Positions 1-64,000 of a stretch of DNA of 64,000 bases are shown one piece after another. The DNA comes from Acidimicrobiales bacterium (GTDB taxonomy: Bacteria > Actinomycetota > Acidimicrobiia > Acidimicrobiales > Aldehydirespiratoraceae): NCBI GenBank assembly GCA_022425325.1, contig JAKMFW010000093.1, positions 1 to 64,000 on the forward strand, given 5' to 3'. A model generated the notes under the pieces. That model ran no database searches. It was given only the letters and a program-made list of their open reading frames with translations, and was not told the DNA's origin. How positions within the stretch are numbered: position 1 is the first letter of the stretch; the number at the start of each line of letters is the position of its first letter. The translations under genes were made by a program, and so were the position numbers.

Positions 1-563
1 TGCCAGAGGATGAAGTCGAGCGGGTTGCGCTGGCGAGGATCGTCGGGGCGGCCCCCTCGTTCGGCGGCGTACTCGACCATGGTCGATTCGTCGTAGCCCG
101 ACATCGCGCCGAACGAGTCAAAGGTACGCACGTCGAAGAAGACCGTGCCGTCGACCACATAGGTGTGGCCCTTTACCTCCAACGTCTCGACGAGCTCGAC
201 CATCTCGGCCACCCATTTCGTGGCGTGAGGCTCGGCGAAGACTGGACGGGTGTTGAGGGCGATCATGTCGCCGTGGAATCGGGCGGTTTCCTCGGCGGCG
301 AGCTCGAGGAAGTCAACACCGAGTTCCCTGGCCTTGGGGAGGATGGAGTCGTCGACGTCGGTGATGTTGCGCACCAGCTTCACCTCATGGCCGAGATCCT
401 CGAGCCGGCGAATCAGGAGGTCATAGGTGAGATAGGTGTTCGCATGGCCGAGGTGGGTGGAGTCGTACGGGGTGATACCGCAGACGTACATCTTCACCTC
501 GTGTCCCGGTTCGAACGGGACGACCTCCCCGCGGGCCGTGTCGAAGAGCTGCACGTCGGCCAC
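1..563 (-). CDS. mshC: MshC-like cysteine ligase / cysteinyl-tRNA synthetase family, partial
   Basis: The gene continues beyond the left window edge; about 187 N-terminal residues are visible. It belongs to the class I cysteinyl-tRNA synthetase fold. The signature YVCGITPYDSTHLGHA (residues 26-41) carries the presumed zinc ligand Cys28 and the HIGH-type motif HLGH (37-40). The GITPYD form, rather than the CGPTVYD of CysS, together with the later NPLDFILW segment, is what MshC shows; MshC joins Cys to GlcN-Ins in mycothiol synthesis. A mycothiol role fits the mshA gene at 30107. GTG at 563 is chosen because AGGTGG lies 5 nt upstream; GTG at 572 is also in frame. A true CysS cannot be excluded from the N-terminus alone. 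Confidence 0.8.
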   Translation of the reverse strand, partial: MADVQLFDTARGEVVPFEPGHEVKMYVCGITPYDSTHLGHANTYLTYDLLIRRLEDLGHEVKLVRNITDVDDSILPKARELGVDFLELAAEETARFHGDMIALNTRPVFAEPHATKWVAEMVELVETLEVKGHTYVVDGTVFFDVRTFDSFGAMSGYDESTMVEYAAERGGRPDDPRQRNPLDFILW

Positions 564-643
564 GGTAGCCACCTGAGGTGGAGGTCATGCGTTCCTCACT
601 GCGCCGTGGCAACGGCGCGGAGAGCGGCAATGCGTTCGGAGGG

Positions 644-716
644 CGCCCCCGGCAGGAATCGAACCTGCGACGCACGGTTTAGGAAACCGACGCTCTATCC
701 ACTGAGCTACGGGGGC
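644..716 (-). tRNA. tRNA-Arg (anticodon CCU)
   Basis: The reverse strand folds as a cloverleaf. The acceptor GCCCCCG (716-710) pairs with CGGGGGC (651-645), with discriminator G at 644. The D-arm is GCTCAGTGGATAGAGC. The anticodon loop TTCCTAA gives anticodon CCU. The T-arm contains GGTTCGATTCC. CCA is not encoded. It sits about 80 bp upstream of the mshC-like start on the same strand. Confidence 0.95.
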
Positions 717-792
717 GGGGATGGCGCGAAACGCGGCGCGAAACTGCGCTGCTGGGTCCGTCCCCATGTGGGGCTGAGGCTATCGGCGTGCT

Positions 793-1446
793 TCAGGGCG
801 CGCTGTGGGCTGCGGTGGTGGGGTTCCCTCGGCGCCGTATTCGTCTGAGCGTGCCGACGATCGCGATTGCCACAAGGGCCCCTCCCCAGCGAGAGGGCTC
901 GGCAAAGAGCCAGTCACCGACCGATGCGCCGACGAGCACCACCAGCACGACACTCGGGATGATCCCGATCGCCGTGCCGAGGAAGAACGGCGTGAGCCGG
1001 ACCGAACTGGCCCCGAGCAGCCAGTCAGCCGGAGTTATCTGGCCGGTGAACAGTCGAAGCACCGCCACCTCCCGCACACCGCCCTGAGCGACGCGATCGT
1101 CCCAGGCCCGGAGCCGATCGGTCAGCCGCTGTTGGGCCCAGTCCTGGGCGACCCACCGGGCGAACGCGAACGCAATGAAGCTCGCCCCCATGTTGCCGAT
1201 CCACGACAAGGCGATCGCCGCCGGCGCCGACCAGACCAGCGACGCCGGAACCATGAACACAGGCCCCGGGAGCAGAAGAGGTTGCAGGATCCACATCGTC
1301 ACCACGAAGACAAGCGGGCCCAGCCAACCCCGCTCAACAAGGAAGGCCTCCACATCGCTCGCCGAGATCGCCTGGTTGAGCATGACGACCACAGCCACGA
1401 TCACGATCACGACTACAAGAGCGGACACTCGGCGCACGACCGCCAA
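793..1446 (-). CDS. DedA/VTT-family (TVP38/TMEM64-like) membrane protein
   Basis: This 217-residue polytopic protein has an N-terminal hydrophobic helix (about 5-25) and further membrane segments around 40-65, 72-95 and 160-185. The central stretch RLFTGQITPADWLLGAS followed by a GIIPSVVL segment resembles the conserved glycine/proline re-entrant region of the SNARE-associated (VTT) domain. Family members are lipid scramblases or transporters of the inner membrane; the substrate here is unknown. The start is weak: TTG at 1446 opens the frame, while GTG at 1437 is an equally plausible start, and no close Shine-Dalgarno is visible. The C-terminal tail is short and basic (RRIRRRG). Confidence 0.75.
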   Translation of the reverse strand: MAVVRRVSALVVVIVIVAVVVMLNQAISASDVEAFLVERGWLGPLVFVVTMWILQPLLLPGPVFMVPASLVWSAPAAIALSWIGNMGASFIAFAFARWVAQDWAQQRLTDRLRAWDDRVAQGGVREVAVLRLFTGQITPADWLLGASSVRLTPFFLGTAIGIIPSVVLVVLVGASVGDWLFAEPSRWGGALVAIAIVGTLRRIRRRGNPTTAAHSAP

Positions 1447-1563
1447 GTATGCCGCCGTCTCTCCGCAAGCGGTGATGTTACAGCGCTAGTCTGCGCTGCG
1501 CCCGCAACGCAGCGACGCCAGTGAGTTGTTCGCAAGGGCTGCACGCACCGAGAGGGGATCTTC

Positions 1564-3009
1564 GTGACCACGAGCGAAACCGGCGCTCATCTGATCGACG
1601 GCGAGTGGGTTACCAGCTCCGCCACCGGGATCAGCATGAATCCAGCCCGCCCCGACGAACCCGTGGGTGAGTACCCGCTGGGCGATGGCAGCACGGTTGC
1701 CGGTGCTGTCGGCGCGGCGACGGCGGCCCTCGGCGACTGGGCGAAAACCTCGTTCGGGACCCGCGCCAAGCTCATGGAGCAGACCGCAGTCCTGATCGAG
1801 AGCCGGATCGAGGAACTCGCCACGCTCTGCACCCTCGAGGAAGGCAAGACGTTGCCCGAGTCGCGCGGTGAGGTCGCGCTGGCGGCCGAGACGTTCCGGT
1901 TTCACGCCGGCATGGCGAAGACCTCCACCGAGCGCATCTTTCCGTCGCCCACCCCGGGCGAGACGATCCGCACCGTCCGCAGCCCGCTCGGCGTTGTCGG
2001 CGTGATCACACCGTGGAACTTCCCGATCCAGATCCCGGCGTGGAAGATCGCCCCCGCCCTCGCCGCAGGCAACACGGTCGTGTGGAAGCCGGCGAGCAAC
2101 ACGCCGCTGCTTGCGGTGGCGCTCGCGCGCATCCTGCACGAGGCGGGTTTCCCGCCCGGTGTCGTCAACCTCGTGCTCGGGCCCGGATCGATGGGTCAGG
2201 CCATCGTCGATGACGAGCGGGTGCACGGCATCACGTTCACCGGTTCGGTTCCGGTCGGGGTCGGGATTCGTGATGCGGTCACGGCCCGCAACGGGCGAGT
2301 GCAGCTCGAACTGGGAGGCCACAACCCGGCGATTGTGTGCGACGACGCCGACCTTGATCTCGCCGTACCCGCCATCGTCGCAGGGGCGATGGGGGCCACC
2401 GGCCAGAAGTGCACGGCGACGCGGCGCATCATCGCAACCCCCGGGATTCGCGATGAACTCACCGACCGGCTGATCTCGGCGGTATCGGCGTTGCAGGTCG
2501 GCGACGGCATGCACGCCGGCATCGGCATCGGCCCGCTCGTCTCGCCCGGTGCCCGAGCCGAGGTGGCCGAGGCCTACGACGCAGCGGTGGCGGAGGGCGC
2601 AGAGATCCTCGCCGCGGCCGAGGCACCCGCTGGTGACTGCTTCTTCGCCCCGACCCTGTTCGCCGGTTCGCCCGACCTCTCGCTCGGCCGCGACGAAGTG
2701 TTCGGTCCGCTCTCGTTGGTGATCGCTGCTGACTCCGACGACGAGGCGTTCGCCATGGCCAACGACACCGAGTTTGGTTTGTCGGCTTCCGTCTTCACCA
2801 ACGACCTCTGGCGAATCGACCGGGCCTTGCACGAGCTCCAGGCAGGCGTGATCAAGATCAACGCGCCGACCACCGGCACCGAACTTCATGCGCCGTTCGG
2901 CGGGGACAAGGCGTCGTCCGGCCACGCCGCCCGCGAACAAGGCGATACCGCAGTCGATTTCTTCACCCGAACCCGCACGGCGTACATCCGTCCCGGGAGG
3001 CCGGTGTGA
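1564..3009 (+). CDS. NAD(P)-dependent aldehyde dehydrogenase
   Basis: This 481-residue protein is the usual length for the ALDH superfamily. Catalytic residues are visible: Asn152 (WNFP), Lys175 (VVWKPAS), the general-base Glu249 (QLELGG) and nucleophile Cys283 in GQKCTATRR. The GQKCTAT form and the segment FGPLSLVIAADSDDEAF resemble 2-oxoglutarate-semialdehyde / succinate-semialdehyde-type dehydrogenases, but substrate cannot be assigned. GTG at 1564 is preceded by AGAGGGGATC, a usable ribosome site. A TAGTCT hexamer at 1487-1492 could be its -10 element. It is probably a single-gene unit. Confidence 0.88.
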   Translation: MTTSETGAHLIDGEWVTSSATGISMNPARPDEPVGEYPLGDGSTVAGAVGAATAALGDWAKTSFGTRAKLMEQTAVLIESRIEELATLCTLEEGKTLPESRGEVALAAETFRFHAGMAKTSTERIFPSPTPGETIRTVRSPLGVVGVITPWNFPIQIPAWKIAPALAAGNTVVWKPASNTPLLAVALARILHEAGFPPGVVNLVLGPGSMGQAIVDDERVHGITFTGSVPVGVGIRDAVTARNGRVQLELGGHNPAIVCDDADLDLAVPAIVAGAMGATGQKCTATRRIIATPGIRDELTDRLISAVSALQVGDGMHAGIGIGPLVSPGARAEVAEAYDAAVAEGAEILAAAEAPAGDCFFAPTLFAGSPDLSLGRDEVFGPLSLVIAADSDDEAFAMANDTEFGLSASVFTNDLWRIDRALHELQAGVIKINAPTTGTELHAPFGGDKASSGHAAREQGDTAVDFFTRTRTAYIRPGRPV

Positions 3010-3102
3010 GCATCGTCGGCGTCTAGGTGGTCGTCGACGCAGAGATGCTGCAGCGCGTTCACTCCGACGCGTGCTCCGCAGACGACTAGGAGGTCTCTTT
3101 TC

Positions 3103-3615
3103 GTGAAGAGAACGATGAGAATGCTCCTCGGCACCGGCCATGTCGTCGTTGGGTTGTTGCTGCTCCCTGGCTGGCTGATCGTCGATCTCGACGATTCGTG
3201 GAGTCTGGTACCCGACCAGGTGCCTGATGCCTTGCTGCTCGCTGTGGATCGCGGCGTGGGGGCCTGGGAACTGCCCGGTGTGGGTGTTGTGCTGATCCTG
3301 GCTTGGCTCGGTGCGGCTGCAGGGCTCGGGCTCGCGTTGCGGACGAAGCGATCTGGCTGGCTGTTGGTGTCGGGGTTTCTCTCTACCGTTGCGGGACTTC
3401 TCGGAGTGGCGACGATCGGCCTTCTTCTCGTCGCTTCGGTGGCGATTGGATTGCTGGTGCCCTCGGGCTGGGACGCATTCGATCCCGATGTGCGGGTTGG
3501 CTGGGCGGCCTACGCCTTCGTGGTCGGGAGCGGTGCCAACGCCGTCGCCGCTCTGATCATGTGGTTCCGTCGAGCGTCTCGTTTGACCGCCGACGGCGCG
3601 AAACGCAGCGCGTAA
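3103..3615 (+). CDS. hypothetical four-helix membrane protein
   Basis: I do not recognise this 170-residue family. It has four hydrophobic stretches, at roughly residues 8-28, 60-80, 87-117 and 132-155, short polar loops and no evident catalytic motif. The GTG start at 3103 is well supported by AGGAGGT 8 nt upstream, one of the strongest ribosome sites in the window. It lies 93 bp after the aldehyde dehydrogenase and may share its transcript. Confidence 0.65.
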   Translation: MKRTMRMLLGTGHVVVGLLLLPGWLIVDLDDSWSLVPDQVPDALLLAVDRGVGAWELPGVGVVLILAWLGAAAGLGLALRTKRSGWLLVSGFLSTVAGLLGVATIGLLLVASVAIGLLVPSGWDAFDPDVRVGWAAYAFVVGSGANAVAALIMWFRRASRLTADGAKRSA

Positions 3616-3725
3616 CCCGAAAGCAGCCGGAGTTCCTGCAACGGCTGGGACACACGGCCCATCCGCTCATCGAGTCCCGGCTGTCTCCTTCTCTGCACAG
3701 CTCGGCAGAGCCCACGTGTGCGCCG

Positions 3726-3731
3726 TACCGT
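3726..3731 (+). promoter_or_regulatory. -10 element TACCGT, leaderless-type
   Basis: The TAnnnT hexamer ends 6 nt before the ATG at 3738, which has no Shine-Dalgarno. This spacing would put the transcript start at the start codon. Confidence 0.45.
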
Positions 3732-3737
3732 CATCCC

Positions 3738-4244
3738 ATGGCCATCCCCGCGCTCGAGCGCGTCACCAACGACCGAACCCTCGCCGCGACCGTCGCCGTG
3801 CACGCAGCGGCGACGATGGCGATGGTGGGTCTGATTTGGACGGTGCAGATCGTGCACTATCCGCTCTTCGAGAGCGTCGGTGCAGAGGCGTATCCGAACT
3901 ATCAGAGCCGCCACATCGATCGCATCGGTGCCGTGCTCGCCGTGCCGTGGGGGCTGGAAGGCCTGTCGATCGTCGCCTTGCTCGTGCTTGCACGAGAGCG
4001 GACGATGCGGGTGCTCGCCGTCGTCGGGGCTGCCTTGATGGGCCTGATCCTGCTCGTGACGATGATCTGGGCAGCGCCTGTGCACGGCGAACTCCTCGAC
4101 GGGTTCGACCCTGAACAGCACGACACCCTCATGGCATCGAACCTCGTGCGGACGTTGTTGTGGACCGCGCGCGGGGGTGTGGCAATGGCGATGGTCTGGT
4201 TGCTGCTCGATCGGCAGGTCGATGCGGTCACGAAGACGACGTGA
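3738..4244 (+). CDS. hypothetical four-helix membrane protein
   Basis: This 168-residue membrane protein has four predicted helices (about 14-36, 62-84, 90-111 and 137-157). The first helix ends in WTVQIVHYPLFESVG and is followed by YQSRHIDRIG, a Tyr/His-rich pattern that recurs in uncharacterised bacterial membrane proteins, suggesting a conserved polar site at the membrane face. ATG 3738 follows a TACCGT hexamer by 6 nt with no ribosome site, so it may be translated from a leaderless mRNA. Its 3' end overlaps the convergent SARP gene by 17 bp. Function is unknown. Confidence 0.65.
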   Translation: MAIPALERVTNDRTLAATVAVHAAATMAMVGLIWTVQIVHYPLFESVGAEAYPNYQSRHIDRIGAVLAVPWGLEGLSIVALLVLARERTMRVLAVVGAALMGLILLVTMIWAAPVHGELLDGFDPEQHDTLMASNLVRTLLWTARGGVAMAMVWLLLDRQVDAVTKTT

Positions 4245-4977
4245 GGGGAACGAAGAAGTCGGGACTCGGTGCCACACCAAGATCGGTATCGAGGCGCTCG
4301 GTGAAGTCGCGTTCCACCTTCGCGGCTCCACTGGGGTTACCGGATGCCCGGAGCGCGTTCATGAGATTGCGGTGAGCGCGCTCGTCGTACGGCGCGATCC
4401 TCACCAGTTCTCGCCCCAGCTGTACGGCCATGTCGAAGTCGCTGGAGGACAATGAGATGTCGGCGAGGAGCGTGAGCGAACGCCGCTCTACGTGGTGCAT
4501 GCGGTCTCGCTCGATGTCGAGCCATTCGCGTTCGATGCCAATGAGCAGTGGGCGACGCGAGATGGCGTAGGAAATCGACGCGCGCCGAGCCGCCTCTCGG
4601 CGGTCACCGGCTCGCAGGTCGCGCAGGGCGAAATCGATGTGATGGTGCGCAAGCTCGACGTCGACGATGGTGTCCGTCGGACGATTGAAGTTCACGCTGC
4701 CGCCTGAGGAGGAGATCAGTTCGCGGCCGTCGAGTTCCAGTTTGTCCAGTGCAGACCGGAGGCGTGACAACGTGGCGTTGAGCACCGAGTCGACCGAGCG
4801 GGGTGCTTTGCCGCCCCAGATGTCATCGATGAGCCGCGCCCGGCTGATCGGGAAGGGGTCGATGACCAGGCGAGTGAGGAGATGGCGGCCGATCGGTCCA
4901 GGTAGGTCGGCGCCCGTCACGGTCGACGCGCCGGCGACGACACGAATGTCTCCCAACAGCCGAACCTCAAACTCCAC
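4228..4977 (-). CDS. SARP-type (AfsR/DnrI) transcriptional regulator with BTAD domain
   Basis: This 249-residue protein has the SARP layout. Residues about 1-95 form an OmpR-like winged helix (MEFEVRLLGDIRVVAG, then a VDSVLNATLSRLRSAL helix). Residues about 105-235 form a bacterial transcriptional activator domain of TPR-like helices (IERDRMHHVERRSLTLLADI and following). SARPs bind direct repeats near promoters and recruit RNA polymerase. Target genes are not evident; neighbours are small proteins of unknown role. The GTG start at 4977 is preceded by TAATCT at 4990-4985, 7 nt away, suggesting a leaderless transcript. There is no NB-ARC sensory extension. Confidence 0.85.
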   Translation of the reverse strand: MEFEVRLLGDIRVVAGASTVTGADLPGPIGRHLLTRLVIDPFPISRARLIDDIWGGKAPRSVDSVLNATLSRLRSALDKLELDGRELISSSGGSVNFNRPTDTIVDVELAHHHIDFALRDLRAGDRREAARRASISYAISRRPLLIGIEREWLDIERDRMHHVERRSLTLLADISLSSSDFDMAVQLGRELVRIAPYDERAHRNLMNALRASGNPSGAAKVERDFTERLDTDLGVAPSPDFFVPLTSSS

Positions 4978-4984
4978 GGGTCGG

Positions 4985-4990
4985 AGATTA
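4985..4990 (-). promoter_or_regulatory. -10 element TAATCT, leaderless-type (SARP gene)
   Basis: On the reverse strand, TAATCT ends 7 nt before the GTG at 4977, and no Shine-Dalgarno is present. Confidence 0.45.
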
Positions 4991-5141
4991 GGCGAGCAGG
5001 GCGCAGCGATCGATCGGAGTGGAGAGTGTTCATCGGCCGTTCACACGCGGAGCGCCACAAGACAATGACAACATTGGGCTGACAGCGTTGAGTAACCAAC
5101 CAGGATTGGAACGCCAACCCACCGTTCGAAAGGACATGGAC

Positions 5142-5297
5142 ATGACACTCACGGTCAAGTGCTTCTGCGGCGCAGTCGTCCAGACCGCCAGCGAAGACGA
5201 ACTCGTCGCGCAGGTTTCGGCCCATGCGTCGTCGGTCCACGACATGGACCTCTCCCGCACCGATGTTCTGGCCATGGCCAACAACTCCGAGGACTGA
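5142..5297 (+). CDS. DUF1059-like small protein
   Basis: This 51-residue protein begins MTLTVKCFCG. It has a CxC pair near the N-terminus and the segment SEDELVAQVSAHASSVHDMD, which matches the acidic helix plus AHA-x-x-H-x-M pattern of DUF1059 proteins. ATG 5142 is preferred over ATG 5136 because AAAGGA lies 7 nt upstream of the former and only 1 nt from the latter. Function is unknown; the CxC and His suggest a metal or redox site (inference). Confidence 0.7.
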   Translation: MTLTVKCFCGAVVQTASEDELVAQVSAHASSVHDMDLSRTDVLAMANNSED

Positions 5298-5399
5298 GCG
5301 TTGCGGGTTGCCTCATCACCGCACAACTCCGACCCGTGAGTCGGTCAATTTCGATCAACCACGAACAGCATCAACCACTGACAGCAAGGAAAGCAGCCG

Positions 5400-5690
5400 A
5401 TGGCATTCGTTCAAATCATGGAATTCGAGATGGAATCGGTTGAGGCCGTGCGTCTCCTGGAGGAGTACGCCGAGGAGGGCAAGGGCGTCTCGTACGCTCG
5501 TCGCGCCATTCTCGGGCACGACCGCAACCGTCCCGGCACGATCATCCAGATCATCTTCTTCGACTCCGCAGAGGAGGCCGAGTTGAACAACGAACTCGAG
5601 ATCACCCAACGCGGTGGCGAGGAGTTCGCTGCCCGTGCCCTCGAAATTCAGTTCACCGACGTCGACGTCATCACCGACATCACCATCTGA
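5400..5690 (+). CDS. hypothetical small protein, ABM/ferredoxin-fold-like
   Basis: The protein has 96 residues with an alternating beta-alpha-beta-beta-alpha-beta pattern (FVQIMEFEM strand, EAVRLLEEYAEE helix, GTIIQIIFF strand, EEAELNNELEITQRGGEEFA helix). This resembles one ferredoxin-like half of dimeric alpha/beta-barrel (antibiotic monooxygenase-like) proteins. There is no catalytic signature. AAGGAAAG upstream of ATG 5400 is the ribosome site. It follows the DUF1059-like gene by 102 bp and ends before a strong hairpin at 5798. Confidence 0.7.
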   Translation: MAFVQIMEFEMESVEAVRLLEEYAEEGKGVSYARRAILGHDRNRPGTIIQIIFFDSAEEAELNNELEITQRGGEEFAARALEIQFTDVDVITDITI

Positions 5691-5797
5691 ACCCGTGAGG
5701 TGTCCCGCCTACGGGACCGCCTCGTAGACGATGTTGTTTGGGGTTTCCGCAATGCGAGTGCAAGCGGAGAACCTGGATGCTCGAACGATTCGTGAAC

Positions 5798-5833
5798 GCG
5801 AAGGGGAGGGGCCGAAAGGCCCCTCCCCTTCGC
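5798..5833. terminator. perfect 16-bp GC hairpin with GAAA loop, shared terminator
   Basis: Positions 5798-5813 are the exact reverse complement of 5818-5833 and enclose the GNRA tetraloop GAAA. It lies between two convergent genes and would act on both strands. No T-run follows on the plus strand, so it is an I-shaped rather than classical intrinsic terminator. Confidence 0.7.
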
Positions 5834-5849
5834 TCATGACACGTGTTGG

Positions 5850-6218
5850 TCAGTCGTAGATCGCCAGGACCTGGGCGAGTGTGATCAGGCCGATGACGAG
5901 CAGGTTCACCACCCTGAACACAACGATTGGTGCTTTCGCCATCACCGCGCCGAACGGCGTGGACGCCACCCCTGCTGGCATCGACTTCTGCAGTGCGGCG
6001 AAGTCTTGGAAGATGCCATCCCACCAGATGATCACCCAGAGCGAACCGAGGACCACGAAGGTGGCCAAGGCCAACTTGATGCTGTCGCTCAGCGCCGACA
6101 CGTCCCCGAAAACGAGCATCGCAAGCGTGGCCGAGACAGCGGCCGTGTAAGGAAAGATGATCGCACGGCCATCTGCCGCACGGGTCTCAATGACCCTTGT
6201 CCAGGTCTTCTCATCCAT
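5850..6218 (-). CDS. hypothetical membrane protein
   Basis: This protein of about 122 residues has hydrophobic segments near residues 20-38, 45-66 and 95-117 and a Trp-rich middle (LWVIIWWDGIFQDF). I do not recognise the family. ATG 6218 (MDEKTW) is preferred to ATG 6236 because GGAGGT sits 10 nt before it, whereas the upstream ATG has no ribosome site. It ends just before the shared hairpin at 5798. Confidence 0.55.
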   Translation of the reverse strand: MDEKTWTRVIETRAADGRAIIFPYTAAVSATLAMLVFGDVSALSDSIKLALATFVVLGSLWVIIWWDGIFQDFAALQKSMPAGVASTPFGAVMAKAPIVVFRVVNLLVIGLITLAQVLAIYD

Positions 6219-6275
6219 TGTCTTCTGTACCTCCATGGGTGGTTTGACTCGCCGGTCGGCGAGAACGTGGGTGCC

Positions 6276-6899
6276 TCAGGCGATCCGAATGGCGACCAGA
6301 CCCTCCATGCTTCCTGCCGTCGGCTCCCCGGGAGCCGACTCGAGCAGTTGAAGAACGGCCGCGTCGGGAGTGCCAGATCGGGCTGCGTCGATGTCGTCGA
6401 TCGAGCTTGCGTTCGAACACAGGCCGATGCTGAACGGGTTTGGCTCAGCCAAGGTGAAGACCGTCTGCGTGATGCCTGATGATGCATGCTGCGCGTCGGC
6501 CATCTGATGGGTCCAGGCGACTGACGCACCCCACTGACGAGGGTCGACCTGCCAGTTCGTGACTGCGACCGCCCCGGGCGGCTCCCGCAGGGGGCCGGCG
6601 ACATGCGTTACCCGTGCCATGAAGTCCTCAGCCGGCCCATCGAGGTGCTCAGCGAAGGATCGCTGTGCCGCCATGAAATCGGCATCACCGACGAGCTGGG
6701 CGTTCATCGCCATCAGTTCGCCGTGAGTCGAGAACATGTCAGCGATCCACATCCGGCCGAACCGGCCGAGAACGACCGAGTACACCGTGGCGCTTCTGCC
6801 GGTGATCGAGTTGGCCCGCGAGATCAGATCGATCAACTCGGGGGCAGCTTCAGCAGAGTGCCCCGGCTTCACCTGAAGGTGGCGGTTGAACATGAACAT
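6276..6899 (-). CDS. hypothetical protein, probable dimeric alpha/beta-barrel fold
   Basis: This 207-residue protein opens with a strand MFMFNRHLQVKPG and a helix (AAPELIDLISRANS), then VYSVVLGRFGRMWIADMF. The pattern looks like two ferredoxin-like repeats, here over residues 1-105 and 110-205, with no recognisable active site. ATG 6899 is chosen because GGGAGA lies 6 nt upstream. The start is 25 bp downstream of the stop of the 6925 gene, so the two are probably co-transcribed. The function of the pair is unknown. Confidence 0.6.
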   Translation of the reverse strand: MFMFNRHLQVKPGHSAEAAPELIDLISRANSITGRSATVYSVVLGRFGRMWIADMFSTHGELMAMNAQLVGDADFMAAQRSFAEHLDGPAEDFMARVTHVAGPLREPPGAVAVTNWQVDPRQWGASVAWTHQMADAQHASSGITQTVFTLAEPNPFSIGLCSNASSIDDIDAARSGTPDAAVLQLLESAPGEPTAGSMEGLVAIRIA

Positions 6900-6924
6900 G
6901 TGGAATCTCCCAATTCGTGCTGGT

Positions 6925-7218
6925 TCAGCTCTCTTCGGCAATCCGCTTCGCGACCGTTGCCCCCATGTCCCCGACCGGCTGGATGGTCGCCGTACCCGAC
7001 GGAATGATCGGTCGGAGGCCCTCCACGAGGGCGTCGTAGTCGTCGGTCTCCAGCACGAAGAAGAAGTCATGGCCCGGCGGATCAACCCACGCGCCGACGA
7101 CGTTCACGCCGTTCTCCGCGAGCGCTGGCAGCACGGCTCCGAATGAGGCACCAACCGCCTCAGCGTTGTGTGCAGGGCAGGTTTTCTCATCATGGTGGTG
7201 GTGAACGTGAAACAACAT
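6925..7218 (-). CDS. DUF3303-like small His-rich protein
   Basis: This 97-residue protein begins MLFHVHHHHDEKTCPAHN, followed by LPALAENGVNVVGAWVDPPGHDFFFVLETD and a C-terminal GTATIQPVGDM. The His cluster plus TCPAH and the GAWVDxPxHxFF segment match small ferredoxin-fold proteins of the DUF3303 type. The His/Cys cluster could bind a metal (inference). ATG 7218 is used, since a GTG 18 nt upstream has no better signal. It is the first gene of a probable two-gene unit with 6276-6899. Confidence 0.65.
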   Translation of the reverse strand: MLFHVHHHHDEKTCPAHNAEAVGASFGAVLPALAENGVNVVGAWVDPPGHDFFFVLETDDYDALVEGLRPIIPSGTATIQPVGDMGATVAKRIAEES

Positions 7219-7308
7219 GTCACCACCGTCGCCCACGCGCCTTGCGAAGACATTGTCAACCCTGATGCGGGACGGCGTCGCAGCGAGCGATCAGCGACAC
7301 CTTGACGA

Positions 7309-8502
7309 TCAGGACGCCGTGAGCGGATCGCCCGTGACCTGGAAGTCGATCAGCGGGGTGACGGTCTCGCTGAGATCGACGAGGGGGCCGGCGGCCGCGG
7401 GATCGATGAACTGCGCGGTCAGGAACTGCACGGTGTAGTGGTTGAGCACGTCGTACGCGAGTTCGGGCCGGATCGCCGGCGCCTTGCAGCCATCCTCGGC
7501 CCTGGCCACCTGTTCGGCGCCGATGAGTGCCTCGAGCATGCCGAGACCGCCCAGGTCGTAGATGCCCGCGCAGGAGTCGGTGAAGCTGTTGTGGCCCGCA
7601 TTGGCAATGTTCACGAGGAGTGCGTCCTCGAGCTGCTCGAACAGGCCGTAGCTCCGTTCCGGTGCGACGGTCTCGTCGTTCTCGGCGATGAACACGATCG
7701 CCGGCTTCTGAATCACTGTCTGCGGCGTGCCCGCAGCGATCGTGATGTAGGCGTCGATGACATCTTCTGCCGCGGCACGGCCCGACGTGCCACCACCGGC
7801 CGAGTGCCCGGTGATCGCAACCCCGTCGAGGTCACTCACCGGGCCGAGCTCGGGATGGGCAGCGAGCGCATCAAGACTGTTGAGGACGTCGAGGACATCT
7901 TGGTTCTCCGCTCCACCGCCGAGCGTGCCCGTGGCCTGAGCGGCGATGCCGCGCTCGAGATGGTCGGTGGTGATCGCAACGAACCCCCACGAGGCGACAT
8001 GGCTGAGGTGGAACGTCGACGTCTGACGGAACCCTCCGAAGCCGTGGCTGAACACCAGCACCGGAAACGCCTGCTCGTCGTTGACGACCAGTGCATCCCG
8101 ATACGCCGTGGTGTCGAACTCGCCGGTGAGTTCGTCGGGAATGAACACCTGGAGTTCCTCAGGAAAGACCGAGAGCGAATCGAAGATCTCCGTCTGGGCG
8201 TCGAGCTCGGGAATTGCCGGGTAGTAGACGTCGGCGAGACGGTCGCCGAGATCGAGGGTTGCGATGCCGACGCCGTACGGCCCGCGTTCGGTGAACATCA
8301 CGGGTTCAGGCGCAATGGTCGTGGTCGTGGTCGTGGTCGTCGGTGCGTCGGTCGTTGGGACGGCGGCATCGGTCGTGGTGGGGGCCGCCATTGTGGTCGT
8401 CGGTGCTGCTGTCGTTGTCGTGGCGGCGGTCTCGTCGGTGTTCCCACCCCCGCAACCGGCGGCGATGAGTGCGAGGGCGGCCAGGACGAAACGAGTGCGC
8501 AT
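7309..8502 (-). CDS. secreted alpha/beta-hydrolase lipoprotein (PAF-acetylhydrolase/dienelactone hydrolase-like)
   Basis: The 397-residue protein begins MRTRFVLAALALIAAGC, a lipoprotein signal with lipid-acceptor Cys17. A Thr/Ala/Pro-rich spacer of about 45 residues follows and probably lifts the enzyme off the membrane. The hydrolase domain has oxyanion segment FSHGFGG, nucleophile motif GHSAGG, an Asp in FIAENDE and a late His in NAGHNSF, a complete Ser-Asp-His set. It resembles platelet-activating-factor acetylhydrolase-like esterases; substrate is unknown. ATG 8502 has GGGGAG about 9 nt upstream. The gene is divergent from the SnoaL-like gene. Confidence 0.82.
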   Translation of the reverse strand: MRTRFVLAALALIAAGCGGGNTDETAATTTTAAPTTTMAAPTTTDAAVPTTDAPTTTTTTTTIAPEPVMFTERGPYGVGIATLDLGDRLADVYYPAIPELDAQTEIFDSLSVFPEELQVFIPDELTGEFDTTAYRDALVVNDEQAFPVLVFSHGFGGFRQTSTFHLSHVASWGFVAITTDHLERGIAAQATGTLGGGAENQDVLDVLNSLDALAAHPELGPVSDLDGVAITGHSAGGGTSGRAAAEDVIDAYITIAAGTPQTVIQKPAIVFIAENDETVAPERSYGLFEQLEDALLVNIANAGHNSFTDSCAGIYDLGGLGMLEALIGAEQVARAEDGCKAPAIRPELAYDVLNHYTVQFLTAQFIDPAAAGPLVDLSETVTPLIDFQVTGDPLTAS

Positions 8503-8526
8503 CCAGCGATGCTCCCCGCAGCGCCG

Positions 8527-8532
8527 TACCAT
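8527..8532 (+). promoter_or_regulatory. -10 element TACCAT, leaderless-type
   Basis: TACCAT ends 7 nt before ATG 8540, and no Shine-Dalgarno is present. Confidence 0.45.
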
Positions 8533-8539
8533 CCGCAAG

Positions 8540-9061
8540 ATGGACGCCGCCGAACGAGCATTGGCATACGCCGAGATCCGTCAACTCGCCGCCGCCTACG
8601 CCTTCTTCACTGATGCGAAGGACATCGACGCGCTGGTGGAGCTCTATGTGCCCGATGTCCGCATCAGTTCGACGCTCTCTGGTCGCGATCAACTTCACCA
8701 GCTGATGACCGATGCACTCCGCACGGTGGGCGTCACCTTTCTGAACATCGGCACCCACCACATCGTGCTGGCCGACGACGGCGAATCGGCCACCGGTGTC
8801 GTGTACTGCAAGGCCGAGATCCAAGACGGCGGTCCCGACAGCGAGCGGTGGATCAACCACGCCATCCAGTACCACGACCTCTACGAACGACGTGATGGGC
8901 GTTGGTACTTCGGCGCCAACCGCAAACATTTCCTCGTCTACGGCGCAGAGCTCGAGCACAACCCGCTCGACCAACCCGATGCCGACTGGCCTGCCAGCCA
9001 GACCGGCCGAGGCACGCATCCTCAGGCCCTCGCCAGCTGGCAGGCGTTCTTCGCCGACTGA
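8540..9061 (+). CDS. SnoaL-like / NTF2-fold protein
   Basis: This 173-residue protein has the start pattern EIRQLAAAYAFFTDAKDIDALVELYVPDVRI and a mid strand AIQYHDLYERRDGRWYFGANRKHF, typical of SnoaL_4/NTF2-like cone folds (ring-hydroxylating dioxygenase beta-like, ketosteroid-isomerase-like). Such proteins can be isomerases, hydrolases or small-ligand binders; none can be chosen here. The gene is divergent from the lipoprotein hydrolase with 37 bp between starts, so the two promoters overlap. Confidence 0.8.
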   Translation: MDAAERALAYAEIRQLAAAYAFFTDAKDIDALVELYVPDVRISSTLSGRDQLHQLMTDALRTVGVTFLNIGTHHIVLADDGESATGVVYCKAEIQDGGPDSERWINHAIQYHDLYERRDGRWYFGANRKHFLVYGAELEHNPLDQPDADWPASQTGRGTHPQALASWQAFFAD

Positions 9062-9080
9062 CACCCAGAAGCCGGTCAGC

Positions 9081-9752
9081 TCAGCCGCTTCGCTGCGGTG
9101 TCGTCTCGGCCTGGCGACGAGCGGCGAGTCGGGTGGCGAAGACGGCCGCTTCGGTCCGGGTTCGCATGTTGAGCTTCTGCAGCATCGCGCTCACATAGTT
9201 CTTCACCGTTTTCTCCGACAGGTAGAGACGAGCGCCGATCTGACGATTGGTCAGCCCCTCGGCGACCAACTCGAGCAGTTGATGCTCGCGGTCGTTGAGT
9301 TCGGCCAAGCGCTCCTCGTCGGTGCTCTCTCGAGCGCGCAGGCGGTTGAACATGCGGTCGGTGAGACGGGGATCGATGATGGAGGTGCCCTCGTGGACGC
9401 ATCGCACCGAATCGATCAGCTCGTCGCCATCGAGGCGCTTGAGGACGAAGCCTGCAGCGCCAGCATCGATTGCTGCGAAGAGTGTGTCGTCGTCGCAGAA
9501 CGAGGTCAGCACCAGGGTGCGGACGTCGGGGGCATACGTACGAAGGGCCTCACAAACCTCCACGCCGTTGCCGTCGGGCAGGACGATGTCGACGAGCGCC
9601 ACGTCGGGACGCATCCCGACGATGCCGCGGGCACCCTCGTCGACCGTGCCCGCCTCGCCGATCACGTCGATGTCGTCCTCGGTCGCAAGGATGTCTCGAA
9701 GACCTCGGCGCACCATTTCGTGATCGTCGAGCACGAACACTGTGATCGCCAT
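9081..9752 (-). CDS. NarL/LuxR-family response regulator (DevR-like)
   Basis: This 223-residue two-domain regulator has a receiver domain over residues 1-120 with acidic pocket Asp9/Asp10, phospho-acceptor Asp55 (VALVDIVLPDG), switch Thr83 and Lys105 (GFVLKRLDGDEL). The C-terminal LuxR HTH, about 155-220, reads LTNRQIGARLYLSEKTVKNYV. The layout matches DevR/NarL proteins. ATG 9752 is preceded by GAGGTGAG. A histidine kinase starts 137 bp away on the other strand and is the likely partner, though it lacks a sensor. Confidence 0.9.
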   Translation of the reverse strand: MAITVFVLDDHEMVRRGLRDILATEDDIDVIGEAGTVDEGARGIVGMRPDVALVDIVLPDGNGVEVCEALRTYAPDVRTLVLTSFCDDDTLFAAIDAGAAGFVLKRLDGDELIDSVRCVHEGTSIIDPRLTDRMFNRLRARESTDEERLAELNDREHQLLELVAEGLTNRQIGARLYLSEKTVKNYVSAMLQKLNMRTRTEAAVFATRLAARRQAETTPQRSG

Positions 9753-9888
9753 CTTTCTCACCTCATCTCGAAGCCCCGGTGGGTTTCGGCAGAGGTCCTG
9801 TCGGCGGTTCGAGTCGAAGGTTGAAGGCGAAACGTCTCGTGATGCCACGCAGTGCTCAACCGCCGACAGATTCCGCCGACTGATTGAC

Positions 9889-10575
9889 ATGAGCGTGATG
9901 CCGACCAGCATGCCCCGGCGGGCCAGCATCGAAGGCCTGAACCTCGGTTCGGTTGCCCATGACCTCCACAACCTCCTCGCCTCAGTCGGTTTTCAACTCG
10001 ACTTGCTTGATCCGTTGGAGGAGGATGTCGACCGGATCACTGCGGCGCAGGACGCGATCGATCGAGCGTGCGAGATCACCGAGCGTTTGATGGCGATCGC
10101 CCGCCCGGTGCCCAGCGAGCGAGGTCCGGTCGCGGTCGGAGCCCTCATCGCCCGACTCACGGACATGCTCCGTGTCCTCATCGAGCACCGAGCCGACCTC
10201 ACGTATGTCGACAACACCACCGGCCAGATGGTCATGGCCGGCCGCATCGGGCTGGAGCGGGTGGTCACCAACCTGGTGGTAAATGCCCGAGATGCCGTCG
10301 AACCCGGTGGCGAGATCGCCGTCCGGGTCGACCCACTCGAACGCGATGGAGGCGCGTCTCTGGCGATCACGGTGGCCGACAATGGATGCGGTATCCCCGA
10401 GGCGGTGTTGGACCGAATGTTCGAGCCGTACGTCACGACCAAGCGCAACGGCAACGGCCTTGGGCTTGCCACCAGCCACCGCATCGTGCGCGGATGGGGC
10501 GGTGATATCGGTGTTGCCACCCGAGAGGGTGAGGGCACGACGATGACCGTGTACCTCCCGGTTGTTGCGCCGTGA
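9889..10575 (+). CDS. sensorless histidine kinase
   Basis: This 228-residue kinase consists only of a dimerisation/phospho-acceptor helix and an ATPase domain. The H-box is SVAHDLHNLL with His24, the HDxxN type. The N-box is NLVVNARDAV, G1 is DNGCGIP, the F-box is MFEPYVTTK and G2 is GNGLGLATS. There is no membrane segment or PAS/GAF domain, so it is cytosolic and must be controlled by another protein or its own oligomeric state. No ribosome site precedes ATG 9889; ATG 9898 is an alternative. It is divergent from the DevR-like gene. Confidence 0.85.
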   Translation: MSVMPTSMPRRASIEGLNLGSVAHDLHNLLASVGFQLDLLDPLEEDVDRITAAQDAIDRACEITERLMAIARPVPSERGPVAVGALIARLTDMLRVLIEHRADLTYVDNTTGQMVMAGRIGLERVVTNLVVNARDAVEPGGEIAVRVDPLERDGGASLAITVADNGCGIPEAVLDRMFEPYVTTKRNGNGLGLATSHRIVRGWGGDIGVATREGEGTTMTVYLPVVAP

Positions 10576-10625
10576 CCGCCTTCTCGTAGGAACGGCATGA
10601 GCGTCACACTCCATCTGTGCCGTCC

Positions 10626-11477
10626 ATGCGCTTCGCCCCGTTCCTCGTTGCGTTGACGTTCGCCGCATCCTGCGGATCCGGCGAACGTCCGACCCTCTCG
10701 GCGCCTCCGCAGGTCGTTACCCCGACGACGACCGAGGTCGAACTCGCGCCGATCGATCCGACCGTCGACGTGACCTTCTTCGGTTTCCCGTTCGGGATGG
10801 AGGCGTCACTCGAGGCGATGGCAGCTGCGAGTGACGGGCGATGGGACGTCCGTCCGGGCGGTGGACGAGGACTGTGCGACGCACTCGACCAGGGTGTCGG
10901 CGGCGCGTTGTTCGACCTCGCGCTGGCCGCCCCGATCGTGCCGTGTGCGCTCGAGGCGCACGCGATCGGCACCCGAGCGGTGTACCTCTACGCGTCGCAC
11001 GACGTTCCACCCCTGGATCTCGACCTTCTCCGCGCCGTGTTCGTCGACATTGGCCGACCTCCCCACACGGCCGTGGGTACGGATCGGGCCGAGTGGGAGT
11101 GGGTACTCCACGAGCTCCTGTCGAACGAATCTCCACCGCCGGACCGAGTGGTCCTCGCCCTGGGCTCGGATGCCATCCGAGCGGCGGTCGCGTCCGGCAA
11201 CACGATTGCCTACTCGGCGCTCACCCCCGACGATGTCGGTCTCCCTGCGCGCTGTGTTGCGATTAGTGGCGGCGCACCATGCATCGCCCCTGACGACCGA
11301 GATCGCTACCCGTTGCTGGTGCCGATGTGGTTCGCAGCCACATCAGCCGCCCTCGCCAACGAACTCGTCACGGCGATGCTCCAACCCGACATCGTCGCTG
11401 CATCGGCCTCGGGCGGGGTCGTGATCGAGGGAGGGCCTCGTGCTGAGTCGGAGGTGTCGCCGGTTCCCACGAGTTGA
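10626..11477 (+). CDS. lipoprotein, possible periplasmic-binding-protein fold
   Basis: This protein of about 283 residues has a short lipoprotein signal (MRFAPFLVALTFAASC, Cys16) and a Pro/Thr linker. The body resembles a phosphate/anion-binding PBP-like fold: VDVTFFGFPFGMEASLEAMAAAS start, then LCDALDQGVGGALFDLALAAPI and LDLLRAVFVDIGRPP. The similarity is loose. No transporter genes adjoin it. The start is uncertain; GTG 10617 is also in frame and neither has a clear ribosome site. Confidence 0.6.
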   Translation: MRFAPFLVALTFAASCGSGERPTLSAPPQVVTPTTTEVELAPIDPTVDVTFFGFPFGMEASLEAMAAASDGRWDVRPGGGRGLCDALDQGVGGALFDLALAAPIVPCALEAHAIGTRAVYLYASHDVPPLDLDLLRAVFVDIGRPPHTAVGTDRAEWEWVLHELLSNESPPPDRVVLALGSDAIRAAVASGNTIAYSALTPDDVGLPARCVAISGGAPCIAPDDRDRYPLLVPMWFAATSAALANELVTAMLQPDIVAASASGGVVIEGGPRAESEVSPVPTS

Positions 11478-11579
11478 CGCGTCGACTGGTCCTTCGACGC
11501 AGACCTCTGCGGTGCCACCGGAACAGCTCGGGTACTGTCTGGCCTTCAGCCCAGCGCCGTTCATCCAGGGGGAGCCACC

Positions 11580-13571
<1,992 letters not shown>

Positions 13572-13585
13572 GCCCGGGCGTTCCC

Positions 13586-14110
13586 ATGGATCATCCCGAC
13601 AACTGGATCTCGAACACCGGTCGACCGATCGGCGGCCCGACCGTCGTGCTCGATCTCGACGGCGTCATCTCCGATGCCACCCATCGCCAGCACTATCTCG
13701 CGGCCGAGGCGTCGAAGGACAAGGACTGGACCGGCTTCTTCCACGCATGCGTCGACGACACCGTCATCGCCCACGGGCGGGCGCTCGCGGCATCGGTCTC
13801 GCCTGCGGTCTGCCTGGTGATCCTCACCGCCCGTATCGATGACATCCGCGACGCCACCATCGGCTGGCTCACGACGAACAACATCCGTCATGACTGGTTG
13901 ATCCTGCGCGGCCCTCGCCAGGGTGCGCCCAGCACCGAGTGGAAAGCCGGCCAACTCGAACTGCTGCGGTCGGCCGGTGCGGAGATCCAACTGTGCGCCG
14001 ATGACGACCCGCGCAACGTCGAAATGATGCGCGGCCTTGGGATCCCGACGCTCTACATCCCGTCGGGTTACTACGGCGACCGCGCTTCGGCGTCCGTCGA
14101 GTACCGATGA
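13586..14110 (+). CDS. HAD-family phosphatase, polynucleotide-kinase 3'-phosphatase-like
   Basis: This 174-residue single-domain protein has HAD motif I DLDGVISD (23-30) followed by ATHRQHYL. The HR-x-HY pairing after motif I is characteristic of the phosphatase half of T4 polynucleotide kinase and its stand-alone relatives. Motif II is ILTAR. The late acidic motif is CADDDPRN. No kinase domain is present. The 14 bp gap to acs suggests one transcript without implying a shared pathway. A role in RNA/DNA 3'-end repair is possible but not shown. Confidence 0.72.
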   Translation: MDHPDNWISNTGRPIGGPTVVLDLDGVISDATHRQHYLAAEASKDKDWTGFFHACVDDTVIAHGRALAASVSPAVCLVILTARIDDIRDATIGWLTTNNIRHDWLILRGPRQGAPSTEWKAGQLELLRSAGAEIQLCADDDPRNVEMMRGLGIPTLYIPSGYYGDRASASVEYR

Positions 14111-14141
14111 GCAAGGCGCCGAGCTGGCGCCCAAGGATCGG

Positions 14142-17100
14142 TCAGCCCAGTGCCGTGGCGAGCTTGGAACGGTAGATGCCGGCTCGCTCGATCTTGAGGT
14201 CTTCGTAACCGCGAACGGCTTGCGGCAACGATGCGATGTCGGTCGCCTCGTCGACCGACATGGTTCCCTCAGCGACGCGAGCCAGCACGGCGTCGATCGA
14301 CGATTCGAAGATATCGATTAGTTCTCGCTCGAGCTTTCGCATCTGGGTGCGGCCGAAGGGGTCGAGGACGGTGCCTCGAAGGCGCTTGCCGCTGGCGAGC
14401 ACCTTCATGATCGGCACGCCGACTCGGGTCGAGATGGTGATCTTTCGCTTCATGCCGAGCGACTTGAGGATCGGTGGATGCAGTTTCCACGAGGCCTTGG
14501 CCCCGGGCCCACCGGCGACGGCGATGGCGGCGGTCGCCTCGGGACTGGTCAGGAGGCGAGCGACCTCGTACTCGTCCTTGTAGGCGAGGAGGAGGTGATG
14601 GCTGACGGCGACCGCCTCGGTGAACGACGCGTCGCCCAGTACGGCGACTCGTTCGACCAGGTCGAGGTACCGCCCGGCGAGTGCGGCACTTTGGTAGGCG
14701 AGCAGGTCGGCGGCTCGGAGTGCGATGTCGGCACCGAGTTCGTCGGCCCGAGTGGCGAGCTTCCCCGGTAGTGCCGGCACGTGAACCTGCGGGCCGTCCG
14801 CGTGTGCGACGACGGTGTCGGCCGAGACCGCCTCGGCCCGGCCAGCGGCGAAGGCGGTCAGGTTCGCCTCGACCGCCACACCGTTGAGGCGGATTGCCTC
14901 CTCGATCGCCGTCCCGGCGATCGGCAACACGCCGTGCTGGTAGGCGAAACCGAGGAGGAAGATGTTGGCCGAAGCCGCCGAGCCGAGCAGTTGCTCGGTA
15001 ATGCCTGCGGCGTCGACGTAGCGGTTGCGCTCGGTCAGCGTCGCCGCCGCGACCTGGGTCCGCAGTTCGTCGAGCTCTGGATACGCAACCTCGGGCTTGC
15101 CGATCATCGATCCGGTGGGGGTCTCGCTCGCCGAACCGATCAGCACCGTGCGGGTCGGGTCGCCCGCCGAGAGCGAGGCGGGGCTGGCGGCGCCCAGCAG
15201 GTCGAAGGCGATGATGACGTCGGCGCCCTCATCGCCGATCAGGTTTGATGGCGCCGGCGCGTCGGTCGTGATGCGGAGGTCGCCGCTCACACGACCGGCT
15301 TTCTGCGAGAGGCCGGTCTGGTCGAGCCCGCGCACGTGCAGGCCGTCGAGCATCGCAGCCGTGGCCACGATCTGGGCGACGGTGACGACACCGGTGCCAC
15401 CGATGCCGACCATTCGCAGGTCGAGTGAGCCGGGCGCAACGATGAGGTCGGGATCGGGGAGATCGCCGCTGACGGCACCCGAGCCCGCCTTTTTCTCGGC
15501 CTTCGGATTGGGCGTGATCTGGATGAAACTGGGGCAGTCGCCTTCCAGGCACGAGTAGTCGAGATTGCAGCTCGACTGATCGATCGTGGTCTTGGTGCCG
15601 AGCGGGGTGTCGATCGCCTGCACTGACAGACAGTTCGACACGGTGCCGCAGTCGCCGCACGCTTCGCAGATGCGGTGGTTGATCGCAATTCGATAGGGCG
15701 GGGTCTCGACGAGGCCGCGCTTGCGGAGACGGCGGGCCTGGGCCGCGCATGCCTGGTCGTGGATCATCACGGTGACACCAGGGACGGTGGCGAGGTACTC
15801 CTGTGCCTCGACCACCCGTTCGCGGTCCCAGACCTTCACCGCGCCCTTCGGGCCGACCGGCATCTCGGCGCTGCGATAGGCGCTCACATCATCGGTGGTG
15901 ACGAGCACCTCGGCGACGCCGTGAGCGAGCAGCGCAGTGGCGATTTCGGGAACGGTCTGGCCGCCAACAGCGTCCTGGCCACCGGTCATGGCGACCGTGC
16001 CGTTGTAGAGGAGTTTGTAGGTCGTGTTCATCCCCGCCGCGACCGATGCCTGGATCGCGAGTTGGCCGGAGTGGAAGAAGGTGCCGTCGCCGATGTTCTG
16101 GATGAAATGCTCACGTGCAACGAACGGGGCCATGCCGATGAACTGGGACCCCTCGGCTCCCATGGCGGTGATGCCGGCGATGTCGCCGACCTTGCTGTCG
16201 TCCATGAGCAGGACCATGCCGTGGCAGCCGATGCCGGCCCCGACCAGGGTGTCGTCGGGGACCTTGGTCGAACGGTTGTGGGGACATCCTGAGCAGAAGT
16301 ACGGCGAGCGATCGACCGAGAGCGGCAGCAGTTGCTTTTCTCGCTTCGGTGGTGTCGGTGGAGCGAGCCGGTCGGCGATGCGGGCACTGAGCCGTTCCCG
16401 CAGGCCCGTGACCATCGCGCCGGCGTCAAGGATGCCGTGATCGGGCATCAGCGGTCGGCCGTCCTCGTGGCGTTTGCCGACGACACGGGGCTGGTGAGGG
16501 CCGCCGTAGAGCGCGTCCTTCACGAGCCACTCGAGCGTCGGGTTCTTCTCCTCCACGACGATGATCTCGTCGAGCCCGCGAGCGAAGTTGCGGATGTTGT
16601 TCGGGTCGATCGACAACGGCATCTGCGTGTGGAGCAGCCGGATGCCGGCGGCCTCGATATCGGCCGTTGTCGGCAGCCCCAGTCGGCGAAGGGCCTCGAG
16701 AAGCTCGTGGTAGGTGTAGCCGGTGGCGACAAGCCCGATCCATGCGTCGCTTGGATCGGCGGTGGCGTGGTTGAGCCTGTTCACCGTTGCGTAGCGCTGG
16801 GCGAGGATCAACCGGATCGTGCGGAAGTCACGTTCGAGCTCGAGCGTCTTCGGAGTGAGGAGACGCCCCTCGGGACGCGGCTCGTAGATCGTGCCGTTCG
16901 GGTCGCCGGGGATCGAGAGATCGGGGGTGACGATCTCGACCCGATCGAGGCCGAGATCGACCGTGCCCGAGCCGTCGGCGACGGGGGAGACGATCTTCAT
17001 CGAGGTCCAGAGACCGGTCATGCGGCTGAGCGCCACGGCGTGACGGCCGAGGTCGACGACCTCCTGCACGTCGCCCGGATAGAAGAGCGGCATGTGGAGG

Positions 17101-17594
17101 TCGTAGATCGTGGCGTCGGACGACGACGGAATCGTCGATGACTTCGCCGCCGGATCGTCGCCGACAAGGGCGATCGCCCCGCCCTTCGAGGAGGTGCCGG
17201 TGAAGTTCGCGTGGCGGAGAGCGTCGCCCGCCCGGTCGATACCAGGGCCTTTGCCGTACCAGATGCCCAGGACCCCCTCGTAGGTCGCGTCGGGCTGTTC
17301 GGTCGCGAGCTGGCTCCCCATCACGGCGGTTGCGCCGAGTTCTTCGTTGACGGCAGGTTGGAGCACGACGTCGACATCGGTCGCCACCCGCAGCGCTTTT
17401 TCGAGCTCCATGTCGTAGCCGCCGAGGGGTGAGCCGGGGTAGCCGGAGACGAACGCGGCGGTCTTGAGTCCGTTGCGCTTGTCGATGCGCATCTGCTCGA
17501 TCGGCAGTCGCGCCAGGGCCTGCACACCCGTCAGGAAGACGCGACCGTCGTCCTTCAGGAAGCGGTCGGAGAGCTGATACTCGGTGATCGCCAT
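14142..17594 (-). CDS. fused indolepyruvate ferredoxin oxidoreductase
   Basis: This 1150-residue protein carries the TPP-dependent alpha portion and the gamma portion of 2-oxoacid:ferredoxin oxidoreductase in one chain, the single-chain form seen in many aerobes. Visible are TPP/ferredoxin segments SGCPHNRS and GIGCHGM (near residue 456), a 4Fe-4S region with CEACGDC (near 645) and CNLDYSCLEGDCPSF, and the C-terminal gamma domain starting at LRMVGIGGTGVVTVAQI. It would decarboxylate aryl-2-oxoacids from aromatic amino acids to aryl-acetyl-CoA and reduce ferredoxin. A Lrp/AsnC gene lies divergently upstream, a common pairing. Confidence 0.92.
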   Translation of the reverse strand: MAITEYQLSDRFLKDDGRVFLTGVQALARLPIEQMRIDKRNGLKTAAFVSGYPGSPLGGYDMELEKALRVATDVDVVLQPAVNEELGATAVMGSQLATEQPDATYEGVLGIWYGKGPGIDRAGDALRHANFTGTSSKGGAIALVGDDPAAKSSTIPSSSDATIYDLHMPLFYPGDVQEVVDLGRHAVALSRMTGLWTSMKIVSPVADGSGTVDLGLDRVEIVTPDLSIPGDPNGTIYEPRPEGRLLTPKTLELERDFRTIRLILAQRYATVNRLNHATADPSDAWIGLVATGYTYHELLEALRRLGLPTTADIEAAGIRLLHTQMPLSIDPNNIRNFARGLDEIIVVEEKNPTLEWLVKDALYGGPHQPRVVGKRHEDGRPLMPDHGILDAGAMVTGLRERLSARIADRLAPPTPPKREKQLLPLSVDRSPYFCSGCPHNRSTKVPDDTLVGAGIGCHGMVLLMDDSKVGDIAGITAMGAEGSQFIGMAPFVAREHFIQNIGDGTFFHSGQLAIQASVAAGMNTTYKLLYNGTVAMTGGQDAVGGQTVPEIATALLAHGVAEVLVTTDDVSAYRSAEMPVGPKGAVKVWDRERVVEAQEYLATVPGVTVMIHDQACAAQARRLRKRGLVETPPYRIAINHRICEACGDCGTVSNCLSVQAIDTPLGTKTTIDQSSCNLDYSCLEGDCPSFIQITPNPKAEKKAGSGAVSGDLPDPDLIVAPGSLDLRMVGIGGTGVVTVAQIVATAAMLDGLHVRGLDQTGLSQKAGRVSGDLRITTDAPAPSNLIGDEGADVIIAFDLLGAASPASLSAGDPTRTVLIGSASETPTGSMIGKPEVAYPELDELRTQVAAATLTERNRYVDAAGITEQLLGSAASANIFLLGFAYQHGVLPIAGTAIEEAIRLNGVAVEANLTAFAAGRAEAVSADTVVAHADGPQVHVPALPGKLATRADELGADIALRAADLLAYQSAALAGRYLDLVERVAVLGDASFTEAVAVSHHLLLAYKDEYEVARLLTSPEATAAIAVAGGPGAKASWKLHPPILKSLGMKRKITISTRVGVPIMKVLASGKRLRGTVLDPFGRTQMRKLERELIDIFESSIDAVLARVAEGTMSVDEATDIASLPQAVRGYEDLKIERAGIYRSKLATALG

Positions 17595-17637
17595 ACGACG
17601 AGCGTCGCATCAGTGCGGGCTCGGCTCAACTCATCCG

Positions 17638-17676
17638 AATAATGAACGAGTAAAGTTCGCGAAAGCAGTCATTATC
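17638..17676. promoter_or_regulatory. inverted repeat in the ior / Lrp intergenic region
   Basis: AATAATGA (17638-17645) and TCATTATC (17669-17676) are inverted copies matching at 7 of 8 positions, with arms starting 31 bp apart, about three helical turns. The position between divergent ior and Lrp genes suits an Lrp-type operator (inference). Confidence 0.3.
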
Positions 17677-18124
17677 ACGGGGCGAGGCGAAGATCATCGC
17701 TGAACTTCAGTCAGATGCCCGGCAGACAAATCGAGCGATCGCTCAGTCGGTCGGCCTCGCTGCGAGCACGGCGCTTGACCGCACACGCGATCTCGAACGG
17801 CGAGGCGTCGTTACCGGCTATCACGCCGACGTCAACCTGAAGGCGCTCGGTCGGGAACTGCAGGCTTTCGTCTCGGTTCGGATCAACCCCAAGACGGCCA
17901 GCGTGGTTGAGGCGATCACCGAGCACCTGTGGGGGCTAGAGGAGGTCGTCGGCATCTTCGTCGTGAGCGGTGTCGACGACATTTTGGTGCAGCTCGCCGT
18001 CCGAGATACCGATCACCTTCGCGACGTCGTGGTCGCCGAGGTAGCGGGCCTCGACGGGGTGGTCGACGAGACGACGTCGCTCATCTTCGAGCACCGTCGC
18101 AAGGTCGTTATTTCACCGCTGTAG
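17654..18124 (+). CDS. Lrp/AsnC-family regulator with no recognisable start codon
   Basis: The frame is open from just after the TAA at 17651 to the TAG at 18122-18124 and encodes an intact Lrp/AsnC protein. The HTH reads [19 protein letters not shown] then [16 protein letters not shown], and the RAM ligand/oligomerisation domain spans about 70-150. No ATG, GTG or TTG occurs in frame before GTG 17903, which would delete the HTH. Only about four residues (the usual MDxLDR) are missing at the N-terminus. It may use a rare start codon, be a recent pseudogene, or reflect a sequence error. Its divergent partner ior is the expected target. Confidence 0.6.
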
Positions 18125-18176
18125 GGCCAATCGACGTGGAATTTCGCGGCGGTCTGAATCGTTCAACGGGGGGATC

Positions 18177-19031
18177 ATGATCAACACCGCAAAGACCTTC
18201 ACCCTTCTCGCCGCCATGGGCGGCCTTGTCATCGTCGCAGGCGGCGTGCTCGGCGGCTCCGGCGGCCTCGCCATCGGCCTGATCCTCGGCCTCGTGATGG
18301 TCGGAGGCTCGTACTGGTTCAGCGACAAACTGGCCATCAAGTCAGCACGCGCCGTTCCCGTCTCCCGGGAACAACTGCCGCAGTACTACGAGATCATGGA
18401 AGATCTCACCGCTCGGGCGAACATGCCGATGCCGAGGCTGTACATCACGCCCAGCCAGCAGCCGAACGCCTTCGCCACCGGCCGTAACCCCAACAACGCT
18501 GCCGTCGCTGTGACCGAGGGGCTGCTCCAGGCGATGAACTGGGAGCAGGTACGCGGCGTTCTCGCCCACGAACTCGCCCACATCCGCAATCGCGACATCC
18601 TCATCGGGTCGGTGGCTGCCGCCATCGGCATGGGGATCACCTTCGCGGCCCGCATGGTGATGTGGGGGGCGCTGCTCGGCGGCAACAACCGTGATCGCAA
18701 CCCGATCGGTGAGCTCGCTTTCGCGCTGCTCGCCCCGATCGCGGCGATGCTCATCCAGGCCGCTGTGAGTCGCAGCCGCGAGTTCCAGGCCGACGAGTCG
18801 GCGGCAAGGCTGCTCGGCACGGGCGAACCCCTCGCCCAGGCGCTGCAGCAGCTCGAGTCCTACGCCAACCGCATCCCGGCGGCCGTCGACCCCAACCAGG
18901 CGAGCAACTACATCATCGACCCTCTGAAGGCTCAGGCCCGCGGCGGTCAGGGTGGCGGTTTCGGCAAGCTTTTCAGCACCCACCCGTCGACCGACGACCG
19001 GATCGCCCGGCTGCGGAGTCTGAACCTCTGA
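18177..19031 (+). CDS. htpX: HtpX-like membrane M48 metalloprotease
   Basis: This 284-residue protein has two N-terminal membrane helices (about 8-28 and 31-48) and the zinc site HELAH (His131, Glu132, His135). The third ligand is the Glu of [11 protein letters not shown]. Additional hydrophobic stretches lie near 145-165 and 178-195. This is the HtpX layout, an inner-membrane quality-control protease. ATG 18177 follows a GGGGGG tract at about 4 nt. The usual HtpX length is about 285-300, so it is full length. Confidence 0.92.
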
Positions 19032-19109
19032 GTCGTCTCGGATGCGACCCCATCCCGAGAGGACGGGCGGGGCCCCTTGCTCGTCGGCAGTGTGGTGGAG
19101 TCGGTCGGG

Positions 19110-19598
19110 TCAGTCCCGGAAGTTGTTGAACTGCAGCGGAATGCCGAAGTCCTGCTCCTTCAACGCCGCGATTGCGGCCTGAAGGTCGTCGCGCTTCTTT
19201 CCGCTCACCCGGAGCTGTTCTCCTTGGGTTGAGGACTGCACGCCCTTGAGGCCGAGCTCCTTGATGAACTTGTTGAGTTCCCTGGCCTTGTCGGCGTTGA
19301 TGCCGGCCTGGAGCTTGACCGTCTGGCGAACCGACCCACCGGACGCCGGTTCGACCGTGCCGTAGTCGAGCACCTTCATCGAGACCTTGCGCTTGGCGAA
19401 CTTCTCCTCGAGCACGACCCGGAGCGCAGCGAGGCGATCCTCCGACGATGACGCCAGCTTGATCTCGTCATCGCCGAGCTCGACCGAGCTGTCGGTGCCC
19501 TTGAAGTCGAATCGCTGGCTGACTTCACGAGCCGCCTGGTCGACCGCGTTGCGGACTTCTTGCATGTCAACTTCTGAAACCACGTCGAATGTCGGCAT
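19110..19598 (-). CDS. yajQ: YajQ/DUF520 family nucleotide-binding protein
   Basis: This 162-residue protein is the standard length for YajQ. It has the N-terminal MPTFDVVSEVDMQEVRNAVDQA, the middle RFDFKGTDSSVEL and the C-terminal SGKKRDDLQAAIAALKE signature. Family members bind nucleotides, and some bind c-di-GMP and act with transcription factors. ATG 19598 has no ribosome site but is preceded by TACCGT at 7 nt, suggesting leaderless translation. It is convergent with htpX and upstream of tRNA-Tyr on the opposite strand. Confidence 0.92.
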   Translation of the reverse strand: MPTFDVVSEVDMQEVRNAVDQAAREVSQRFDFKGTDSSVELGDDEIKLASSSEDRLAALRVVLEEKFAKRKVSMKVLDYGTVEPASGGSVRQTVKLQAGINADKARELNKFIKELGLKGVQSSTQGEQLRVSGKKRDDLQAAIAALKEQDFGIPLQFNNFRD

Positions 19599-19605
19599 GG
19601 CGCTG

Positions 19606-19611
19606 ACGGTA
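19606..19611 (-). promoter_or_regulatory. -10 element TACCGT, leaderless-type (yajQ)
   Basis: On the reverse strand TACCGT ends 7 nt before ATG 19598, and there is no Shine-Dalgarno. Confidence 0.45.
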
Positions 19612-19682
19612 CTACGGCATCGCGGTCGACTCAGCGCTCTCGCTTCCCGCCGGAACGAGGTCGCAGAGCTGGCCCTGGCCGG

Positions 19683-19688
19683 TACAGT
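19683..19688 (+). promoter_or_regulatory. possible -10 element TACAGT for tRNA-Tyr
   Basis: The TAnnnT hexamer lies 14 nt before the mature tRNA 5' end, which would leave a short leader for RNase P to remove. A GTCGCA 17 bp upstream is only a weak -35. Confidence 0.35.
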
Positions 19689-19702
19689 TGTGCCCCGTCC
19701 AC

Positions 19703-19787
19703 GGGTCGGTGCCCGAGCGGCCAAAGGGAACGGGCTGTAAACCCGTCGGCTTCGCCTACGAAGGTTCGAATCCTTCCCGGCCCACCA
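19703..19787 (+). tRNA. tRNA-Tyr (anticodon GUA)
   Basis: This is a class II tRNA with a long variable arm. The acceptor GGGTCGG pairs with CCGGCCC including one G-U pair; the discriminator is A at 19784 and CCA is encoded at 19785-19787. The anticodon loop CTGTAAA gives GUA. The T-arm contains GGTTCGAATCC. It is followed at once by an intrinsic terminator. Confidence 0.96.
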
Positions 19788-19793
19788 TGGACG

Positions 19794-19831
19794 AACGACC
19801 CGGTGTCTCGGCACCGGGTCGTTTGCGTTTT
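19794..19831 (+). terminator. intrinsic terminator after tRNA-Tyr
   Basis: AACGACCCGGTG (19794-19805) is exactly complementary to 19812-19823 across a 6-nt loop, followed by TGCGTTTT. The 12-bp stem plus T-run is a classical terminator. Confidence 0.85.
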
Positions 19832-19882
19832 CCGGTCGAGCGTGGCGGCGGGCCTGGACGGACGTCGACGCCTGTCGGCCGG

Positions 19883-20368
19883 TCAGAGCATGTGCTGCAT
19901 GACGGTGACGTCGAGCCAGCGCCCGAATTTGCGGCCGACCTCTTGCTGCACCCCGACGACCTTGAACCCGCAGGCTTGATGCAGGGCAACCGATGCGCCC
20001 TCGTTATCGGAGATGTGGGCGATGACGGTGTGGAAGCCGCGGGCCTTGGCCATCGCGACGATCTCATTGAGGAGCGCCTTGCCGACCCCGAGACCACGAG
20101 CTCCAGCGTCGACATAGACACTGTTCTCGACGGTGGTGTTGTACGCCGGCCGGTTTCGGTACGGCGACAGCGACGAGAAGCCGACGATTCGCCCATCGAC
20201 CTCGGCGACGAGGACACCGAGCGCGCCTTCACGTTCACGGATCCAGGCCCGCTGCTCCTGGACGGTGCGCGGCACGAGGTCGAACGTCGAGGTCGAGGTT
20301 TCGACTTCGTGGTTGTAGATCCGGCGCAGTTCCTCCGCGTCGTCGATGGTCGCGTGGCGGATGTCCAT
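19883..20368 (-). CDS. GNAT acetyltransferase, phosphinothricin acetyltransferase-like
   Basis: This 161-residue GNAT protein begins MDIRHATIDDAEELRRIYNHEV. It has FDLVPRTVQEQRAWIRER and GFSSLSPYRNRPAY, the pattern of PAT/Bar-like amino-acid-analogue acetyltransferases, and the acetyl-CoA motif GARGLGVGKALL. It probably N-acetylates an amino-acid-like compound; resistance is only one possibility. ATG 20368 lacks a ribosome site but follows TAGATT by 7 nt. It is divergent from the DUF2237 gene with 30 bp between starts. Confidence 0.85.
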   Translation of the reverse strand: MDIRHATIDDAEELRRIYNHEVETSTSTFDLVPRTVQEQRAWIREREGALGVLVAEVDGRIVGFSSLSPYRNRPAYNTTVENSVYVDAGARGLGVGKALLNEIVAMAKARGFHTVIAHISDNEGASVALHQACGFKVVGVQQEVGRKFGRWLDVTVMQHML

Positions 20369-20375
20369 CCGGCCG

Positions 20376-20381
20376 AATCTA
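20376..20381 (-). promoter_or_regulatory. -10 element TAGATT, leaderless-type (GNAT gene)
   Basis: On the reverse strand TAGATT ends 7 nt before ATG 20368, and no Shine-Dalgarno is present. Confidence 0.45.
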
Positions 20382-20398
20382 CGTGGTTGGATGAGGAC

Positions 20399-20767
20399 AT
20401 GGTTCGAAATGTGCTGGGTGGCGAACTGGCCGAGTGCGGACGTGATCCGATCACCGGCTTCTTCCGCGACGGTTGCTGCAACACGTCGCCGGACGATCTC
20501 GGTTCGCACACCGTGTGCGCCACCGTCACGGCCGAGTTCCTCGAGTACTCGAAAGCAGCCGGGAACGACTTGTCGACACCTCGACCCGAATACGGATTCG
20601 TCGGGCTGAAGCCAGGCGACGGGTGGTGTGTGTGCGCCGCTCGCTGGCTGCAGGCGGCCGAGGCCGGCTATCCGTGCCCGGTGCGGCTGGCGGCAACCCA
20701 CGAGCGGGCGCTCGACGTCGTGCCGCTCGAGTTGTTGCGCACCCACGCATCCGACAGCGACAACTGA
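20399..20767 (+). CDS. DUF2237 family protein
   Basis: This 122-residue protein has the typical DUF2237 blocks: NVLGGELAECGRDPITGFFRDGCC, HTVCATVTAEFLEYSKAAGNDL, YGFVGLKPGDGWCVCAARW and HERALDVVPLELL. The conserved cysteines (CC, CVC) suggest a metal or disulfide role; no activity is established for the family. GAGG shortly before ATG 20399 is a usable ribosome site. Confidence 0.9.
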   Translation: MVRNVLGGELAECGRDPITGFFRDGCCNTSPDDLGSHTVCATVTAEFLEYSKAAGNDLSTPRPEYGFVGLKPGDGWCVCAARWLQAAEAGYPCPVRLAATHERALDVVPLELLRTHASDSDN

Positions 20768-20818
20768 GCCGGTGCGCGATGCTCTCCGGGCATCCGCACT
20801 CTCGTCCCGGGAGATGAC

Positions 20819-22024
20819 ATGACCACCGCCGGATTCGATTCCCAGCGCCTTGCCAGCGTGTCGGCACTTGTCGATCGCTATGTCGCCGAGGGCAAGCTCG
20901 CCGGAGCGCAGGTCCAGGTCGCCCATCGGGGTGAAGTGGCGCTGCGCCACACGGTGGGCCGTGCTGACGTGGCGTCGGATCGCCCGCTCGGCGACGACGC
21001 GATCTATCGCATCTATTCCATGACCAAGCCGATCACCTCGATCGCCCTGATGCAGCTCTACGAGCAGGGACGCGTGCTGCTCGAGGATCCGGTGTCGGCG
21101 TACATCCCCGAGTTCGCCGAGATGCAGGTGTTCACCGGCGGCACCCCGACCGCGCCGAAGGTCCGCCCGGCACAGACCGTCATGACGGTGAAGGACGTGC
21201 TCACCCACGCATCAGGCCTGACCTACGGGTTCTTCTTCCAGAACAACCTTGACGCAATGTACCGAGAAGACGGACTCGGCGATTTCCAGCTGCCCGACTA
21301 CACGCTCGAAGAGGGCATGAGGCGCCTCGCCACCAAACCGCTCGCCTTCGATCCCGGTACGGCATGGAACTACTCGATGTCGACCGACGTGTGCGGCCGA
21401 CTCGTCGAGGTGATCTCAGGGATGGGGCTCAACGAGTACTTCGCCGAACACATCACCGGCCCGCTCGGCATGGCCGACACAGCCTTCCACGTCCCGGCCG
21501 ACAAGAAACACCGGTTCACGTCGAACTATGCGTTGACCCCCGACGAACCGTTGCTGATCGTCGATTCCTTCGATGCCAGTCCGTACCTCTCGCCGCCGGT
21601 CTTCTTGTCGGGCGGCGGTGGCCTGGTCGGCACCGTCGACGATTACCAGCGCTTCGTCGACATGTTGCTCAACGGCGGCGAACTCGACGGCCGGCGGATC
21701 ATCGGGCGCAAGACGCTTGAGTACATGACGATCAACCACCTGCCCGAGGGCAAGACGCTCAACGAACTCGGCCAGTCGCTGTTCTCCGAGGCCGTGATGG
21801 AAGGAATGGGCTTCGGCCTCGGCTTCTCCACCCTCGTCGACCCGGCCCGCAACGGTGCAGTCAGCTCCGGCGGTGAGTTCGCCTGGGGCGGTGCCGCCAG
21901 TACGGCGTTCTGGGTCGACCCAGCCGAGGAGATCACGTGTGTGTTCATGACGCAGCTGATGCCGAGTAGCTCCTACCCGCTGCGTCGAGAGCTGAAGGCC
22001 ACCGTCTACCAGGCGCTGCGCTGA
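20819..22024 (+). CDS. serine hydrolase, class C beta-lactamase/esterase family
   Basis: This 401-residue protein has the SxxK motif YSMTK with nucleophile Ser67 and Lys70, and a Tyr motif in WNYSMSTDVCGRL (around residue 185) that matches the YxN/YxS position of family VIII esterases. The late SGGEFAWGGAAST segment corresponds to the KTG-equivalent region in esterases (WGG). No signal peptide is visible, so a cytosolic esterase is more likely than a beta-lactamase. GGGAGA lies 5 nt before ATG 20819. Confidence 0.88.
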   Translation: MTTAGFDSQRLASVSALVDRYVAEGKLAGAQVQVAHRGEVALRHTVGRADVASDRPLGDDAIYRIYSMTKPITSIALMQLYEQGRVLLEDPVSAYIPEFAEMQVFTGGTPTAPKVRPAQTVMTVKDVLTHASGLTYGFFFQNNLDAMYREDGLGDFQLPDYTLEEGMRRLATKPLAFDPGTAWNYSMSTDVCGRLVEVISGMGLNEYFAEHITGPLGMADTAFHVPADKKHRFTSNYALTPDEPLLIVDSFDASPYLSPPVFLSGGGGLVGTVDDYQRFVDMLLNGGELDGRRIIGRKTLEYMTINHLPEGKTLNELGQSLFSEAVMEGMGFGLGFSTLVDPARNGAVSSGGEFAWGGAASTAFWVDPAEEITCVFMTQLMPSSSYPLRRELKATVYQALR

Positions 22025-22048
22025 CGCAGACGGGCCAGTACCGGCCGA

Positions 22049-23983
22049 TTACCGCAGATCGAACTTCTCGAAGTCGGGAGCTCTCGTCCACGACTGGTAA
22101 ACGTGCAATGGCCATGGGCTGAGGGTGTGGATGTCCCCCTTGGCGTTCTTGTAGTGGGTGTTCTTCACCGCCCAGTGGCTCCACACCATCTGGCCGATCT
22201 CGTCTCGGTACTCGGCGACGTAGGTGTCGTAGGCATCGCTGGTCGGCTCGATCGAGGTGAGGTCGTCGGCGATGAGCTTGTCGATGCACTGCATGATGTA
22301 GGTGATCTGGCACTCACTGTGGAAGATCAGTGAGCCGCCGCTGGCGAGGTTCGTGCCCGGGCCGTACATGCAGAACAGATTCGGGAACCCCGGCATGGTG
22401 ATGCCGAGGTAGGCCGCCGGTTCGTCGCCCCAGAACGCTCGCAAGGTCCGGCCGTTGCGCCCGGTGATCTCCATCGGCCACAGGAAGTCGTTGTGGCGAA
22501 ACCCGGTGGCGTAACAGATGACGTCGGCCTCGTGGAGCACCCCGTCGGTCGTGCGGATACCGCCGGCCTCGATGCGCTCGATCCCGGTGCGGATCAAATC
22601 GACATTGTCCTTTTTGAGGCAGCCGAGCCACGAGCCGTTGTCCTGGAGCGTGCGTTTGCCGGTGGCGGGGTAGTCGGGCGTGATCTTCGCAAGGAGGTCG
22701 GGGTCGTCGCCGATCTGCTCGGCCATGAAGCCGAGGAAGAAGTCGCGCGTCGACTTGTTGCGTTGGCTGACGGCGAGACCGTCGGAGTCGTCCCAGTCGG
22801 GATCGATGCGCGGGCCGCTGAGGTCGACGCCTGCGCCGGGCCACAAGATCAGGAATCGGAACCAGCGACCGAAGTAGGGGAGGTGGCGGATCGCCCACTT
22901 CATGCCGTCGGGCACCGGCTCGTGGTAGTTCGGATTCGGGAACATCCATTGCGCGGTCCGCTGGAAAACGTTCAGCTGCTCGACCTGATCGGCGATCGTC
23001 GGGGCGATCTGGAAGCCGGTGGCGCCGGCGCCGACGAGCGCGAACTTCGTGCCGGTGACATCGACCGAGTGGTCCCACCGGATCGAATGGAACGACGGGC
23101 CGTCGAAGTCGTCGATGCCGGGGATGTCGGGAAGCTTCGGTCGGTTGAGTGAGCCGACCGCAGAGATGACGGCACGGGCTGGGAGTTCGTCGACCGTGCC
23201 ATCGGCCGCTCGAACACGAACCGTCCAGGTACCCGCTGCCTCGTCGTAGGTCGCAGCCTCGACCTCGGTCTCGAACCGACAGTGTTCGTCGATGCCGTAC
23301 TTGTGCATCACGCCGACGAAGTAGTCGCGCAGCTCGGCGTGCTGGGAGAAGTACTCGGTCCAATGGTCGGCCGGTTCGAATGAGTAGCAGTAGAAGTGAC
23401 TGCCCACATCGACGCGGGCGCCGGGGTACGAGTTCTCCCACCAGGTGCCGCCGGGGCCGGCGTTCTTGTCGATGATCGTGAAGGGGATCCCGGCCTCGCG
23501 GAGGCGAATGCCGGCGAGCAGGCCCGACTGCCCGCATCCGATGACCACGACAGGGAACTCGCCGTGGGCGACCGGTGGTGCCTCAGGCGACGGCACTCCC
23601 TCGGCGGCGAGGTTTAGCTCGCTGAGCATCATTGGCACGGTGTCGTCGGGGATCTCGGCGCAGCCGATGAAGGCCATCATCTCCTGCACCAGCTCGGCTG
23701 AGGGTGGGGGTGGCAGCTCGCCGCCGGAATCGCGGAAGGCCAGGATGTGGGGGAGAGCTCGAGCCCTGGCCTCGGTCTGGGCCTCCGGCGACATGAAGCC
23801 GTCGTAGATGTTGAGGAACAGGCCCTGTGGCTTGATCGCCTCGTCGCGGATCCACGACGGGTCGCCGGTGATGTGCACCATGGCGCACAACAGCGTCGGC
23901 ACGCTCACGTCGTCGAGGAGCCGGGCGATGGTCTCGTCGTCCTCGGTGATCGGTGTGCGGCCGTACAGGTCAGGTGTGCTCAC
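22049..23983 (-). CDS. flavin-containing Baeyer-Villiger-type monooxygenase (HAPMO-like)
   Basis: The protein has 644 residues. After an N-terminal helical extension of about 140 residues come the FAD Rossmann motif GCGQSGLLAG (near 146), GGTWWENSYPGARVD (near 185), the BVMO fingerprint FDGPSFHSIRW (near 293) and a second Rossmann motif GAGATGFQI (near 318) for NADPH. The long N-terminal extension is shared with 4-hydroxyacetophenone monooxygenase-type BVMOs. It would insert oxygen next to a ketone; substrate is unknown. GTG 23983 is the start. It follows the dioxygenase gene on the same strand by 65 bp. Confidence 0.88.
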   Translation of the reverse strand: MSTPDLYGRTPITEDDETIARLLDDVSVPTLLCAMVHITGDPSWIRDEAIKPQGLFLNIYDGFMSPEAQTEARARALPHILAFRDSGGELPPPPSAELVQEMMAFIGCAEIPDDTVPMMLSELNLAAEGVPSPEAPPVAHGEFPVVVIGCGQSGLLAGIRLREAGIPFTIIDKNAGPGGTWWENSYPGARVDVGSHFYCYSFEPADHWTEYFSQHAELRDYFVGVMHKYGIDEHCRFETEVEAATYDEAAGTWTVRVRAADGTVDELPARAVISAVGSLNRPKLPDIPGIDDFDGPSFHSIRWDHSVDVTGTKFALVGAGATGFQIAPTIADQVEQLNVFQRTAQWMFPNPNYHEPVPDGMKWAIRHLPYFGRWFRFLILWPGAGVDLSGPRIDPDWDDSDGLAVSQRNKSTRDFFLGFMAEQIGDDPDLLAKITPDYPATGKRTLQDNGSWLGCLKKDNVDLIRTGIERIEAGGIRTTDGVLHEADVICYATGFRHNDFLWPMEITGRNGRTLRAFWGDEPAAYLGITMPGFPNLFCMYGPGTNLASGGSLIFHSECQITYIMQCIDKLIADDLTSIEPTSDAYDTYVAEYRDEIGQMVWSHWAVKNTHYKNAKGDIHTLSPWPLHVYQSWTRAPDFEKFDLR

Positions 23984-24048
23984 GACGACGATGCTCGCGT
24001 CGCTGCTGGTGGGTCACCAAGTCGCTCCCGGCGGAGCGGATGCCTTGG

Positions 24049-25200
24049 TCAGTGCGCGTCGGCGACGTGACGCACCGCGAGGCGGTAGCGGGTGTCGGGC
24101 CCGTCGTGCTCGATGTAGCAGCCCTGCAGGTGCCGGTGACCCGAGGTCGGGTCGAATGCCGTGCGTGCGTGCAGCACCCGATGGTTGTCCATGAACATCA
24201 GATCGCCTCGACCAAGACGGAAGGCAGCCTGATGGGCGGGATCGTCCATCCAGGCGGCCAACCACCGGCGACCGGCGTACCAGGCATCAAGGTCGGCACC
24301 GTCGGCCGGTACCGGGAAGTCGAGCTTGGTGTTGAAGCGGAGCTGACGGAACCGGCCGGCCGAGTCGAGTTGGACCACCGGGCGTCGGTCGATCGCCACG
24401 TCGGTGCCCATGTCGTAGCGGAAGTCGACCTCGATGGTGGCGAGCGCCTCGTGGAGGGCGGGCTGTTCGCGGCGCATCGCCTCGGTGGCCGCAAGACCAT
24501 CGACGAGTACTGAATCGCCACCCTCCGCCTCGTTCGCAAGGCAATGGAGGAGCTGGAGGCCCGGCTGAACCTTGCGGTAGGGCTGGTCGGTGTGGGGCTT
24601 CAGTTCGATCGCGGTGTAGGCGAGATCGGTCGGCTTCGGTTCGTTGCGGACGTCGAACACCCAACCGAAGTTGTTGCCGGCGATGTAGCCGATGTGGTTC
24701 GCAACCTCGGCGACCGTGCCTTCGGTCGTCGGCGTGTTGCGAATGATGACGAAGCCGTGCCGGGCGAAGTCCCCAAGGAAGCCGACGGTGGCCTCGGCGA
24801 CGCCGGGTTCGTCGAGTCCTCCGGCGATCGCCGGCCAGGAGACGGTGGGAAACGGAGCCGCGCCGGGTTCCCAGGCGATGGGGGCGGGTGGCGCCTCCGG
24901 GTCGGCGACCCAGCCGAGCCGTTGCATGAGCGCGGCGACCGACAACCGGCAGCGATGGCCGTCGGAAAACACCACCGTGAGCGTGTCGCCGTCGAGTTCG
25001 GCGTCGAGGGCCACCAACCCGGGCTCGACGTCGAGCGGGGTGAACAGCCGCTGGCGGTTGGTCGCCTCGATCTGGCCAGGCTCGGTCGATTGTTCCCGCA
25101 GCCACTGGGGGTGCAGGCGGGTCGCTCGGGCGCCGAAGCGGGCCTCGACGTGGCCGTCGGCCGCTACGGAAGCCGACGAGGAGGAATCAAGCAGCGTCAT
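24049..25200 (-). CDS. gamma-butyrobetaine dioxygenase-like Fe(II)/2OG oxygenase
   Basis: This 383-residue protein has an N-terminal GBBH-like domain (about 15-100, with ATRLHPQWLREQ) and a C-terminal TauD-type double-stranded beta-helix. Iron ligands are His203 and Asp205 (KPHTDQPY) and His344 (RVLHART), with Arg356 for 2-oxoglutarate. The N-terminal domain lacks the zinc-binding Cys residues of mammalian BBOX. Hydroxylation of gamma-butyrobetaine (carnitine synthesis) or a similar quaternary-amine acid is likely. It is divergent from a LysR regulator 70 bp away and upstream of the monooxygenase, forming a small metabolic unit. Confidence 0.82.
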   Translation of the reverse strand: MTLLDSSSSASVAADGHVEARFGARATRLHPQWLREQSTEPGQIEATNRQRLFTPLDVEPGLVALDAELDGDTLTVVFSDGHRCRLSVAALMQRLGWVADPEAPPAPIAWEPGAAPFPTVSWPAIAGGLDEPGVAEATVGFLGDFARHGFVIIRNTPTTEGTVAEVANHIGYIAGNNFGWVFDVRNEPKPTDLAYTAIELKPHTDQPYRKVQPGLQLLHCLANEAEGGDSVLVDGLAATEAMRREQPALHEALATIEVDFRYDMGTDVAIDRRPVVQLDSAGRFRQLRFNTKLDFPVPADGADLDAWYAGRRWLAAWMDDPAHQAAFRLGRGDLMFMDNHRVLHARTAFDPTSGHRHLQGCYIEHDGPDTRYRLAVRHVADAH

Positions 25201-25258
25201 GCCATGACTCTGACGTGGGTGCGTCTCTTTCCACAGCCCCTTTTCTGTCAGTCTGCCA

Positions 25259-25264
25259 TAACCT
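25259..25264 (+). promoter_or_regulatory. -10 element TAACCT, leaderless-type (LysR gene)
   Basis: TAACCT ends 6 nt before ATG 25271, and no Shine-Dalgarno is present. Confidence 0.45.
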
Positions 25265-25270
25265 CACGGC

Positions 25271-26173
25271 ATGGCACGTTTGGTGACGCAGAAGGTCGGC
25301 CGGCTCCACCGCCTTGCCGTGTTCGATGCCGCCGCCCGCCTGGGCGGCTTCTCGGCGGCCGCCCGCGAACTCGGCATGACCCAACCAGCGGTCACCCGAC
25401 AGATCCGGGCCCTCGAACGCAGTCTGGGTCGGGACCTTTTCACCCGTACCGCGAATCGCAGTGAGCTGACCGACGCCGGTCAGTCCCTCCACAGCCATGT
25501 CGCCGCCGGACTCGACCGGATCGACGCCGGTATTCGTGAGTTCACCGACGACAGTGGTGCGTTCGTGCTCGCCACGCATCCTGGTGTCGCCCAGCTTTGG
25601 CTCGTTCCCCGACTCAAGTCGCTGACCGCAGCCCTGCATCCGCTCGACGTGCGGCTGTGGTTCTTCGAGCGCAATGCCGACATCGAGGCAGGCGGATTCG
25701 ATGTGGCCATCCGCGTCGGCAATGGCAACTTTCCCGACCACCACGCCGAGTTGCTCTTTCGTGAACGGGTCGTGCCGGTGTGCTCCCCGTCGTTCGCGGC
25801 TGAGCACGGACTCCATGCCGAGAGCACCGCGGCGGAGATCCACGAGGTGCCGTTCATCAACATGGACGACGGTGATGCACCCTGGATGGCGTGGGCCGAC
25901 TGGCTCGCGGCGGGAGGCGTCGAGCTGCATCGCCAGCCCGGACGGGTCCTGTTCCAGAACTATCCGATGGTTATCCAGCAGGCCTTGACCGGTCGTGGCG
26001 TTGCGCTCGGGTGGCGCGGGCTCATCGACGAACTGGTCGACGGCGGTGCCCTCACCGTCGTCGGCCCTGAGGTCACCTCAGCGCGTGCGTACTACGTCGT
26101 CTGGCCGAAGGATCGGCGATCGGTCGAGACCGACGCCCTCGTCGCCTGGCTTCGCACCGAGGCTGCGAGCTGA
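25271..26173 (+). CDS. LysR-family transcriptional regulator (GcvA-like)
   Basis: This 300-residue LTTR has an N-terminal winged helix, about 10-68 (LHRLAVFDAAARLGGFSAAARELGMTQPAVTRQIRALE), and a substrate-binding domain of two lobes from about 92 (FVLATHPGVAQLWLVPRL). The GcvA-type ending of the helix (LGRDLFTRTANRSELTDAG) is clear. It is divergent from the butyrobetaine-dioxygenase-like gene, the usual arrangement for an LTTR and its target. Confidence 0.9.
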   Translation: MARLVTQKVGRLHRLAVFDAAARLGGFSAAARELGMTQPAVTRQIRALERSLGRDLFTRTANRSELTDAGQSLHSHVAAGLDRIDAGIREFTDDSGAFVLATHPGVAQLWLVPRLKSLTAALHPLDVRLWFFERNADIEAGGFDVAIRVGNGNFPDHHAELLFRERVVPVCSPSFAAEHGLHAESTAAEIHEVPFINMDDGDAPWMAWADWLAAGGVELHRQPGRVLFQNYPMVIQQALTGRGVALGWRGLIDELVDGGALTVVGPEVTSARAYYVVWPKDRRSVETDALVAWLRTEAAS

Positions 26174-26195
26174 CCGGCCTCGCCGGTCTGCCCGC

Positions 26196-26201
26196 TACCC
26201 T
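26196..26201 (+). promoter_or_regulatory. -10 element TACCCT near the 26210 start
   Basis: The TAnnnT hexamer ends 8 nt before ATG 26210; no Shine-Dalgarno is visible. Confidence 0.4.
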
Positions 26202-26209
26202 CACCACCG

Positions 26210-26494
26210 ATGCACGAGAGCGATCAGCCGGCTGGGGAAACCGACGAACTCGACACCACGCCGGTCGACGACGTCGCCGACACCGAGTCAGCCGCACGCG
26301 AAGCCGACCCGGCGGCGCGTGCCGCCGAGGCCGAACTCGACGAGCTGAACGACGCCTTCGACACCGTCGACGCCGCGCTCAAGGCGCTGGATTCGGACGA
26401 TCTCGATCAGGCCGAAGCGCTCGTTGCATCGCTGGGGGGCCCGAGCGCCGTAACCATCGACGACGCCGAACCCGAGTCATCCAGCGAGGCCTGA
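26210..26494 (+). CDS. small acidic hypothetical protein
   Basis: This 94-residue, strongly acidic protein has a disordered-looking N-terminus (Asp/Glu/Thr rich) and one predicted helix-loop-helix, AEAELDELNDAFDTVDAALKALDSDDL. The helix recalls the N-terminal coiled coil of DksA/TraR-like proteins but there is no zinc finger. It lies 1 bp upstream of the ABC1 kinase gene, so the two are almost certainly co-translated. Function is unknown. Confidence 0.6.
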   Translation: MHESDQPAGETDELDTTPVDDVADTESAAREADPAARAAEAELDELNDAFDTVDAALKALDSDDLDQAEALVASLGGPSAVTIDDAEPESSSEA

Positions 26495-26495
26495 C

Positions 26496-28013
26496 ATGCG
26501 GCGCCCGATGCGCTCACTTTTTCGAATCCTGATCGTGGGCGGTCTGCTCACCGCGGTCGCCGCCGTGCGCCGGCGCCGCACCACGCCTGTGCTCGATGAC
26601 GCGCCGATCGCCTCGACCGGACGAGGCGCTCGCAGCGCCGTCATGGCCGGCCTCGCTGCCCGCCGGGCTGCGGACCGCACCTGGACCAAGGCTCGCCAGC
26701 GGCTCGCCGACGACGAGAGCCGGCGTCAAATGCAGGCAGAACTTGAACGCCGCGAGGCCCAGGACGTCGTCGACGCCCTCGGGTACATGAAGGGCGGGAT
26801 GATGAAGCTCGGCCAGATGGCGAGCTACCTCGACGAGGGCATGCCTGAGCCGATGCGTGAAGCGCTGGCGGGGCTCCGCAGCGACGCCCCACCGATGACC
26901 GGCGATCTCGCGCTGAGCGAAATCGAAGCCGGTCTCGGGCAGCCGCTGCACGAACTGTTCGAACACATCGACGCAGAGCCGATCGCGTCCGCATCGATTG
27001 GCCAAGTCCACAAGGCCCGCACCCTCGACGGTCGCGATGTCGCCGTGAAGGTCCAGTACCCCGGCATCGCCGACGCCATCGCCGCCGACATGGACAACTC
27101 CGAGACACTCGCGACGATGCTCAGCATGATCTTCCCGGGTCTCGACCCGGTCGAACTGGTCGAGGAGCTCCGAGCCCGCATCAACGAGGAACTCGACTAC
27201 GAGAACGAAGCGGCCAACGTCCGACTCTTCGCTGACTACTACCGAGGCCACCCGACGATCTGGATCCCCGACGTGGTCGACGGACTCTCGTGCGGCAACG
27301 TGCTCACCACCGAGTTCGTCCACGGCGAACGCTTCGAGAAGATCTACGAGCGGTCGCAAGAAGAACGCGACCGGGTCGCCGAGACGCTCTACCGCTTTGT
27401 TTTCCGCAGCCTCAACCGGCAGTACGCGTTCAACGGCGACCCTCACCCTGGCAACTACCTGCTCGCCGACGACGGACGGGTCGCCTTCATCGACTTCGGC
27501 CTGGTGAAGTACTTCAAGGCCGACGAAGTCGAGCAGTTCGCGCGCTTGATCCGGGCCATGCTCGATCGTGAAGCCAGCGAGTTCCGTCGTGTCGCCGAAG
27601 AGGTCGACGTGCTGCGCCCGAACGCGCCGTTCACCGACGACGAGATCTACGAGTGGTTCACGGCGTACTACGAACTGATCCTGACCGACGAGCCGATCAC
27701 CGTCACCTCCGAGTACAGCGGCAAGCTCCTGTACAAGACCTTCGACGCCCGCACGAACGAGATCCTCAAGCACGCCAACGTGCCGCCCACCTTTGCGCTC
27801 ATCCAGCGCATCAACCTCGGACTGTTCTCGCTGATGGGCAAGCTCGAACCGACGGCCAACTGGCGTGGCATCAGCGAAGAGCTGTGGGTCTGGACCGATG
27901 GCGAACCGTCGACGCCGATGGGCGAGGCCGAAGCGGCCTGGGTCGCAAGCGGCGTGAGTAATGCGGCCGAGACCCACGCTCGCCTTGCGGCGTGGACAGC
28001 CGAAGCGGGCTAG
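26496..28013 (+). CDS. ABC1/UbiB-family atypical kinase
   Basis: This 505-residue protein has the ABC1 signature region [17 protein letters not shown] (the KxGQ motif), an Ala-rich nucleotide loop [13 protein letters not shown], the VAVKVQYPG lysine, and the catalytic segments [10 protein letters not shown] and IDFGLVK. UbiB relatives support isoprenoid-quinone synthesis or lipid handling; in an actinobacterium that would be menaquinone. One N-terminal hydrophobic segment lies at about 5-22. It overlaps the convergent YgjP-like gene by 4 bp. Confidence 0.88.
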
Positions 28014-28582
28014 TCGGCCAGTTCGCTCGGGGGCAGGGCGTTGAGTCGGTCGCTCACTGCCATCAGATAGCCGGTGGCCCGCTCGTGCAGCGGGTATCGC
28101 TGCACGATGCGATCGAACTCGGGCCCGTGATGGGGCACGACCAGGTGCGCGAGCTCGTGAATGATCACCGAGTCGAGCACCCACGGCGGTACGTCGACGA
28201 GACGGTCGGAGATGCGGATATCGCCGCTGCCCACGGTGCATGACCCCCAGCGCTGTCGCTGCACCTTCGACCAGGTGATCGACGTGGCGTACGGCAGGCC
28301 GTACTCGTCGGAGATTGTCCGGCTGCGGGCGTCGAGATCGATGGCGTTCGAGCGCCGTTCGCGCTCGATGCGTTCGACGACGTCATTGACGAAGCGGGCC
28401 TCGTCCTCGGCGGTCATCCAGGCCGGGATGCGGACGCGGATCACGCCGTCGACGATGCGGGCCGAGACGGTTTTGTTGCGCTTGTCGGACCGGATGACCT
28501 CGACGGGGTAGCGCGACGACGAACGCCGCCGGGCGTGCACCGGGTGGGTTGGGTCGTGGCGGTGAGCGTCGGCGCTGCTCAT
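28010..28582 (-). CDS. YgjP-like (SprT-type) zinc metallopeptidase
   Basis: This 190-residue protein has the YgjP pattern: residues 108-115 contain QRQRWGSC, and the zinc site HELAHLVVPHHGPEF has His142, Glu143 and His146 and a downstream His at 151/152. Family members are M48-like proteases or nucleases without a membrane anchor. It overlaps the upstream phosphoglycerate-mutase-like gene by 1 bp at 28582, so the pair forms an operon. Confidence 0.82.
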   Translation of the reverse strand: MSSADAHRHDPTHPVHARRRSSSRYPVEVIRSDKRNKTVSARIVDGVIRVRIPAWMTAEDEARFVNDVVERIERERRSNAIDLDARSRTISDEYGLPYATSITWSKVQRQRWGSCTVGSGDIRISDRLVDVPPWVLDSVIIHELAHLVVPHHGPEFDRIVQRYPLHERATGYLMAVSDRLNALPPSELAD

Positions 28583-29178
28583 CAGACGATGTCCTGGTTG
28601 TCGATGGTGATGTCGTCAGGGGCGAGCAGCAGGCGTTCGCCGAGTCGCCACGCTGATCCGTCGTGGTGAAGCCAGCGAGCCCCGAGGTTGGCGATGCGTT
28701 CGTGAGCGAGGCCGAAGTGACCTTCGAGGGTGTAGATGATGCCGCCGTGGCTCACGGCGAGGACGTCGCCGTGGCCGCCGGTGGTGGTGAGGATGTCGTC
28801 GAGCGCCGCCAGGACTCGCGTGAGCACGGCTTCGTCGTCCTCCCAGCCGGGCGGCCATTCGCCTCGGTCGAGCATGCCGGGGAACTGTGTATCGATCTCC
28901 GCCCTCGTGAGACCGGAGAACTCACCGGCGTCGCGTTCTTTCAAGCGAGGGTCGACAATCACGGGACCGACACCGAGTGTGGCGGAGATGATCGTGGCGG
29001 TGTGGAGCGCCCGCTCGAGGTCGCTTGCGAAGATGGCATCGAAGGCGCCCGCCTGGTTCGCAGCGCCGCGGGCTTGGGCACGGCCGAGCTCGGAGAGCGG
29101 TGGGTCGGCCTGGCCCTGCCAGCGCCCGACCGCGTTCCACTCCGATTGGCCATGCCGGGCGAGGAGGAGATTCAGCAT
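28582..29178 (-). CDS. histidine phosphatase (phosphoglycerate mutase-like)
   Basis: This 198-residue protein has the catalytic RHGQSEWN near the N-terminus, DPRLKERDAGEFSGL and the second catalytic VSHGGIIY. It is a cofactor-independent-substrate broad phosphatase or a dedicated sugar/vitamin phosphatase; a true glycolytic mutase is usually longer (about 250). ATG 29178 has no clear ribosome site, and TACGGT lies 9 nt upstream. It is divergent from the MoaD-like gene. Confidence 0.85.
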   Translation of the reverse strand: MLNLLLARHGQSEWNAVGRWQGQADPPLSELGRAQARGAANQAGAFDAIFASDLERALHTATIISATLGVGPVIVDPRLKERDAGEFSGLTRAEIDTQFPGMLDRGEWPPGWEDDEAVLTRVLAALDDILTTTGGHGDVLAVSHGGIIYTLEGHFGLAHERIANLGARWLHHDGSAWRLGERLLLAPDDITIDNQDIV

Positions 29179-29254
29179 GTGGCGCTGACCGTAACCAGGC
29201 CCCCTGACGGTGTGGGGGGATGCCCCCCTGTGGAAATCCGGGCATGCTGGAGGC

Positions 29255-29491
29255 ATGGCTCGACTCCGCTTGTTCGCCTCCGCCCGTGAAGCTGCCGGCA
29301 CGGCCAAGGCCGACTTCGCCGGCGCCACCGTCGGCGAGGTGCTCGATGCTGCGGTGGCCGAGTTCGGCGAGGAATTCGCAGGCGTGCTCGGTACCTGCAA
29401 TGTGTGGGTCAACGGTGATCAGGCCGACCGGGATGACGCTGTGGGCGAGGGCGACGAGGTCGCCGTCCTCCCCCCGGTCTCGGGCGGCTGA
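29255..29491 (+). CDS. MoaD/ThiS-like sulfur-carrier protein
   Basis: This 78-residue beta-grasp protein starts MARLRLFASAREAAG and ends in VAVLPPVSGG. The C-terminal Gly-Gly is the site where MoaD/ThiS proteins are adenylated and thiocarboxylated. The first strand and helix match MoaD. No molybdopterin genes adjoin it, so its acceptor enzyme is unknown. GGAGG sits almost against ATG 29255. Confidence 0.82.
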   Translation: MARLRLFASAREAAGTAKADFAGATVGEVLDAAVAEFGEEFAGVLGTCNVWVNGDQADRDDAVGEGDEVAVLPPVSGG

Positions 29492-29502
29492 GTTTCGACC
29501 GG

Positions 29503-29508
29503 TAGGAT
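29503..29508 (+). promoter_or_regulatory. -10 element TAGGAT, leaderless-type (RsiG-like gene)
   Basis: TAGGAT ends 7 nt before GTG 29516, and no Shine-Dalgarno is present. Confidence 0.5.
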
Positions 29509-29515
29509 TGACGCC

Positions 29516-30043
29516 GTGATTCGCGACCTGCAGCGCGTCCTTGAGCCGTCCTATGTGGGTGGTCTCGCCGACGCCCCGATCGAGCAGATTCGGGCGATGC
29601 GTGCCGAGTGCACCGAACTCGAGAACGGGGCGTCCTTCGTTCGGCGGCTCGCTCAGGGCCGCCTCGACCTGCTCGGCGAGGAAGCAACGCGACGGGCCGA
29701 CGGCGCCGGCGGCAACCTCGGAGAACTCGTCAGCGGCCTCGCCGACCTGATGAGTGAGAGCGTGCGCGCAGCTGGCTCGGGCCGCCTCGATCAGGAACTC
29801 GATCCCCCGGAGGCCGTCGTCGGCCCGCTCACCGCAGTTCTCGACGCCAGGGTTGGCCCGTCGGTGATCATGGCAGTAGCGGAGTTGGACGACGACGAAC
29901 TCTCGGCGGCGCGGCAGGCGCTCCAGGATTTCGAGGAAGAACTCTCCAGTACTCGCCGCAGCCTTCATCGTGCAATCGATGTGCTCAATGCCGAACTCGC
30001 CCGTCGCATCGCGTTGGGCGAGTCGTCTGCGTCCCCGAGCTGA
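29516..30043 (+). CDS. RsiG-like c-di-GMP-binding anti-sigma factor
   Basis: This 175-residue, mostly helical protein carries two copies of the RsiG c-di-GMP motif E-x3-S-x2-R-x3-Q-x3-D. Copy 1 is exact: Glu36, Ser40, Arg43, Gln47, Asp51. Copy 2 has Glu140, Ser144, Arg147, His151 (for Gln) and Asp155. In Streptomyces, RsiG bound to c-di-GMP sequesters the sigma factor WhiG (FliA family). The two motif helices with a linker of about 80 residues match the two-motif monomeric form. No sigma factor is in the window. The likely transcript is leaderless. It lies 64 bp upstream of mshA. Confidence 0.8.
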   Translation: MIRDLQRVLEPSYVGGLADAPIEQIRAMRAECTELENGASFVRRLAQGRLDLLGEEATRRADGAGGNLGELVSGLADLMSESVRAAGSGRLDQELDPPEAVVGPLTAVLDARVGPSVIMAVAELDDDELSAARQALQDFEEELSSTRRSLHRAIDVLNAELARRIALGESSASPS

Positions 30044-30106
30044 GTTCGTTTCGTAGGAACCGATCGTGAAGGAATGCATGAGCGTCGTGGTCAGTTGGAG
30101 CATGCG

Positions 30107-31318
30107 GTGACCCGTCTCGCAATGCTGTCGTTGCACACGTCACCGCTCGTCCAGCCGGGCGGCGGTGACGCCGGTGGCATGAACGTCTATGTGCGCGAGC
30201 TCGTGGCCGCGCTCGCCCATGGCGGAGCCGACACCACGGTCTATGTCCGTCGGTGGCGAGATGATCTGCCGAAACGTCTGGCGGTCGAGCCGGGCTTCGA
30301 GGTCGTGCACATCGACGCCGGCGACCCCAACCTCTCGAAGGAGCAGCTGCCCGGTATCGTCGACGAGTTCGCTGACGGGGTGCGCGCCCATCTCGCCATC
30401 GATCCGGCCGATGTGCTGCACGCCAACTACTGGTTGAGCGGGGTGGCTGGTCATCGGCTCAAGCACGAGCTCGATCTGCCGATGGTGTCGACGTTCCACA
30501 CCCTCGCCCGCGTGAAGGCCGAGACAGGTGACGTCGAGCCGCAGAACCGCATCGATGCCGAGTCCGACGTCATTGCGTGCAGCGACATCATCACGGCGAA
30601 CTCCGTGGTCGAGTTGCACGAACTCGTGCGTCATTACGGCGCTGATCCGAGCCGCATCGAGATCGTGCCGCCTGGCGTCGACCACGCCTTCTTCTCACCT
30701 GGTTCCCGCCGCGGTGCTCGTCAGGCGCTCGGCCTCGGCGATGAACCCGTGCTGCTCTTCGTCGGCCGCATCCAGCCGTTGAAGGGTGTCGATGTCGCCG
30801 TAGAGGCGTTGTCGCAGCTGCGTGATCCCCGGGCCCGCATGCTGATCGTCGGGGGCTCGAGCGGGATCGAGGGCGATGATCATGCCGCCGAGGTTCACGA
30901 TCTCATCACCGATCGAGGTCTCGACGATCGCATCACGATGGTGCCGCCTCAGCCCCACCATGTGCTCTCCACCTATTACCGGGCGGCCGACGTCACGATC
31001 GTGCCGAGCCGCTCGGAGTCGTTCGGTCTCGTCGCGCTGGAGTCCGCAGCGTGCGGCACACCGGTCGTCGCTTCCGACGTGGGTGGCTTGCGCACGCTGG
31101 TCGATCATGGCCGCACCGGCCTTCGGGTGCCGGGCCGCGATCCGGATGACTTCGCCGAGGCGGTCGAGCGCATCATCGGCGATCCGATCTTCGCCGGGCG
31201 ACTGTCCGAGCGGGCTGCCGAGGCGGCAACGGCCTACACCTGGACCTCGATGGCGGCTCGCCTGCGGCGGGTGTACGCCGACCTGAGCGAACGCGTCCCT
31301 GTCGATTGCATGGCCTGA
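30107..31318 (+). CDS. mshA: MshA-like glycosyltransferase (mycothiol synthesis)
   Basis: This 403-residue GT4 enzyme contains LSLHTSPLVQPGGGDAGGMNVYVREL, the MshA N-terminal signature, plus GRIQPLKG and ESFGLVALESAACGTPVV of the donor-binding GT-B domain. MshA transfers GlcNAc from UDP-GlcNAc to inositol-3-phosphate, the first mycothiol step, and pairs functionally with the mshC-like gene at position 1. GTG 30107 has GGAG at 6 nt; ATG 30074 is an alternative in-frame start. The stop codon lies inside the first unit of the 31-bp tandem repeat. Confidence 0.85.
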   Translation: MTRLAMLSLHTSPLVQPGGGDAGGMNVYVRELVAALAHGGADTTVYVRRWRDDLPKRLAVEPGFEVVHIDAGDPNLSKEQLPGIVDEFADGVRAHLAIDPADVLHANYWLSGVAGHRLKHELDLPMVSTFHTLARVKAETGDVEPQNRIDAESDVIACSDIITANSVVELHELVRHYGADPSRIEIVPPGVDHAFFSPGSRRGARQALGLGDEPVLLFVGRIQPLKGVDVAVEALSQLRDPRARMLIVGGSSGIEGDDHAAEVHDLITDRGLDDRITMVPPQPHHVLSTYYRAADVTIVPSRSESFGLVALESAACGTPVVASDVGGLRTLVDHGRTGLRVPGRDPDDFAEAVERIIGDPIFAGRLSERAAEAATAYTWTSMAARLRRVYADLSERVPVDCMA

Positions 31319-31468
31319 CCGCCTGCGGTCGGGAAGTGTTGGGGCCTGACCGCCTGCGGTCGGGAAGTGTTGGGGCCTGACCGCCTGCGGTCGGGAAGTG
31401 TTGGGGCCTGACTGCCTGCGGTCGGGAAGTGTTGGGGCCTGACCGCCTGCGGTCGGGGAGTGTTGGCC
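31314..31468 (+). repeat. five tandem copies of a 31-bp repeat with an internal palindrome
   Basis: Units start at 31314, 31345, 31376, 31407 and 31438, with exact 31-bp spacing. Each contains the palindrome GACCGC-CT-GCGGTC and the tail GGGAAGTGTTGGGG. Units 1-3 are nearly identical, unit 4 has one C-to-T change in the palindrome and unit 5 diverges in the tail. The mshA stop codon (31316-31318) is part of unit 1. Each palindrome could form a 6-bp hairpin with a 2-nt loop. Confidence 0.95.
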
Positions 31469-31508
31469 GGGCGTGTCGAAGGTGATGCCGGGCTGTAAGA
31501 CTCGGGTG

Positions 31509-31988
31509 ATGGATCTCGCACCGGCTGCAACTCCCGAGCAACTCGACGCGCTCGAGGCGCAGATCGATGCCTGGCTCGCAGCGGAGCAGGCCGTCAATCC
31601 GATGATCGATGCGGTCGAGAAGGGTGAACGCGAGGTCGGCCATCAGCAGCGTCTCTGGTATGTGCGTCTGCTCGGCGAGGAGAAGGATGTCTGGACGGCG
31701 TACTGGACGATCAACCAACGCATGTTCCGGTTCGAAACATTCGTGATGCCGGCGCCGGAGGAGAACGAGCAGGCGTTCTATGAGCACTTGCTGATGCGTA
31801 ACCGTGAACTCACCGGCATGAATCTCGAGATCGGGGACGAGCATGCGATTTTTCTCGCCGGCTCGCTGCCGATCGCGGCGGTCAACGATGCGGAACTCGA
31901 TCGGGTCCTCGGCTCGATGTGGGCCTATGTCGAGAAGGTGTTCCGTCCTGCCCTGCGCATCGGCTTCGCCAGCCGATTCGGGAGCTAG
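31509..31988 (+). CDS. YbjN-domain protein
   Basis: This 159-residue protein has a helical N-terminus (EQLDALEAQIDAWLAAEQAV) and then the YbjN-like strands RLWYVRLLGEEKDVWTAYWTINQRMFRFETFVMP and the LLMRNRELTGMNLEI helix. YbjN proteins (type III secretion chaperone-like fold) act as putative sensory regulators; the partner is unknown. Neither ATG 31509 nor GTG 31506 has a ribosome site. It ends where the putative proC promoter begins. Confidence 0.75.
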   Translation: MDLAPAATPEQLDALEAQIDAWLAAEQAVNPMIDAVEKGEREVGHQQRLWYVRLLGEEKDVWTAYWTINQRMFRFETFVMPAPEENEQAFYEHLLMRNRELTGMNLEIGDEHAIFLAGSLPIAAVNDAELDRVLGSMWAYVEKVFRPALRIGFASRFGS

Positions 31989-32016
31989 TTGCTTTTCATA
32001 TCTTTTCATGTAGTGT
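31989..32016 (+). promoter_or_regulatory. putative upstream proC promoter with direct repeats in the spacer
   Basis: -35 TTGCTT (31989-31994) and -10 TAGTGT (32011-32016) are separated by 16 bp. Two copies of CTTTTCAT (31992-31999 and 32002-32009) lie in the spacer, exactly 10 bp apart, so a protein could contact both on one face of the helix. Confidence 0.45.
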
Positions 32017-32023
32017 GACGCCC

Positions 32024-32074
32024 GCCGGCGGCGGAGTCACCGCTCGGGGAAGTGTGGTCTTCTCCGCCGCCGGC
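32024..32074 (+). other. 13-bp stem-loop in the putative proC leader
   Basis: GCCGGCGGCGGAG (32024-32036) is exactly complementary to 32062-32074, with a 25-nt loop. The loop contains GGGGAAGTGT, which resembles the tail of the 31-bp repeat units. It begins near the transcript start predicted from TAGTGT. Confidence 0.5.
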
Positions 32075-32084
32075 ACCAGCCCGG

Positions 32085-32090
32085 TACGGT
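32085..32090 (+). promoter_or_regulatory. -10 element TACGGT, leaderless-type (proC)
   Basis: TACGGT ends 7 nt before ATG 32098, and no Shine-Dalgarno is present. It would give a second, leaderless proC transcript downstream of the stem-loop. Confidence 0.4.
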
Positions 32091-32097
32091 GCGCTTC

Positions 32098-32892
32098 ATG
32101 ACGAGTCCGAAGCTCCAGTTCATCGGCGGCGGCAAGATGGCCGAAGCCCTGCTCGGCGGCATGATCGCCACGGGTTGGGCGGCCGCAGAAGAAATCCATG
32201 TGGTCGAACCGTCGGCCGAGCGCCAAGCGATCCTCAGCGATGCGTATCCCTCGTTATCGATTGGTGATGCGCCGGTTGTCGGCGTCGATGCCGTGCTGGC
32301 GGTCAAGCCCCAGATCGCGCCCGAGGTGTTCCCCGGTCTGGCCGCTGCGTCCGTGCCGCGTCTGTTGTCCATCGCCGCTGGCATCACGACGGCGGCGATG
32401 GAAGCGGCGCTGCCGGAGGGCACGGTCGTCGTGCGCTCAATGCCGAACACGCCGGCGCTCGTCGGGCAGGGCATGGCGGCGATCGCCCCCGGCGCCCATG
32501 CCGGCGACGACGACCTCGTGTGGGCCACCTCGATTCTTTCCGCCGTCGGCAGGGTCGTCACCGTGGCCGAGTCAGATCTCGATGCGGTCACCGGCGTGTC
32601 GGGCTCCGGTCCTGCCTACGTCTTTCATCTGGCCGAGGCGCTGACGGCGGCAGGGATCGCGCAGGGTCTCAGCTCCGAGGTCGCCGACACGCTCACCCGC
32701 CAGACCCTGCTCGGTGCGGCGACCCTGCTGAGCGACTCCGGCGAGGATCCGGCCCAGCTGCGCATCAATGTCACCTCGCCCAACGGTACGACGCAGGCCG
32801 GTCTTGAGGTCATGTACGAGCGTGGCTTCGCCGAGGTGATCGACGCGGTCGTGGCGGCGGCAACCGCGAGGTCTGCCGAACTCGGGAGCTAG
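32098..32892 (+). CDS. proC: pyrroline-5-carboxylate reductase
   Basis: This 264-residue enzyme catalyses the last step of proline synthesis, reduction of pyrroline-5-carboxylate with NAD(P)H. The Rossmann loop FIGGGKMAEALLGG (residues about 8-21), VVRSMPNTPALVGQG, GVSGSGPAYVFHLAEAL and the C-terminal VTSPNGTTQAGL are all standard ProC blocks. GTG 32089 is an alternative start. Length is normal for ProC (about 265-275). Confidence 0.95.
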   Translation: MTSPKLQFIGGGKMAEALLGGMIATGWAAAEEIHVVEPSAERQAILSDAYPSLSIGDAPVVGVDAVLAVKPQIAPEVFPGLAAASVPRLLSIAAGITTAAMEAALPEGTVVVRSMPNTPALVGQGMAAIAPGAHAGDDDLVWATSILSAVGRVVTVAESDLDAVTGVSGSGPAYVFHLAEALTAAGIAQGLSSEVADTLTRQTLLGAATLLSDSGEDPAQLRINVTSPNGTTQAGLEVMYERGFAEVIDAVVAAATARSAELGS

Positions 32893-32905
32893 GGAACGCG
32901 GCGGA

Positions 32906-32911
32906 TAGCGT
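32906..32911 (+). promoter_or_regulatory. -10 element TAGCGT, leaderless-type (DUF62 gene)
   Basis: TAGCGT ends 7 nt before GTG 32919, and no Shine-Dalgarno is present. Confidence 0.45.
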
Positions 32912-32918
32912 CAGCGTC

Positions 32919-33845
32919 GTGAACGCCCCCGGTCGTCAGTACGACACGATCTCCTTCCTTTCCGATTTCGGCCACGCCGACGAGTTCGTCGGCGTGGTCC
33001 ACTCCGTGATCCGTTCGATCGCGCCGCAGGTCGGTGTCGTCGACGTCACCCACGGCATCGCCAAGTTCGACACCCGCGCCGGCGGTCTTGCGCTTGCTCG
33101 GGCGGCGAATTACCTCAACCCCGGCATCGTCGTCGCAGTGGTCGACCCCGGCGTTGGTACCAACCGGCGGCCGGTTGCCCTCGAGGTCGGCGACGGCATG
33201 TCGGTGCTGATCGGGCCGGACAATGGCCTGCTCGCCCCTGCGGTCGGCCTGGTGGGTGGCGCCACACGTGCGGTTCACCTCACCAACGAGGACTACCAAC
33301 TGCCGCGTCCCGGAGGAGCGACCTTCGATGGGCGTGACATCTTCGCCCCGGCTGCTGCGCATCTCGCCAACGGCGTGCCAATCACCGAGCTCGGCCCGGA
33401 GATCGATCCCGCCACGCTGCTGCCGGGCGTGTTGCCGATCTCGCGCTTCGAGTCGGGCGAACACGGCCAGGAGCTCGTGTGCGAGGTCCTGTGGGTCGAT
33501 CACTACGGCAACTGCCAACTCAACGTCGATCCGCTCGAGCTGCTGTCGATCACCGACTCGCCCGGCGGTGAGGTAATGGTCACGATCGGCGCAGGCTCGG
33601 CAACGCCCGATGAGCGTGTCGGTGTTCGGGTCGACGCCTACGACCAGATCCCGGCGGGCCGCATCGGTCTCGTCGTGGATTCCAGCGGTTTGCTGTCGAT
33701 CGCGGTCGCGCGTGGCTCGGCGGCTCGCGAACTCGAGCTCGGCGAGGGCATCGAGCTGCGGATCCGTGATCTCGATCCGTCCGACCGGGGTCCCGGCGTC
33801 AGCACGCCGGTACAGCTCGGTCCCCGCCCCTCCGGAGGATTCTGA
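32919..33845 (+). CDS. SAM hydroxide adenosyltransferase (DUF62 / SAM hydrolase)
   Basis: The 308-residue protein begins with FLSDFGHADEFVGVV, followed by VVAVVDPGVGTNRRPVALEV, VLIGPDNGLLAPA and FDGRDIFAPAAAHLANG. These are the blocks of DUF62 enzymes, relatives of the fluorinase/chlorinase SalL that use water to cleave SAM to adenosine and methionine. A C-terminal beta-barrel domain follows from about 185. The physiological role is unclear. The TGA stop overlaps the ATG of the 29-aa gene by 1 nt. Confidence 0.88.
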   Translation: MNAPGRQYDTISFLSDFGHADEFVGVVHSVIRSIAPQVGVVDVTHGIAKFDTRAGGLALARAANYLNPGIVVAVVDPGVGTNRRPVALEVGDGMSVLIGPDNGLLAPAVGLVGGATRAVHLTNEDYQLPRPGGATFDGRDIFAPAAAHLANGVPITELGPEIDPATLLPGVLPISRFESGEHGQELVCEVLWVDHYGNCQLNVDPLELLSITDSPGGEVMVTIGAGSATPDERVGVRVDAYDQIPAGRIGLVVDSSGLLSIAVARGSAARELELGEGIELRIRDLDPSDRGPGVSTPVQLGPRPSGGF

Positions 33846-33934
33846 TGCGCGCAAGTACCACGCTGGTGATCGGCATCCTGCTGCTCGTCATCCTCGGCGC
33901 AGCGGCGTTGCAGTTCGTCTTGCTGGTCGACTGA
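33845..33934 (+). CDS. 29-residue membrane peptide
   Basis: The ATG shares its A with the stop of the SAM hydrolase gene (TGATG), so translation coupling is likely. The peptide is MRASTTLVIGI, then a Leu/Val/Ile/Ala-rich helix ending FVLLVD: one transmembrane helix with a basic N-terminus and an acidic C-terminus. I know of no matching family. The continuous hydrophobic pattern and stop-start overlap argue for a real gene. Confidence 0.5.
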   Translation: MRASTTLVIGILLLVILGAAALQFVLLVD

Positions 33935-34046
33935 GACGAAGACCGACCTCGGGCCCGACGAGACGGTTTTCGGGTTTGTCGGCCGCACCGAAAATGGTCC
34001 GAATCGTCAGGGGGATCGGGCCGCGAACCTGCCAAGATGGTCCGCT

Positions 34047-35546
34047 GTGAACCTCGCGACCCTCTTCGCTGATCATCCCGCAGAACGCACCGCCATCGTC
34101 ACCGGCGGCGACCGCATCACCTACGGGCAATTGTCCGCCGAGGTCGAGAAGACGCGCGGGGTTCTCGTCTCGCTCGGACTTGAACCGGGTGACCGGGTCG
34201 CGATCTTGTCCGCGACCAACTTTCGTTTCGTTCGCGCCTGGTTCGGCATCCTCGGTGCGGGGATGGTCGCCGTGCCGCTCAATCCGCAGAGCCCGGCTCC
34301 CGAGATCGAGCGTGAACTCGCTCAGGTCGGGGCCAAAGCCGTGATCGCCGGTCCGGCCGGTATCGGAGTTCTCGAGCAGGTCGATCGGTCGGTCGTGCCG
34401 ACCCTCCAGCACGTGTTGCGCCCATCGGGGGTCGGTCTGCCCGACTCCGTCGACCTTGACGTGCTGCGAGAGACCGTCGAGCCCGCCCCGATGGTCGAGC
34501 GCGCCGATGGCGATCTCGCCTGCCTGATGTTCACCAGCGGCACCGCCGGCGCACCGAAGGCCGCGATGCTCACCCATGGCAACCTGGCCGCCAATCTCCG
34601 TCAGAACATGGCGACCAGCGGCAAGGTCGTCCGCCCCGACGACGTCGGTCTGTGTGTCCTTCCGCTCTTCCACATCATGGGGCTCAACTCGATCCTGAAC
34701 CTGAGCCTCTACGCCGGGGCCACCCTGGTGCTGCAGGAGCGTTTCGACCCGATGACCGTCTTCGAGATGATCGCCGACGAACAGATCTCGGTGCTGGTCG
34801 GTCCGCCCACGATGTGGGCTGCGCTGAGTCAGGTCGACCTCGTCGCCGACGATGCGCTGAAGACCATCCGCATCGCCGTTTCGGGGGCGGCCACGCTGCC
34901 CAACCGGGTCGTCGAGGAAGTGGCGGGCCGTTTCGGCGTGCGGATCCTCGAGGGTTACGGCCTGACCGAAGCTGCTCCGGGTGTCACCCGCGCAACCGAC
35001 GACGACACCCCGATCGGGTCGATCGGCCGCCCCATGGCCGGCATGGAAGTCCGGATCGTCGACGCCGCAGGCGACGACGTCTACATCGGCGACGAAGGCG
35101 AGATCCTCGTTCGAGGTGGCAATGTCTTCGTCGGCTACCTCGACGACCCCGAGGCCACCGCTCGGGCGATCGATCCTCAGGGTTGGTTGCACACCGGTGA
35201 CATCGCCGTGGTCGACGACGACGGGTTCGTCTACATCGTCGACCGGGCCAAGGACCTCATCATCGTGTCGGGCTTCAACGTCTTCCCCGCGGAGGTCGAG
35301 CGGGTGCTCAACGCCCATCCGGGCGTCGTCGAATCGGGTGTTGTCGGTGTGCCCCACCCGCACACCGGCGAGTCGGTCAAGGCGTTCATCGTGGCCGAGC
35401 CGGGCCGAGTTCTCGAAGAGGACGACCTGATCGAGTGGTGCGCCACCGAACTCGCCCGTTACAAGTGCCCGACCAAGATCGACCTCGTCGACGAGATCCC
35501 TCGGGGGCTCGGCGGCAAGATCATCCGGCGAGAACTCGGCGCGTGA
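34047..35546 (+). CDS. acyl-CoA synthetase / AMP-dependent ligase
   Basis: This 499-residue ANL-superfamily ligase has P-loop LMFTSGTAGAPKAAMLTHG (near residue 160), the A5 motif EGYGLTEAAP, A7 WLHTGDIAVVDDDGFVYIVDR and A10 IPRGLGGKIIRREL with the catalytic Lys of GGKI. It resembles medium/long-chain fatty acid-CoA ligases; the chain length is unknown. GTG 34047 is the start. Its TGA overlaps the next GTG by 3 nt (GTGA), so the two genes are coupled. Confidence 0.9.
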   Translation: MNLATLFADHPAERTAIVTGGDRITYGQLSAEVEKTRGVLVSLGLEPGDRVAILSATNFRFVRAWFGILGAGMVAVPLNPQSPAPEIERELAQVGAKAVIAGPAGIGVLEQVDRSVVPTLQHVLRPSGVGLPDSVDLDVLRETVEPAPMVERADGDLACLMFTSGTAGAPKAAMLTHGNLAANLRQNMATSGKVVRPDDVGLCVLPLFHIMGLNSILNLSLYAGATLVLQERFDPMTVFEMIADEQISVLVGPPTMWAALSQVDLVADDALKTIRIAVSGAATLPNRVVEEVAGRFGVRILEGYGLTEAAPGVTRATDDDTPIGSIGRPMAGMEVRIVDAAGDDVYIGDEGEILVRGGNVFVGYLDDPEATARAIDPQGWLHTGDIAVVDDDGFVYIVDRAKDLIIVSGFNVFPAEVERVLNAHPGVVESGVVGVPHPHTGESVKAFIVAEPGRVLEEDDLIEWCATELARYKCPTKIDLVDEIPRGLGGKIIRRELGA

Positions 35547-36538
35547 CCGACGGCGGTGTCCGGGTCGAGCGCGTCGGCGACGGCCCGATCATCACGCCGG
35601 CCAGTCATCCCAGCATCGGCACCAATATTCAGGGCCCGTCGGTCATCCGTGCGCCTGCGTGGCTGGCGGATCCCCTCGGCCGGTACCTCTGTTACTTCGC
35701 CGACCACAAGGGCTCGTTCATCCGGCTCGCCTACGCCGACGCAATCGAGGGGCCGTGGACCATCCACCAGCCCGGCTCGCTGCGGCTGTCCGACTCCGGC
35801 TTCCTTGTCGAGGATCTCGTGATCGATGCCGAGACGCTCGAGCGGATCACCACCCGCTATCGAGCGGTGCTCGGTGACCAGGTGCCGGCCTCGCTGCACG
35901 ATGACCTCGTCACCGCCCACATCGCCTCGCCTGACGTGCACGTCGACGATGGCCGACGCGAGATCGTGATGTACCTGCACGGCCTGGAGGCGCTCGGTGA
36001 TCAGCGAACACGAGCGGCGGTGTCGACCGACGGGATCCACTTTCAGGCGACTCCCGAGACCCACGGCCCGTCGTACTTCCGATGCTTTCGTCACGACGGC
36101 TGGTGGTACGCCCTCGCCATGCCGGGCCGGTTCTTTCGGTCCCGTAATGGCCGCACCGGGTTCGAGGAAGGGCCCACACTGTTCGGGCCTGACATGCGCC
36201 ACAGTGCGGTGCGGGTCGTCGAGGGAGCCAGCGGCGCCGAACTCGAGGTGTTCTGGACTCGGGTCGGCGACGCCCCCGAACGCATCCTGCGCTCGCGCGT
36301 GTCGATCGCCGGGCCGTGGGAGCGCTGGTGCGAGATCGACGAGCCGGTCGAGGTGCTGCGCCCCGAATATGCCTACGAGGGAGCTGACGAGCCGTGTGTG
36401 CCGTCGATCCGTGGCGCCGTCGACGAGCCGGTCAATCAGCTGCGCGATCCGTGCCTGTTCTGTGACCCCGGTGACGGGACCTGGTGGCTGTTCTACGCGG
36501 TGGCGGGCGAATCGGGGATCGCCGTCGCTCGCTTGTGA
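35543..36538 (+). CDS. five-bladed beta-propeller protein (GH43/62-like)
   Basis: This 331-residue protein shows repeated blade patterns: YLCYFADHKGSFIRLAYADAIEGPW, REIVMYLHGLEALGDQRTRAAVSTDGIHF, WWYALAMPGRFFRSRNGRTGF, LEVFWTRVGDAPERILRSRV and TWWLFYAVAGESGIAVARL. These short aromatic strands with DG turns are typical of GH43-type five-bladed propellers. No signal peptide is present and the catalytic Asp/Glu trio is not clear, so a hydrolase role is only a possibility. It overlaps the acyl-CoA ligase stop by GTGA. The stop lies next to the rex operator region. Confidence 0.65.
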   Translation: MTDGGVRVERVGDGPIITPASHPSIGTNIQGPSVIRAPAWLADPLGRYLCYFADHKGSFIRLAYADAIEGPWTIHQPGSLRLSDSGFLVEDLVIDAETLERITTRYRAVLGDQVPASLHDDLVTAHIASPDVHVDDGRREIVMYLHGLEALGDQRTRAAVSTDGIHFQATPETHGPSYFRCFRHDGWWYALAMPGRFFRSRNGRTGFEEGPTLFGPDMRHSAVRVVEGASGAELEVFWTRVGDAPERILRSRVSIAGPWERWCEIDEPVEVLRPEYAYEGADEPCVPSIRGAVDEPVNQLRDPCLFCDPGDGTWWLFYAVAGESGIAVARL

Positions 36539-36552
36539 ACTCGTGAAGCCTC

Positions 36553-36582
36553 TTGTGAACTGATGCACAAGGTGTCTAGCGT
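36553..36582 (+). promoter_or_regulatory. rex promoter with overlapping Rex operator
   Basis: TTGTGAACTGATGCACAA (36553-36570) matches the Rex consensus TTGTGAA-N4-TTCACAA with one mismatch. Its TTGTGA doubles as a -35 element, 18 bp before the -10 TAGCGT (36577-36582), which ends 6 nt before ATG 36589. A further TTGTGAAC half-site lies exactly 20 bp upstream, at 36533. Rex bound here would block its own promoter (inference). Confidence 0.75.
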
Positions 36583-36588
36583 GGGGTG

Positions 36589-37236
36589 ATGGCACCCCTT
36601 GGTCGGATCCCCGAAGCCACCGTGGCTCGACTCCCGCTGTACCTCCGGGGTCTCGACGCGTTCCCCGTCGGGGTGACGGCAACGGTGTCGTCCGACGAAC
36701 TCGCCGATCTCGCCGGTGTCAACGCCGCCAAGGTTCGCAAGGACCTGTCGCACCTCGGCACCTATGGCACTCGGGGCGTCGGCTACGACGTCACGTTCCT
36801 TCGGTTCCAGATCAGTCAGGCGCTCGGCGTCGCCAACGTCTGGCCCGTGGTCGTGTGCGGCATGGGCAACCTCGGACGGGCGCTTGCCAACCACACCGGC
36901 TTCACGGACCGCGGCTTCCCCGTGGTGGCGGCCACCGATTCCGACCCGAACAAGATCGGCACGATCGTCGACGGTGTCTCGGTGCACGCGCCCGGCGAAC
37001 TCGGCGACATCGTCCGCCGCCTGGATGTCGCCATCGGCGTGATCTCAACCCCGGCCGAAGCCGCCCAGGGCACCGCTGATGCCCTGGTGGCTGCAGGTGT
37101 CACGTCGATCATGAGCTTCGCCCCGACCGTGCTCTCCGCGCCCGACGAGGTCGAGATCAGGTCGGTCGATCTCGCCACCGAACTCCAGATCCTCGGTTTC
37201 CATCTGCATCGCAATCGGATCGCCGGAGACGCCTGA
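36589..37236 (+). CDS. rex: redox-sensing repressor Rex
   Basis: This 215-residue Rex protein has an N-terminal winged helix (PEATVARLPLYLRGL, then ADLAGVNAAKVRKDLSHLGTYGTRGVGY) and a C-terminal Rossmann domain with VVVCGMGNLGRAL binding NAD(H). The domain-swapped C-terminal helix is ATELQILGFHLHRN. Rex represses genes when NADH/NAD+ is low and releases DNA when NADH rises. GTG 36586 is also possible. It lies first in a row with hemA, hemC, hemD and hemL, as in other actinobacteria. Confidence 0.95.
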   Translation: MAPLGRIPEATVARLPLYLRGLDAFPVGVTATVSSDELADLAGVNAAKVRKDLSHLGTYGTRGVGYDVTFLRFQISQALGVANVWPVVVCGMGNLGRALANHTGFTDRGFPVVAATDSDPNKIGTIVDGVSVHAPGELGDIVRRLDVAIGVISTPAEAAQGTADALVAAGVTSIMSFAPTVLSAPDEVEIRSVDLATELQILGFHLHRNRIAGDA

Positions 37237-37399
37237 CCCCAGCGGTCGGGTTCCTCCGTTCTCGCCGCGGCGAAGCGAGCGAGCATGTCCGCCGTGACAC
37301 TCGTCGCCCGATCCGGTTTCTCGGGCGGATGTCCGATAGCGTTCAGGCGTTGGCCCTGCAGCCCTGGGCCGTCGGCTTTGCCCCTGGAGTACGTGTCCC
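37237..37399 (+). promoter_or_regulatory. rex-hemA intergenic region
   Basis: This 163-bp gap carries TAGCGT (37337-37342), the same -10 hexamer as the rex promoter, about 57 nt before hemA. The -35 position (37314-37319) reads CGGTTT, which is weak. I see no Rex-type palindrome here, so hemA may be read from both the rex promoter and this one. Confidence 0.35.
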
Positions 37400-38662
37400 G
37401 TGTCGATCGTCGCCATCGGTTGTAACCACCGGTCGACCCCGCTCTCGATTCTCGAGCGGATGACGATCGCGCCCGACGACATCCCCAAGGCCCTTGCCGA
37501 TCTCGGCTCCGCCGATCACCTGAGTGAGGTCGTCGTGTTGTCGACCTGCAACCGGGTCGAGATCTACGCCTACGCCGAGAAGTTCCACGGTGGCTATCAG
37601 GACATCCGCGAGTTCTTCGGCCGACATGCCGGGCTCGCCCCCGAAGACGTCAACGACCACCTCTACGCACTCCACGACACCGAAGCGATCCGCCATCTGT
37701 TCTCGGTGACTGCGGGTCTCGACTCCGCCGTGATTGGCGAGCACGAGATCCTCGGGCAGGTTCGCACCGCCTGGGAGCGCTCGGCCGAACACGGCACGGT
37801 CGGCTCCACGCTCGGCCCGCTCTTCCGTCACGCGGTCGAGACGGGGAAGCGGGCCCGCACCGATACTGCGATCGGACGTGGCATCGCGTCGGTCAGCCAG
37901 GCTGCCGTCGCCCTCGCCACCGAGCAACTCGGCGGCCTCGACGGTCGCACCGTGCTCGTACTCGGTGCCGGCGAGATGGCCGAGGGAACCGTCAAGTCGC
38001 TCGCTGCGGCCGGCACCTCCGACATCTTCGTCGCCAACCGCACTTGGGATAACGCCGTGGCGCTCGCCGAGGCGTGCGGTGGCACCGCCGTGAGTCTCGA
38101 CGCCGTGGGCGACGCTCTCGTCGCCGTCGACATGCTCGTCACGACCACGGGTGCGCAGCAGCTCATCCTCGAGAGCGGTGAGATCGCCGGCTTCCTCTCG
38201 CGTCGTCATGGTCGCGAACTCGTGATCGTCGATGTTGCCGTCCCGCGCGACGTCGACCCCCGCGCCGGCGAACTGCCCGGCGTCACGCTCCTCGACATGG
38301 ACGACATCGGTGTGTTCGTCGAGCAGCAAATGGCCTCGCGCACCCGTGTCGTCGGCAATGTCGAGACGATCGTCGGGGAAGAGGTCGATCGCTATCGCAG
38401 CGTCACCTCCGCCCGCGAGGTGGCGCCGCTCATCGCCCAGCTCCGCACCCGGGGCAACGACATTGCCGACATCGAGCTCACCCGGTTCAACGGCAAGCTC
38501 TCGGAGCTCGATGCATCCCAGCGCGAGGCCGTCGAGGCGATGGCTCGGGGCATCGTGAACAAGTTGCTGCACGAGCCCACCATCCGGCTCAAGGACGCCG
38601 CCGGTCACGCTCGGGGCGATCGCCTCGCCGACTCGCTCCGCGATCTGTTCGACCTCGACTGA
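37400..38662 (+). CDS. hemA: glutamyl-tRNA reductase
   Basis: This 420-residue enzyme reduces glutamyl-tRNA(Glu) to glutamate-1-semialdehyde, starting C5 tetrapyrrole synthesis. The catalytic Cys50 is in VVLSTCNRVEIYA. GLDSAVIGEHEILGQVR and the NADPH Rossmann segment VLVLGAGEMAEG are standard. The C-terminal dimerisation helix is complete. GTG 37400 is the start. hemC follows after 16 bp. Confidence 0.96.
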   Translation: MSIVAIGCNHRSTPLSILERMTIAPDDIPKALADLGSADHLSEVVVLSTCNRVEIYAYAEKFHGGYQDIREFFGRHAGLAPEDVNDHLYALHDTEAIRHLFSVTAGLDSAVIGEHEILGQVRTAWERSAEHGTVGSTLGPLFRHAVETGKRARTDTAIGRGIASVSQAAVALATEQLGGLDGRTVLVLGAGEMAEGTVKSLAAAGTSDIFVANRTWDNAVALAEACGGTAVSLDAVGDALVAVDMLVTTTGAQQLILESGEIAGFLSRRHGRELVIVDVAVPRDVDPRAGELPGVTLLDMDDIGVFVEQQMASRTRVVGNVETIVGEEVDRYRSVTSAREVAPLIAQLRTRGNDIADIELTRFNGKLSELDASQREAVEAMARGIVNKLLHEPTIRLKDAAGHARGDRLADSLRDLFDLD

Positions 38663-38678
38663 GCCGGCGCTCGTGGGG

Positions 38679-39569
38679 ATGCAGGTGCGAGCAGCCACGC
38701 GCGGGAGTGCGTTGGCGTTGTGGCAGACGCGGCACGTGGCGTCGCTGCTCGAGTGTGAGATCGACGAGGTCGTCGTCTCGACCGTCGGCGACCGCAACAC
38801 CGACGTGCCGATCCACTCGATGGGTGGCAAGGGCGTGTTCGTCAAGGAGGTTCAGGCTGCCGTGCTCGACGGTCGGGCCGACTTCGCCGTGCACTCCGGG
38901 AAGGACCTCCCGGCGGTCACGCCCGATGGTCTCGTGCTCGTCTGCGTCCCGGCCCGAGCCGACGCACGCGATGCGCTCGTCGGCGCATCCTGGGCGTCGT
39001 TGTCTCCCGGCGCACACATCGCCACCGGTTCGGTTCGTCGCCGGGCCCAGCTGGCCTGGCATCGACCCGACCTCGTCTTCTCCGAGCTGCGCGGCAACAT
39101 TCAGACTCGGCTGGAGAAGCTGGAGTCTGGCGGCTTCGACGGAATCGTGATGGCGGCTGCGGCGATCGACCGTCTTGCGCTCGACCTATCGATCCCGGTC
39201 GACCGGCTCGACCCGGCGATCATGCTCCCGCAGGTCGCCCAGGGCGCCCTCGCCATCGAGTGCCGTGCGGACGACACCGAGACGATCGCGGTGCTGCGTG
39301 CGATCCAACATGCCGACACTCGCCGTGTCGTCGACACCGAGCGGGCCTTCCTCCACGAACTCGGCGGCGACTGCGATCTCCCCGCCGGTGCACACGCAAC
39401 CCTTGGGGACGACGGCATCGAGATCACCGGCATGCTGGCGTCGCTTGATGGCCGGGTCCTGATCCGTGAACGCCGGGTCGGGACCGATCCCGATCATCTC
39501 GGTCGGGCGGTTGCCAGGTTCCTGCTCGACGAACGCGGTGGCCGCGACCTGCTGGCCGATCTCCGCTGA
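38679..39569 (+). CDS. hemC: hydroxymethylbilane synthase (porphobilinogen deaminase)
   Basis: This 296-residue enzyme polymerises four porphobilinogens. RAATRGSALALWQT, HSGKDLPA (the conserved KDLP), the Arg-rich TGSVRRRAQL and Cys232 in LGGDCDLPAGAHA (dipyrromethane cofactor attachment) are all present. GTG 38673 is an alternative start. It is tightly packed between hemA and hemD. Confidence 0.96.
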   Translation: MQVRAATRGSALALWQTRHVASLLECEIDEVVVSTVGDRNTDVPIHSMGGKGVFVKEVQAAVLDGRADFAVHSGKDLPAVTPDGLVLVCVPARADARDALVGASWASLSPGAHIATGSVRRRAQLAWHRPDLVFSELRGNIQTRLEKLESGGFDGIVMAAAAIDRLALDLSIPVDRLDPAIMLPQVAQGALAIECRADDTETIAVLRAIQHADTRRVVDTERAFLHELGGDCDLPAGAHATLGDDGIEITGMLASLDGRVLIRERRVGTDPDHLGRAVARFLLDERGGRDLLADLR

Positions 39570-39579
39570 GCGCGGCACG

Positions 39580-40818
39580 ATGACGGCGATGACTCCGCCG
39601 CCCGAACCCGTCGTCGCCGGCCCGCTCGGCGGGCTCCGCATCGTGGTCACCCGGCCTCGCGACCAGGCGGCATCGCTCGTCGAGGCGCTGGAGGCGCAAG
39701 GTGCCGAAGCGGTATCGGTTCCGGTCATCAAGATCACCGAGCCGCTCGATGGCGGTGTCGGGCTTCGCACGGCGTTGCGGGTTCTACGCGATGGCGACTG
39801 GGTTGCGGTGACCTCGCCAAACGGTGCCGCCACCGTGGCCGAGGCGCTCGGTGAGCGCCCACTCGCCGATGGCGTTCGGGTCGCAGTGGTCGGTCCTGGA
39901 ACCCGCGATCGGGCCGAGTCGCTCGGTCTCCCCGTCGATCTCGTGCCTGCCGATGCGATCGCCGAGGGTCTCGCTGCCGCGTTCCCCGCACCACCGATTG
40001 CGGGCGGTCGGGTGGTGCTCGCCCGAGCCGAGGTCGCCCGCGAGACCTTGCCGATCCATCTGCGGATGATGGGCTGGAACGTCGACGAGGTCGTCGCCTA
40101 CCGCACGGTCTCTGCCGCCATTGACGACAGCGGTCGTCTCGCCTGCGCTGCCGCGGACGCCGTCGTCTTCACCTCCGGTTCGACCGTCGATTCGCTCGTC
40201 GACGCCGTCGGGGTCGACGGACTCCCGAAGATCGTCGCCTCGATCGGTCCGGCGACCTCCGCCGTCGCTGCCGAGCAGGGCGTCGACGTCGACGTCGAAG
40301 CCGATCCGCACACGATCCCCGGCCTCGTCGATGCCCTCGTCGCCCACGTCGCCGACCGTCCCGTGCTGCACCGCGAGCCCGCCGGGAGCGCCGACGCCCA
40401 GTGGTGTCTCGAGCAGTACTACGCCGAACTCGACACCCGTTTCGTCCACGGCCTCGATCGGGGCACGGTGCAGTCCACCGACATCGACGAGATCTCGCCA
40501 CCCAACGGACTCTTCGTCGTCGTCCGTCTCGATGGTCGCCCGGTGGGGTGCGGCGCTCTCAAACGTTCCGACCCTGCGGTGATCGACATCAAACGGATGT
40601 GGCTGCGTTCCGACGTACGCGGTCGGGGCCTCGGCCGCGCGCTGCTCGGCCATCTCATGGACGAGGCCCGGGCGCTGGGTGTCGACCGGGTTCGGCTCGA
40701 TACCAACGAGACGCTCGTCGAGGCGATCGCGCTCTACGAGTCGTCCGGTTTCGTTGCCGTCGAGCGATTCAACGACGACCCGCACGCCACCCATTTCTTC
40801 GAACGAGCACTCGATTGA
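39580..40818 (+). CDS. hemD: uroporphyrinogen-III synthase fused to a GNAT acetyltransferase
   Basis: The protein has 412 residues. Residues 15-262 form a HemD domain (LRIVVTRPRDQAASLVEAL, AVTSPNGA, VVLARAEVARETLP, VVFTSGSTVDSLV, ASIGPATSAVA). Residues about 270-412 form a complete GNAT domain with the acetyl-CoA loop RGRGLGRALL (347-356) and VRLDTNETLVEAIALYESSGFVAV. The frame is continuous from 39580 to 40818 with no internal stop or obvious internal ribosome site. HemD closes hydroxymethylbilane to uroporphyrinogen III. The acetyl acceptor of the C-terminal half is unknown. HemD alone is usually about 250 residues. Confidence 0.9.
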   Translation: MTAMTPPPEPVVAGPLGGLRIVVTRPRDQAASLVEALEAQGAEAVSVPVIKITEPLDGGVGLRTALRVLRDGDWVAVTSPNGAATVAEALGERPLADGVRVAVVGPGTRDRAESLGLPVDLVPADAIAEGLAAAFPAPPIAGGRVVLARAEVARETLPIHLRMMGWNVDEVVAYRTVSAAIDDSGRLACAAADAVVFTSGSTVDSLVDAVGVDGLPKIVASIGPATSAVAAEQGVDVDVEADPHTIPGLVDALVAHVADRPVLHREPAGSADAQWCLEQYYAELDTRFVHGLDRGTVQSTDIDEISPPNGLFVVVRLDGRPVGCGALKRSDPAVIDIKRMWLRSDVRGRGLGRALLGHLMDEARALGVDRVRLDTNETLVEAIALYESSGFVAVERFNDDPHATHFFERALD

Positions 40819-40849
40819 CCCGGCAGCGTCACGGTCGGAGGCCCACATC

Positions 40850-41497
40850 GTGAACCCGCCTGCCGCCGTCATCTTCGACTTCGACGGCACCATCGCCGAC
40901 ACCGAGACCCCGGTGTACGAGGCCGCTCGGATCGCGCACGAGGAGCATGGTCTCGAACTCCCCATGGCGACATGGATCCAGGTCGTCGGCACCGCCGACA
41001 ACAAGCCGCTGGCCGAGCGACTCAGGGACGAGCTCGGCCGACCCCCGGATGCCGACGTGATGGCCCGGGCCGAGGAACGGCACCGCCACGCCCGCGAGAA
41101 CGTCCCGGTGCTGCCGGGCGTGGAGGATCTGATCACGGTCGCCAAGTCGCACGACCGCCGGCTTGCGATCGCAAGCAGCTCGCCGATCGACTGGGTCGAG
41201 CCGCACCTCACCCGGCTCGGGCTCGTCGACCACTTCGATCACCTCAGCACGCGTGATCAGGTCGACCGAGGTAAACCCGCCCCTGATCTGTTCCTCCTCG
41301 CCGCGGCCCGACTGGGGCTCGACCCGGCCGACATCCTCGTCATCGAGGACTCGCGACACGGCTACGCGGCAGCGCGAGCGGCGGGGATGCGCTGTGTGGT
41401 CGTCCCCAACGCAATCACGGCACACGACGTCCACCCCGACGCCGAGATCGTGCTCGAATCACTCGTCGACTTCCCCTTCGCTCACTTCGGGTTCTGA
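40850..41497 (+). CDS. HAD-superfamily hydrolase (phosphoglycolate phosphatase-like)
   Basis: This 215-residue HAD-IA protein has motif I IFDFDGTIAD (Asp10, Asp12), motif II ASSSP, motif III GKPAPDLF with Lys, and motif IV VIEDSRHG. The cap domain lies between motifs I and II. GTG 40850 has GGAGG at 9 nt. It sits between hemD and hemL in the heme operon; a housekeeping sugar-phosphate phosphatase role is plausible but nothing ties it to heme. Confidence 0.85.
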   Translation: MNPPAAVIFDFDGTIADTETPVYEAARIAHEEHGLELPMATWIQVVGTADNKPLAERLRDELGRPPDADVMARAEERHRHARENVPVLPGVEDLITVAKSHDRRLAIASSSPIDWVEPHLTRLGLVDHFDHLSTRDQVDRGKPAPDLFLLAAARLGLDPADILVIEDSRHGYAAARAAGMRCVVVPNAITAHDVHPDAEIVLESLVDFPFAHFGF

Positions 41498-41511
41498 CCC
41501 ATCGCGGTGGG

Positions 41512-41517
41512 TAGCCT
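41512..41517 (+). promoter_or_regulatory. -10 element TAGCCT, leaderless-type (hemL)
   Basis: TAGCCT ends 6 nt before GTG 41524, and no Shine-Dalgarno is present. It suggests hemL also has its own transcript. Confidence 0.45.
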
Positions 41518-41523
41518 CGCCGT

Positions 41524-42783
41524 GTGAGCAACACGAACGCATCCCTGTTCGAACGCGGTCAGGCCGTCATCCCCGGCGGTGTGAACTCGCCGGTGCGGGC
41601 CTTCGGCTCGGTCGGCGGGACGCCGTACTTCGTCGAACGAGCGGACGGGCCATTCGTTTACGACGTCGAGGGTCGTCGTTACATCGACTACGTCCAGAGC
41701 TACGGCCCGTCGATCCTCGGCCATGCCCATCCCGACGTCATCGCGGCGATCCGGGACGCCGCCACCCGCGGCACGAGCTATGGCGCTCCCACCGAGAACG
41801 AGGTGCGCATCGCCGAGGAGATGACCAGCCGGGTCGAGGGGCTCGAGATGATGCGCCTCGTCTCGTCCGGCACCGAAGCGGCGATGTCGGCGATCCGGCT
41901 CGCACGCGGCGCAACCGGCCGCAGCAAGATCCTGAAGTTCGCCGGCAACTACCACGGCCACACCGACTCCCTGCTTGTCGCTGGCGGGTCGGGCATCGCC
42001 CAACAGGGCCTCAAGGGTTCCGAGGGCGTGACGGCGGGCGCGATCGAGGACACGATCGTGGCGCCGTACAACGTCGTCCCCGAGATCGACGAGTCGATCG
42101 CCGTGGTCTGTGTCGAACCGATCGCGGCGAACATGGGGCTGGTGCCCCCGGCGCCGGGCTTCCTCGAGGGCCTTCGCGAAGCCTGCGACGCCGCCGGGGC
42201 GATGCTGCTCTTCGACGAAGTCATCACCGGTTTTCGTCTGTGTCGCGGCGGCGCAGCTGAGTGGTTCGGTGTGCAGCCCGATGTGTGGTGCTTCGGCAAG
42301 GTCATCGGCGGTGGCCTGCCCATGGGTGCCTACGGCGCAAGCCGAGAGATCATGAGCAATGTGGCGCCGCTCGGAGGCGTCTATCAAGCCGGCACGCTTT
42401 CGGGGAATCCGCTCGCAACGGCTGCAGGCCTGGCGGCCCTTGAGCACCTCACGGTCGAGGCGTACGCCGCGCTGACCGAGCGGGCTACACGCCTCCAAGA
42501 GGGCATGCAGGCGGCGTTCGATACCGCCGGCGTCGCCGCCGTGCTCCCGAGGGTCGGTCCGCTGCTGGGCATCTTCTTCACCGATACGGCGCCGCACGAT
42601 TTCGATTCGGCCAAGGCCGCTGCCGACAACGGCGTCTACCCACGGTTCTTCCATGGGATGCTCGACCGTGGCATCGCCCTCGCACCAGGTGCCTACGAGG
42701 CGATTTTCCCCTCGCTCGCCCACGGCGACGAGGAGATCGAAGCCACCATCGCTGCCTGCGCCGAGGTCGCCGCAACCCTCTGA
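41524..42783 (+). CDS. hemL: glutamate-1-semialdehyde 2,1-aminomutase
   Basis: This 419-residue PLP enzyme converts glutamate-1-semialdehyde to 5-aminolevulinate. The Schiff-base Lys259 lies in CFGKVIGGGLPMGAYG. The N-terminal VIPGGVNSPVRAF, SSGTEAAMSAIRLARG and FDEVITGFR blocks are typical of HemL. With hemA, hemC and hemD it covers most early tetrapyrrole steps; hemB is not in this window. Confidence 0.96.
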   Translation: MSNTNASLFERGQAVIPGGVNSPVRAFGSVGGTPYFVERADGPFVYDVEGRRYIDYVQSYGPSILGHAHPDVIAAIRDAATRGTSYGAPTENEVRIAEEMTSRVEGLEMMRLVSSGTEAAMSAIRLARGATGRSKILKFAGNYHGHTDSLLVAGGSGIAQQGLKGSEGVTAGAIEDTIVAPYNVVPEIDESIAVVCVEPIAANMGLVPPAPGFLEGLREACDAAGAMLLFDEVITGFRLCRGGAAEWFGVQPDVWCFGKVIGGGLPMGAYGASREIMSNVAPLGGVYQAGTLSGNPLATAAGLAALEHLTVEAYAALTERATRLQEGMQAAFDTAGVAAVLPRVGPLLGIFFTDTAPHDFDSAKAAADNGVYPRFFHGMLDRGIALAPGAYEAIFPSLAHGDEEIEATIAACAEVAATL

Positions 42784-42869
42784 CCCGACTTTTTCAGCGC
42801 ATTTTGGAACCACACACCGGGTTTCGTCCGTACACCCTTCGGTAGTGCTCGTGAGATCGTGGAGCTGCA

Positions 42870-43625
42870 ATGACCATCAAGAAGCTGGCCATCGGGGTCG
42901 GAATCGCCCTCGCCGTGCTGATCGCCGCCGTGTGGTGGCTGTTCTTCTGGGGTGACACGCCCGAGGCCGTCGATGTCGAAGCCGCCAACACCCAACTCGA
43001 CGTCGACCTGGCGGTGGCCACCGACGACGCTCCGGCCGCCGCACCCGACCCGTTCGACGGCGACATCGACGCCACGTGGGTGGTCGACGACGAGATCGGC
43101 GAATTCGATTTCGAGACCGCGAGTGGCAGCTTCGCCGGCTTCCGGGTCGACGAGGAGCTCACCGTCCCCTACGGCGACGTTGTCGCCGTGGGTCGAACCG
43201 GCGGGGTGAGTGGCACGGTCACAATCGACGGTGGCCGGTTGACCGGCACCGACATCACCGTCGACATGGGGTCGATCACGTCGAACGACGCCCGTCGCGA
43301 GTTTCCGATCCGCCGGGCCGTCATGGCCAACGAGTTCCCGACCGCCACCTTCGTGTTGACCAGCCCGGTCGACTTGCCCGCCGGTCTCGCCACCGGCGAG
43401 ACGGTCACGGTCGATGCCACGGGCGACCTCACCGTTGCGGGCACCACCAACGAGGCGACGTTCACGATCGACGCCCTCGTCCGCGACGACGGGTTCGGTG
43501 TCATCACCGGTTCGGCCACGATCACGTGGGAGGACTACGGCGTCACCCCGCCGAACGCGCCGATCGTCGTCTCGATCGACGAGAGCGGCATCATCGAGTT
43601 CCAGCTCATCGTCGCCAAGGGCTGA
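42870..43625 (+). CDS. YceI-family protein with N-terminal membrane anchor
   Basis: The 251-residue protein has one N-terminal membrane helix (about 8-27) and an Ala/Asp-rich linker. The YceI lipocalin-like domain runs from about 70: WVVDDEIGEFDFETASGSFAGF, ITVDMGSITSNDARRE and FPTATFVLTSPV. YceI proteins bind polyisoprenoid lipids in a barrel. Its position after the heme genes does not define its ligand. GGAG lies before ATG 42870. Confidence 0.88.
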   Translation: MTIKKLAIGVGIALAVLIAAVWWLFFWGDTPEAVDVEAANTQLDVDLAVATDDAPAAAPDPFDGDIDATWVVDDEIGEFDFETASGSFAGFRVDEELTVPYGDVVAVGRTGGVSGTVTIDGGRLTGTDITVDMGSITSNDARREFPIRRAVMANEFPTATFVLTSPVDLPAGLATGETVTVDATGDLTVAGTTNEATFTIDALVRDDGFGVITGSATITWEDYGVTPPNAPIVVSIDESGIIEFQLIVAKG

Positions 43626-43656
43626 GACCCCGTCGACACGGCTTGCTGCGGGGCTC

Positions 43657-43662
43657 TACCCT
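43657..43662 (+). promoter_or_regulatory. -10 element TACCCT, leaderless-type
   Basis: TACCCT ends 6 nt before ATG 43669, and no Shine-Dalgarno is present. Confidence 0.45.
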
Positions 43663-43668
43663 CGGCTG

Positions 43669-44766
43669 ATGGCCCAACCTCACGTTCCGACGTCGCTCGA
43701 TCAGATCACCGCCGAGGTGATGACCGATGCGCTCCGGTCGAGCGGATTCGACGAGGTCACGGTGTCCTCGGTATCGGCGGAACGCATCGCGATCGGCGAG
43801 GGCTTCCTTGGTGAGCTCGCTCGTCTGACGCTCGACTACTCGGCGGGAACCGGGCCGGCGACAGCGATCGCAAAGATCCCGACCACCGACTCGGGACTCA
43901 AACCGATCGGCGACCTGCTCGACGTCTACGGACGTGAGCACCGGGCCTACGCGAATCTCCTCCCGCAGATGAAGGTCCGCACGCCGCAGGCCTACCTCAA
44001 TGTGGGCGACGACGAGTCCCTGGCGTACTGCCTCGTTTTGGAAGATGTCGGCGGCTACGCGTCCGGTGATCATCATGCGGGGGCGACGCTCGAACAGGCA
44101 CGTGCTGCTGTGGTCGCGGCCGCCGGGGTGCACGGCCGCTGGTGGAACCAGGTCGACCAGTTCGACTGGGTGCCGCCGATCGACAGCCCGCTCAACATGG
44201 GCTTGCAGGGAATGTTCGAGTCGAGTTGGCCGATGGTGGTCGACCAGCACGGCGAACAACTCGGCGCCGAGGTCATCGCCCGGCTCGAGTCCTACCTGCC
44301 GACGGTTAGCGACATGTTCGCCTCGTTCGGCGCATCGAGCCGGACCCTGACCCACAACGACTTCCGGCTCGACAACATGTTCTTCGACGACGACGACCTC
44401 GTCCTGATCGACTGGCAACTCCTCGGCCGGGGCGACGGCATGGGTGATGTCGTGCCGTTCTTGACGTGCAACCTCGACCCGGCGCTCCGGCGGGCGCACG
44501 AGTCCGACCTCATCGACCTCTACCGAGACACCCTCGAGACGATGGACGCCGGCTATGTCCATCTCGACGACCTGATGAACGCCTACAAGCTGACGCTCAA
44601 CTTCTGGCTGAGTGCGTGGCTTCACAACTCGGTGACGAAGGGGGAGACCACCCAGCGGGGTGAAGAACTCTTCGAGCGCATCATCACCCGCACCCTCGAC
44701 GCCTACGTCGAACATGAGGCGTGGGAGCTCATCGGCGCCCACGACCTCTCCCCGGAGATGCGCTGA
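43669..44766 (+). CDS. APH/EcKinase-like phosphotransferase
   Basis: This 365-residue protein has the catalytic loop LTHNDFRLDNMFF (HxDxxxxN) and DFG-equivalent LIDWQLLG of the aminoglycoside/choline-kinase superfamily. The N-lobe contains ATAIAKIPTTDSG with the ATP-binding Lys. The overall layout resembles the ecdysteroid-kinase-like/DUF1679 group rather than antibiotic kinases. Substrate is unknown. The next gene starts 4 bp after its stop. Confidence 0.85.
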   Translation: MAQPHVPTSLDQITAEVMTDALRSSGFDEVTVSSVSAERIAIGEGFLGELARLTLDYSAGTGPATAIAKIPTTDSGLKPIGDLLDVYGREHRAYANLLPQMKVRTPQAYLNVGDDESLAYCLVLEDVGGYASGDHHAGATLEQARAAVVAAAGVHGRWWNQVDQFDWVPPIDSPLNMGLQGMFESSWPMVVDQHGEQLGAEVIARLESYLPTVSDMFASFGASSRTLTHNDFRLDNMFFDDDDLVLIDWQLLGRGDGMGDVVPFLTCNLDPALRRAHESDLIDLYRDTLETMDAGYVHLDDLMNAYKLTLNFWLSAWLHNSVTKGETTQRGEELFERIITRTLDAYVEHEAWELIGAHDLSPEMR

Positions 44767-44770
44767 GCTC

Positions 44771-45268
44771 GTGACCGAGGTGACGATCGAAGACCTCGAG
44801 CGCAGCGGTGCGTTTTCCGCCATCGTCGGGCTTCGACGGCCGAACCGAGGTGAGACGGTCGTCTTCGGTGTGGTTGCCGCCCTCTACCTCGTGCTCGTCC
44901 TCACCGGCGGGTTCGAGCCGACGGTCGCGGTCGTCGTCGCCGTGGTTGCGGTTCCGCTCTTCGTCGTACTCGATGCCCGCAATCTCGATCGAAAGCTCGC
45001 ATCCGTGCCGGAGGCTGCGTACCGCGTGGTCGTTCGTGTGCCGGACGCCGACGGGCGCGCGATGGTGATCGGTGCAGGTCTCACGGACGATCGCGTCGCA
45101 CTCCACGACATCGAGGGCACGCAGGCGTCCTTCCCGCAGTCAGCGCCACCGACGGTGTGGATCGGGCGACAGAGCCATCGGGTTCGACAGGTCGAGTTCG
45201 AGCCCCACGGATGCTGCCCGGCCTGGTCGGAACCGCTGTCGGGTCACCGGCTGCGCATCGAGCGGTAG
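44771..45268 (+). CDS. hypothetical two-helix membrane protein
   Basis: This 165-residue protein has a hydrophobic pair near residues 30-66 ([17 protein letters not shown] and [18 protein letters not shown]) and a soluble C-terminal half with [32 protein letters not shown] do not recognise the family. It is 4 bp downstream of the phosphotransferase and overlaps pgi on the other strand by 25 bp. Confidence 0.55.
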
Positions 45269-46875
45269 CGCTCGATCAGCGCATTCGTCGACGCGTCGTG
45301 GCGGAGGTTGGGCGTGTCGGCGTTCGTCAGTTCGCCGACGATCGCCGAGGCGAGCACTTTGCCGAGTTCCACCCCCCACTGATCGAAGCTGTTGAGCCCC
45401 CACACGACGCCCTGGGTGAACACCTGATGTTCGTAGAGGGCCACGAGCTGTCCGAGCACCGACGGGGTGAGGGCGGGCGCCATGATCGTGGTCGAGGGCC
45501 GGTTGCCCGGGAAGGTCCGGTGCGAGACCAGTAGTGGGTCCGTCTCGGTCTCGGCGACCTCCTCGGCGGTCCTGCCGAACGCGAGGGCCTGACTCTGGGC
45601 GAAGCAATTGGCCACGAGGAGATCGTGATGGGTGTCGGCCCCCTCGAACTCGGGATGGTCGGGCGCACCGAACACGATGAAGTCGGCGGGGATCACGGTG
45701 CTGCCCTGGTGCAGGAGTTGGTGGAACGAGTGCTGCCCGTTGGTGCCGGGTTCACCCCAGATGACCGGTCCGGTCTCGTAGGTCACGGGCTCGCCGTCGG
45801 TGCGGACTCGCTTTCCGTTCGACTCCATGTCGAGCTGCTGGAGGTAGGCGGGGAAGCGATGGAGTGCCCGCGAATAGGGGAGCACGGCTCGACTCGGCAG
45901 ATCGCAGAAGGTGCGATACCAGACCTCGATCAGGCCGAGCAGAGCCGGAACGTTCTCGGCGATCGGGGTCGCTGCCATGTGCTCGTCGACAGCCCGGAAT
46001 CCGGCGAGCATCTCGCCGAACGCGTCGGGACCGATCGCGATCATGAGGGACAGCCCGATGGCGGAGTCCATCGAGTAGCGCCCGCCGACCCAATCCCAGA
46101 AACCGAACATGTTGTCGGTGTCGATCCCGAACGCCGCGACCTCGGCGGCGTTGGTCGACACGGCGACGAAGTGTGTCGCCACGGCGTCGGCGCCGAGCGA
46201 GGCGGTGAGCCATGCTCGCGCCGACCGGGCGTTGGTGAGCGTCTCCTGCGTGGTGAACGTCTTCGACGAGATCACGAACAGGGTTGTGGCCGGGTCGAGG
46301 TCGCCGACGGCAGCGATCAGATAGCTGCCGTCGACATTGCTGACGAAGCGGCAGCGAATCCGGTCGTGACGAAAGGCAGCGAGCGCTTCGTACGCCATGA
46401 CCGGACCGAGGTCGGAGCCACCGATCCCGATGTTGATGACGGTCTCGATCGGTTCCCCGGTGGCGCCGACCCAGTCGCCGGACCGGACTCGATTGGCAAA
46501 CGCGCCCATTCGGCCGAGTACCTCGTGAACGGCGGGCACGACATTCTCGCCGTCTTCCCGCACCTCGGACCCGACCGGAGCCCGCAGAGCGGTATGGAGC
46601 ACGGCGCGATCCTCGGTCGAGTTGATCCGCTCGCCGGCGATCATCGCGGCGAAGCGGTTAGCGAGACCGACCTCGTTTGCGAGGGCGATGAGGTCGTCGA
46701 GAACCGCAGCCGACACGCGGTGCTTGGACAGATCGACCGTGAGGTCGGCAACCGAGAGCGTCATGCGATCGACTCGACCAGGGTCGTCGTCGAAGAGTCT
46801 GCGGAGGTCGAGATCGTCGAAGGAGGCGGCGTGGCCCTGGAGGGCGCGCCAGGAATCGGTGAGCGAGGGATCCAC
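45244..46875 (-). CDS. pgi: glucose-6-phosphate isomerase
   Basis: This 543-residue enzyme interconverts glucose-6-phosphate and fructose-6-phosphate. The Pgi signatures [32 protein letters not shown] and [13 protein letters not shown] are intact, as are the [15 protein letters not shown] and [18 protein letters not shown] blocks with the catalytic Glu/His/Lys regions. GTG 46875 is the start. A hairpin at 46901-46935 separates it from the upstream cytochrome c gene. Confidence 0.96.
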
Positions 46876-46900
46876 GGTCCCATGTTCGCCGGTTCGGACG

Positions 46901-46935
46901 CGAAACAGCCGGACCCTGCGGGCCCGGCTGTTTCG
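46901..46935 (-). terminator. hairpin terminator after the divergent cytochrome c gene
   Basis: CGAAACAGCCGG (46901-46912) is exactly complementary to 46924-46935, and an inner CCC/GGG extends the stem past one mismatch. On the minus strand it lies between the cytochrome c stop (46962) and pgi. The T-run is poor. Confidence 0.6.
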
Positions 46936-46961
46936 AGGGTCTGTTCGGGCGGGGGAGTGGG

Positions 46962-47810
46962 TTACTCCGAGGCGAGTTCGCCGTACTCCTCGTCGACCTT
47001 GACGCGGGCGGCGTCAACCCAGCCCTGGATCTCCGGCAGCGTGGCGCCTTCGAAGGTCATGACGCCCTCTTCCTCCATCAGGTGGTAGAGCTCGTCGAGC
47101 ACGTGGAGCTCCCGCTCGTCGCCTTCCGGCGTGATCTGATCGGCGCCGAACGCGTGGCGGACGTGGTAGACGACCGCCACCAACTGCTCGGGCGAGAGGT
47201 TGCCGAAGCCGGCCATCTGGCCGTACGAACCGGGTGCATGAGCGCCACCGGGACGATCGGGGTCGCCGTAGACGAGGAGGCCCTCGGCCTGTGAGCCGGC
47301 GGTGCCGTTGGTGACCCAGTGCAGGTGACCGGCCAGGCCGTCGTACGAGGCGCCGGAAGCGAGCGAGGGGAAGGTGAGCAGGACTTCGCCGCCGTTGAGC
47401 TGGCGTCCGGAGCCGCCACCACCACCGCCACCATGGCAGCCGGCGCATTGGCCGCTGTAGATCTCGGCCCCTTCGTAGGCAAGACCTTCGGGAGCGGCAG
47501 GCGGGTTCTCGAGGTAACCCAGATAGAAGATCGCCCAGAAGGGAAGGAAGATCAGGACCGGCATGACCCAGACCGGGACCTTCTTGCGGGTCTCGGCGGC
47601 CTCGACATAGGGGGCGACAGGCTCGGGAGCAGCAGGCTCCTCGGGAACGGCCGGGGCCGGAGCCGCTGTCGTGGCCGGAACCGGAGCGGCGTCCGCCGCC
47701 GGTTCACTGCTCGGCGCAGCGCTCTCGCCGGCGTCGGGTGGGGTCTGCCCACTGAGGCGGGCACGGGCCTCGGCGGCCTTCTTCAGGAGGTGCTCGGGTA
47801 CTTCGGTCAC
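46962..47810 (-). CDS. membrane-anchored monoheme cytochrome c
   Basis: The 282-residue protein has an N-terminal segment [16 protein letters not shown] (4-19) shared with the cytochrome b subunit at 49835. An Ala/Pro-rich linker follows, then a membrane helix (about 78-100) and a heme-binding CAGCH (Cys122, Cys125, His126) followed by a Gly run. The likely distal Met is in GQMAGFG. It probably passes electrons between the bc complex and a terminal oxidase. GTG 47810 has GGAG at 7 nt. It is divergent from the bc-nuo unit across a 305-bp region. Confidence 0.85.
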
Positions 47811-48115
47811 CGTTGGTCTCCGGCGGATCGATCGGACAGCGGAATGGCGAGTGGTGCGGCGGACGCAGGATTGCGTCAACCACGCTCAGCGAGGATAGGG
47901 GCAGTGTCGCACGTCCGAACAAGCTGAAGCAGAATCCTTCCCCCGAATTTCTGACAATCGCGCGATACCTGATTTTCCCCGGCCCCGGATGGGGGGAATC
48001 GAAAGGCACCGTGATAAACCAGTGGACCAATCCGGGGGGCGCCGCTCTTCCGGTTTAGACTTGTGCATGGTTTCACGAAGTTCGTGGAACGCGTCCGTTC
48101 TCCAGGAGTCGCAGC
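47811..48115. promoter_or_regulatory. divergent control region of cytochrome c and bc-nuo units
   Basis: This 305-bp gene-free stretch holds an imperfect hairpin GATTTTCCCC-(10)-GGGGGGAATC at 47971-48000 with two G-U pairs, a candidate -10 TAGACT at 48056-48061 and the Rex-like operator plus overlapping palindrome at 48061-48089. No convincing -35 hexamer precedes TAGACT. No reading frame here looks like a gene. Confidence 0.55.
48056..48089 (+). promoter_or_regulatory. promoter with Rex-like operator upstream of the bc-nuo unit
   Basis: The -10 element TAGACT (48056-48061) runs into TTGTGCATGGTTTCACGA (48061-48078), which fits TTGTGAA-N4-TTCACAA with one mismatch per half and equals the reverse complement of the rex operator at 14 of 18 positions. 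Overlapping it is TTTCACGAA-G-TTCGTGGAA (48071-48089). A repressor here would block transcript start or escape (inference). Confidence 0.6.
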
Positions 48116-48565
48116 GTGGTCGCTTTCGTGTCGTCGATCATCGTCACCGCCTTGATCGTTGGCGGAATCCTCGCCTACCAGAAGCGCCGTCCCGCCGATC
48201 AGGTCGTGACCTGGGGCGAGGCGATGCTCGGCTCGATGATCGTCTTCTTCTTGATGTTCTGGGTCTACGGCGTCGTGCCGCACCAGTTCCTGACCTGGGC
48301 CGACAACGAGCTCAATTGGCGCTCCGACAAGATCCTCTTCGGCCCGTTCGACTTGCTCAAGTCGCAGCAGGACGGTGGCTGGTCGCCGATTCGTGTCAAC
48401 TATGTCGTCTTGCGCGACCTCCTCGCCGTCGGCATCTACGTCGTTGCGCTCGCCGGCAACATCTGGATGTGGGCCGCATGGCAAAAGCGCGGCGAGAAGC
48501 AGAATGCCGAGAAGACCCCCGAACGCTCGACCTTCGGCCGCCCGCTCGTGAAGGAAGGTGCCTAA
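48116..48565 (+). CDS. hypothetical membrane protein of the bc unit
   Basis: This 149-residue protein has three membrane helices (about 4-22, 38-58 and 103-123) joined by the polar segment VPHQFLTWADNELNWRSDKI. It contains no heme or FeS motif. It is the first gene of the ferredoxin-cytochrome b-Rieske-cytochrome c unit and starts about 55 bp after the Rex-like operator promoter, so it is probably a structural subunit specific to this bc complex. I do not recognise it from well-studied bc complexes. GTG 48116 is the start. Confidence 0.7.
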   Translation: MVAFVSSIIVTALIVGGILAYQKRRPADQVVTWGEAMLGSMIVFFLMFWVYGVVPHQFLTWADNELNWRSDKILFGPFDLLKSQQDGGWSPIRVNYVVLRDLLAVGIYVVALAGNIWMWAAWQKRGEKQNAEKTPERSTFGRPLVKEGA

Positions 48566-48569
48566 CTTC

Positions 48570-48986
48570 ATGGCCACCACCGACGCGAATCCGCCGCTTC
48601 CCGAGTTCCGCGACGACTACATCCTCCAGCAGGTCGACGCCGCCTGGCTCACCGCCCAGGTCAAGCCGAAGCAGTTCATCCACATCGATCAGTCCGAATG
48701 CATCATGTGCGAGGGCTGCGTCGACATCTGCCCGTGGAAGTGCATCCATATGGTGCGTCCCGACGCGATCGACGAAGCGATCGGCACGGAGCTCCCCGGC
48801 AGCGACCCCAACGACAATGTGATCTTCACCATCGACGACGACGTGTGCACCCGGTGCGCACTCTGCGTCGACCGGTGCCCCACTGGTGTGATCATCCTCG
48901 GCAAGATCGGCGACCCGCCGGCCGACGGTGATGCCCACCAGCGAACGAATACCCACGGTTACGGATACGGCATGCGCCTCGGCTGA
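48570..48986 (+). CDS. 2[4Fe-4S] ferredoxin in the bc unit
   Basis: The 138-residue protein has two full clusters: Cys44, Cys47, Cys50, Cys54 ([11 protein letters not shown]) and Cys93, Cys96, Cys99, Cys103 ([11 protein letters not shown]). A loop of about 35 residues separates them, longer than in small bacterial ferredoxins. The tail is Gly/Tyr/His rich. Its place between the membrane protein and cytochrome b6 suggests it is a subunit or electron donor of the bc complex. ATG 48570 is chosen, with GAAGGAAGG upstream. Confidence 0.88.
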
Positions 48987-49018
48987 CGCCGGAGTGCCCT
49001 GACACGAAACACAGATCT

Positions 49019-49813
49019 ATGGCGAACACTGACGAAGACGTGAAGAAGCCCCTGCCGCAACGACTGCAGGACCAAGCAACCCAGCTCGTCGACGCGACCC
49101 AGTCCTCTCAGGCCTGGAACTCGATCTTCCGACCGGGCTCAATCTTCCGAAAGGGCTACACCGACAGCCCTCGAAACCGGTCCTACGTGATCATGAACTC
49201 GGTGCTGTACCACCTGCACCCGGTGAAGGTGAAGCGTCACGCCGTGAAGGTCAGCTACACGCTGTGCCTCGGCGGCCTGTCCTTCTTCCTGTTCATCTTG
49301 CTTACGGTCACCGGCATCTTCTTGATGTTCTTCTACCGGCCGACCGCTGCAGCCGCCTGGGACGACATCTACACGCTGCAGAACAGCGTGACCTTCGGCC
49401 TGCTCGTCAGGAACATGCACCGATGGGCGGCCCACTTGATGGTGCTCTCGGTGTTCCTTCACATGGCCCGCGTCTTCTACCACGGTGCGTACAAGCCGCC
49501 CCGTGAGTTCAACTGGGTGATCGGCGTCAACCTCTTGCAGTTCACCCTCCTGCTCTCGTTCACCGGCTACCTCCTGCCCTGGGACCAGCTGGCCCTCTGG
49601 GCGGTGACGGTGGGTACCAACATGATGGGGTACACGCCGGTGTTCGGTGAACAAGTCCGCTTCGTGCTGCTCGGCGGCGTGGAGATCGGCACGGACACGC
49701 TGCTCCGATGGTACGTGTTGCACGTCTTGCTCCTGCCGTTCGTGCTCGTCATCTTCATGGCGATCCACTTCTGGCGGGTGCGCAAGGACGGCGGCATCTC
49801 GGGTCCGCTCTAA
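49019..49813 (+). CDS. cytochrome b6-type subunit (PetB/QcrB-like) with heme-ci Cys
   Basis: This 264-residue protein has four membrane helices. Heme ligands are His134 and His148 (spacing 14) in helix B, and His235 and His250 (spacing 15, the b6-type spacing rather than 14 of mitochondrial cytochrome b) in helix D. Cys83 in YTLCLGG aligns with the Cys of b6 (YCLGG) that covalently holds heme ci. [14 protein letters not shown] and the ending GGISGPL also match b6. It forms the N-terminal half of a split cytochrome b. It is followed by subunit IV after 21 bp. Confidence 0.9.
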
Positions 49814-49834
49814 GGCAAGAAGGAGAAGAAGGAC

Positions 49835-50626
49835 ATGACCGAAGTCCCCGAACACCTCCGCAAGCGGGCCGAAGAGGCCCGAGCCAAGGCCGCTGCGGCC
49901 AAGGCTGCCGCCGACGCCCCGGCCGAGGCCCCCGCCGAGGAACTCAGCGCCGAACAGCAAGAGGCTGCGTCGAAGATCCCGTCGCACCTGCTCGAGCGCT
50001 CCAAGGCCGCCAAGGCCAAGGCCGCCGGCGGTGATGCCGGTGGTGCCGCCACCGGAACTGCCGTCGCCACGGCTCCCACCGCTGCCGCTCCTGCTGCTGC
50101 GTCGGGTGCCCCGGTGCCGACCGGGCCCGGTGGGCACACCCAGCGCCTGCTCACCGTCGTGAAGTCGGGTTCGATCCAGGACGTCAAGGCCGTCCCGCAG
50201 GACAAGGTCCATACCTGGCCTCACCTGCTCGTGGTCGAGTTCGGCGCTGCGCTGTTTGCGCTCGCGTTCACCTTGATTTTCTCGATCTTCGTGAACGCTC
50301 CGCTGCTGGAGCTCGCCAACTTCAACGAGACGCCGAACCCGTCGAAGGCCCCGTGGTACTTCCTCGGCCTGCAGGAACTCCTCACGGTGTTCCACCCGAT
50401 GGTCGCCGGCGTGACCATCCCGGGTATCGGCCTGTTCTTCTTGATGTTCATTCCCTACATCGACCGAAACCCGTCGGCGAAGCCCGAGGATCGCAAGTTC
50501 GCGGTTTCGTTGATGACCGTCCACCTGATGTTCTGGGCCGTGCTGACCATGATCGGCTCGTTCTTCCGAGGTCCCGGATTCAACTTCGTCTTCCCCTGGG
50601 AAGCCGGCTTGTTCTTCGAGCTGTAA
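49835..50626 (+). CDS. cytochrome b subunit IV-like (PetD/QcrC-type) with long N-terminal extension
   Basis: The protein has 263 residues. The first 125 are an Ala/Lys-rich extension holding two copies of a P-x-H-L motif (VPEHLRKRAEEARAK at 4-18; IPSHLLERSKAAKAK at 49-63). The membrane part has three helices (about 130-154, 195-209 and 225-243). The quinol-site motif reads APWY (172-175, KAPWYFLGLQE) where PEWY is usual in b6f. It completes the split cytochrome b. A purine-rich GAAGGAG run precedes the ATG. Confidence 0.88.
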   Translation: MTEVPEHLRKRAEEARAKAAAAKAAADAPAEAPAEELSAEQQEAASKIPSHLLERSKAAKAKAAGGDAGGAATGTAVATAPTAAAPAAASGAPVPTGPGGHTQRLLTVVKSGSIQDVKAVPQDKVHTWPHLLVVEFGAALFALAFTLIFSIFVNAPLLELANFNETPNPSKAPWYFLGLQELLTVFHPMVAGVTIPGIGLFFLMFIPYIDRNPSAKPEDRKFAVSLMTVHLMFWAVLTMIGSFFRGPGFNFVFPWEAGLFFEL

Positions 50627-50644
50627 GGCAAGGAGGAAACACCA

Positions 50645-51526
50645 ATGCTCATTGCAGCCATCGTCGTCATCGCCCTGTTGGCCGCCGTCGCCGTGTTCTC
50701 CGCGCTCAAGAGTCGCGATGCCGACGGCGCCGTCGGCATCCTCTCGCGAGAGACCAAGTCACGCGACCGTGAATCGGCCGTCCTCGGCGACGAAGATGCC
50801 CTGACGGGCAAGCAGGTTGAGCGGGCCCAGGTCCTCGAGCGCAAGGCCGCCAGCAAGGAACTCGTCCTCGCTGCCGGCCAGAGTGCGCCGCCGGCTCCCT
50901 ACGTGCCGCCGGATCCCGAGGTCATCGGCGTCTCGCGCCGTCAGTTCTTCAACCGCACCATCATCCTCATGATGCAGATCGGTCTCGGCGGCTTCGGCCT
51001 CGCGTCGATCGCCTTCCTGTGGCCCCAGCTCGGTGGCGGCTTCGGCTCGGCCATCCGAGTTGGTCTCGTGAGCGACGTGCTCAGCGAGATCCGGGGCGCC
51101 AACGGCTTCCTGTACCGGGCGGAAGGCCGCATGTGGATCACCGAATACCCGAACGGTGCGGTCGAGAAGGCCCGTGCCGCCTACTCGGCGAACGAACTCA
51201 GCGGTATGGAAGCCGGCCTTGCGCTGGGACTCGACGGTGGCGTCATCGCGATCTACCAGAAGTGCCCGCACCTCGGCTGCCGCGTGCCCGAGTGCGTCAC
51301 CTCTCAGTGGTTCGAGTGCCCCTGCCACGGTTCGCAGTACAACCGTGTCGGTGAAAAGCGTGGCGGCCCGGCCCCGCGCGGCATGGACCGTTTCGCCATG
51401 AGCGTCTCGGCCGACGGTGTTCTCACCGTCGACACCGGCACGATCATCCAGGGCCCGCCGATCGGCACGAACACCACCGGGCAGGAGGCCGAAGGCCCCA
51501 ACTGCATCGGTCAGTCGTCGCACTAG
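50645..51526 (+). CDS. Rieske [2Fe-2S] protein of the bc complex
   Basis: The 293-residue protein has two membrane helices (about 1-20 and 103-128), with an acidic, charged loop of about 80 residues between them. Box I is CPHLGC (Cys207, His209, disulfide Cys212) with Pro in place of the usual Thr, and box II is CPCHGS (Cys225, Cys227, His228). The N-terminal extra helix is longer than in b6f Rieske proteins and recalls the multi-helix actinobacterial QcrA. It follows subunit IV by 18 bp. Confidence 0.92.
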   Translation: MLIAAIVVIALLAAVAVFSALKSRDADGAVGILSRETKSRDRESAVLGDEDALTGKQVERAQVLERKAASKELVLAAGQSAPPAPYVPPDPEVIGVSRRQFFNRTIILMMQIGLGGFGLASIAFLWPQLGGGFGSAIRVGLVSDVLSEIRGANGFLYRAEGRMWITEYPNGAVEKARAAYSANELSGMEAGLALGLDGGVIAIYQKCPHLGCRVPECVTSQWFECPCHGSQYNRVGEKRGGPAPRGMDRFAMSVSADGVLTVDTGTIIQGPPIGTNTTGQEAEGPNCIGQSSH

Positions 51527-51583
51527 GCCCGGTAGCCTCCGTCCGTTCCCATCCCAGAGAGTTCTCGACCACCCGACACTCGC

Positions 51584-53077
51584 ATGTTGCTCGCCGCCTC
51601 TACACAACGAACCATCGGACTCGTCATCTTGGCGATCGTCTTCCTCGGTGGGATCGCCTACATCTACTTCAACATCCGCTCGGCTCGCGACGAAGTCGGC
51701 TCGGAAATCGAGCTCGCCTCGAACCGCAAGCCGTACCTCTCCGACGAGGATCTCGAGGGCAAGAAGCTCGATCTTGCGCTCGGCTCGAGCCTCGTGCTGC
51801 TGACGATCGTGGCTATCACCCTGCCGCTCTACTGGCTCGGTGAGCCGGGGCGTCACGAAGGCCGGGATCTCGACACGTGGCGGATCGCGACCAACCGTGG
51901 CGAGGAGATCTATCTCGAGGGCGCCCAGTGTGTGAACTGTCACGGCCCTGAGGGTGCAGGTGGTGTCGTCAACACCGCCATCACCTCGTCGTCGGGCGAA
52001 TTCGTCGCTCAGGTGAACTGGAAGGCTCCGGCCCTCAACACGCTGATGTCCCGCTACACCGAGGACGAGATCCTCCACGTGCTCAACTACGGCCGAAACG
52101 GTGTCATGCCGGCCTGGGGTGCCGGTGGCGGCGGTCCGCTCACCGATCAGCAGCTCGAAGAGATCATCTTCTATCTCCGGAGCGTGCAGATCTCCGAAGA
52201 CGAGATTCGTTCGCAGGTCGACAGCGGTGTCGAGGCAGGTGCCAAGGCGCTGATCCTCGGGGCCAGCGATGAGGCGTGGGCAGTCGAGGTGCGGGCTTCG
52301 GAAGCCGCCCAGGCCGAGGCCGCCATGGCCGTTCGCCTGCTCGGTCGAGCCGACTTCGACTTCGAGTGCTCCGACGACATTGGTGCGTGCCTCACCCTCG
52401 ACGACGCCAACGCCCGCCTTACTGCGGCGAACGAGGCGGCGGTCGAGCCGCTCGAAGCAGCCGTGGCGACCTGGTTCGATCAGGTCTCGGCGGCGAAGGC
52501 CACGGCCGACGCCCTTGCGATCGAGGCCGACCCGTCGCTCGCCGATGAGGGCAATGAGGATGACCTCCGTGCTGCGGCACTCGAAATCCTCTCGACCCCC
52601 GATGCGTTCGAGGGTCAGCAGGCGTACCTCCAGTGGGGCGAGTTCCTCTTCAGTAATACGGCGGCCGCCGGCACCTACAGCTGCGCTCGCTGCCACACCT
52701 ATGGCTGGAGCTTCGACGGTGCGTCCGACTATGTGCTTGAGGAAAACGGCCGCGACGGTCCGATCCCCGAGCTCGCCGATGGATACGTCACCGCCGGCGG
52801 CTTCTTCGGCCCCAACCTGACCGGTGGCTCGACCCTCTCGCAGTTCGAGACCGCCATCGGCCAGTCGGCCTTCATCACCCGTGGTCAGGCCATCGGTCAG
52901 ACCTACGGCCGAGGTGGCTCGGGCGGCAACGGCCAGATGCCCGGCTTCGGCGCACTGACGGAAGCCAATCCGGTGGGTCCCGGTATGGGCCCCGGCTCCG
53001 GCATCGTCTTCGAGTATCCGGCCCTGCTCACCGACGAGCAGATTGATGCCATCGTGGCGTTTGAGAGGACTCTCTGA
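51584..53077 (+). CDS. membrane-bound diheme cytochrome c with a helical insert
   Basis: The 497-residue protein has two N-terminal membrane helices (about 10-29 and 66-85). The first cytochrome c domain has CVNCH (Cys116, Cys119, His120) and Met175 (GVMPAWG). A helical, Ala/Glu-rich segment (about 200-345) precedes the second domain with CARCH (Cys367, Cys370, His371) and Met452 (GQMPGFG). It would take electrons from the Rieske protein, like the diheme QcrC of other actinobacteria but of different architecture. It overlaps the next gene by 1 nt. Confidence 0.88.
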   Translation: MLLAASTQRTIGLVILAIVFLGGIAYIYFNIRSARDEVGSEIELASNRKPYLSDEDLEGKKLDLALGSSLVLLTIVAITLPLYWLGEPGRHEGRDLDTWRIATNRGEEIYLEGAQCVNCHGPEGAGGVVNTAITSSSGEFVAQVNWKAPALNTLMSRYTEDEILHVLNYGRNGVMPAWGAGGGGPLTDQQLEEIIFYLRSVQISEDEIRSQVDSGVEAGAKALILGASDEAWAVEVRASEAAQAEAAMAVRLLGRADFDFECSDDIGACLTLDDANARLTAANEAAVEPLEAAVATWFDQVSAAKATADALAIEADPSLADEGNEDDLRAAALEILSTPDAFEGQQAYLQWGEFLFSNTAAAGTYSCARCHTYGWSFDGASDYVLEENGRDGPIPELADGYVTAGGFFGPNLTGGSTLSQFETAIGQSAFITRGQAIGQTYGRGGSGGNGQMPGFGALTEANPVGPGMGPGSGIVFEYPALLTDEQIDAIVAFERTL

Positions 53078-54216
53078 TGGAAATGGTCGAACTGATCGGC
53101 GTCCTCGACTGGATCGACGGGCTCGAGTGGGATCCCCATGTTCGCGGCTTCCTTGCGGTCTTCGCGGGCTTCTGTGTCTGGATGGGCTCCATCTGGATCA
53201 TCGTGTCCAGCAACAGCGGCGTCCGCCTCGGCACCCTGCTGTCCCTGGCGGGCCTCTTCGCCTGGTTGACCATCATGGGTTCGATCTGGTGGCTCTACGG
53301 CATCGGTTGGGCCGGCGATGGGCCGATCTGGGAGGAAGTCGAGATCGTCGAGGGCACCGACGCGGAAGGACACCTGACCTTCGCCGCGCTCGACGAGGCC
53401 AACCTGCTTCGCACCGCATCCATCCCGTCAGCGCATGAGGCCGTCGTTGCGGCCGCCGAGGCGGCCGAGGCCGAGTTCGGCGCCGACTGGCGGACCATGG
53501 GTCCGGCCGGTCTCAGTAACGATGCTGTCGACCGTCTCGTCGAGATCCAGATTGCCGACGCGGAATTCGGCGTCGTCGTCGCCGAGCGCCTCACGCCCGA
53601 CCAGGTCGAGGGCCTGTCGCTCGCCGAGGTCGACGTACTCGTCGCCGCCGAGCAGAGCCGCAACGAGGCGACCACCTGGTCCGAACTCGCAGCGGTCGCT
53701 CCGGGCCTGATCGATCAGGACAATGCGAACCTCGGAGGCTGGACACTCCTGTCCACCGCCGAAGCGGGTGAGGCACAGGCCTCGGCCATCGCCATGCTGC
53801 TCGAGTCCGACGACTTCTCCTTCGCGGACCAGAGCCAGTTCAAGCTCCTCGACGCCTACACCATCGGCGGCAAGGAAGGTCTGCCCGAGGACCCGAATGT
53901 CCTGGACCGGGTCTGGACCAGGATTCGCCAGACCGCGCAGATCACCCACCCGACCCGCTACGGCGTCATCCAGGTGCAACAGGTCGCGGAGGAGTCGTTG
54001 ACCAACCTGCCGGGCACCGCTCCGCAGATCCCGGTGGTCGACGAGGACGAGCCGATCGTCTCGGTCGTGATGGTCCGCAACCTCGGCAACCTGCGCCAGG
54101 TGCCAGCGTTCTTCACCATCGGTTCGCTGCTCATCTTCTTGTCGCTGTGTTACATGCTCCACGAACGCGACAAGCTCGTCATGGCCCGGCGAGCCGAGTT
54201 CGAAAAGGCGGCGTAA
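53077..54216 (+). CDS. hypothetical membrane protein of the bc unit
   Basis: The 379-residue protein has two N-terminal helices (about 23-43 and 48-75) and one near the C-terminus (348-364). Between them lies a large acidic, mostly helical domain of about 270 residues with no Cys or His cofactor motif. I recognise no family. The start ATG overlaps the cytochrome c stop (TGATG) and nuoA begins 3 bp after its stop, so it bridges the bc complex and complex I genes and may be a structural link between them. Confidence 0.7.
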
Positions 54217-54219
54217 CGC

Positions 54220-54690
54220 GTGCTCGGCCAGTACCTGCCCCTGCTGATGCTGTTCGGGCTGGCGGTGCTCTTCGCCGCCGGCAGCTTCATCGCATCGGGC
54301 CTCCTGGCCCCGCGCAATCCGACCAACGCCAAGCGAGCTGCGTACGAGTGCGGCATTGTGCCGACCAAGGAGACACCGGAACGCTTCCCGGTGAAGTTCT
54401 TCCTGGTCGCCATGATCTTCATCGTCTTCGACATCGAGATCATCTTCTTCTACCCGTACGCCCTTGCGTACGGGAGCCTCGGTGTGTTCGGCCTGGCGAT
54501 GATCATGGTCTTCACGTTCGCCGTCTTCGAGTCGTTCGTGTACCTGATCAGCAACGGCGCACTCGAATGGGGCCCGCTCAAGCAGGTGGCCCGCCCGACC
54601 GGCTCGGTCTCGCCGGAACGAACCGCGGAAGCCACCATCCGCCGAGTCGGTCTCGAGAACCGGCCGATCGCCGAGGAGACGGCAGCGTGA
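54220..54690 (+). CDS. nuoA: NADH-quinone oxidoreductase subunit A
   Basis: This 156-residue membrane subunit has three helices (about 4-24, 63-85 and 91-112). The NuoA signature [10 protein letters not shown] with its conserved Cys and [22 protein letters not shown] are present. It is longer than the usual 120-140 residues because of a polar C-terminal tail. GTG 54220 is the start; its stop overlaps the nuoB GTG (GTGA). Confidence 0.95.
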
Positions 54691-55280
54691 GGATTCCCGG
54701 ACTCGGTGACACCCAGTCGATCGCCGACAACGGCCTGGAGGGGATGGATCACAACTTCCTCACCGGCAATGTCGAGAACCTGGTCAGCTGGGCGCGGTCC
54801 CGCAGCCTCTGGCCGGCCACGTTCGGTCTCGCCTGTTGCGCCATCGAGATGATGGCGTCGGGCACGGCCCACTACGACCTTGCCCGGTATGGCATGGAGA
54901 CCTTCCGGGCATCGCCTCGTCAGGCCGACCTCATGATCGTCGCCGGCCGAGTGAGCCAGAAGATGGCCCCGGTTCTCCGGCAGGTCTACGACCAGATGAT
55001 GGAACCCAAGTGGGTGATCTCCATGGGCGTGTGTGCCTCGAGCGGCGGCATGTTCAACAACTACGCGATCGTGCAGGGCGTCGATCAGATCGTGCCGGTC
55101 GATGTCTACGCCCCGGGCTGCCCGCCCGGTCCGGAAACCCTCCTGCATGCAATCTTCACCCTGCATACCAAGATCGAATCGGGCGAGCTTGTCCGACGCC
55201 GCGAGGCGAATGGCGGCGGCGCCGGTATCACCATCGAACAGCGCGACGGACAGACCGCCGGCCTGACAATCGGGGGCTGA
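54687..55280 (+). CDS. nuoB: NADH-quinone oxidoreductase subunit B
   Basis: This 197-residue subunit carries FeS cluster N2. Ligands are Cys50 and Cys51 (GLACCAIE), Cys116 (MGVCASSGG) and Cys145 (APGCPPGPE). The N-terminal 30 residues and Gly-rich C-terminal tail are variable. It sits at the quinone site together with NuoD. GTG 54687 is used, coupled to nuoA. Confidence 0.95.
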
Positions 55281-55281
55281 C

Positions 55282-55824
55282 ATGAGTGACGAGACCGCAG
55301 CCGCCGAAGAGGCGGAGGCCGAGGCCGTTGCCGAGGAAGCCACCGTCGCGCTGCGCTACGGCGCAGCGGTGAGCGAGTCCCACGGCGATGTCGTGTTGCA
55401 CGCCACGGTCGAGACCTACCTCGACGTCTGCGGCGAGGCTCACGCTGACGGTTTCGACCAACTGATCGACCTCACCGCCGTCGACTATCTCACCTACGCC
55501 GGCGAGCGCACGCTCCCGGGCGGGCTCACTCCCGAACGCTTCGAGGTCGTCACCTCGCTGATCAACCATGTGCGCCGCGAACGGATCCGGATCCGCACCC
55601 AGGTGAGCGCCGACGAGCCGACCATTCCGAGCCTCTTCGACCTGTGGCCCGGCAGCGAGTACCTCGAGCGTGAGGCGTTCGACATGTTCGGCATCACCTT
55701 CGCCGACCACCCCGACATGAGCCGGGTCCTCATGCCCGAGGACTGGGTTGGGCATCCTCTCCGCAAGGACTACGCCGTTGGCGCCATCCCCGTCCAGTTC
55801 AAGGCAGCGAGCAACGAACGATGA
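55282..55824 (+). CDS. nuoC: NADH-quinone oxidoreductase subunit C
   Basis: This 180-residue peripheral subunit has a short acidic N-terminus and the 30-kDa-subunit blocks FDQLIDLTAVDYL, FEVVTSLINHVRRERIRI and FDLWPGSEYLEREAFDMFGITFADHPDMSRVLMPEDW, the last being the family signature. It is separate from NuoD, unlike enterobacterial NuoCD fusions. It overlaps nuoD by 4 nt. Confidence 0.95.
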   Translation: MSDETAAAEEAEAEAVAEEATVALRYGAAVSESHGDVVLHATVETYLDVCGEAHADGFDQLIDLTAVDYLTYAGERTLPGGLTPERFEVVTSLINHVRRERIRIRTQVSADEPTIPSLFDLWPGSEYLEREAFDMFGITFADHPDMSRVLMPEDWVGHPLRKDYAVGAIPVQFKAASNER

Positions 55825-57122
55825 CGATCACCGACGAAACTCCCGAGACGATCGACGGCGCCGCACGTGTCCGCCGACGTGGCGATGATGCTGCGGTCCT
55901 GCGCCTCAGCGAAGCCGAGGCCGCAGCGATCGGCACCGACGCCACCACCTCCGACGACGACGAGCGAGTTCTGCTCAACATGGGTCCGTCGCATCCGTCG
56001 ACCCACGGCGTGCTGCGCCTCATGTTGGAGATGGAGGGCGAGACCGTTATCCGTTCCAAGCCGGTCGTGGGCTACCTGCACACCGGCATGGAGAAGCAGG
56101 CAGAGCAGCTGACCTTCCTGCAGGGGTGCACCAACGTCACCCGCATGGACTACGCCTCGCCGTTCTTCACCGAACTGGCGTTCAGCCTCGCCACCGAGAA
56201 GCTCCTCGACATCGAGGTGCCGGAGCGTGCGGTCTGGATCCGCATGCTGATGAGCGAGCTCAACCGCATCAGCTCCCACCTGTTGTTCATGGCCACCAAC
56301 GGCATGGATCTCGGTGCCGTGTCGATGATGATCTACGGCTGGCGTGAGCGCGAAGAAGTCCTCCGCTTCTTCGAAAAGGTCACGGGTCTGCGGATGAACC
56401 ACAACTACATCCGCCCCGGTGGTGTCGCCGCTGATCTTCCCGACGGATGGAAGGGTGAGATCGAGGCGTTGCTCGAGCTGCTGCCGCCTCGCCTCGAGGA
56501 GTACGACGTCCTCATGACCGGGCAGCCGATCTGGCGTGAACGCCTGCAGGGCGTCGGAACGCTGAACACCGATGAGGCGCTCGCCTTGTCGGCCACCGGT
56601 CCGATCCTTCGTTCCACCGGCTACGCCTGGGACCTTCGCCGCGATCAGCCCTACCTCGCTTACGACGAGGTCGATTTCGACGTCATCGTCGGCACCTACG
56701 GCGACTGCTACGACCGCTACGCGATCCGCCTCAACGAGATTCGCGAGTCGATGCGCATCGTCGAACAGATTCTCGACAAGATGCCGTCGGGCGATTACCG
56801 CGTGCAGGACAAGAAGGTCACCCCGCCACCTCGCATCCGCATCGATCAATCGATGGAAGCGCTCATCCACCACTTCAAGATCTTCACCGAGGGCTTCAAG
56901 GTTCCCGAGGGGGAGGCCTATGCGTGTGTCGAATCACCCCGCGGCGAGCTCGGCATTTACATGGTTTCCGACGGCAGCTCGACGCCGTACCGCATGCATG
57001 TGCGGGGCCCGTCGTTCATCAATGTTCAGACCATGCCGCACCTCATGCGCGACAGCCTCATCGCCGATGCCGTGGCGATCATCTCCAGCGTCGACCCGAT
57101 CATGGGCGAGGTTGATCGATGA
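55821..57122 (+). CDS. nuoD: NADH-quinone oxidoreductase subunit D
   Basis: This 433-residue 49-kDa-type subunit forms the quinone cavity. LNMGPSHPSTHGVLRLMLEMEGE, VGYLHTGMEKQAE and the C-terminal SDGSSTPYRMHVRGPSFINVQ are diagnostic. An N-terminal extension of about 45 residues precedes the domain. The start ATG overlaps the nuoC stop. Confidence 0.96.
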   Translation: MTITDETPETIDGAARVRRRGDDAAVLRLSEAEAAAIGTDATTSDDDERVLLNMGPSHPSTHGVLRLMLEMEGETVIRSKPVVGYLHTGMEKQAEQLTFLQGCTNVTRMDYASPFFTELAFSLATEKLLDIEVPERAVWIRMLMSELNRISSHLLFMATNGMDLGAVSMMIYGWREREEVLRFFEKVTGLRMNHNYIRPGGVAADLPDGWKGEIEALLELLPPRLEEYDVLMTGQPIWRERLQGVGTLNTDEALALSATGPILRSTGYAWDLRRDQPYLAYDEVDFDVIVGTYGDCYDRYAIRLNEIRESMRIVEQILDKMPSGDYRVQDKKVTPPPRIRIDQSMEALIHHFKIFTEGFKVPEGEAYACVESPRGELGIYMVSDGSSTPYRMHVRGPSFINVQTMPHLMRDSLIADAVAIISSVDPIMGEVDR

Positions 57123-57748
57123 GCTACTTCACCGCTGACAACCTCGAGACGGCGCACGAGATCATCTCGCGCTATCCGCGCAAGAAGTCGGCGCTCATCC
57201 CGTTGCTGCATCTTGCGCAGGAGCAGGAGGGCTGGGTCGCCGACGACGCCATGCGTCAGATCGCCGAACTCACCGACACCACGCCCGCCGAGGTGAAGGG
57301 CACCGGCTCGTTCTACGAGATGTTCAAGTTCCACCCGGTGGGCACCTACATGATCAATGTGTGCACCAACCTCGCCTGCCAATTGCTCGGCGGTGAGGAA
57401 CTCCTCGCCCATGCCGAGGAGGCGCTGGGGATCAAGGCCGGCGGCACCACGGCCGACGGCATGTTCACCATCGAAGACGTCGAGTGCATCGCAGCGTGCA
57501 CCGAGGCCCCGTGCCTGCAGGTCAACTATCGCTACAAGCTGCGGCTCACCACCGACGATCTCGATCAGCTCATCGACGATATCCGCAACGGTCGGGCGAC
57601 CGACATCCCCGAGCACGGCACGCTCGGCCTGGTCCGTCAGCACATCCCGGCCGGTGCCGGTGCGGGCATCGTGGCGCCGGAGCAGGCCACCGAACGACCG
57701 GTCTGGCTCGCCCGAAACGACACTGCCGACGAAGGAGGAGAAGCCTGA
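57119..57748 (+). CDS. nuoE: NADH-quinone oxidoreductase subunit E
   Basis: This 209-residue thioredoxin-like subunit binds cluster N1a through CTNLAC and CIAAC. An N-terminal helical bundle (SALIPLLHLAQEQEGWV) precedes the domain. The C-terminal tail of about 45 residues (HIPAGAGAGIVAPEQATERP) is an extension. The stop overlaps nuoF by one nucleotide. Confidence 0.95.
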   Translation: MSYFTADNLETAHEIISRYPRKKSALIPLLHLAQEQEGWVADDAMRQIAELTDTTPAEVKGTGSFYEMFKFHPVGTYMINVCTNLACQLLGGEELLAHAEEALGIKAGGTTADGMFTIEDVECIAACTEAPCLQVNYRYKLRLTTDDLDQLIDDIRNGRATDIPEHGTLGLVRQHIPAGAGAGIVAPEQATERPVWLARNDTADEGGEA

Positions 57749-59172
57749 TGCCGACGCACGACTATGTCCCTCATGCCCCCGGCTATGTCGACAACGACGG
57801 ACCGAAGATCGTCACCAGCCGCTTCGTCCACGAGGACTCCCACACCCTTGAGCGCTACGAGGCCACCAATGGCTACGACGGCCTGCGCCGCGCCCTCGAC
57901 CGCACGCCGGCCGATGTCCACGAAGAGGTCCGCGACGCTGTCGTGCTCGGCCGTGGTGGCGCCGGCTTCCCGGCGGGCGTCAAGTGGGGCTTCATGCCTC
58001 CCGGCAAGTTCCCGTACTACCTCGTGGTCAACGGCGACGAGTCCGAGCCCGGCACCTACAAGGATCGCCTTCTCATGGAGCGTGACCCTCACCAGTTGAT
58101 CGAGGGCTGCCTCATCACCTGCTACGCGCTCGGTCTCAGCCAGTGCTTCCTGTATGTGCGAGGCGAGATGCCCGCCGCTCAGGAGAATCTCGCCCAGGCG
58201 CTCAACGAGGCCTACGCCAAGGGGTACGTCGGCAAGAACATCATGGGGACGGAGTTCAGTGTCGACATCACGTTGACCTGGGGTGCCGGTGCCTACATCG
58301 TCGGTGAGGAGACGGCACTGATCGAGTCGCTCGAGGGCAACCGCGGGATGCCGCGCCTCAAGCCGCCGTTCTTCCCAGCCGCCATCGGCCTCTATGGCCA
58401 GCCCACGATCGTCAACAATGTCGAGACGCTGAGCAACCTTCCCTGGCTGCTCGTCAACGGCGCCGAGCAGTACAAGGCGTTCGGCTCGGAGGCTTCGCCC
58501 GGTTCGCGCATGGTCGCCGTGTCGGGTCACGTGAACCGTCCCGGCGTGTACGAGATCGAGCAGGGCGTCACGACCTTCCGTGATCTCTTGTACGGCGACA
58601 ACTTCTGCCGCGGGATCCGCAACGACAACGAACTCAAGATGTTCGTGCCCGGCGGCGGGTCGGCCCCCTGGTTCTTCCCGGAGCAACTCGACCTTCCCCT
58701 TGAGGGGCGCACCGTCGGTGCGGAAGGTTCGATGCTCGGCTCGGGAGCCATCATGGTGATGGACGAGACCACCGATGCCGTGAAGGCGGCGCTGCGGCTC
58801 GTGCGGTTCTACGCCCGCGAGTCGTGCGGCAAGTGCACCCCGTGCCGGGAGGGCACCACCTGGGAGGAGCGCATCCTGCAGCGCATTCTCGACGGTGAGG
58901 GTCGGCCCAGCGACATCGACAAGCTGCTCGACATCGCCGACAACATCTCGCCCGGCCCCTACCCGGTCGCAGCCGACCCGTCCCAGGGCCTCGACGCCGT
59001 GCCGTTCCCGCCGAAGCAGACCACCATCTGCCCGCTGGGCCCGTCGTCGGTCGCCCCGATCACGTCGACGATTCGTCGCTTCCGTCACGAGTACGAGGCC
59101 AAGATCACCAAGCGGGATTCCATCCCGGTGATGGCCGCCCCGATGTCGTCTGATCCCGTCGAGGTTGGCTGA
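57748..59172 (+). CDS. nuoF: NADH-quinone oxidoreductase subunit F
   Basis: This 474-residue NADH-binding flavoprotein has the FMN loop GRGGAGFPAG, NADH-binding NGDESEPGTYKDR, and cluster N3 ligands in ESCGKCTPCREGT plus Cys in TTICPLGPSS. It oxidises NADH and passes electrons to NuoE and NuoG. GAAGGAGGAG lies before ATG 57748. Confidence 0.96.
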   Translation: MPTHDYVPHAPGYVDNDGPKIVTSRFVHEDSHTLERYEATNGYDGLRRALDRTPADVHEEVRDAVVLGRGGAGFPAGVKWGFMPPGKFPYYLVVNGDESEPGTYKDRLLMERDPHQLIEGCLITCYALGLSQCFLYVRGEMPAAQENLAQALNEAYAKGYVGKNIMGTEFSVDITLTWGAGAYIVGEETALIESLEGNRGMPRLKPPFFPAAIGLYGQPTIVNNVETLSNLPWLLVNGAEQYKAFGSEASPGSRMVAVSGHVNRPGVYEIEQGVTTFRDLLYGDNFCRGIRNDNELKMFVPGGGSAPWFFPEQLDLPLEGRTVGAEGSMLGSGAIMVMDETTDAVKAALRLVRFYARESCGKCTPCREGTTWEERILQRILDGEGRPSDIDKLLDIADNISPGPYPVAADPSQGLDAVPFPPKQTTICPLGPSSVAPITSTIRRFRHEYEAKITKRDSIPVMAAPMSSDPVEVG

Positions 59173-61634
59173 TGACCGCCGTCGAGAACGAGAAGTCCAC
59201 GGTCACCGTCACCCTCAACGGTGTCGAGATCGAGGCCAACCCGGGCGAACTGCTCATCGATGCCGCCGAGCGTCACGGCACCTACATCCCACGGTTCTGC
59301 TACCACTCGCGCATGAAGCCGGTCGGCATGTGCCGGATGTGCCTGGTCGAGGTCGACTCGGGCCGTGGTCCGGCCCTGCAGCCGAGCTGCATGATCCCGG
59401 CCGGCGAGGGCATGACCGTCGACACCGAGTCCGAGGCCACCAAGAAGGCCCAGGATGGGGTGCTCGAGTTCCTTCTCATCAACCACCCGCTCGACTGCCC
59501 GGTGTGCGACAAGGGTGGCGAATGCCCGTTGCAGGATCAGACCGTGGCCTTCGGCCCTGGCGAGTCCCGCTTCGTCGAGGAGAAGCGGCACTACGAGAAG
59601 CCGATCCCGATCAGCGACACCGTCTACCTCGACCGCGAGCGCTGCATTCTCTGTGATCGCTGCACTCGCTTTGCCGACGATGTTGCCGGCGACACGCTGA
59701 TCCACTTCATGGACCGGGGCAACAGCACCCAGGTCAACACGTTCCCTGATGAGCCGTTCGCCTCGTACTTCTCGGGAAATACGGTGCAGATCTGCCCGGT
59801 CGGTGCGCTCACCGCCAAGCCGTACCGATTCAAGGCCCGTCCGTGGGATCTCGAGGAGACGATCTCCACGGCGTGGATCGACTCGGTCGGTTCTCGTGTC
59901 ACCGTCCAGTCGAGCCGTAACCAGGTCCTGCGCCTGCTCGGTGTCGACGCCGACAGCGTCAACTGGGGTTGGCTCTCCGACAAGGAGCGCTTCGGCTTCG
60001 AGGCTCTCAACAGCGAGGACCGTCTCACCGCCCCGATGGTCCGTGTCGATGGTCGCCTTGAGGCCACCGGCTGGGCCCCCGCTCTCGCTGCGGCCACCGA
60101 TGCCTTGCGAGATGTCGACCCGGCCCGCATTGGCGTGATCGGTGGCGCCCGTCTCACCAACGAGTCGCAGTACGCCTGGACCAAGCTCGCCAAGGGCGTG
60201 CTCGGCACCGACCATGTCGATGCGCAGCTCAGCGACGGCCTTCCGGCCGAGGCGGTGTTGGGTCTGCCTCGCGCCACGATCAACCAGGCCTGCACCCCGG
60301 GCGGCACCGTCATCCTCGTCGGTCCCGACCCCAAGGAAGACCTCGGGGCGCTGTTCCTTCGCCTGCGTCACGCCGTCGTCAACGACGGCACCACACTGAT
60401 CGAGTTGACCCCGACCCGCACCGGTCTCAGCACGATCGCTGCCCACTCGTTGCACCCGAAGCCGGGCGAGGTTGACCTCCTGGCCGCTGCGCTCGTCGAC
60501 GCCGTATCGGGCGACGCCCGCGATGCTGCCGGTGTGCCGGCCGACGCCATCGCCGCTGCGGCTGCTGCGATCTCGGGTCCGGTCACGGTGGTCCTCGGCC
60601 GGGCCTCGGTCGCCGAGTCGGCGGTGGTCACCGTCGATGCAGCCATCGCCCTCAACCGACTCGAAGGCGTCGGTTTCTTGTCGGCGCTGCGTCGCGGCAA
60701 TGTGCACGGCGCCCTCGACATGGGTATGGCCCCGGGCCTGCTCCCCGGCCGAGTGCCGCTGAGCGCCGGTTGCGACGCCTTCGATCAGGTGCCCACCGGG
60801 GTGGGCATGGACACCATCGCCATGCTGGAGGCGGCCGCCTCCGGTGATCTCGACGTGCTCGTCCTGCTCGGCAGCGATCCGCTGAGCGATGTGCCCGATG
60901 CCGACCTGGCCGAGCGTGGCCTCGCCGGTGCCGGCACCGTGATCGCCGTCGAGATGTTGCCCAACGCCTCGACCCTTGCCCACGCCGACCTCGTCCTGCC
61001 CGCTGCGGCACCGACCGAGGTCGACGGCACCTTCACGAACCTCGAGGGTCGCGTGAGTGTCGCCGAGCAGAAGGTCACCCCTCCGGGCACCGCCCGCGCC
61101 GACTGGATGATCGCCGCCGAACTCGCCCTGCGCCTGGGCGCCGACCTCGGCGTCGAGTCCCCCGAATCGATCCGGGCCGAGATCGCTGCCGTGTCGCCGG
61201 TTCACGCTGAGCTCACCGAGACTGCGCTGGCCGATGGCCGTGTCGAGGGCGTCTTGATCAGTGGCTCGTCGATCGAAGCGCCCACCGTTTCGGCCTCGAC
61301 CACCCCGGCCAACGACGCCTACTCCCTGCGGCTCGTCGCCGCTCGCCGCATGTACGACAACGGCACGATGCTGCAGGCCAGCGCCTCCAGCGCCGGCCTC
61401 GCCGCCTCGGTGAAGGTCACGCTCAACCCCGCCGATTTCGAGAAGCTCGGCCTCGACGCCGGCACTGTCGTCAAGGTGATCTCGGGTCGAGGTGAGCTGA
61501 TGGCGCCGCTCGCCGCCGACTTCGGTGTCCCCGCTGGATCGGCCATGATTCCGGCGAACGCGCCGGGGTCCAACGCCAACACCCTGATCGATGCGTCGGC
61601 GTCGTTCACCGACGTTCGGGTGGAACGCGCATGA
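59172..61634 (+). CDS. nuoG: NADH-quinone oxidoreductase subunit G
   Basis: This 820-residue FeS subunit has the N1b set FCYHSRMKPVGMCRMC with SCMIPA, the His/Cys N5 set HPLDCPVCDKGGECPLQD and the N4 set CILCDRCTRF with ICPVGAL. The C-terminal molybdopterin-oxidoreductase-like domain (from about 220) is complete but has no molybdenum. Spacing follows the standard complex I chain of clusters. Confidence 0.95.
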   Translation: MTAVENEKSTVTVTLNGVEIEANPGELLIDAAERHGTYIPRFCYHSRMKPVGMCRMCLVEVDSGRGPALQPSCMIPAGEGMTVDTESEATKKAQDGVLEFLLINHPLDCPVCDKGGECPLQDQTVAFGPGESRFVEEKRHYEKPIPISDTVYLDRERCILCDRCTRFADDVAGDTLIHFMDRGNSTQVNTFPDEPFASYFSGNTVQICPVGALTAKPYRFKARPWDLEETISTAWIDSVGSRVTVQSSRNQVLRLLGVDADSVNWGWLSDKERFGFEALNSEDRLTAPMVRVDGRLEATGWAPALAAATDALRDVDPARIGVIGGARLTNESQYAWTKLAKGVLGTDHVDAQLSDGLPAEAVLGLPRATINQACTPGGTVILVGPDPKEDLGALFLRLRHAVVNDGTTLIELTPTRTGLSTIAAHSLHPKPGEVDLLAAALVDAVSGDARDAAGVPADAIAAAAAAISGPVTVVLGRASVAESAVVTVDAAIALNRLEGVGFLSALRRGNVHGALDMGMAPGLLPGRVPLSAGCDAFDQVPTGVGMDTIAMLEAAASGDLDVLVLLGSDPLSDVPDADLAERGLAGAGTVIAVEMLPNASTLAHADLVLPAAAPTEVDGTFTNLEGRVSVAEQKVTPPGTARADWMIAAELALRLGADLGVESPESIRAEIAAVSPVHAELTETALADGRVEGVLISGSSIEAPTVSASTTPANDAYSLRLVAARRMYDNGTMLQASASSAGLAASVKVTLNPADFEKLGLDAGTVVKVISGRGELMAPLAADFGVPAGSAMIPANAPGSNANTLIDASASFTDVRVERA

Positions 61635-62878
61635 TGTTTGCTCAAGACCCGCTCTACGCCGGCGACTGGCTCGGTGATGCGCTGATCACCGGCCTCAAGG
61701 TGCTGGTCGCGTTTGCGTTCTTGCTCGTCGCAGTGATGCTCAACATCTGGTTCCTGCGCAAGGTCATCTCCGACTTCCAGAACCGCATCGGCCCGAACAC
61801 GGCTGGCCGGTGGGGCATTCTCCAGAGCCTGGCCGACGGCATCAAGCTGTTCTTCAAGGAAGATCTGATCCCCGACAATTCGGATCGCTTCGCTTTCAAG
61901 CTGGCGCCGTACCTGTCGCTCGTCCCCGCCTTCCTCGTCTTCGCGATCATCCCGATCGGCGGCGACTTCAACGGCGACGACGGCGACGGTGTCGTCAGCA
62001 TCTTCGGTCACGACACACTCCTCCAAGTCGCCGACCCGCCCGTCGGTGTCCTGTGGTTCCTCGCCATGTCGTCGCTTGCGATCTATGGCGTGATGCTCGC
62101 CGGCTGGAGTTCGGGCTCGAAGTACCCGCTCATCGGCTCCGTGCGGGCGTCGGCCCAGATGGTGTCCTACGAAGCGGCCCTCGGCCTCGCCCTTGCGTCG
62201 GTGCTGCTCGTGTCGGGAACCTTGTCCACCCATGCCATGGTCATCGACCAGTCGGGTGAGGGCCCTGCGTTCTTCGGGATCGAGAACATCCTCCCGGCCT
62301 GGTACCTCCTGCCGGTCGGCATCGTGCCCTTCGTCGTCTTCATCATCGCCGGCACGGCCGAACTCAACCATCCTCCGTTCGACCTCGTCGAAGCCGAACA
62401 GGAGATCGTCGGCGGCTTCCACACCGAGTACTCCTCGATCCGGTTCGCACTCTTCTTCCTTGCCGAGTTCATGAACCAGATCACGATGGGCGCCCTGCTC
62501 GTCACGCTCTTCCTCGGCGGCCCCAACGGCCCGGCGCTCTTCTTCCCTGAAGGCTGGTGGATCGGTGTCTTCTGGTTCTTCGTGAAGCTGATGGGCTTCT
62601 TGTTCCTGCTCGTCTGGGTGCGAGCCACCTTGCCCCGCTTCCGCTACGACCAGCTCATGGACTTCGGCTGGAAGCTGTTGATCCCGCTGTCGCTCGGTTG
62701 GTTCATCCTGCTGGCGTTCATTCAGATCGGCCGTGACGAGGACTGGAGCACCGCCCAGTTCGTCGGGCTCGGTGTGGGTCTTGCGGCCGCCTTCGTGGCC
62801 CTCGCCGGCATGTTGACCCTTGCGATCCGCAACGCCCGCAACGAGCGCATCGAAGAGATGGAGGATGCCCATGGCTGA
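61631..62878 (+). CDS. nuoH: NADH-quinone oxidoreductase subunit H
   Basis: This 415-residue membrane subunit forms the entry of the quinone channel. The signatures FQNRIGPNTAGRWGILQSLADGIKLFFKED and FIIAGTAELNHPPFDLVEAEQEIVGGFHTEYSS are intact, with about eight helices. The C-terminal polar tail runs into the nuoI start; the genes overlap by 8 nt. Confidence 0.96.
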   Translation: MMFAQDPLYAGDWLGDALITGLKVLVAFAFLLVAVMLNIWFLRKVISDFQNRIGPNTAGRWGILQSLADGIKLFFKEDLIPDNSDRFAFKLAPYLSLVPAFLVFAIIPIGGDFNGDDGDGVVSIFGHDTLLQVADPPVGVLWFLAMSSLAIYGVMLAGWSSGSKYPLIGSVRASAQMVSYEAALGLALASVLLVSGTLSTHAMVIDQSGEGPAFFGIENILPAWYLLPVGIVPFVVFIIAGTAELNHPPFDLVEAEQEIVGGFHTEYSSIRFALFFLAEFMNQITMGALLVTLFLGGPNGPALFFPEGWWIGVFWFFVKLMGFLFLLVWVRATLPRFRYDQLMDFGWKLLIPLSLGWFILLAFIQIGRDEDWSTAQFVGLGVGLAAAFVALAGMLTLAIRNARNERIEEMEDAHG

Positions 62879-63551
62879 CGGTTCCTACCTCAAGGGCTTC
62901 GGCGTCACGTTCAAGAAGCTCTTCGAAGACCGTGTGACCGGCGATTACCGCGGTGGCAAGGGCCTCGAGAAGGGCAAGCCCGACGAGAAGCGCCCCAAGG
63001 CCGATCGACTCCACGGCCGCCATGTCCTCAACCGGTACGAGGACGGTATGGAGAAGTGCATCGGCTGTGAGCTGTGTGCCGGCGTGTGTCCTGCGAAGTG
63101 CATCTATGTGCGCGGCGCCGACAACAACCCCGACGCACCGACCTCGCCGGGGGAGCGCTTCGGCTACGTCTACGAGATCAACTACCTGCGCTGCATCCAC
63201 TGCGATCTGTGCGTCGAGGCATGCCCCACGCAGGCCATCACCGAGTCGAAGCTGTTCGAGTTCTCGTTCACCAACCGCAGCGATGCGATCTACACCAAGA
63301 ACGAACTGCTCGTCGGCGACGACGGCAAGCCTCAGCAGCTGCCCTGGGAAGACTGGCGCGACGGCGAGGACACCATGACCTCGGGCTGGATGCGCGCCAC
63401 CTCACCGGCCGGTGACCACCGGTATGAAGGCATTGTTCACTGGGCGGGCGAGCTGGGCTACGGCGTGCGCGACCCCGAAACGGGGCAGAGCGCAGAGGCC
63501 GACGACGACGGGGGAGCTCGACCGGCAGCGTCGAGCGTCGAGCATGGCTGA
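62871..63551 (+). CDS. nuoI: NADH-quinone oxidoreductase subunit I
   Basis: This 226-residue ferredoxin-type subunit binds clusters N6a and N6b through CIGCELCAGVC and CIHCDLCVEAC. A polar C-terminal extension of about 80 residues is longer than usual. It completes the FeS chain to NuoB. It overlaps nuoH and nuoJ by 8 nt each, so it is strongly coupled. Confidence 0.95.
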   Translation: MADGSYLKGFGVTFKKLFEDRVTGDYRGGKGLEKGKPDEKRPKADRLHGRHVLNRYEDGMEKCIGCELCAGVCPAKCIYVRGADNNPDAPTSPGERFGYVYEINYLRCIHCDLCVEACPTQAITESKLFEFSFTNRSDAIYTKNELLVGDDGKPQQLPWEDWRDGEDTMTSGWMRATSPAGDHRYEGIVHWAGELGYGVRDPETGQSAEADDDGGARPAASSVEHG

Positions 63552-64000
63552 ATTCATCACGTTCTTCTTCGGGGCGGCGGTCATCCTCGCCGGGGCGATC
63601 GGCGTCGTCGTCGCTCGTAACGCCGTGCACTCGGCACTCTTCTTGATCCAGACCCTGCTCGGTGTCGCCGTGATCTTTGTCGTACAGGAAGCTCACTTCC
63701 TCGCGGCGGTACAGATCGTCGTGTACGCCGGTGCCATCGTCATCCTGTTCCTCTTCGTGATCATGTTGCTCGGTGTCGACAAATCCGAGGATCTCGGTGT
63801 CGAACCCATCGCCGGCCAAAAGCCGCTCGCCGTGGTCCTCGGCGCCTCACTGCTGGCCACGGCGATCACGTTCGTGCTCGTCGCCACCGACGGCGCCACC
63901 GGCGTCGGCTCCGCCGACCCCGAACGTCAACTCGACTCCGGCATCACGGATATCGAACGCATCGGCCGGGTCCTGTTCACCGAGTACGCGGTGGCGTTCC
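63544..64000 (+). CDS. nuoJ: NADH-quinone oxidoreductase subunit J, partial
   Basis: About 152 N-terminal residues are visible before the window ends. MAEFITFFFGAAVILAGAIGVVVARNAVHSALFL, EAHFLAAVQIVVYAGAIVILFLFVIMLLG and a following helix match NuoJ, which carries the pi-bulge helix linking the quinone site to the pumps. The remaining subunits (K-N) presumably follow to the right. Confidence 0.95.
   Translation, partial: MAEFITFFFGAAVILAGAIGVVVARNAVHSALFLIQTLLGVAVIFVVQEAHFLAAVQIVVYAGAIVILFLFVIMLLGVDKSEDLGVEPIAGQKPLAVVLGASLLATAITFVLVATDGATGVGSADPERQLDSGITDIERIGRVLFTEYAVAF

Follow-up and report, generated by a model that had tools for sequence, protein, structure and literature searches.

The open reading frame at the centre of this study is a twin-motif RsiG, an ordinary and well-supported member of its family. 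It lies in the window, the whole stretch of 64,000 nucleotides of Acidimicrobiales DNA that was analysed. Taking sequence, structural model and analogy with characterized relatives together, we regard it as highly probable that this RsiG, when loaded with c-di-GMP, holds the WhiG sigma factor encoded on contig C46 of the same genome off RNA polymerase. Our computational analyses show its identity as an RsiG, its likely partner and its joint inheritance with WhiG. The frame is present in the sequence, with GTG at 29516 and a stop codon ending at 30043, and its features are as follows.

29516..30043, + strand: rsiG, encoding the twin-motif RsiG (175 aa, GTG start, stop included; PF22802, PDB match, predicted fold)
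29579..29698, + strand: first coiled-coil helix, predicted residues 22-61 (AlphaFold2 model)
29621..29668, + strand: c-di-GMP motif 1 (putative site), residues 36-51, ENGASFVRRLAQGRLD (sequence)
29699..29890, + strand: linker with a low-confidence loop, residues 62-125 (model confidence; pLDDT <50 at 81-94)
29891..30013, + strand: second coiled-coil helix, predicted residues 126-166 (AlphaFold2 model)
29933..29980, + strand: c-di-GMP motif 2 (putative site), residues 140-155, EEELSSTRRSLHRAID, with His at the base-stacking position (sequence)

The first-pass annotation had proposed an RsiG from the motifs, and the profile search bears out this identification. The Pfam RsiG family PF22802 matched the protein in two stretches, with E = 4.6e-25 and 87.5 bits (cut-off 27), and FlgM had no entry among its Pfam matches. 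The top sequence match in the PDB was the S. venezuelae RsiG (6pfj/6pfv; E = 9.3e-12, residues 22-171), while the single-motif RsiGs 7lq2, 7lq3 and 7lq4 gave weak matches within residues 17-83. An RsiG of the single-motif, homodimer type was ruled out by the two motifs within one chain. An AlphaFold2 model was built from 26 sequences, with a mean pLDDT of 84.1, and the sole Foldseek matches to it at E <= 0.001 were the four RsiG chains of 6pfv/6pfj. Alignment of the model by VIA-align gave Z = 14.4 over 157 residues for 6pfv_B, compared with 8.0 for the next unrelated entry. The protein is predicted to adopt the antiparallel coiled-coil fold of the RsiG crystal structures. In S. venezuelae RsiG a loop shields c-di-GMP (PMC8325347), and the linker loop of the present protein would correspond to it by position.

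The sequence confirms both motifs as originally read. Motif 1, E36-x3-S40-x2-R43-x3-Q47-x3-D51, is exact, and motif 2, E140-x3-S144-x2-R147-x3-H151-x3-D155, carries His for Gln. When the RsiG sequence was shuffled 200,000 times with its composition preserved, one exact motif arose in 0.04% of the shuffles and two in none; given these rates and the PF22802 match, the motif pair is not a product of chance. The two helices are identical at 11 of 35 residues in register, which is similar to the helix-to-helix identity of 33% in S. venezuelae RsiG (PMC8325347).

The conservation that the annotation had presumed among orthologues was found when 81 proteins, almost all of them class members, were aligned. 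Neither Ser nor Arg changes in either motif (S40, R43, S144 and R147, each 81/81). Only one relative departs from E or D at the motif glutamates, with E36 present in 75/81 and E140 in 78/81. D51 of motif 1 is kept in 68/81. The stacking position of motif 1 is Q in 65 relatives, H in 15 and E in 1, and that of motif 2 is H in 60, F in 11, Q in 8 and L in 2. The Gln-to-His swap at motif 2 is thus normal, His being the commonest residue there in the group. The 2021 paper described a Gln/His swap for motif 1 (PMC8325347), whereas in these 81 relatives His is carried mainly by motif 2. Phe occupies the motif-2 stacking position in L012, L020, L022, L024, L028, L029, L102, L107 and L109, and may be able to stack too; it is not mentioned where PMC8325347 describes the motif.

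The nearest named relatives, EAC9 and NAT108, which we compared in a four-sequence alignment, are 93-94% identical at the protein level and keep both motifs. The named relatives are metagenome-assembled Acidimicrobiaceae/Acidimicrobiales, in agreement with the Acidimicrobiia-like lineage assigned at first. Moreover, rsiG is under purifying selection, with dN/dS of 0.13-0.23 against five relatives. These observations bear on the proposal that the protein is an RsiG-like helical protein that kept the family fold and lost ligand or sigma binding. Such a loss would fit the scarcity of GGDEF proteins in the host genome and a sister genome that is already without a functional RsiG-WhiG pair, but it is extremely improbable in the face of purifying selection, intact motifs in EAC9 and NAT108, and ten motif residues that are all of accepted kinds.

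The reading that we prefer remains that of a c-di-GMP-dependent anti-sigma factor, and crystal structures of the relatives suggest how it would work. RsiG is expected to be a monomer, its two long helices being predicted to form an antiparallel coiled coil. The E-x3-S-x2-R-x3-[Q/H]-x3-D motif pair would be presented to an intercalated c-di-GMP dimer, and the loaded RsiG would clamp WhiG and keep the sigma off RNA polymerase. A fall in c-di-GMP would then free WhiG, and its regulon would be transcribed.

The host genome (2.6 Mb, 102 contigs, 95% complete) encodes two sigma factors above the FliA_WhiG cut-off, on contigs C46 and C27, so that the FliA/WhiG sigma foreseen by the annotation is present. 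With a score of 347.9, the C46 sigma lies above the WhiG equivalog cut-off of 343. It matches S. venezuelae WhiG with an E of 9e-89 and retains the Lys, Gly and Arg equivalent to K57, G61 and R62, the WhiG residues that contact c-di-GMP (PMC8325347). Its locus reads dprA, xerC, whiG, M23 peptidase and rpsB, where the peptidase and rpsB were assigned by Pfam and the other three read from translations. Judged by these sequence features, the C46 WhiG is the likely partner of RsiG. Another possibility would be that RsiG regulates the C27 sigma instead of, or besides, WhiG. This sigma exceeds the FliA_WhiG cut-off with 197.8 bits, and it is also missing from the sister genome in which rsiG is broken. 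However, it scores 179.4 on the WhiG equivalog model, below the cut-off, and Phe and Gln stand in place of G61 and R62, so that two of the three contact residues are missing and its candidacy is disfavoured. Furthermore, 11 of the 14 class genomes with the weaker-scoring kind of sigma alone are without RsiG. We therefore consider the C27 sigma an improbable target and retain the C46 WhiG as the likely partner.

Neither of the two observations that the first-pass annotation had named as contrary to its reading, a genome without a FliA/WhiG sigma and motif residues that vary among orthologues, was made, because the WhiG partner is present and the motif residues are conserved.

RsiG and WhiG are inherited together. 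In our survey of 296 genomes of the class, RsiG was present in 183, and a FliA/WhiG sigma below 1e-40 in 199. With canonical WhiG taken as a best match of about 1e-69 or better, a threshold set after the values were seen, 175 genomes have both genes, 103 have neither, 8 have RsiG only and 10 have WhiG only. The co-occurrence gives a Fisher p = 3e-57, which is nominal because the genomes are related. Several of the 18 discordant genomes are incomplete assemblies.

A genome of the same genus (G205) has lost both genes. Its rsiG is a pseudogene that has lost 95 bp, reaching into motif 1, and a further 5 bp, and has gained a +1 insertion; the surroundings are 91-93% identical. On one contig, a deletion of ~2.4 kb removes whiG and most of the M23 peptidase gene. 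The joint-loss loci are L178 (contig C43 of G205) and L180 (contig C8). This is a recent joint loss, seen in one draft genome where an assembly error is possible, although such an error is less probable since the lesions are several and lie at two loci. As G205 is also without the C27-type sigma, joint loss within the genus is not enough to point to WhiG alone. In another genus of the family, three genomes have no RsiG, no FliA/WhiG match and no GGDEF. The host species retains the switch and its congener (G205) lost it recently; this pair of genomes offers a natural test of its role.

With respect to the ligand, our search for c-di-GMP enzymes covered GGDEF proteins and found two matches in the host genome. 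One is a GGDEF-EAL protein on C95, with both signatures intact; it is a candidate source of c-di-GMP and the sole intact GGDEF protein found there. An H-NOX (HNOB) gene overlaps the start of its gene (L174:3284-5232), an arrangement that hints at a possible NO/O2 input to the switch. The second match (L175:3100-4101, contig C67) is degenerate, with QDGRFG replacing GGDEF. In S. venezuelae, the GGDEF-EAL protein RmdB is reported to bind WhiG and to displace RsiG from it (PMC13232838, 2026). Elsewhere in the class, 20 of the 183 genomes with RsiG, the host not among them, are without a strong GGDEF match, so the c-di-GMP ligand is not guaranteed everywhere. These 20 genomes have RsiG, usually plus WhiG, and weak GGDEF matches of about 1e-11 to 1e-15; 16 of them belong to one family, f34 (e.g. 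G013, G042, G066 and G148). The four f34 RsiGs that we read keep both motifs. If it holds up, the presence of RsiG and WhiG without a strong diguanylate cyclase match would question the ligand in those genomes.

The output of the switch is probably not flagella. FlhA (PF00771), present in 48 of the 296 class genomes, is absent from the host genome at 95% completeness, and flagellar output was rejected on this ground. Nor did promoters point to motility: the flagellar (FliA/WhiG) consensus TAAA-N15-GCCGATAA, with <=2 mismatches, was found 23 times in the genome against 25 in the control, and upstream regions, taken from the window and from seven further stretches of the genome, fitted it no better than control. 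The suggestion that motility was the likely output is therefore unsupported. Exact consensus matches across the 296 genomes were scattered, and a clear common target was not found among them. As consensus promoters were not enriched, the regulon could not be named. The host genome has two loci with pilus-type ATPases, one of which holds TadE and T2SSF genes. It is conceivable, if rather doubtful, that the H-NOX/GGDEF-EAL pair feeds the switch, so that NO or O2 would set WhiG activity and drive a non-flagellar, non-sporulation output such as a Tad-type pilus or surface programme.

The immediate neighbours of rsiG are as follows.

29210..29491, + strand: MoaD/ThiS-type gene, directly upstream of rsiG (PF02597, E 1.7e-14)
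30074..31318, + strand: MshA-like glycosyltransferase gene, directly downstream of rsiG (TIGR03449, 377.7 bits; equivalog cut-off of 462.5 not reached)

Many class genomes share the gene order phosphatase, MoaD/ThiS, rsiG and MshA-like glycosyltransferase. Translations from several relatives show a gene for a helix-turn-helix regulator just 3' of rsiG. At L027:1456-2370 the RsiG frame is without a stop and runs into this regulator, by fusion or sequencing error; in its relatives the same regulator is a separate downstream gene. In the window, a 31-bp unit is repeated five times in tandem, with 97% matches, at the end of the mshA-like gene (31312-31466), and each copy contains the inverted repeat GACCGC-CT-GCGGTC. 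The non-coding RNAs found in the window were two tRNAs, with none besides.

To conclude, we describe a further, well-supported instance of the RsiG-WhiG switch, from an uncultured Acidimicrobiales bacterium. It does not bear newly on the origin of the switch, as had been claimed for the two-motif form, because twin-motif RsiG was already reported in 3 of 4 Acidimicrobiales species in 2021 (PNAS; PMC8325347); those proteins share the lineage and the architecture described here, and the present one comes from another species. The single-motif RsiGs of Rubrobacter and Thermoleophilia (7lq2, 7lq3, 7lq4) have one motif and act as homodimers (PMC8325347). They share the motif and a WhiG partner and match weakly in sequence, whereas both motifs lie within one chain here. 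Another close counterpart is S. venezuelae RsiG (6pfj, 6pfv; deposited as AmfC). It differs in having Gln rather than His at the motif-2 stacking position, and in its host, the present one being an uncultured Acidimicrobiales bacterium for which a sporulation role is not established. On the other hand, the two proteins are similar in length, match over residues 22-171 and have the same predicted fold, with two motifs on two antiparallel coiled-coil helices, and both hosts encode a WhiG with the same c-di-GMP contact residues.
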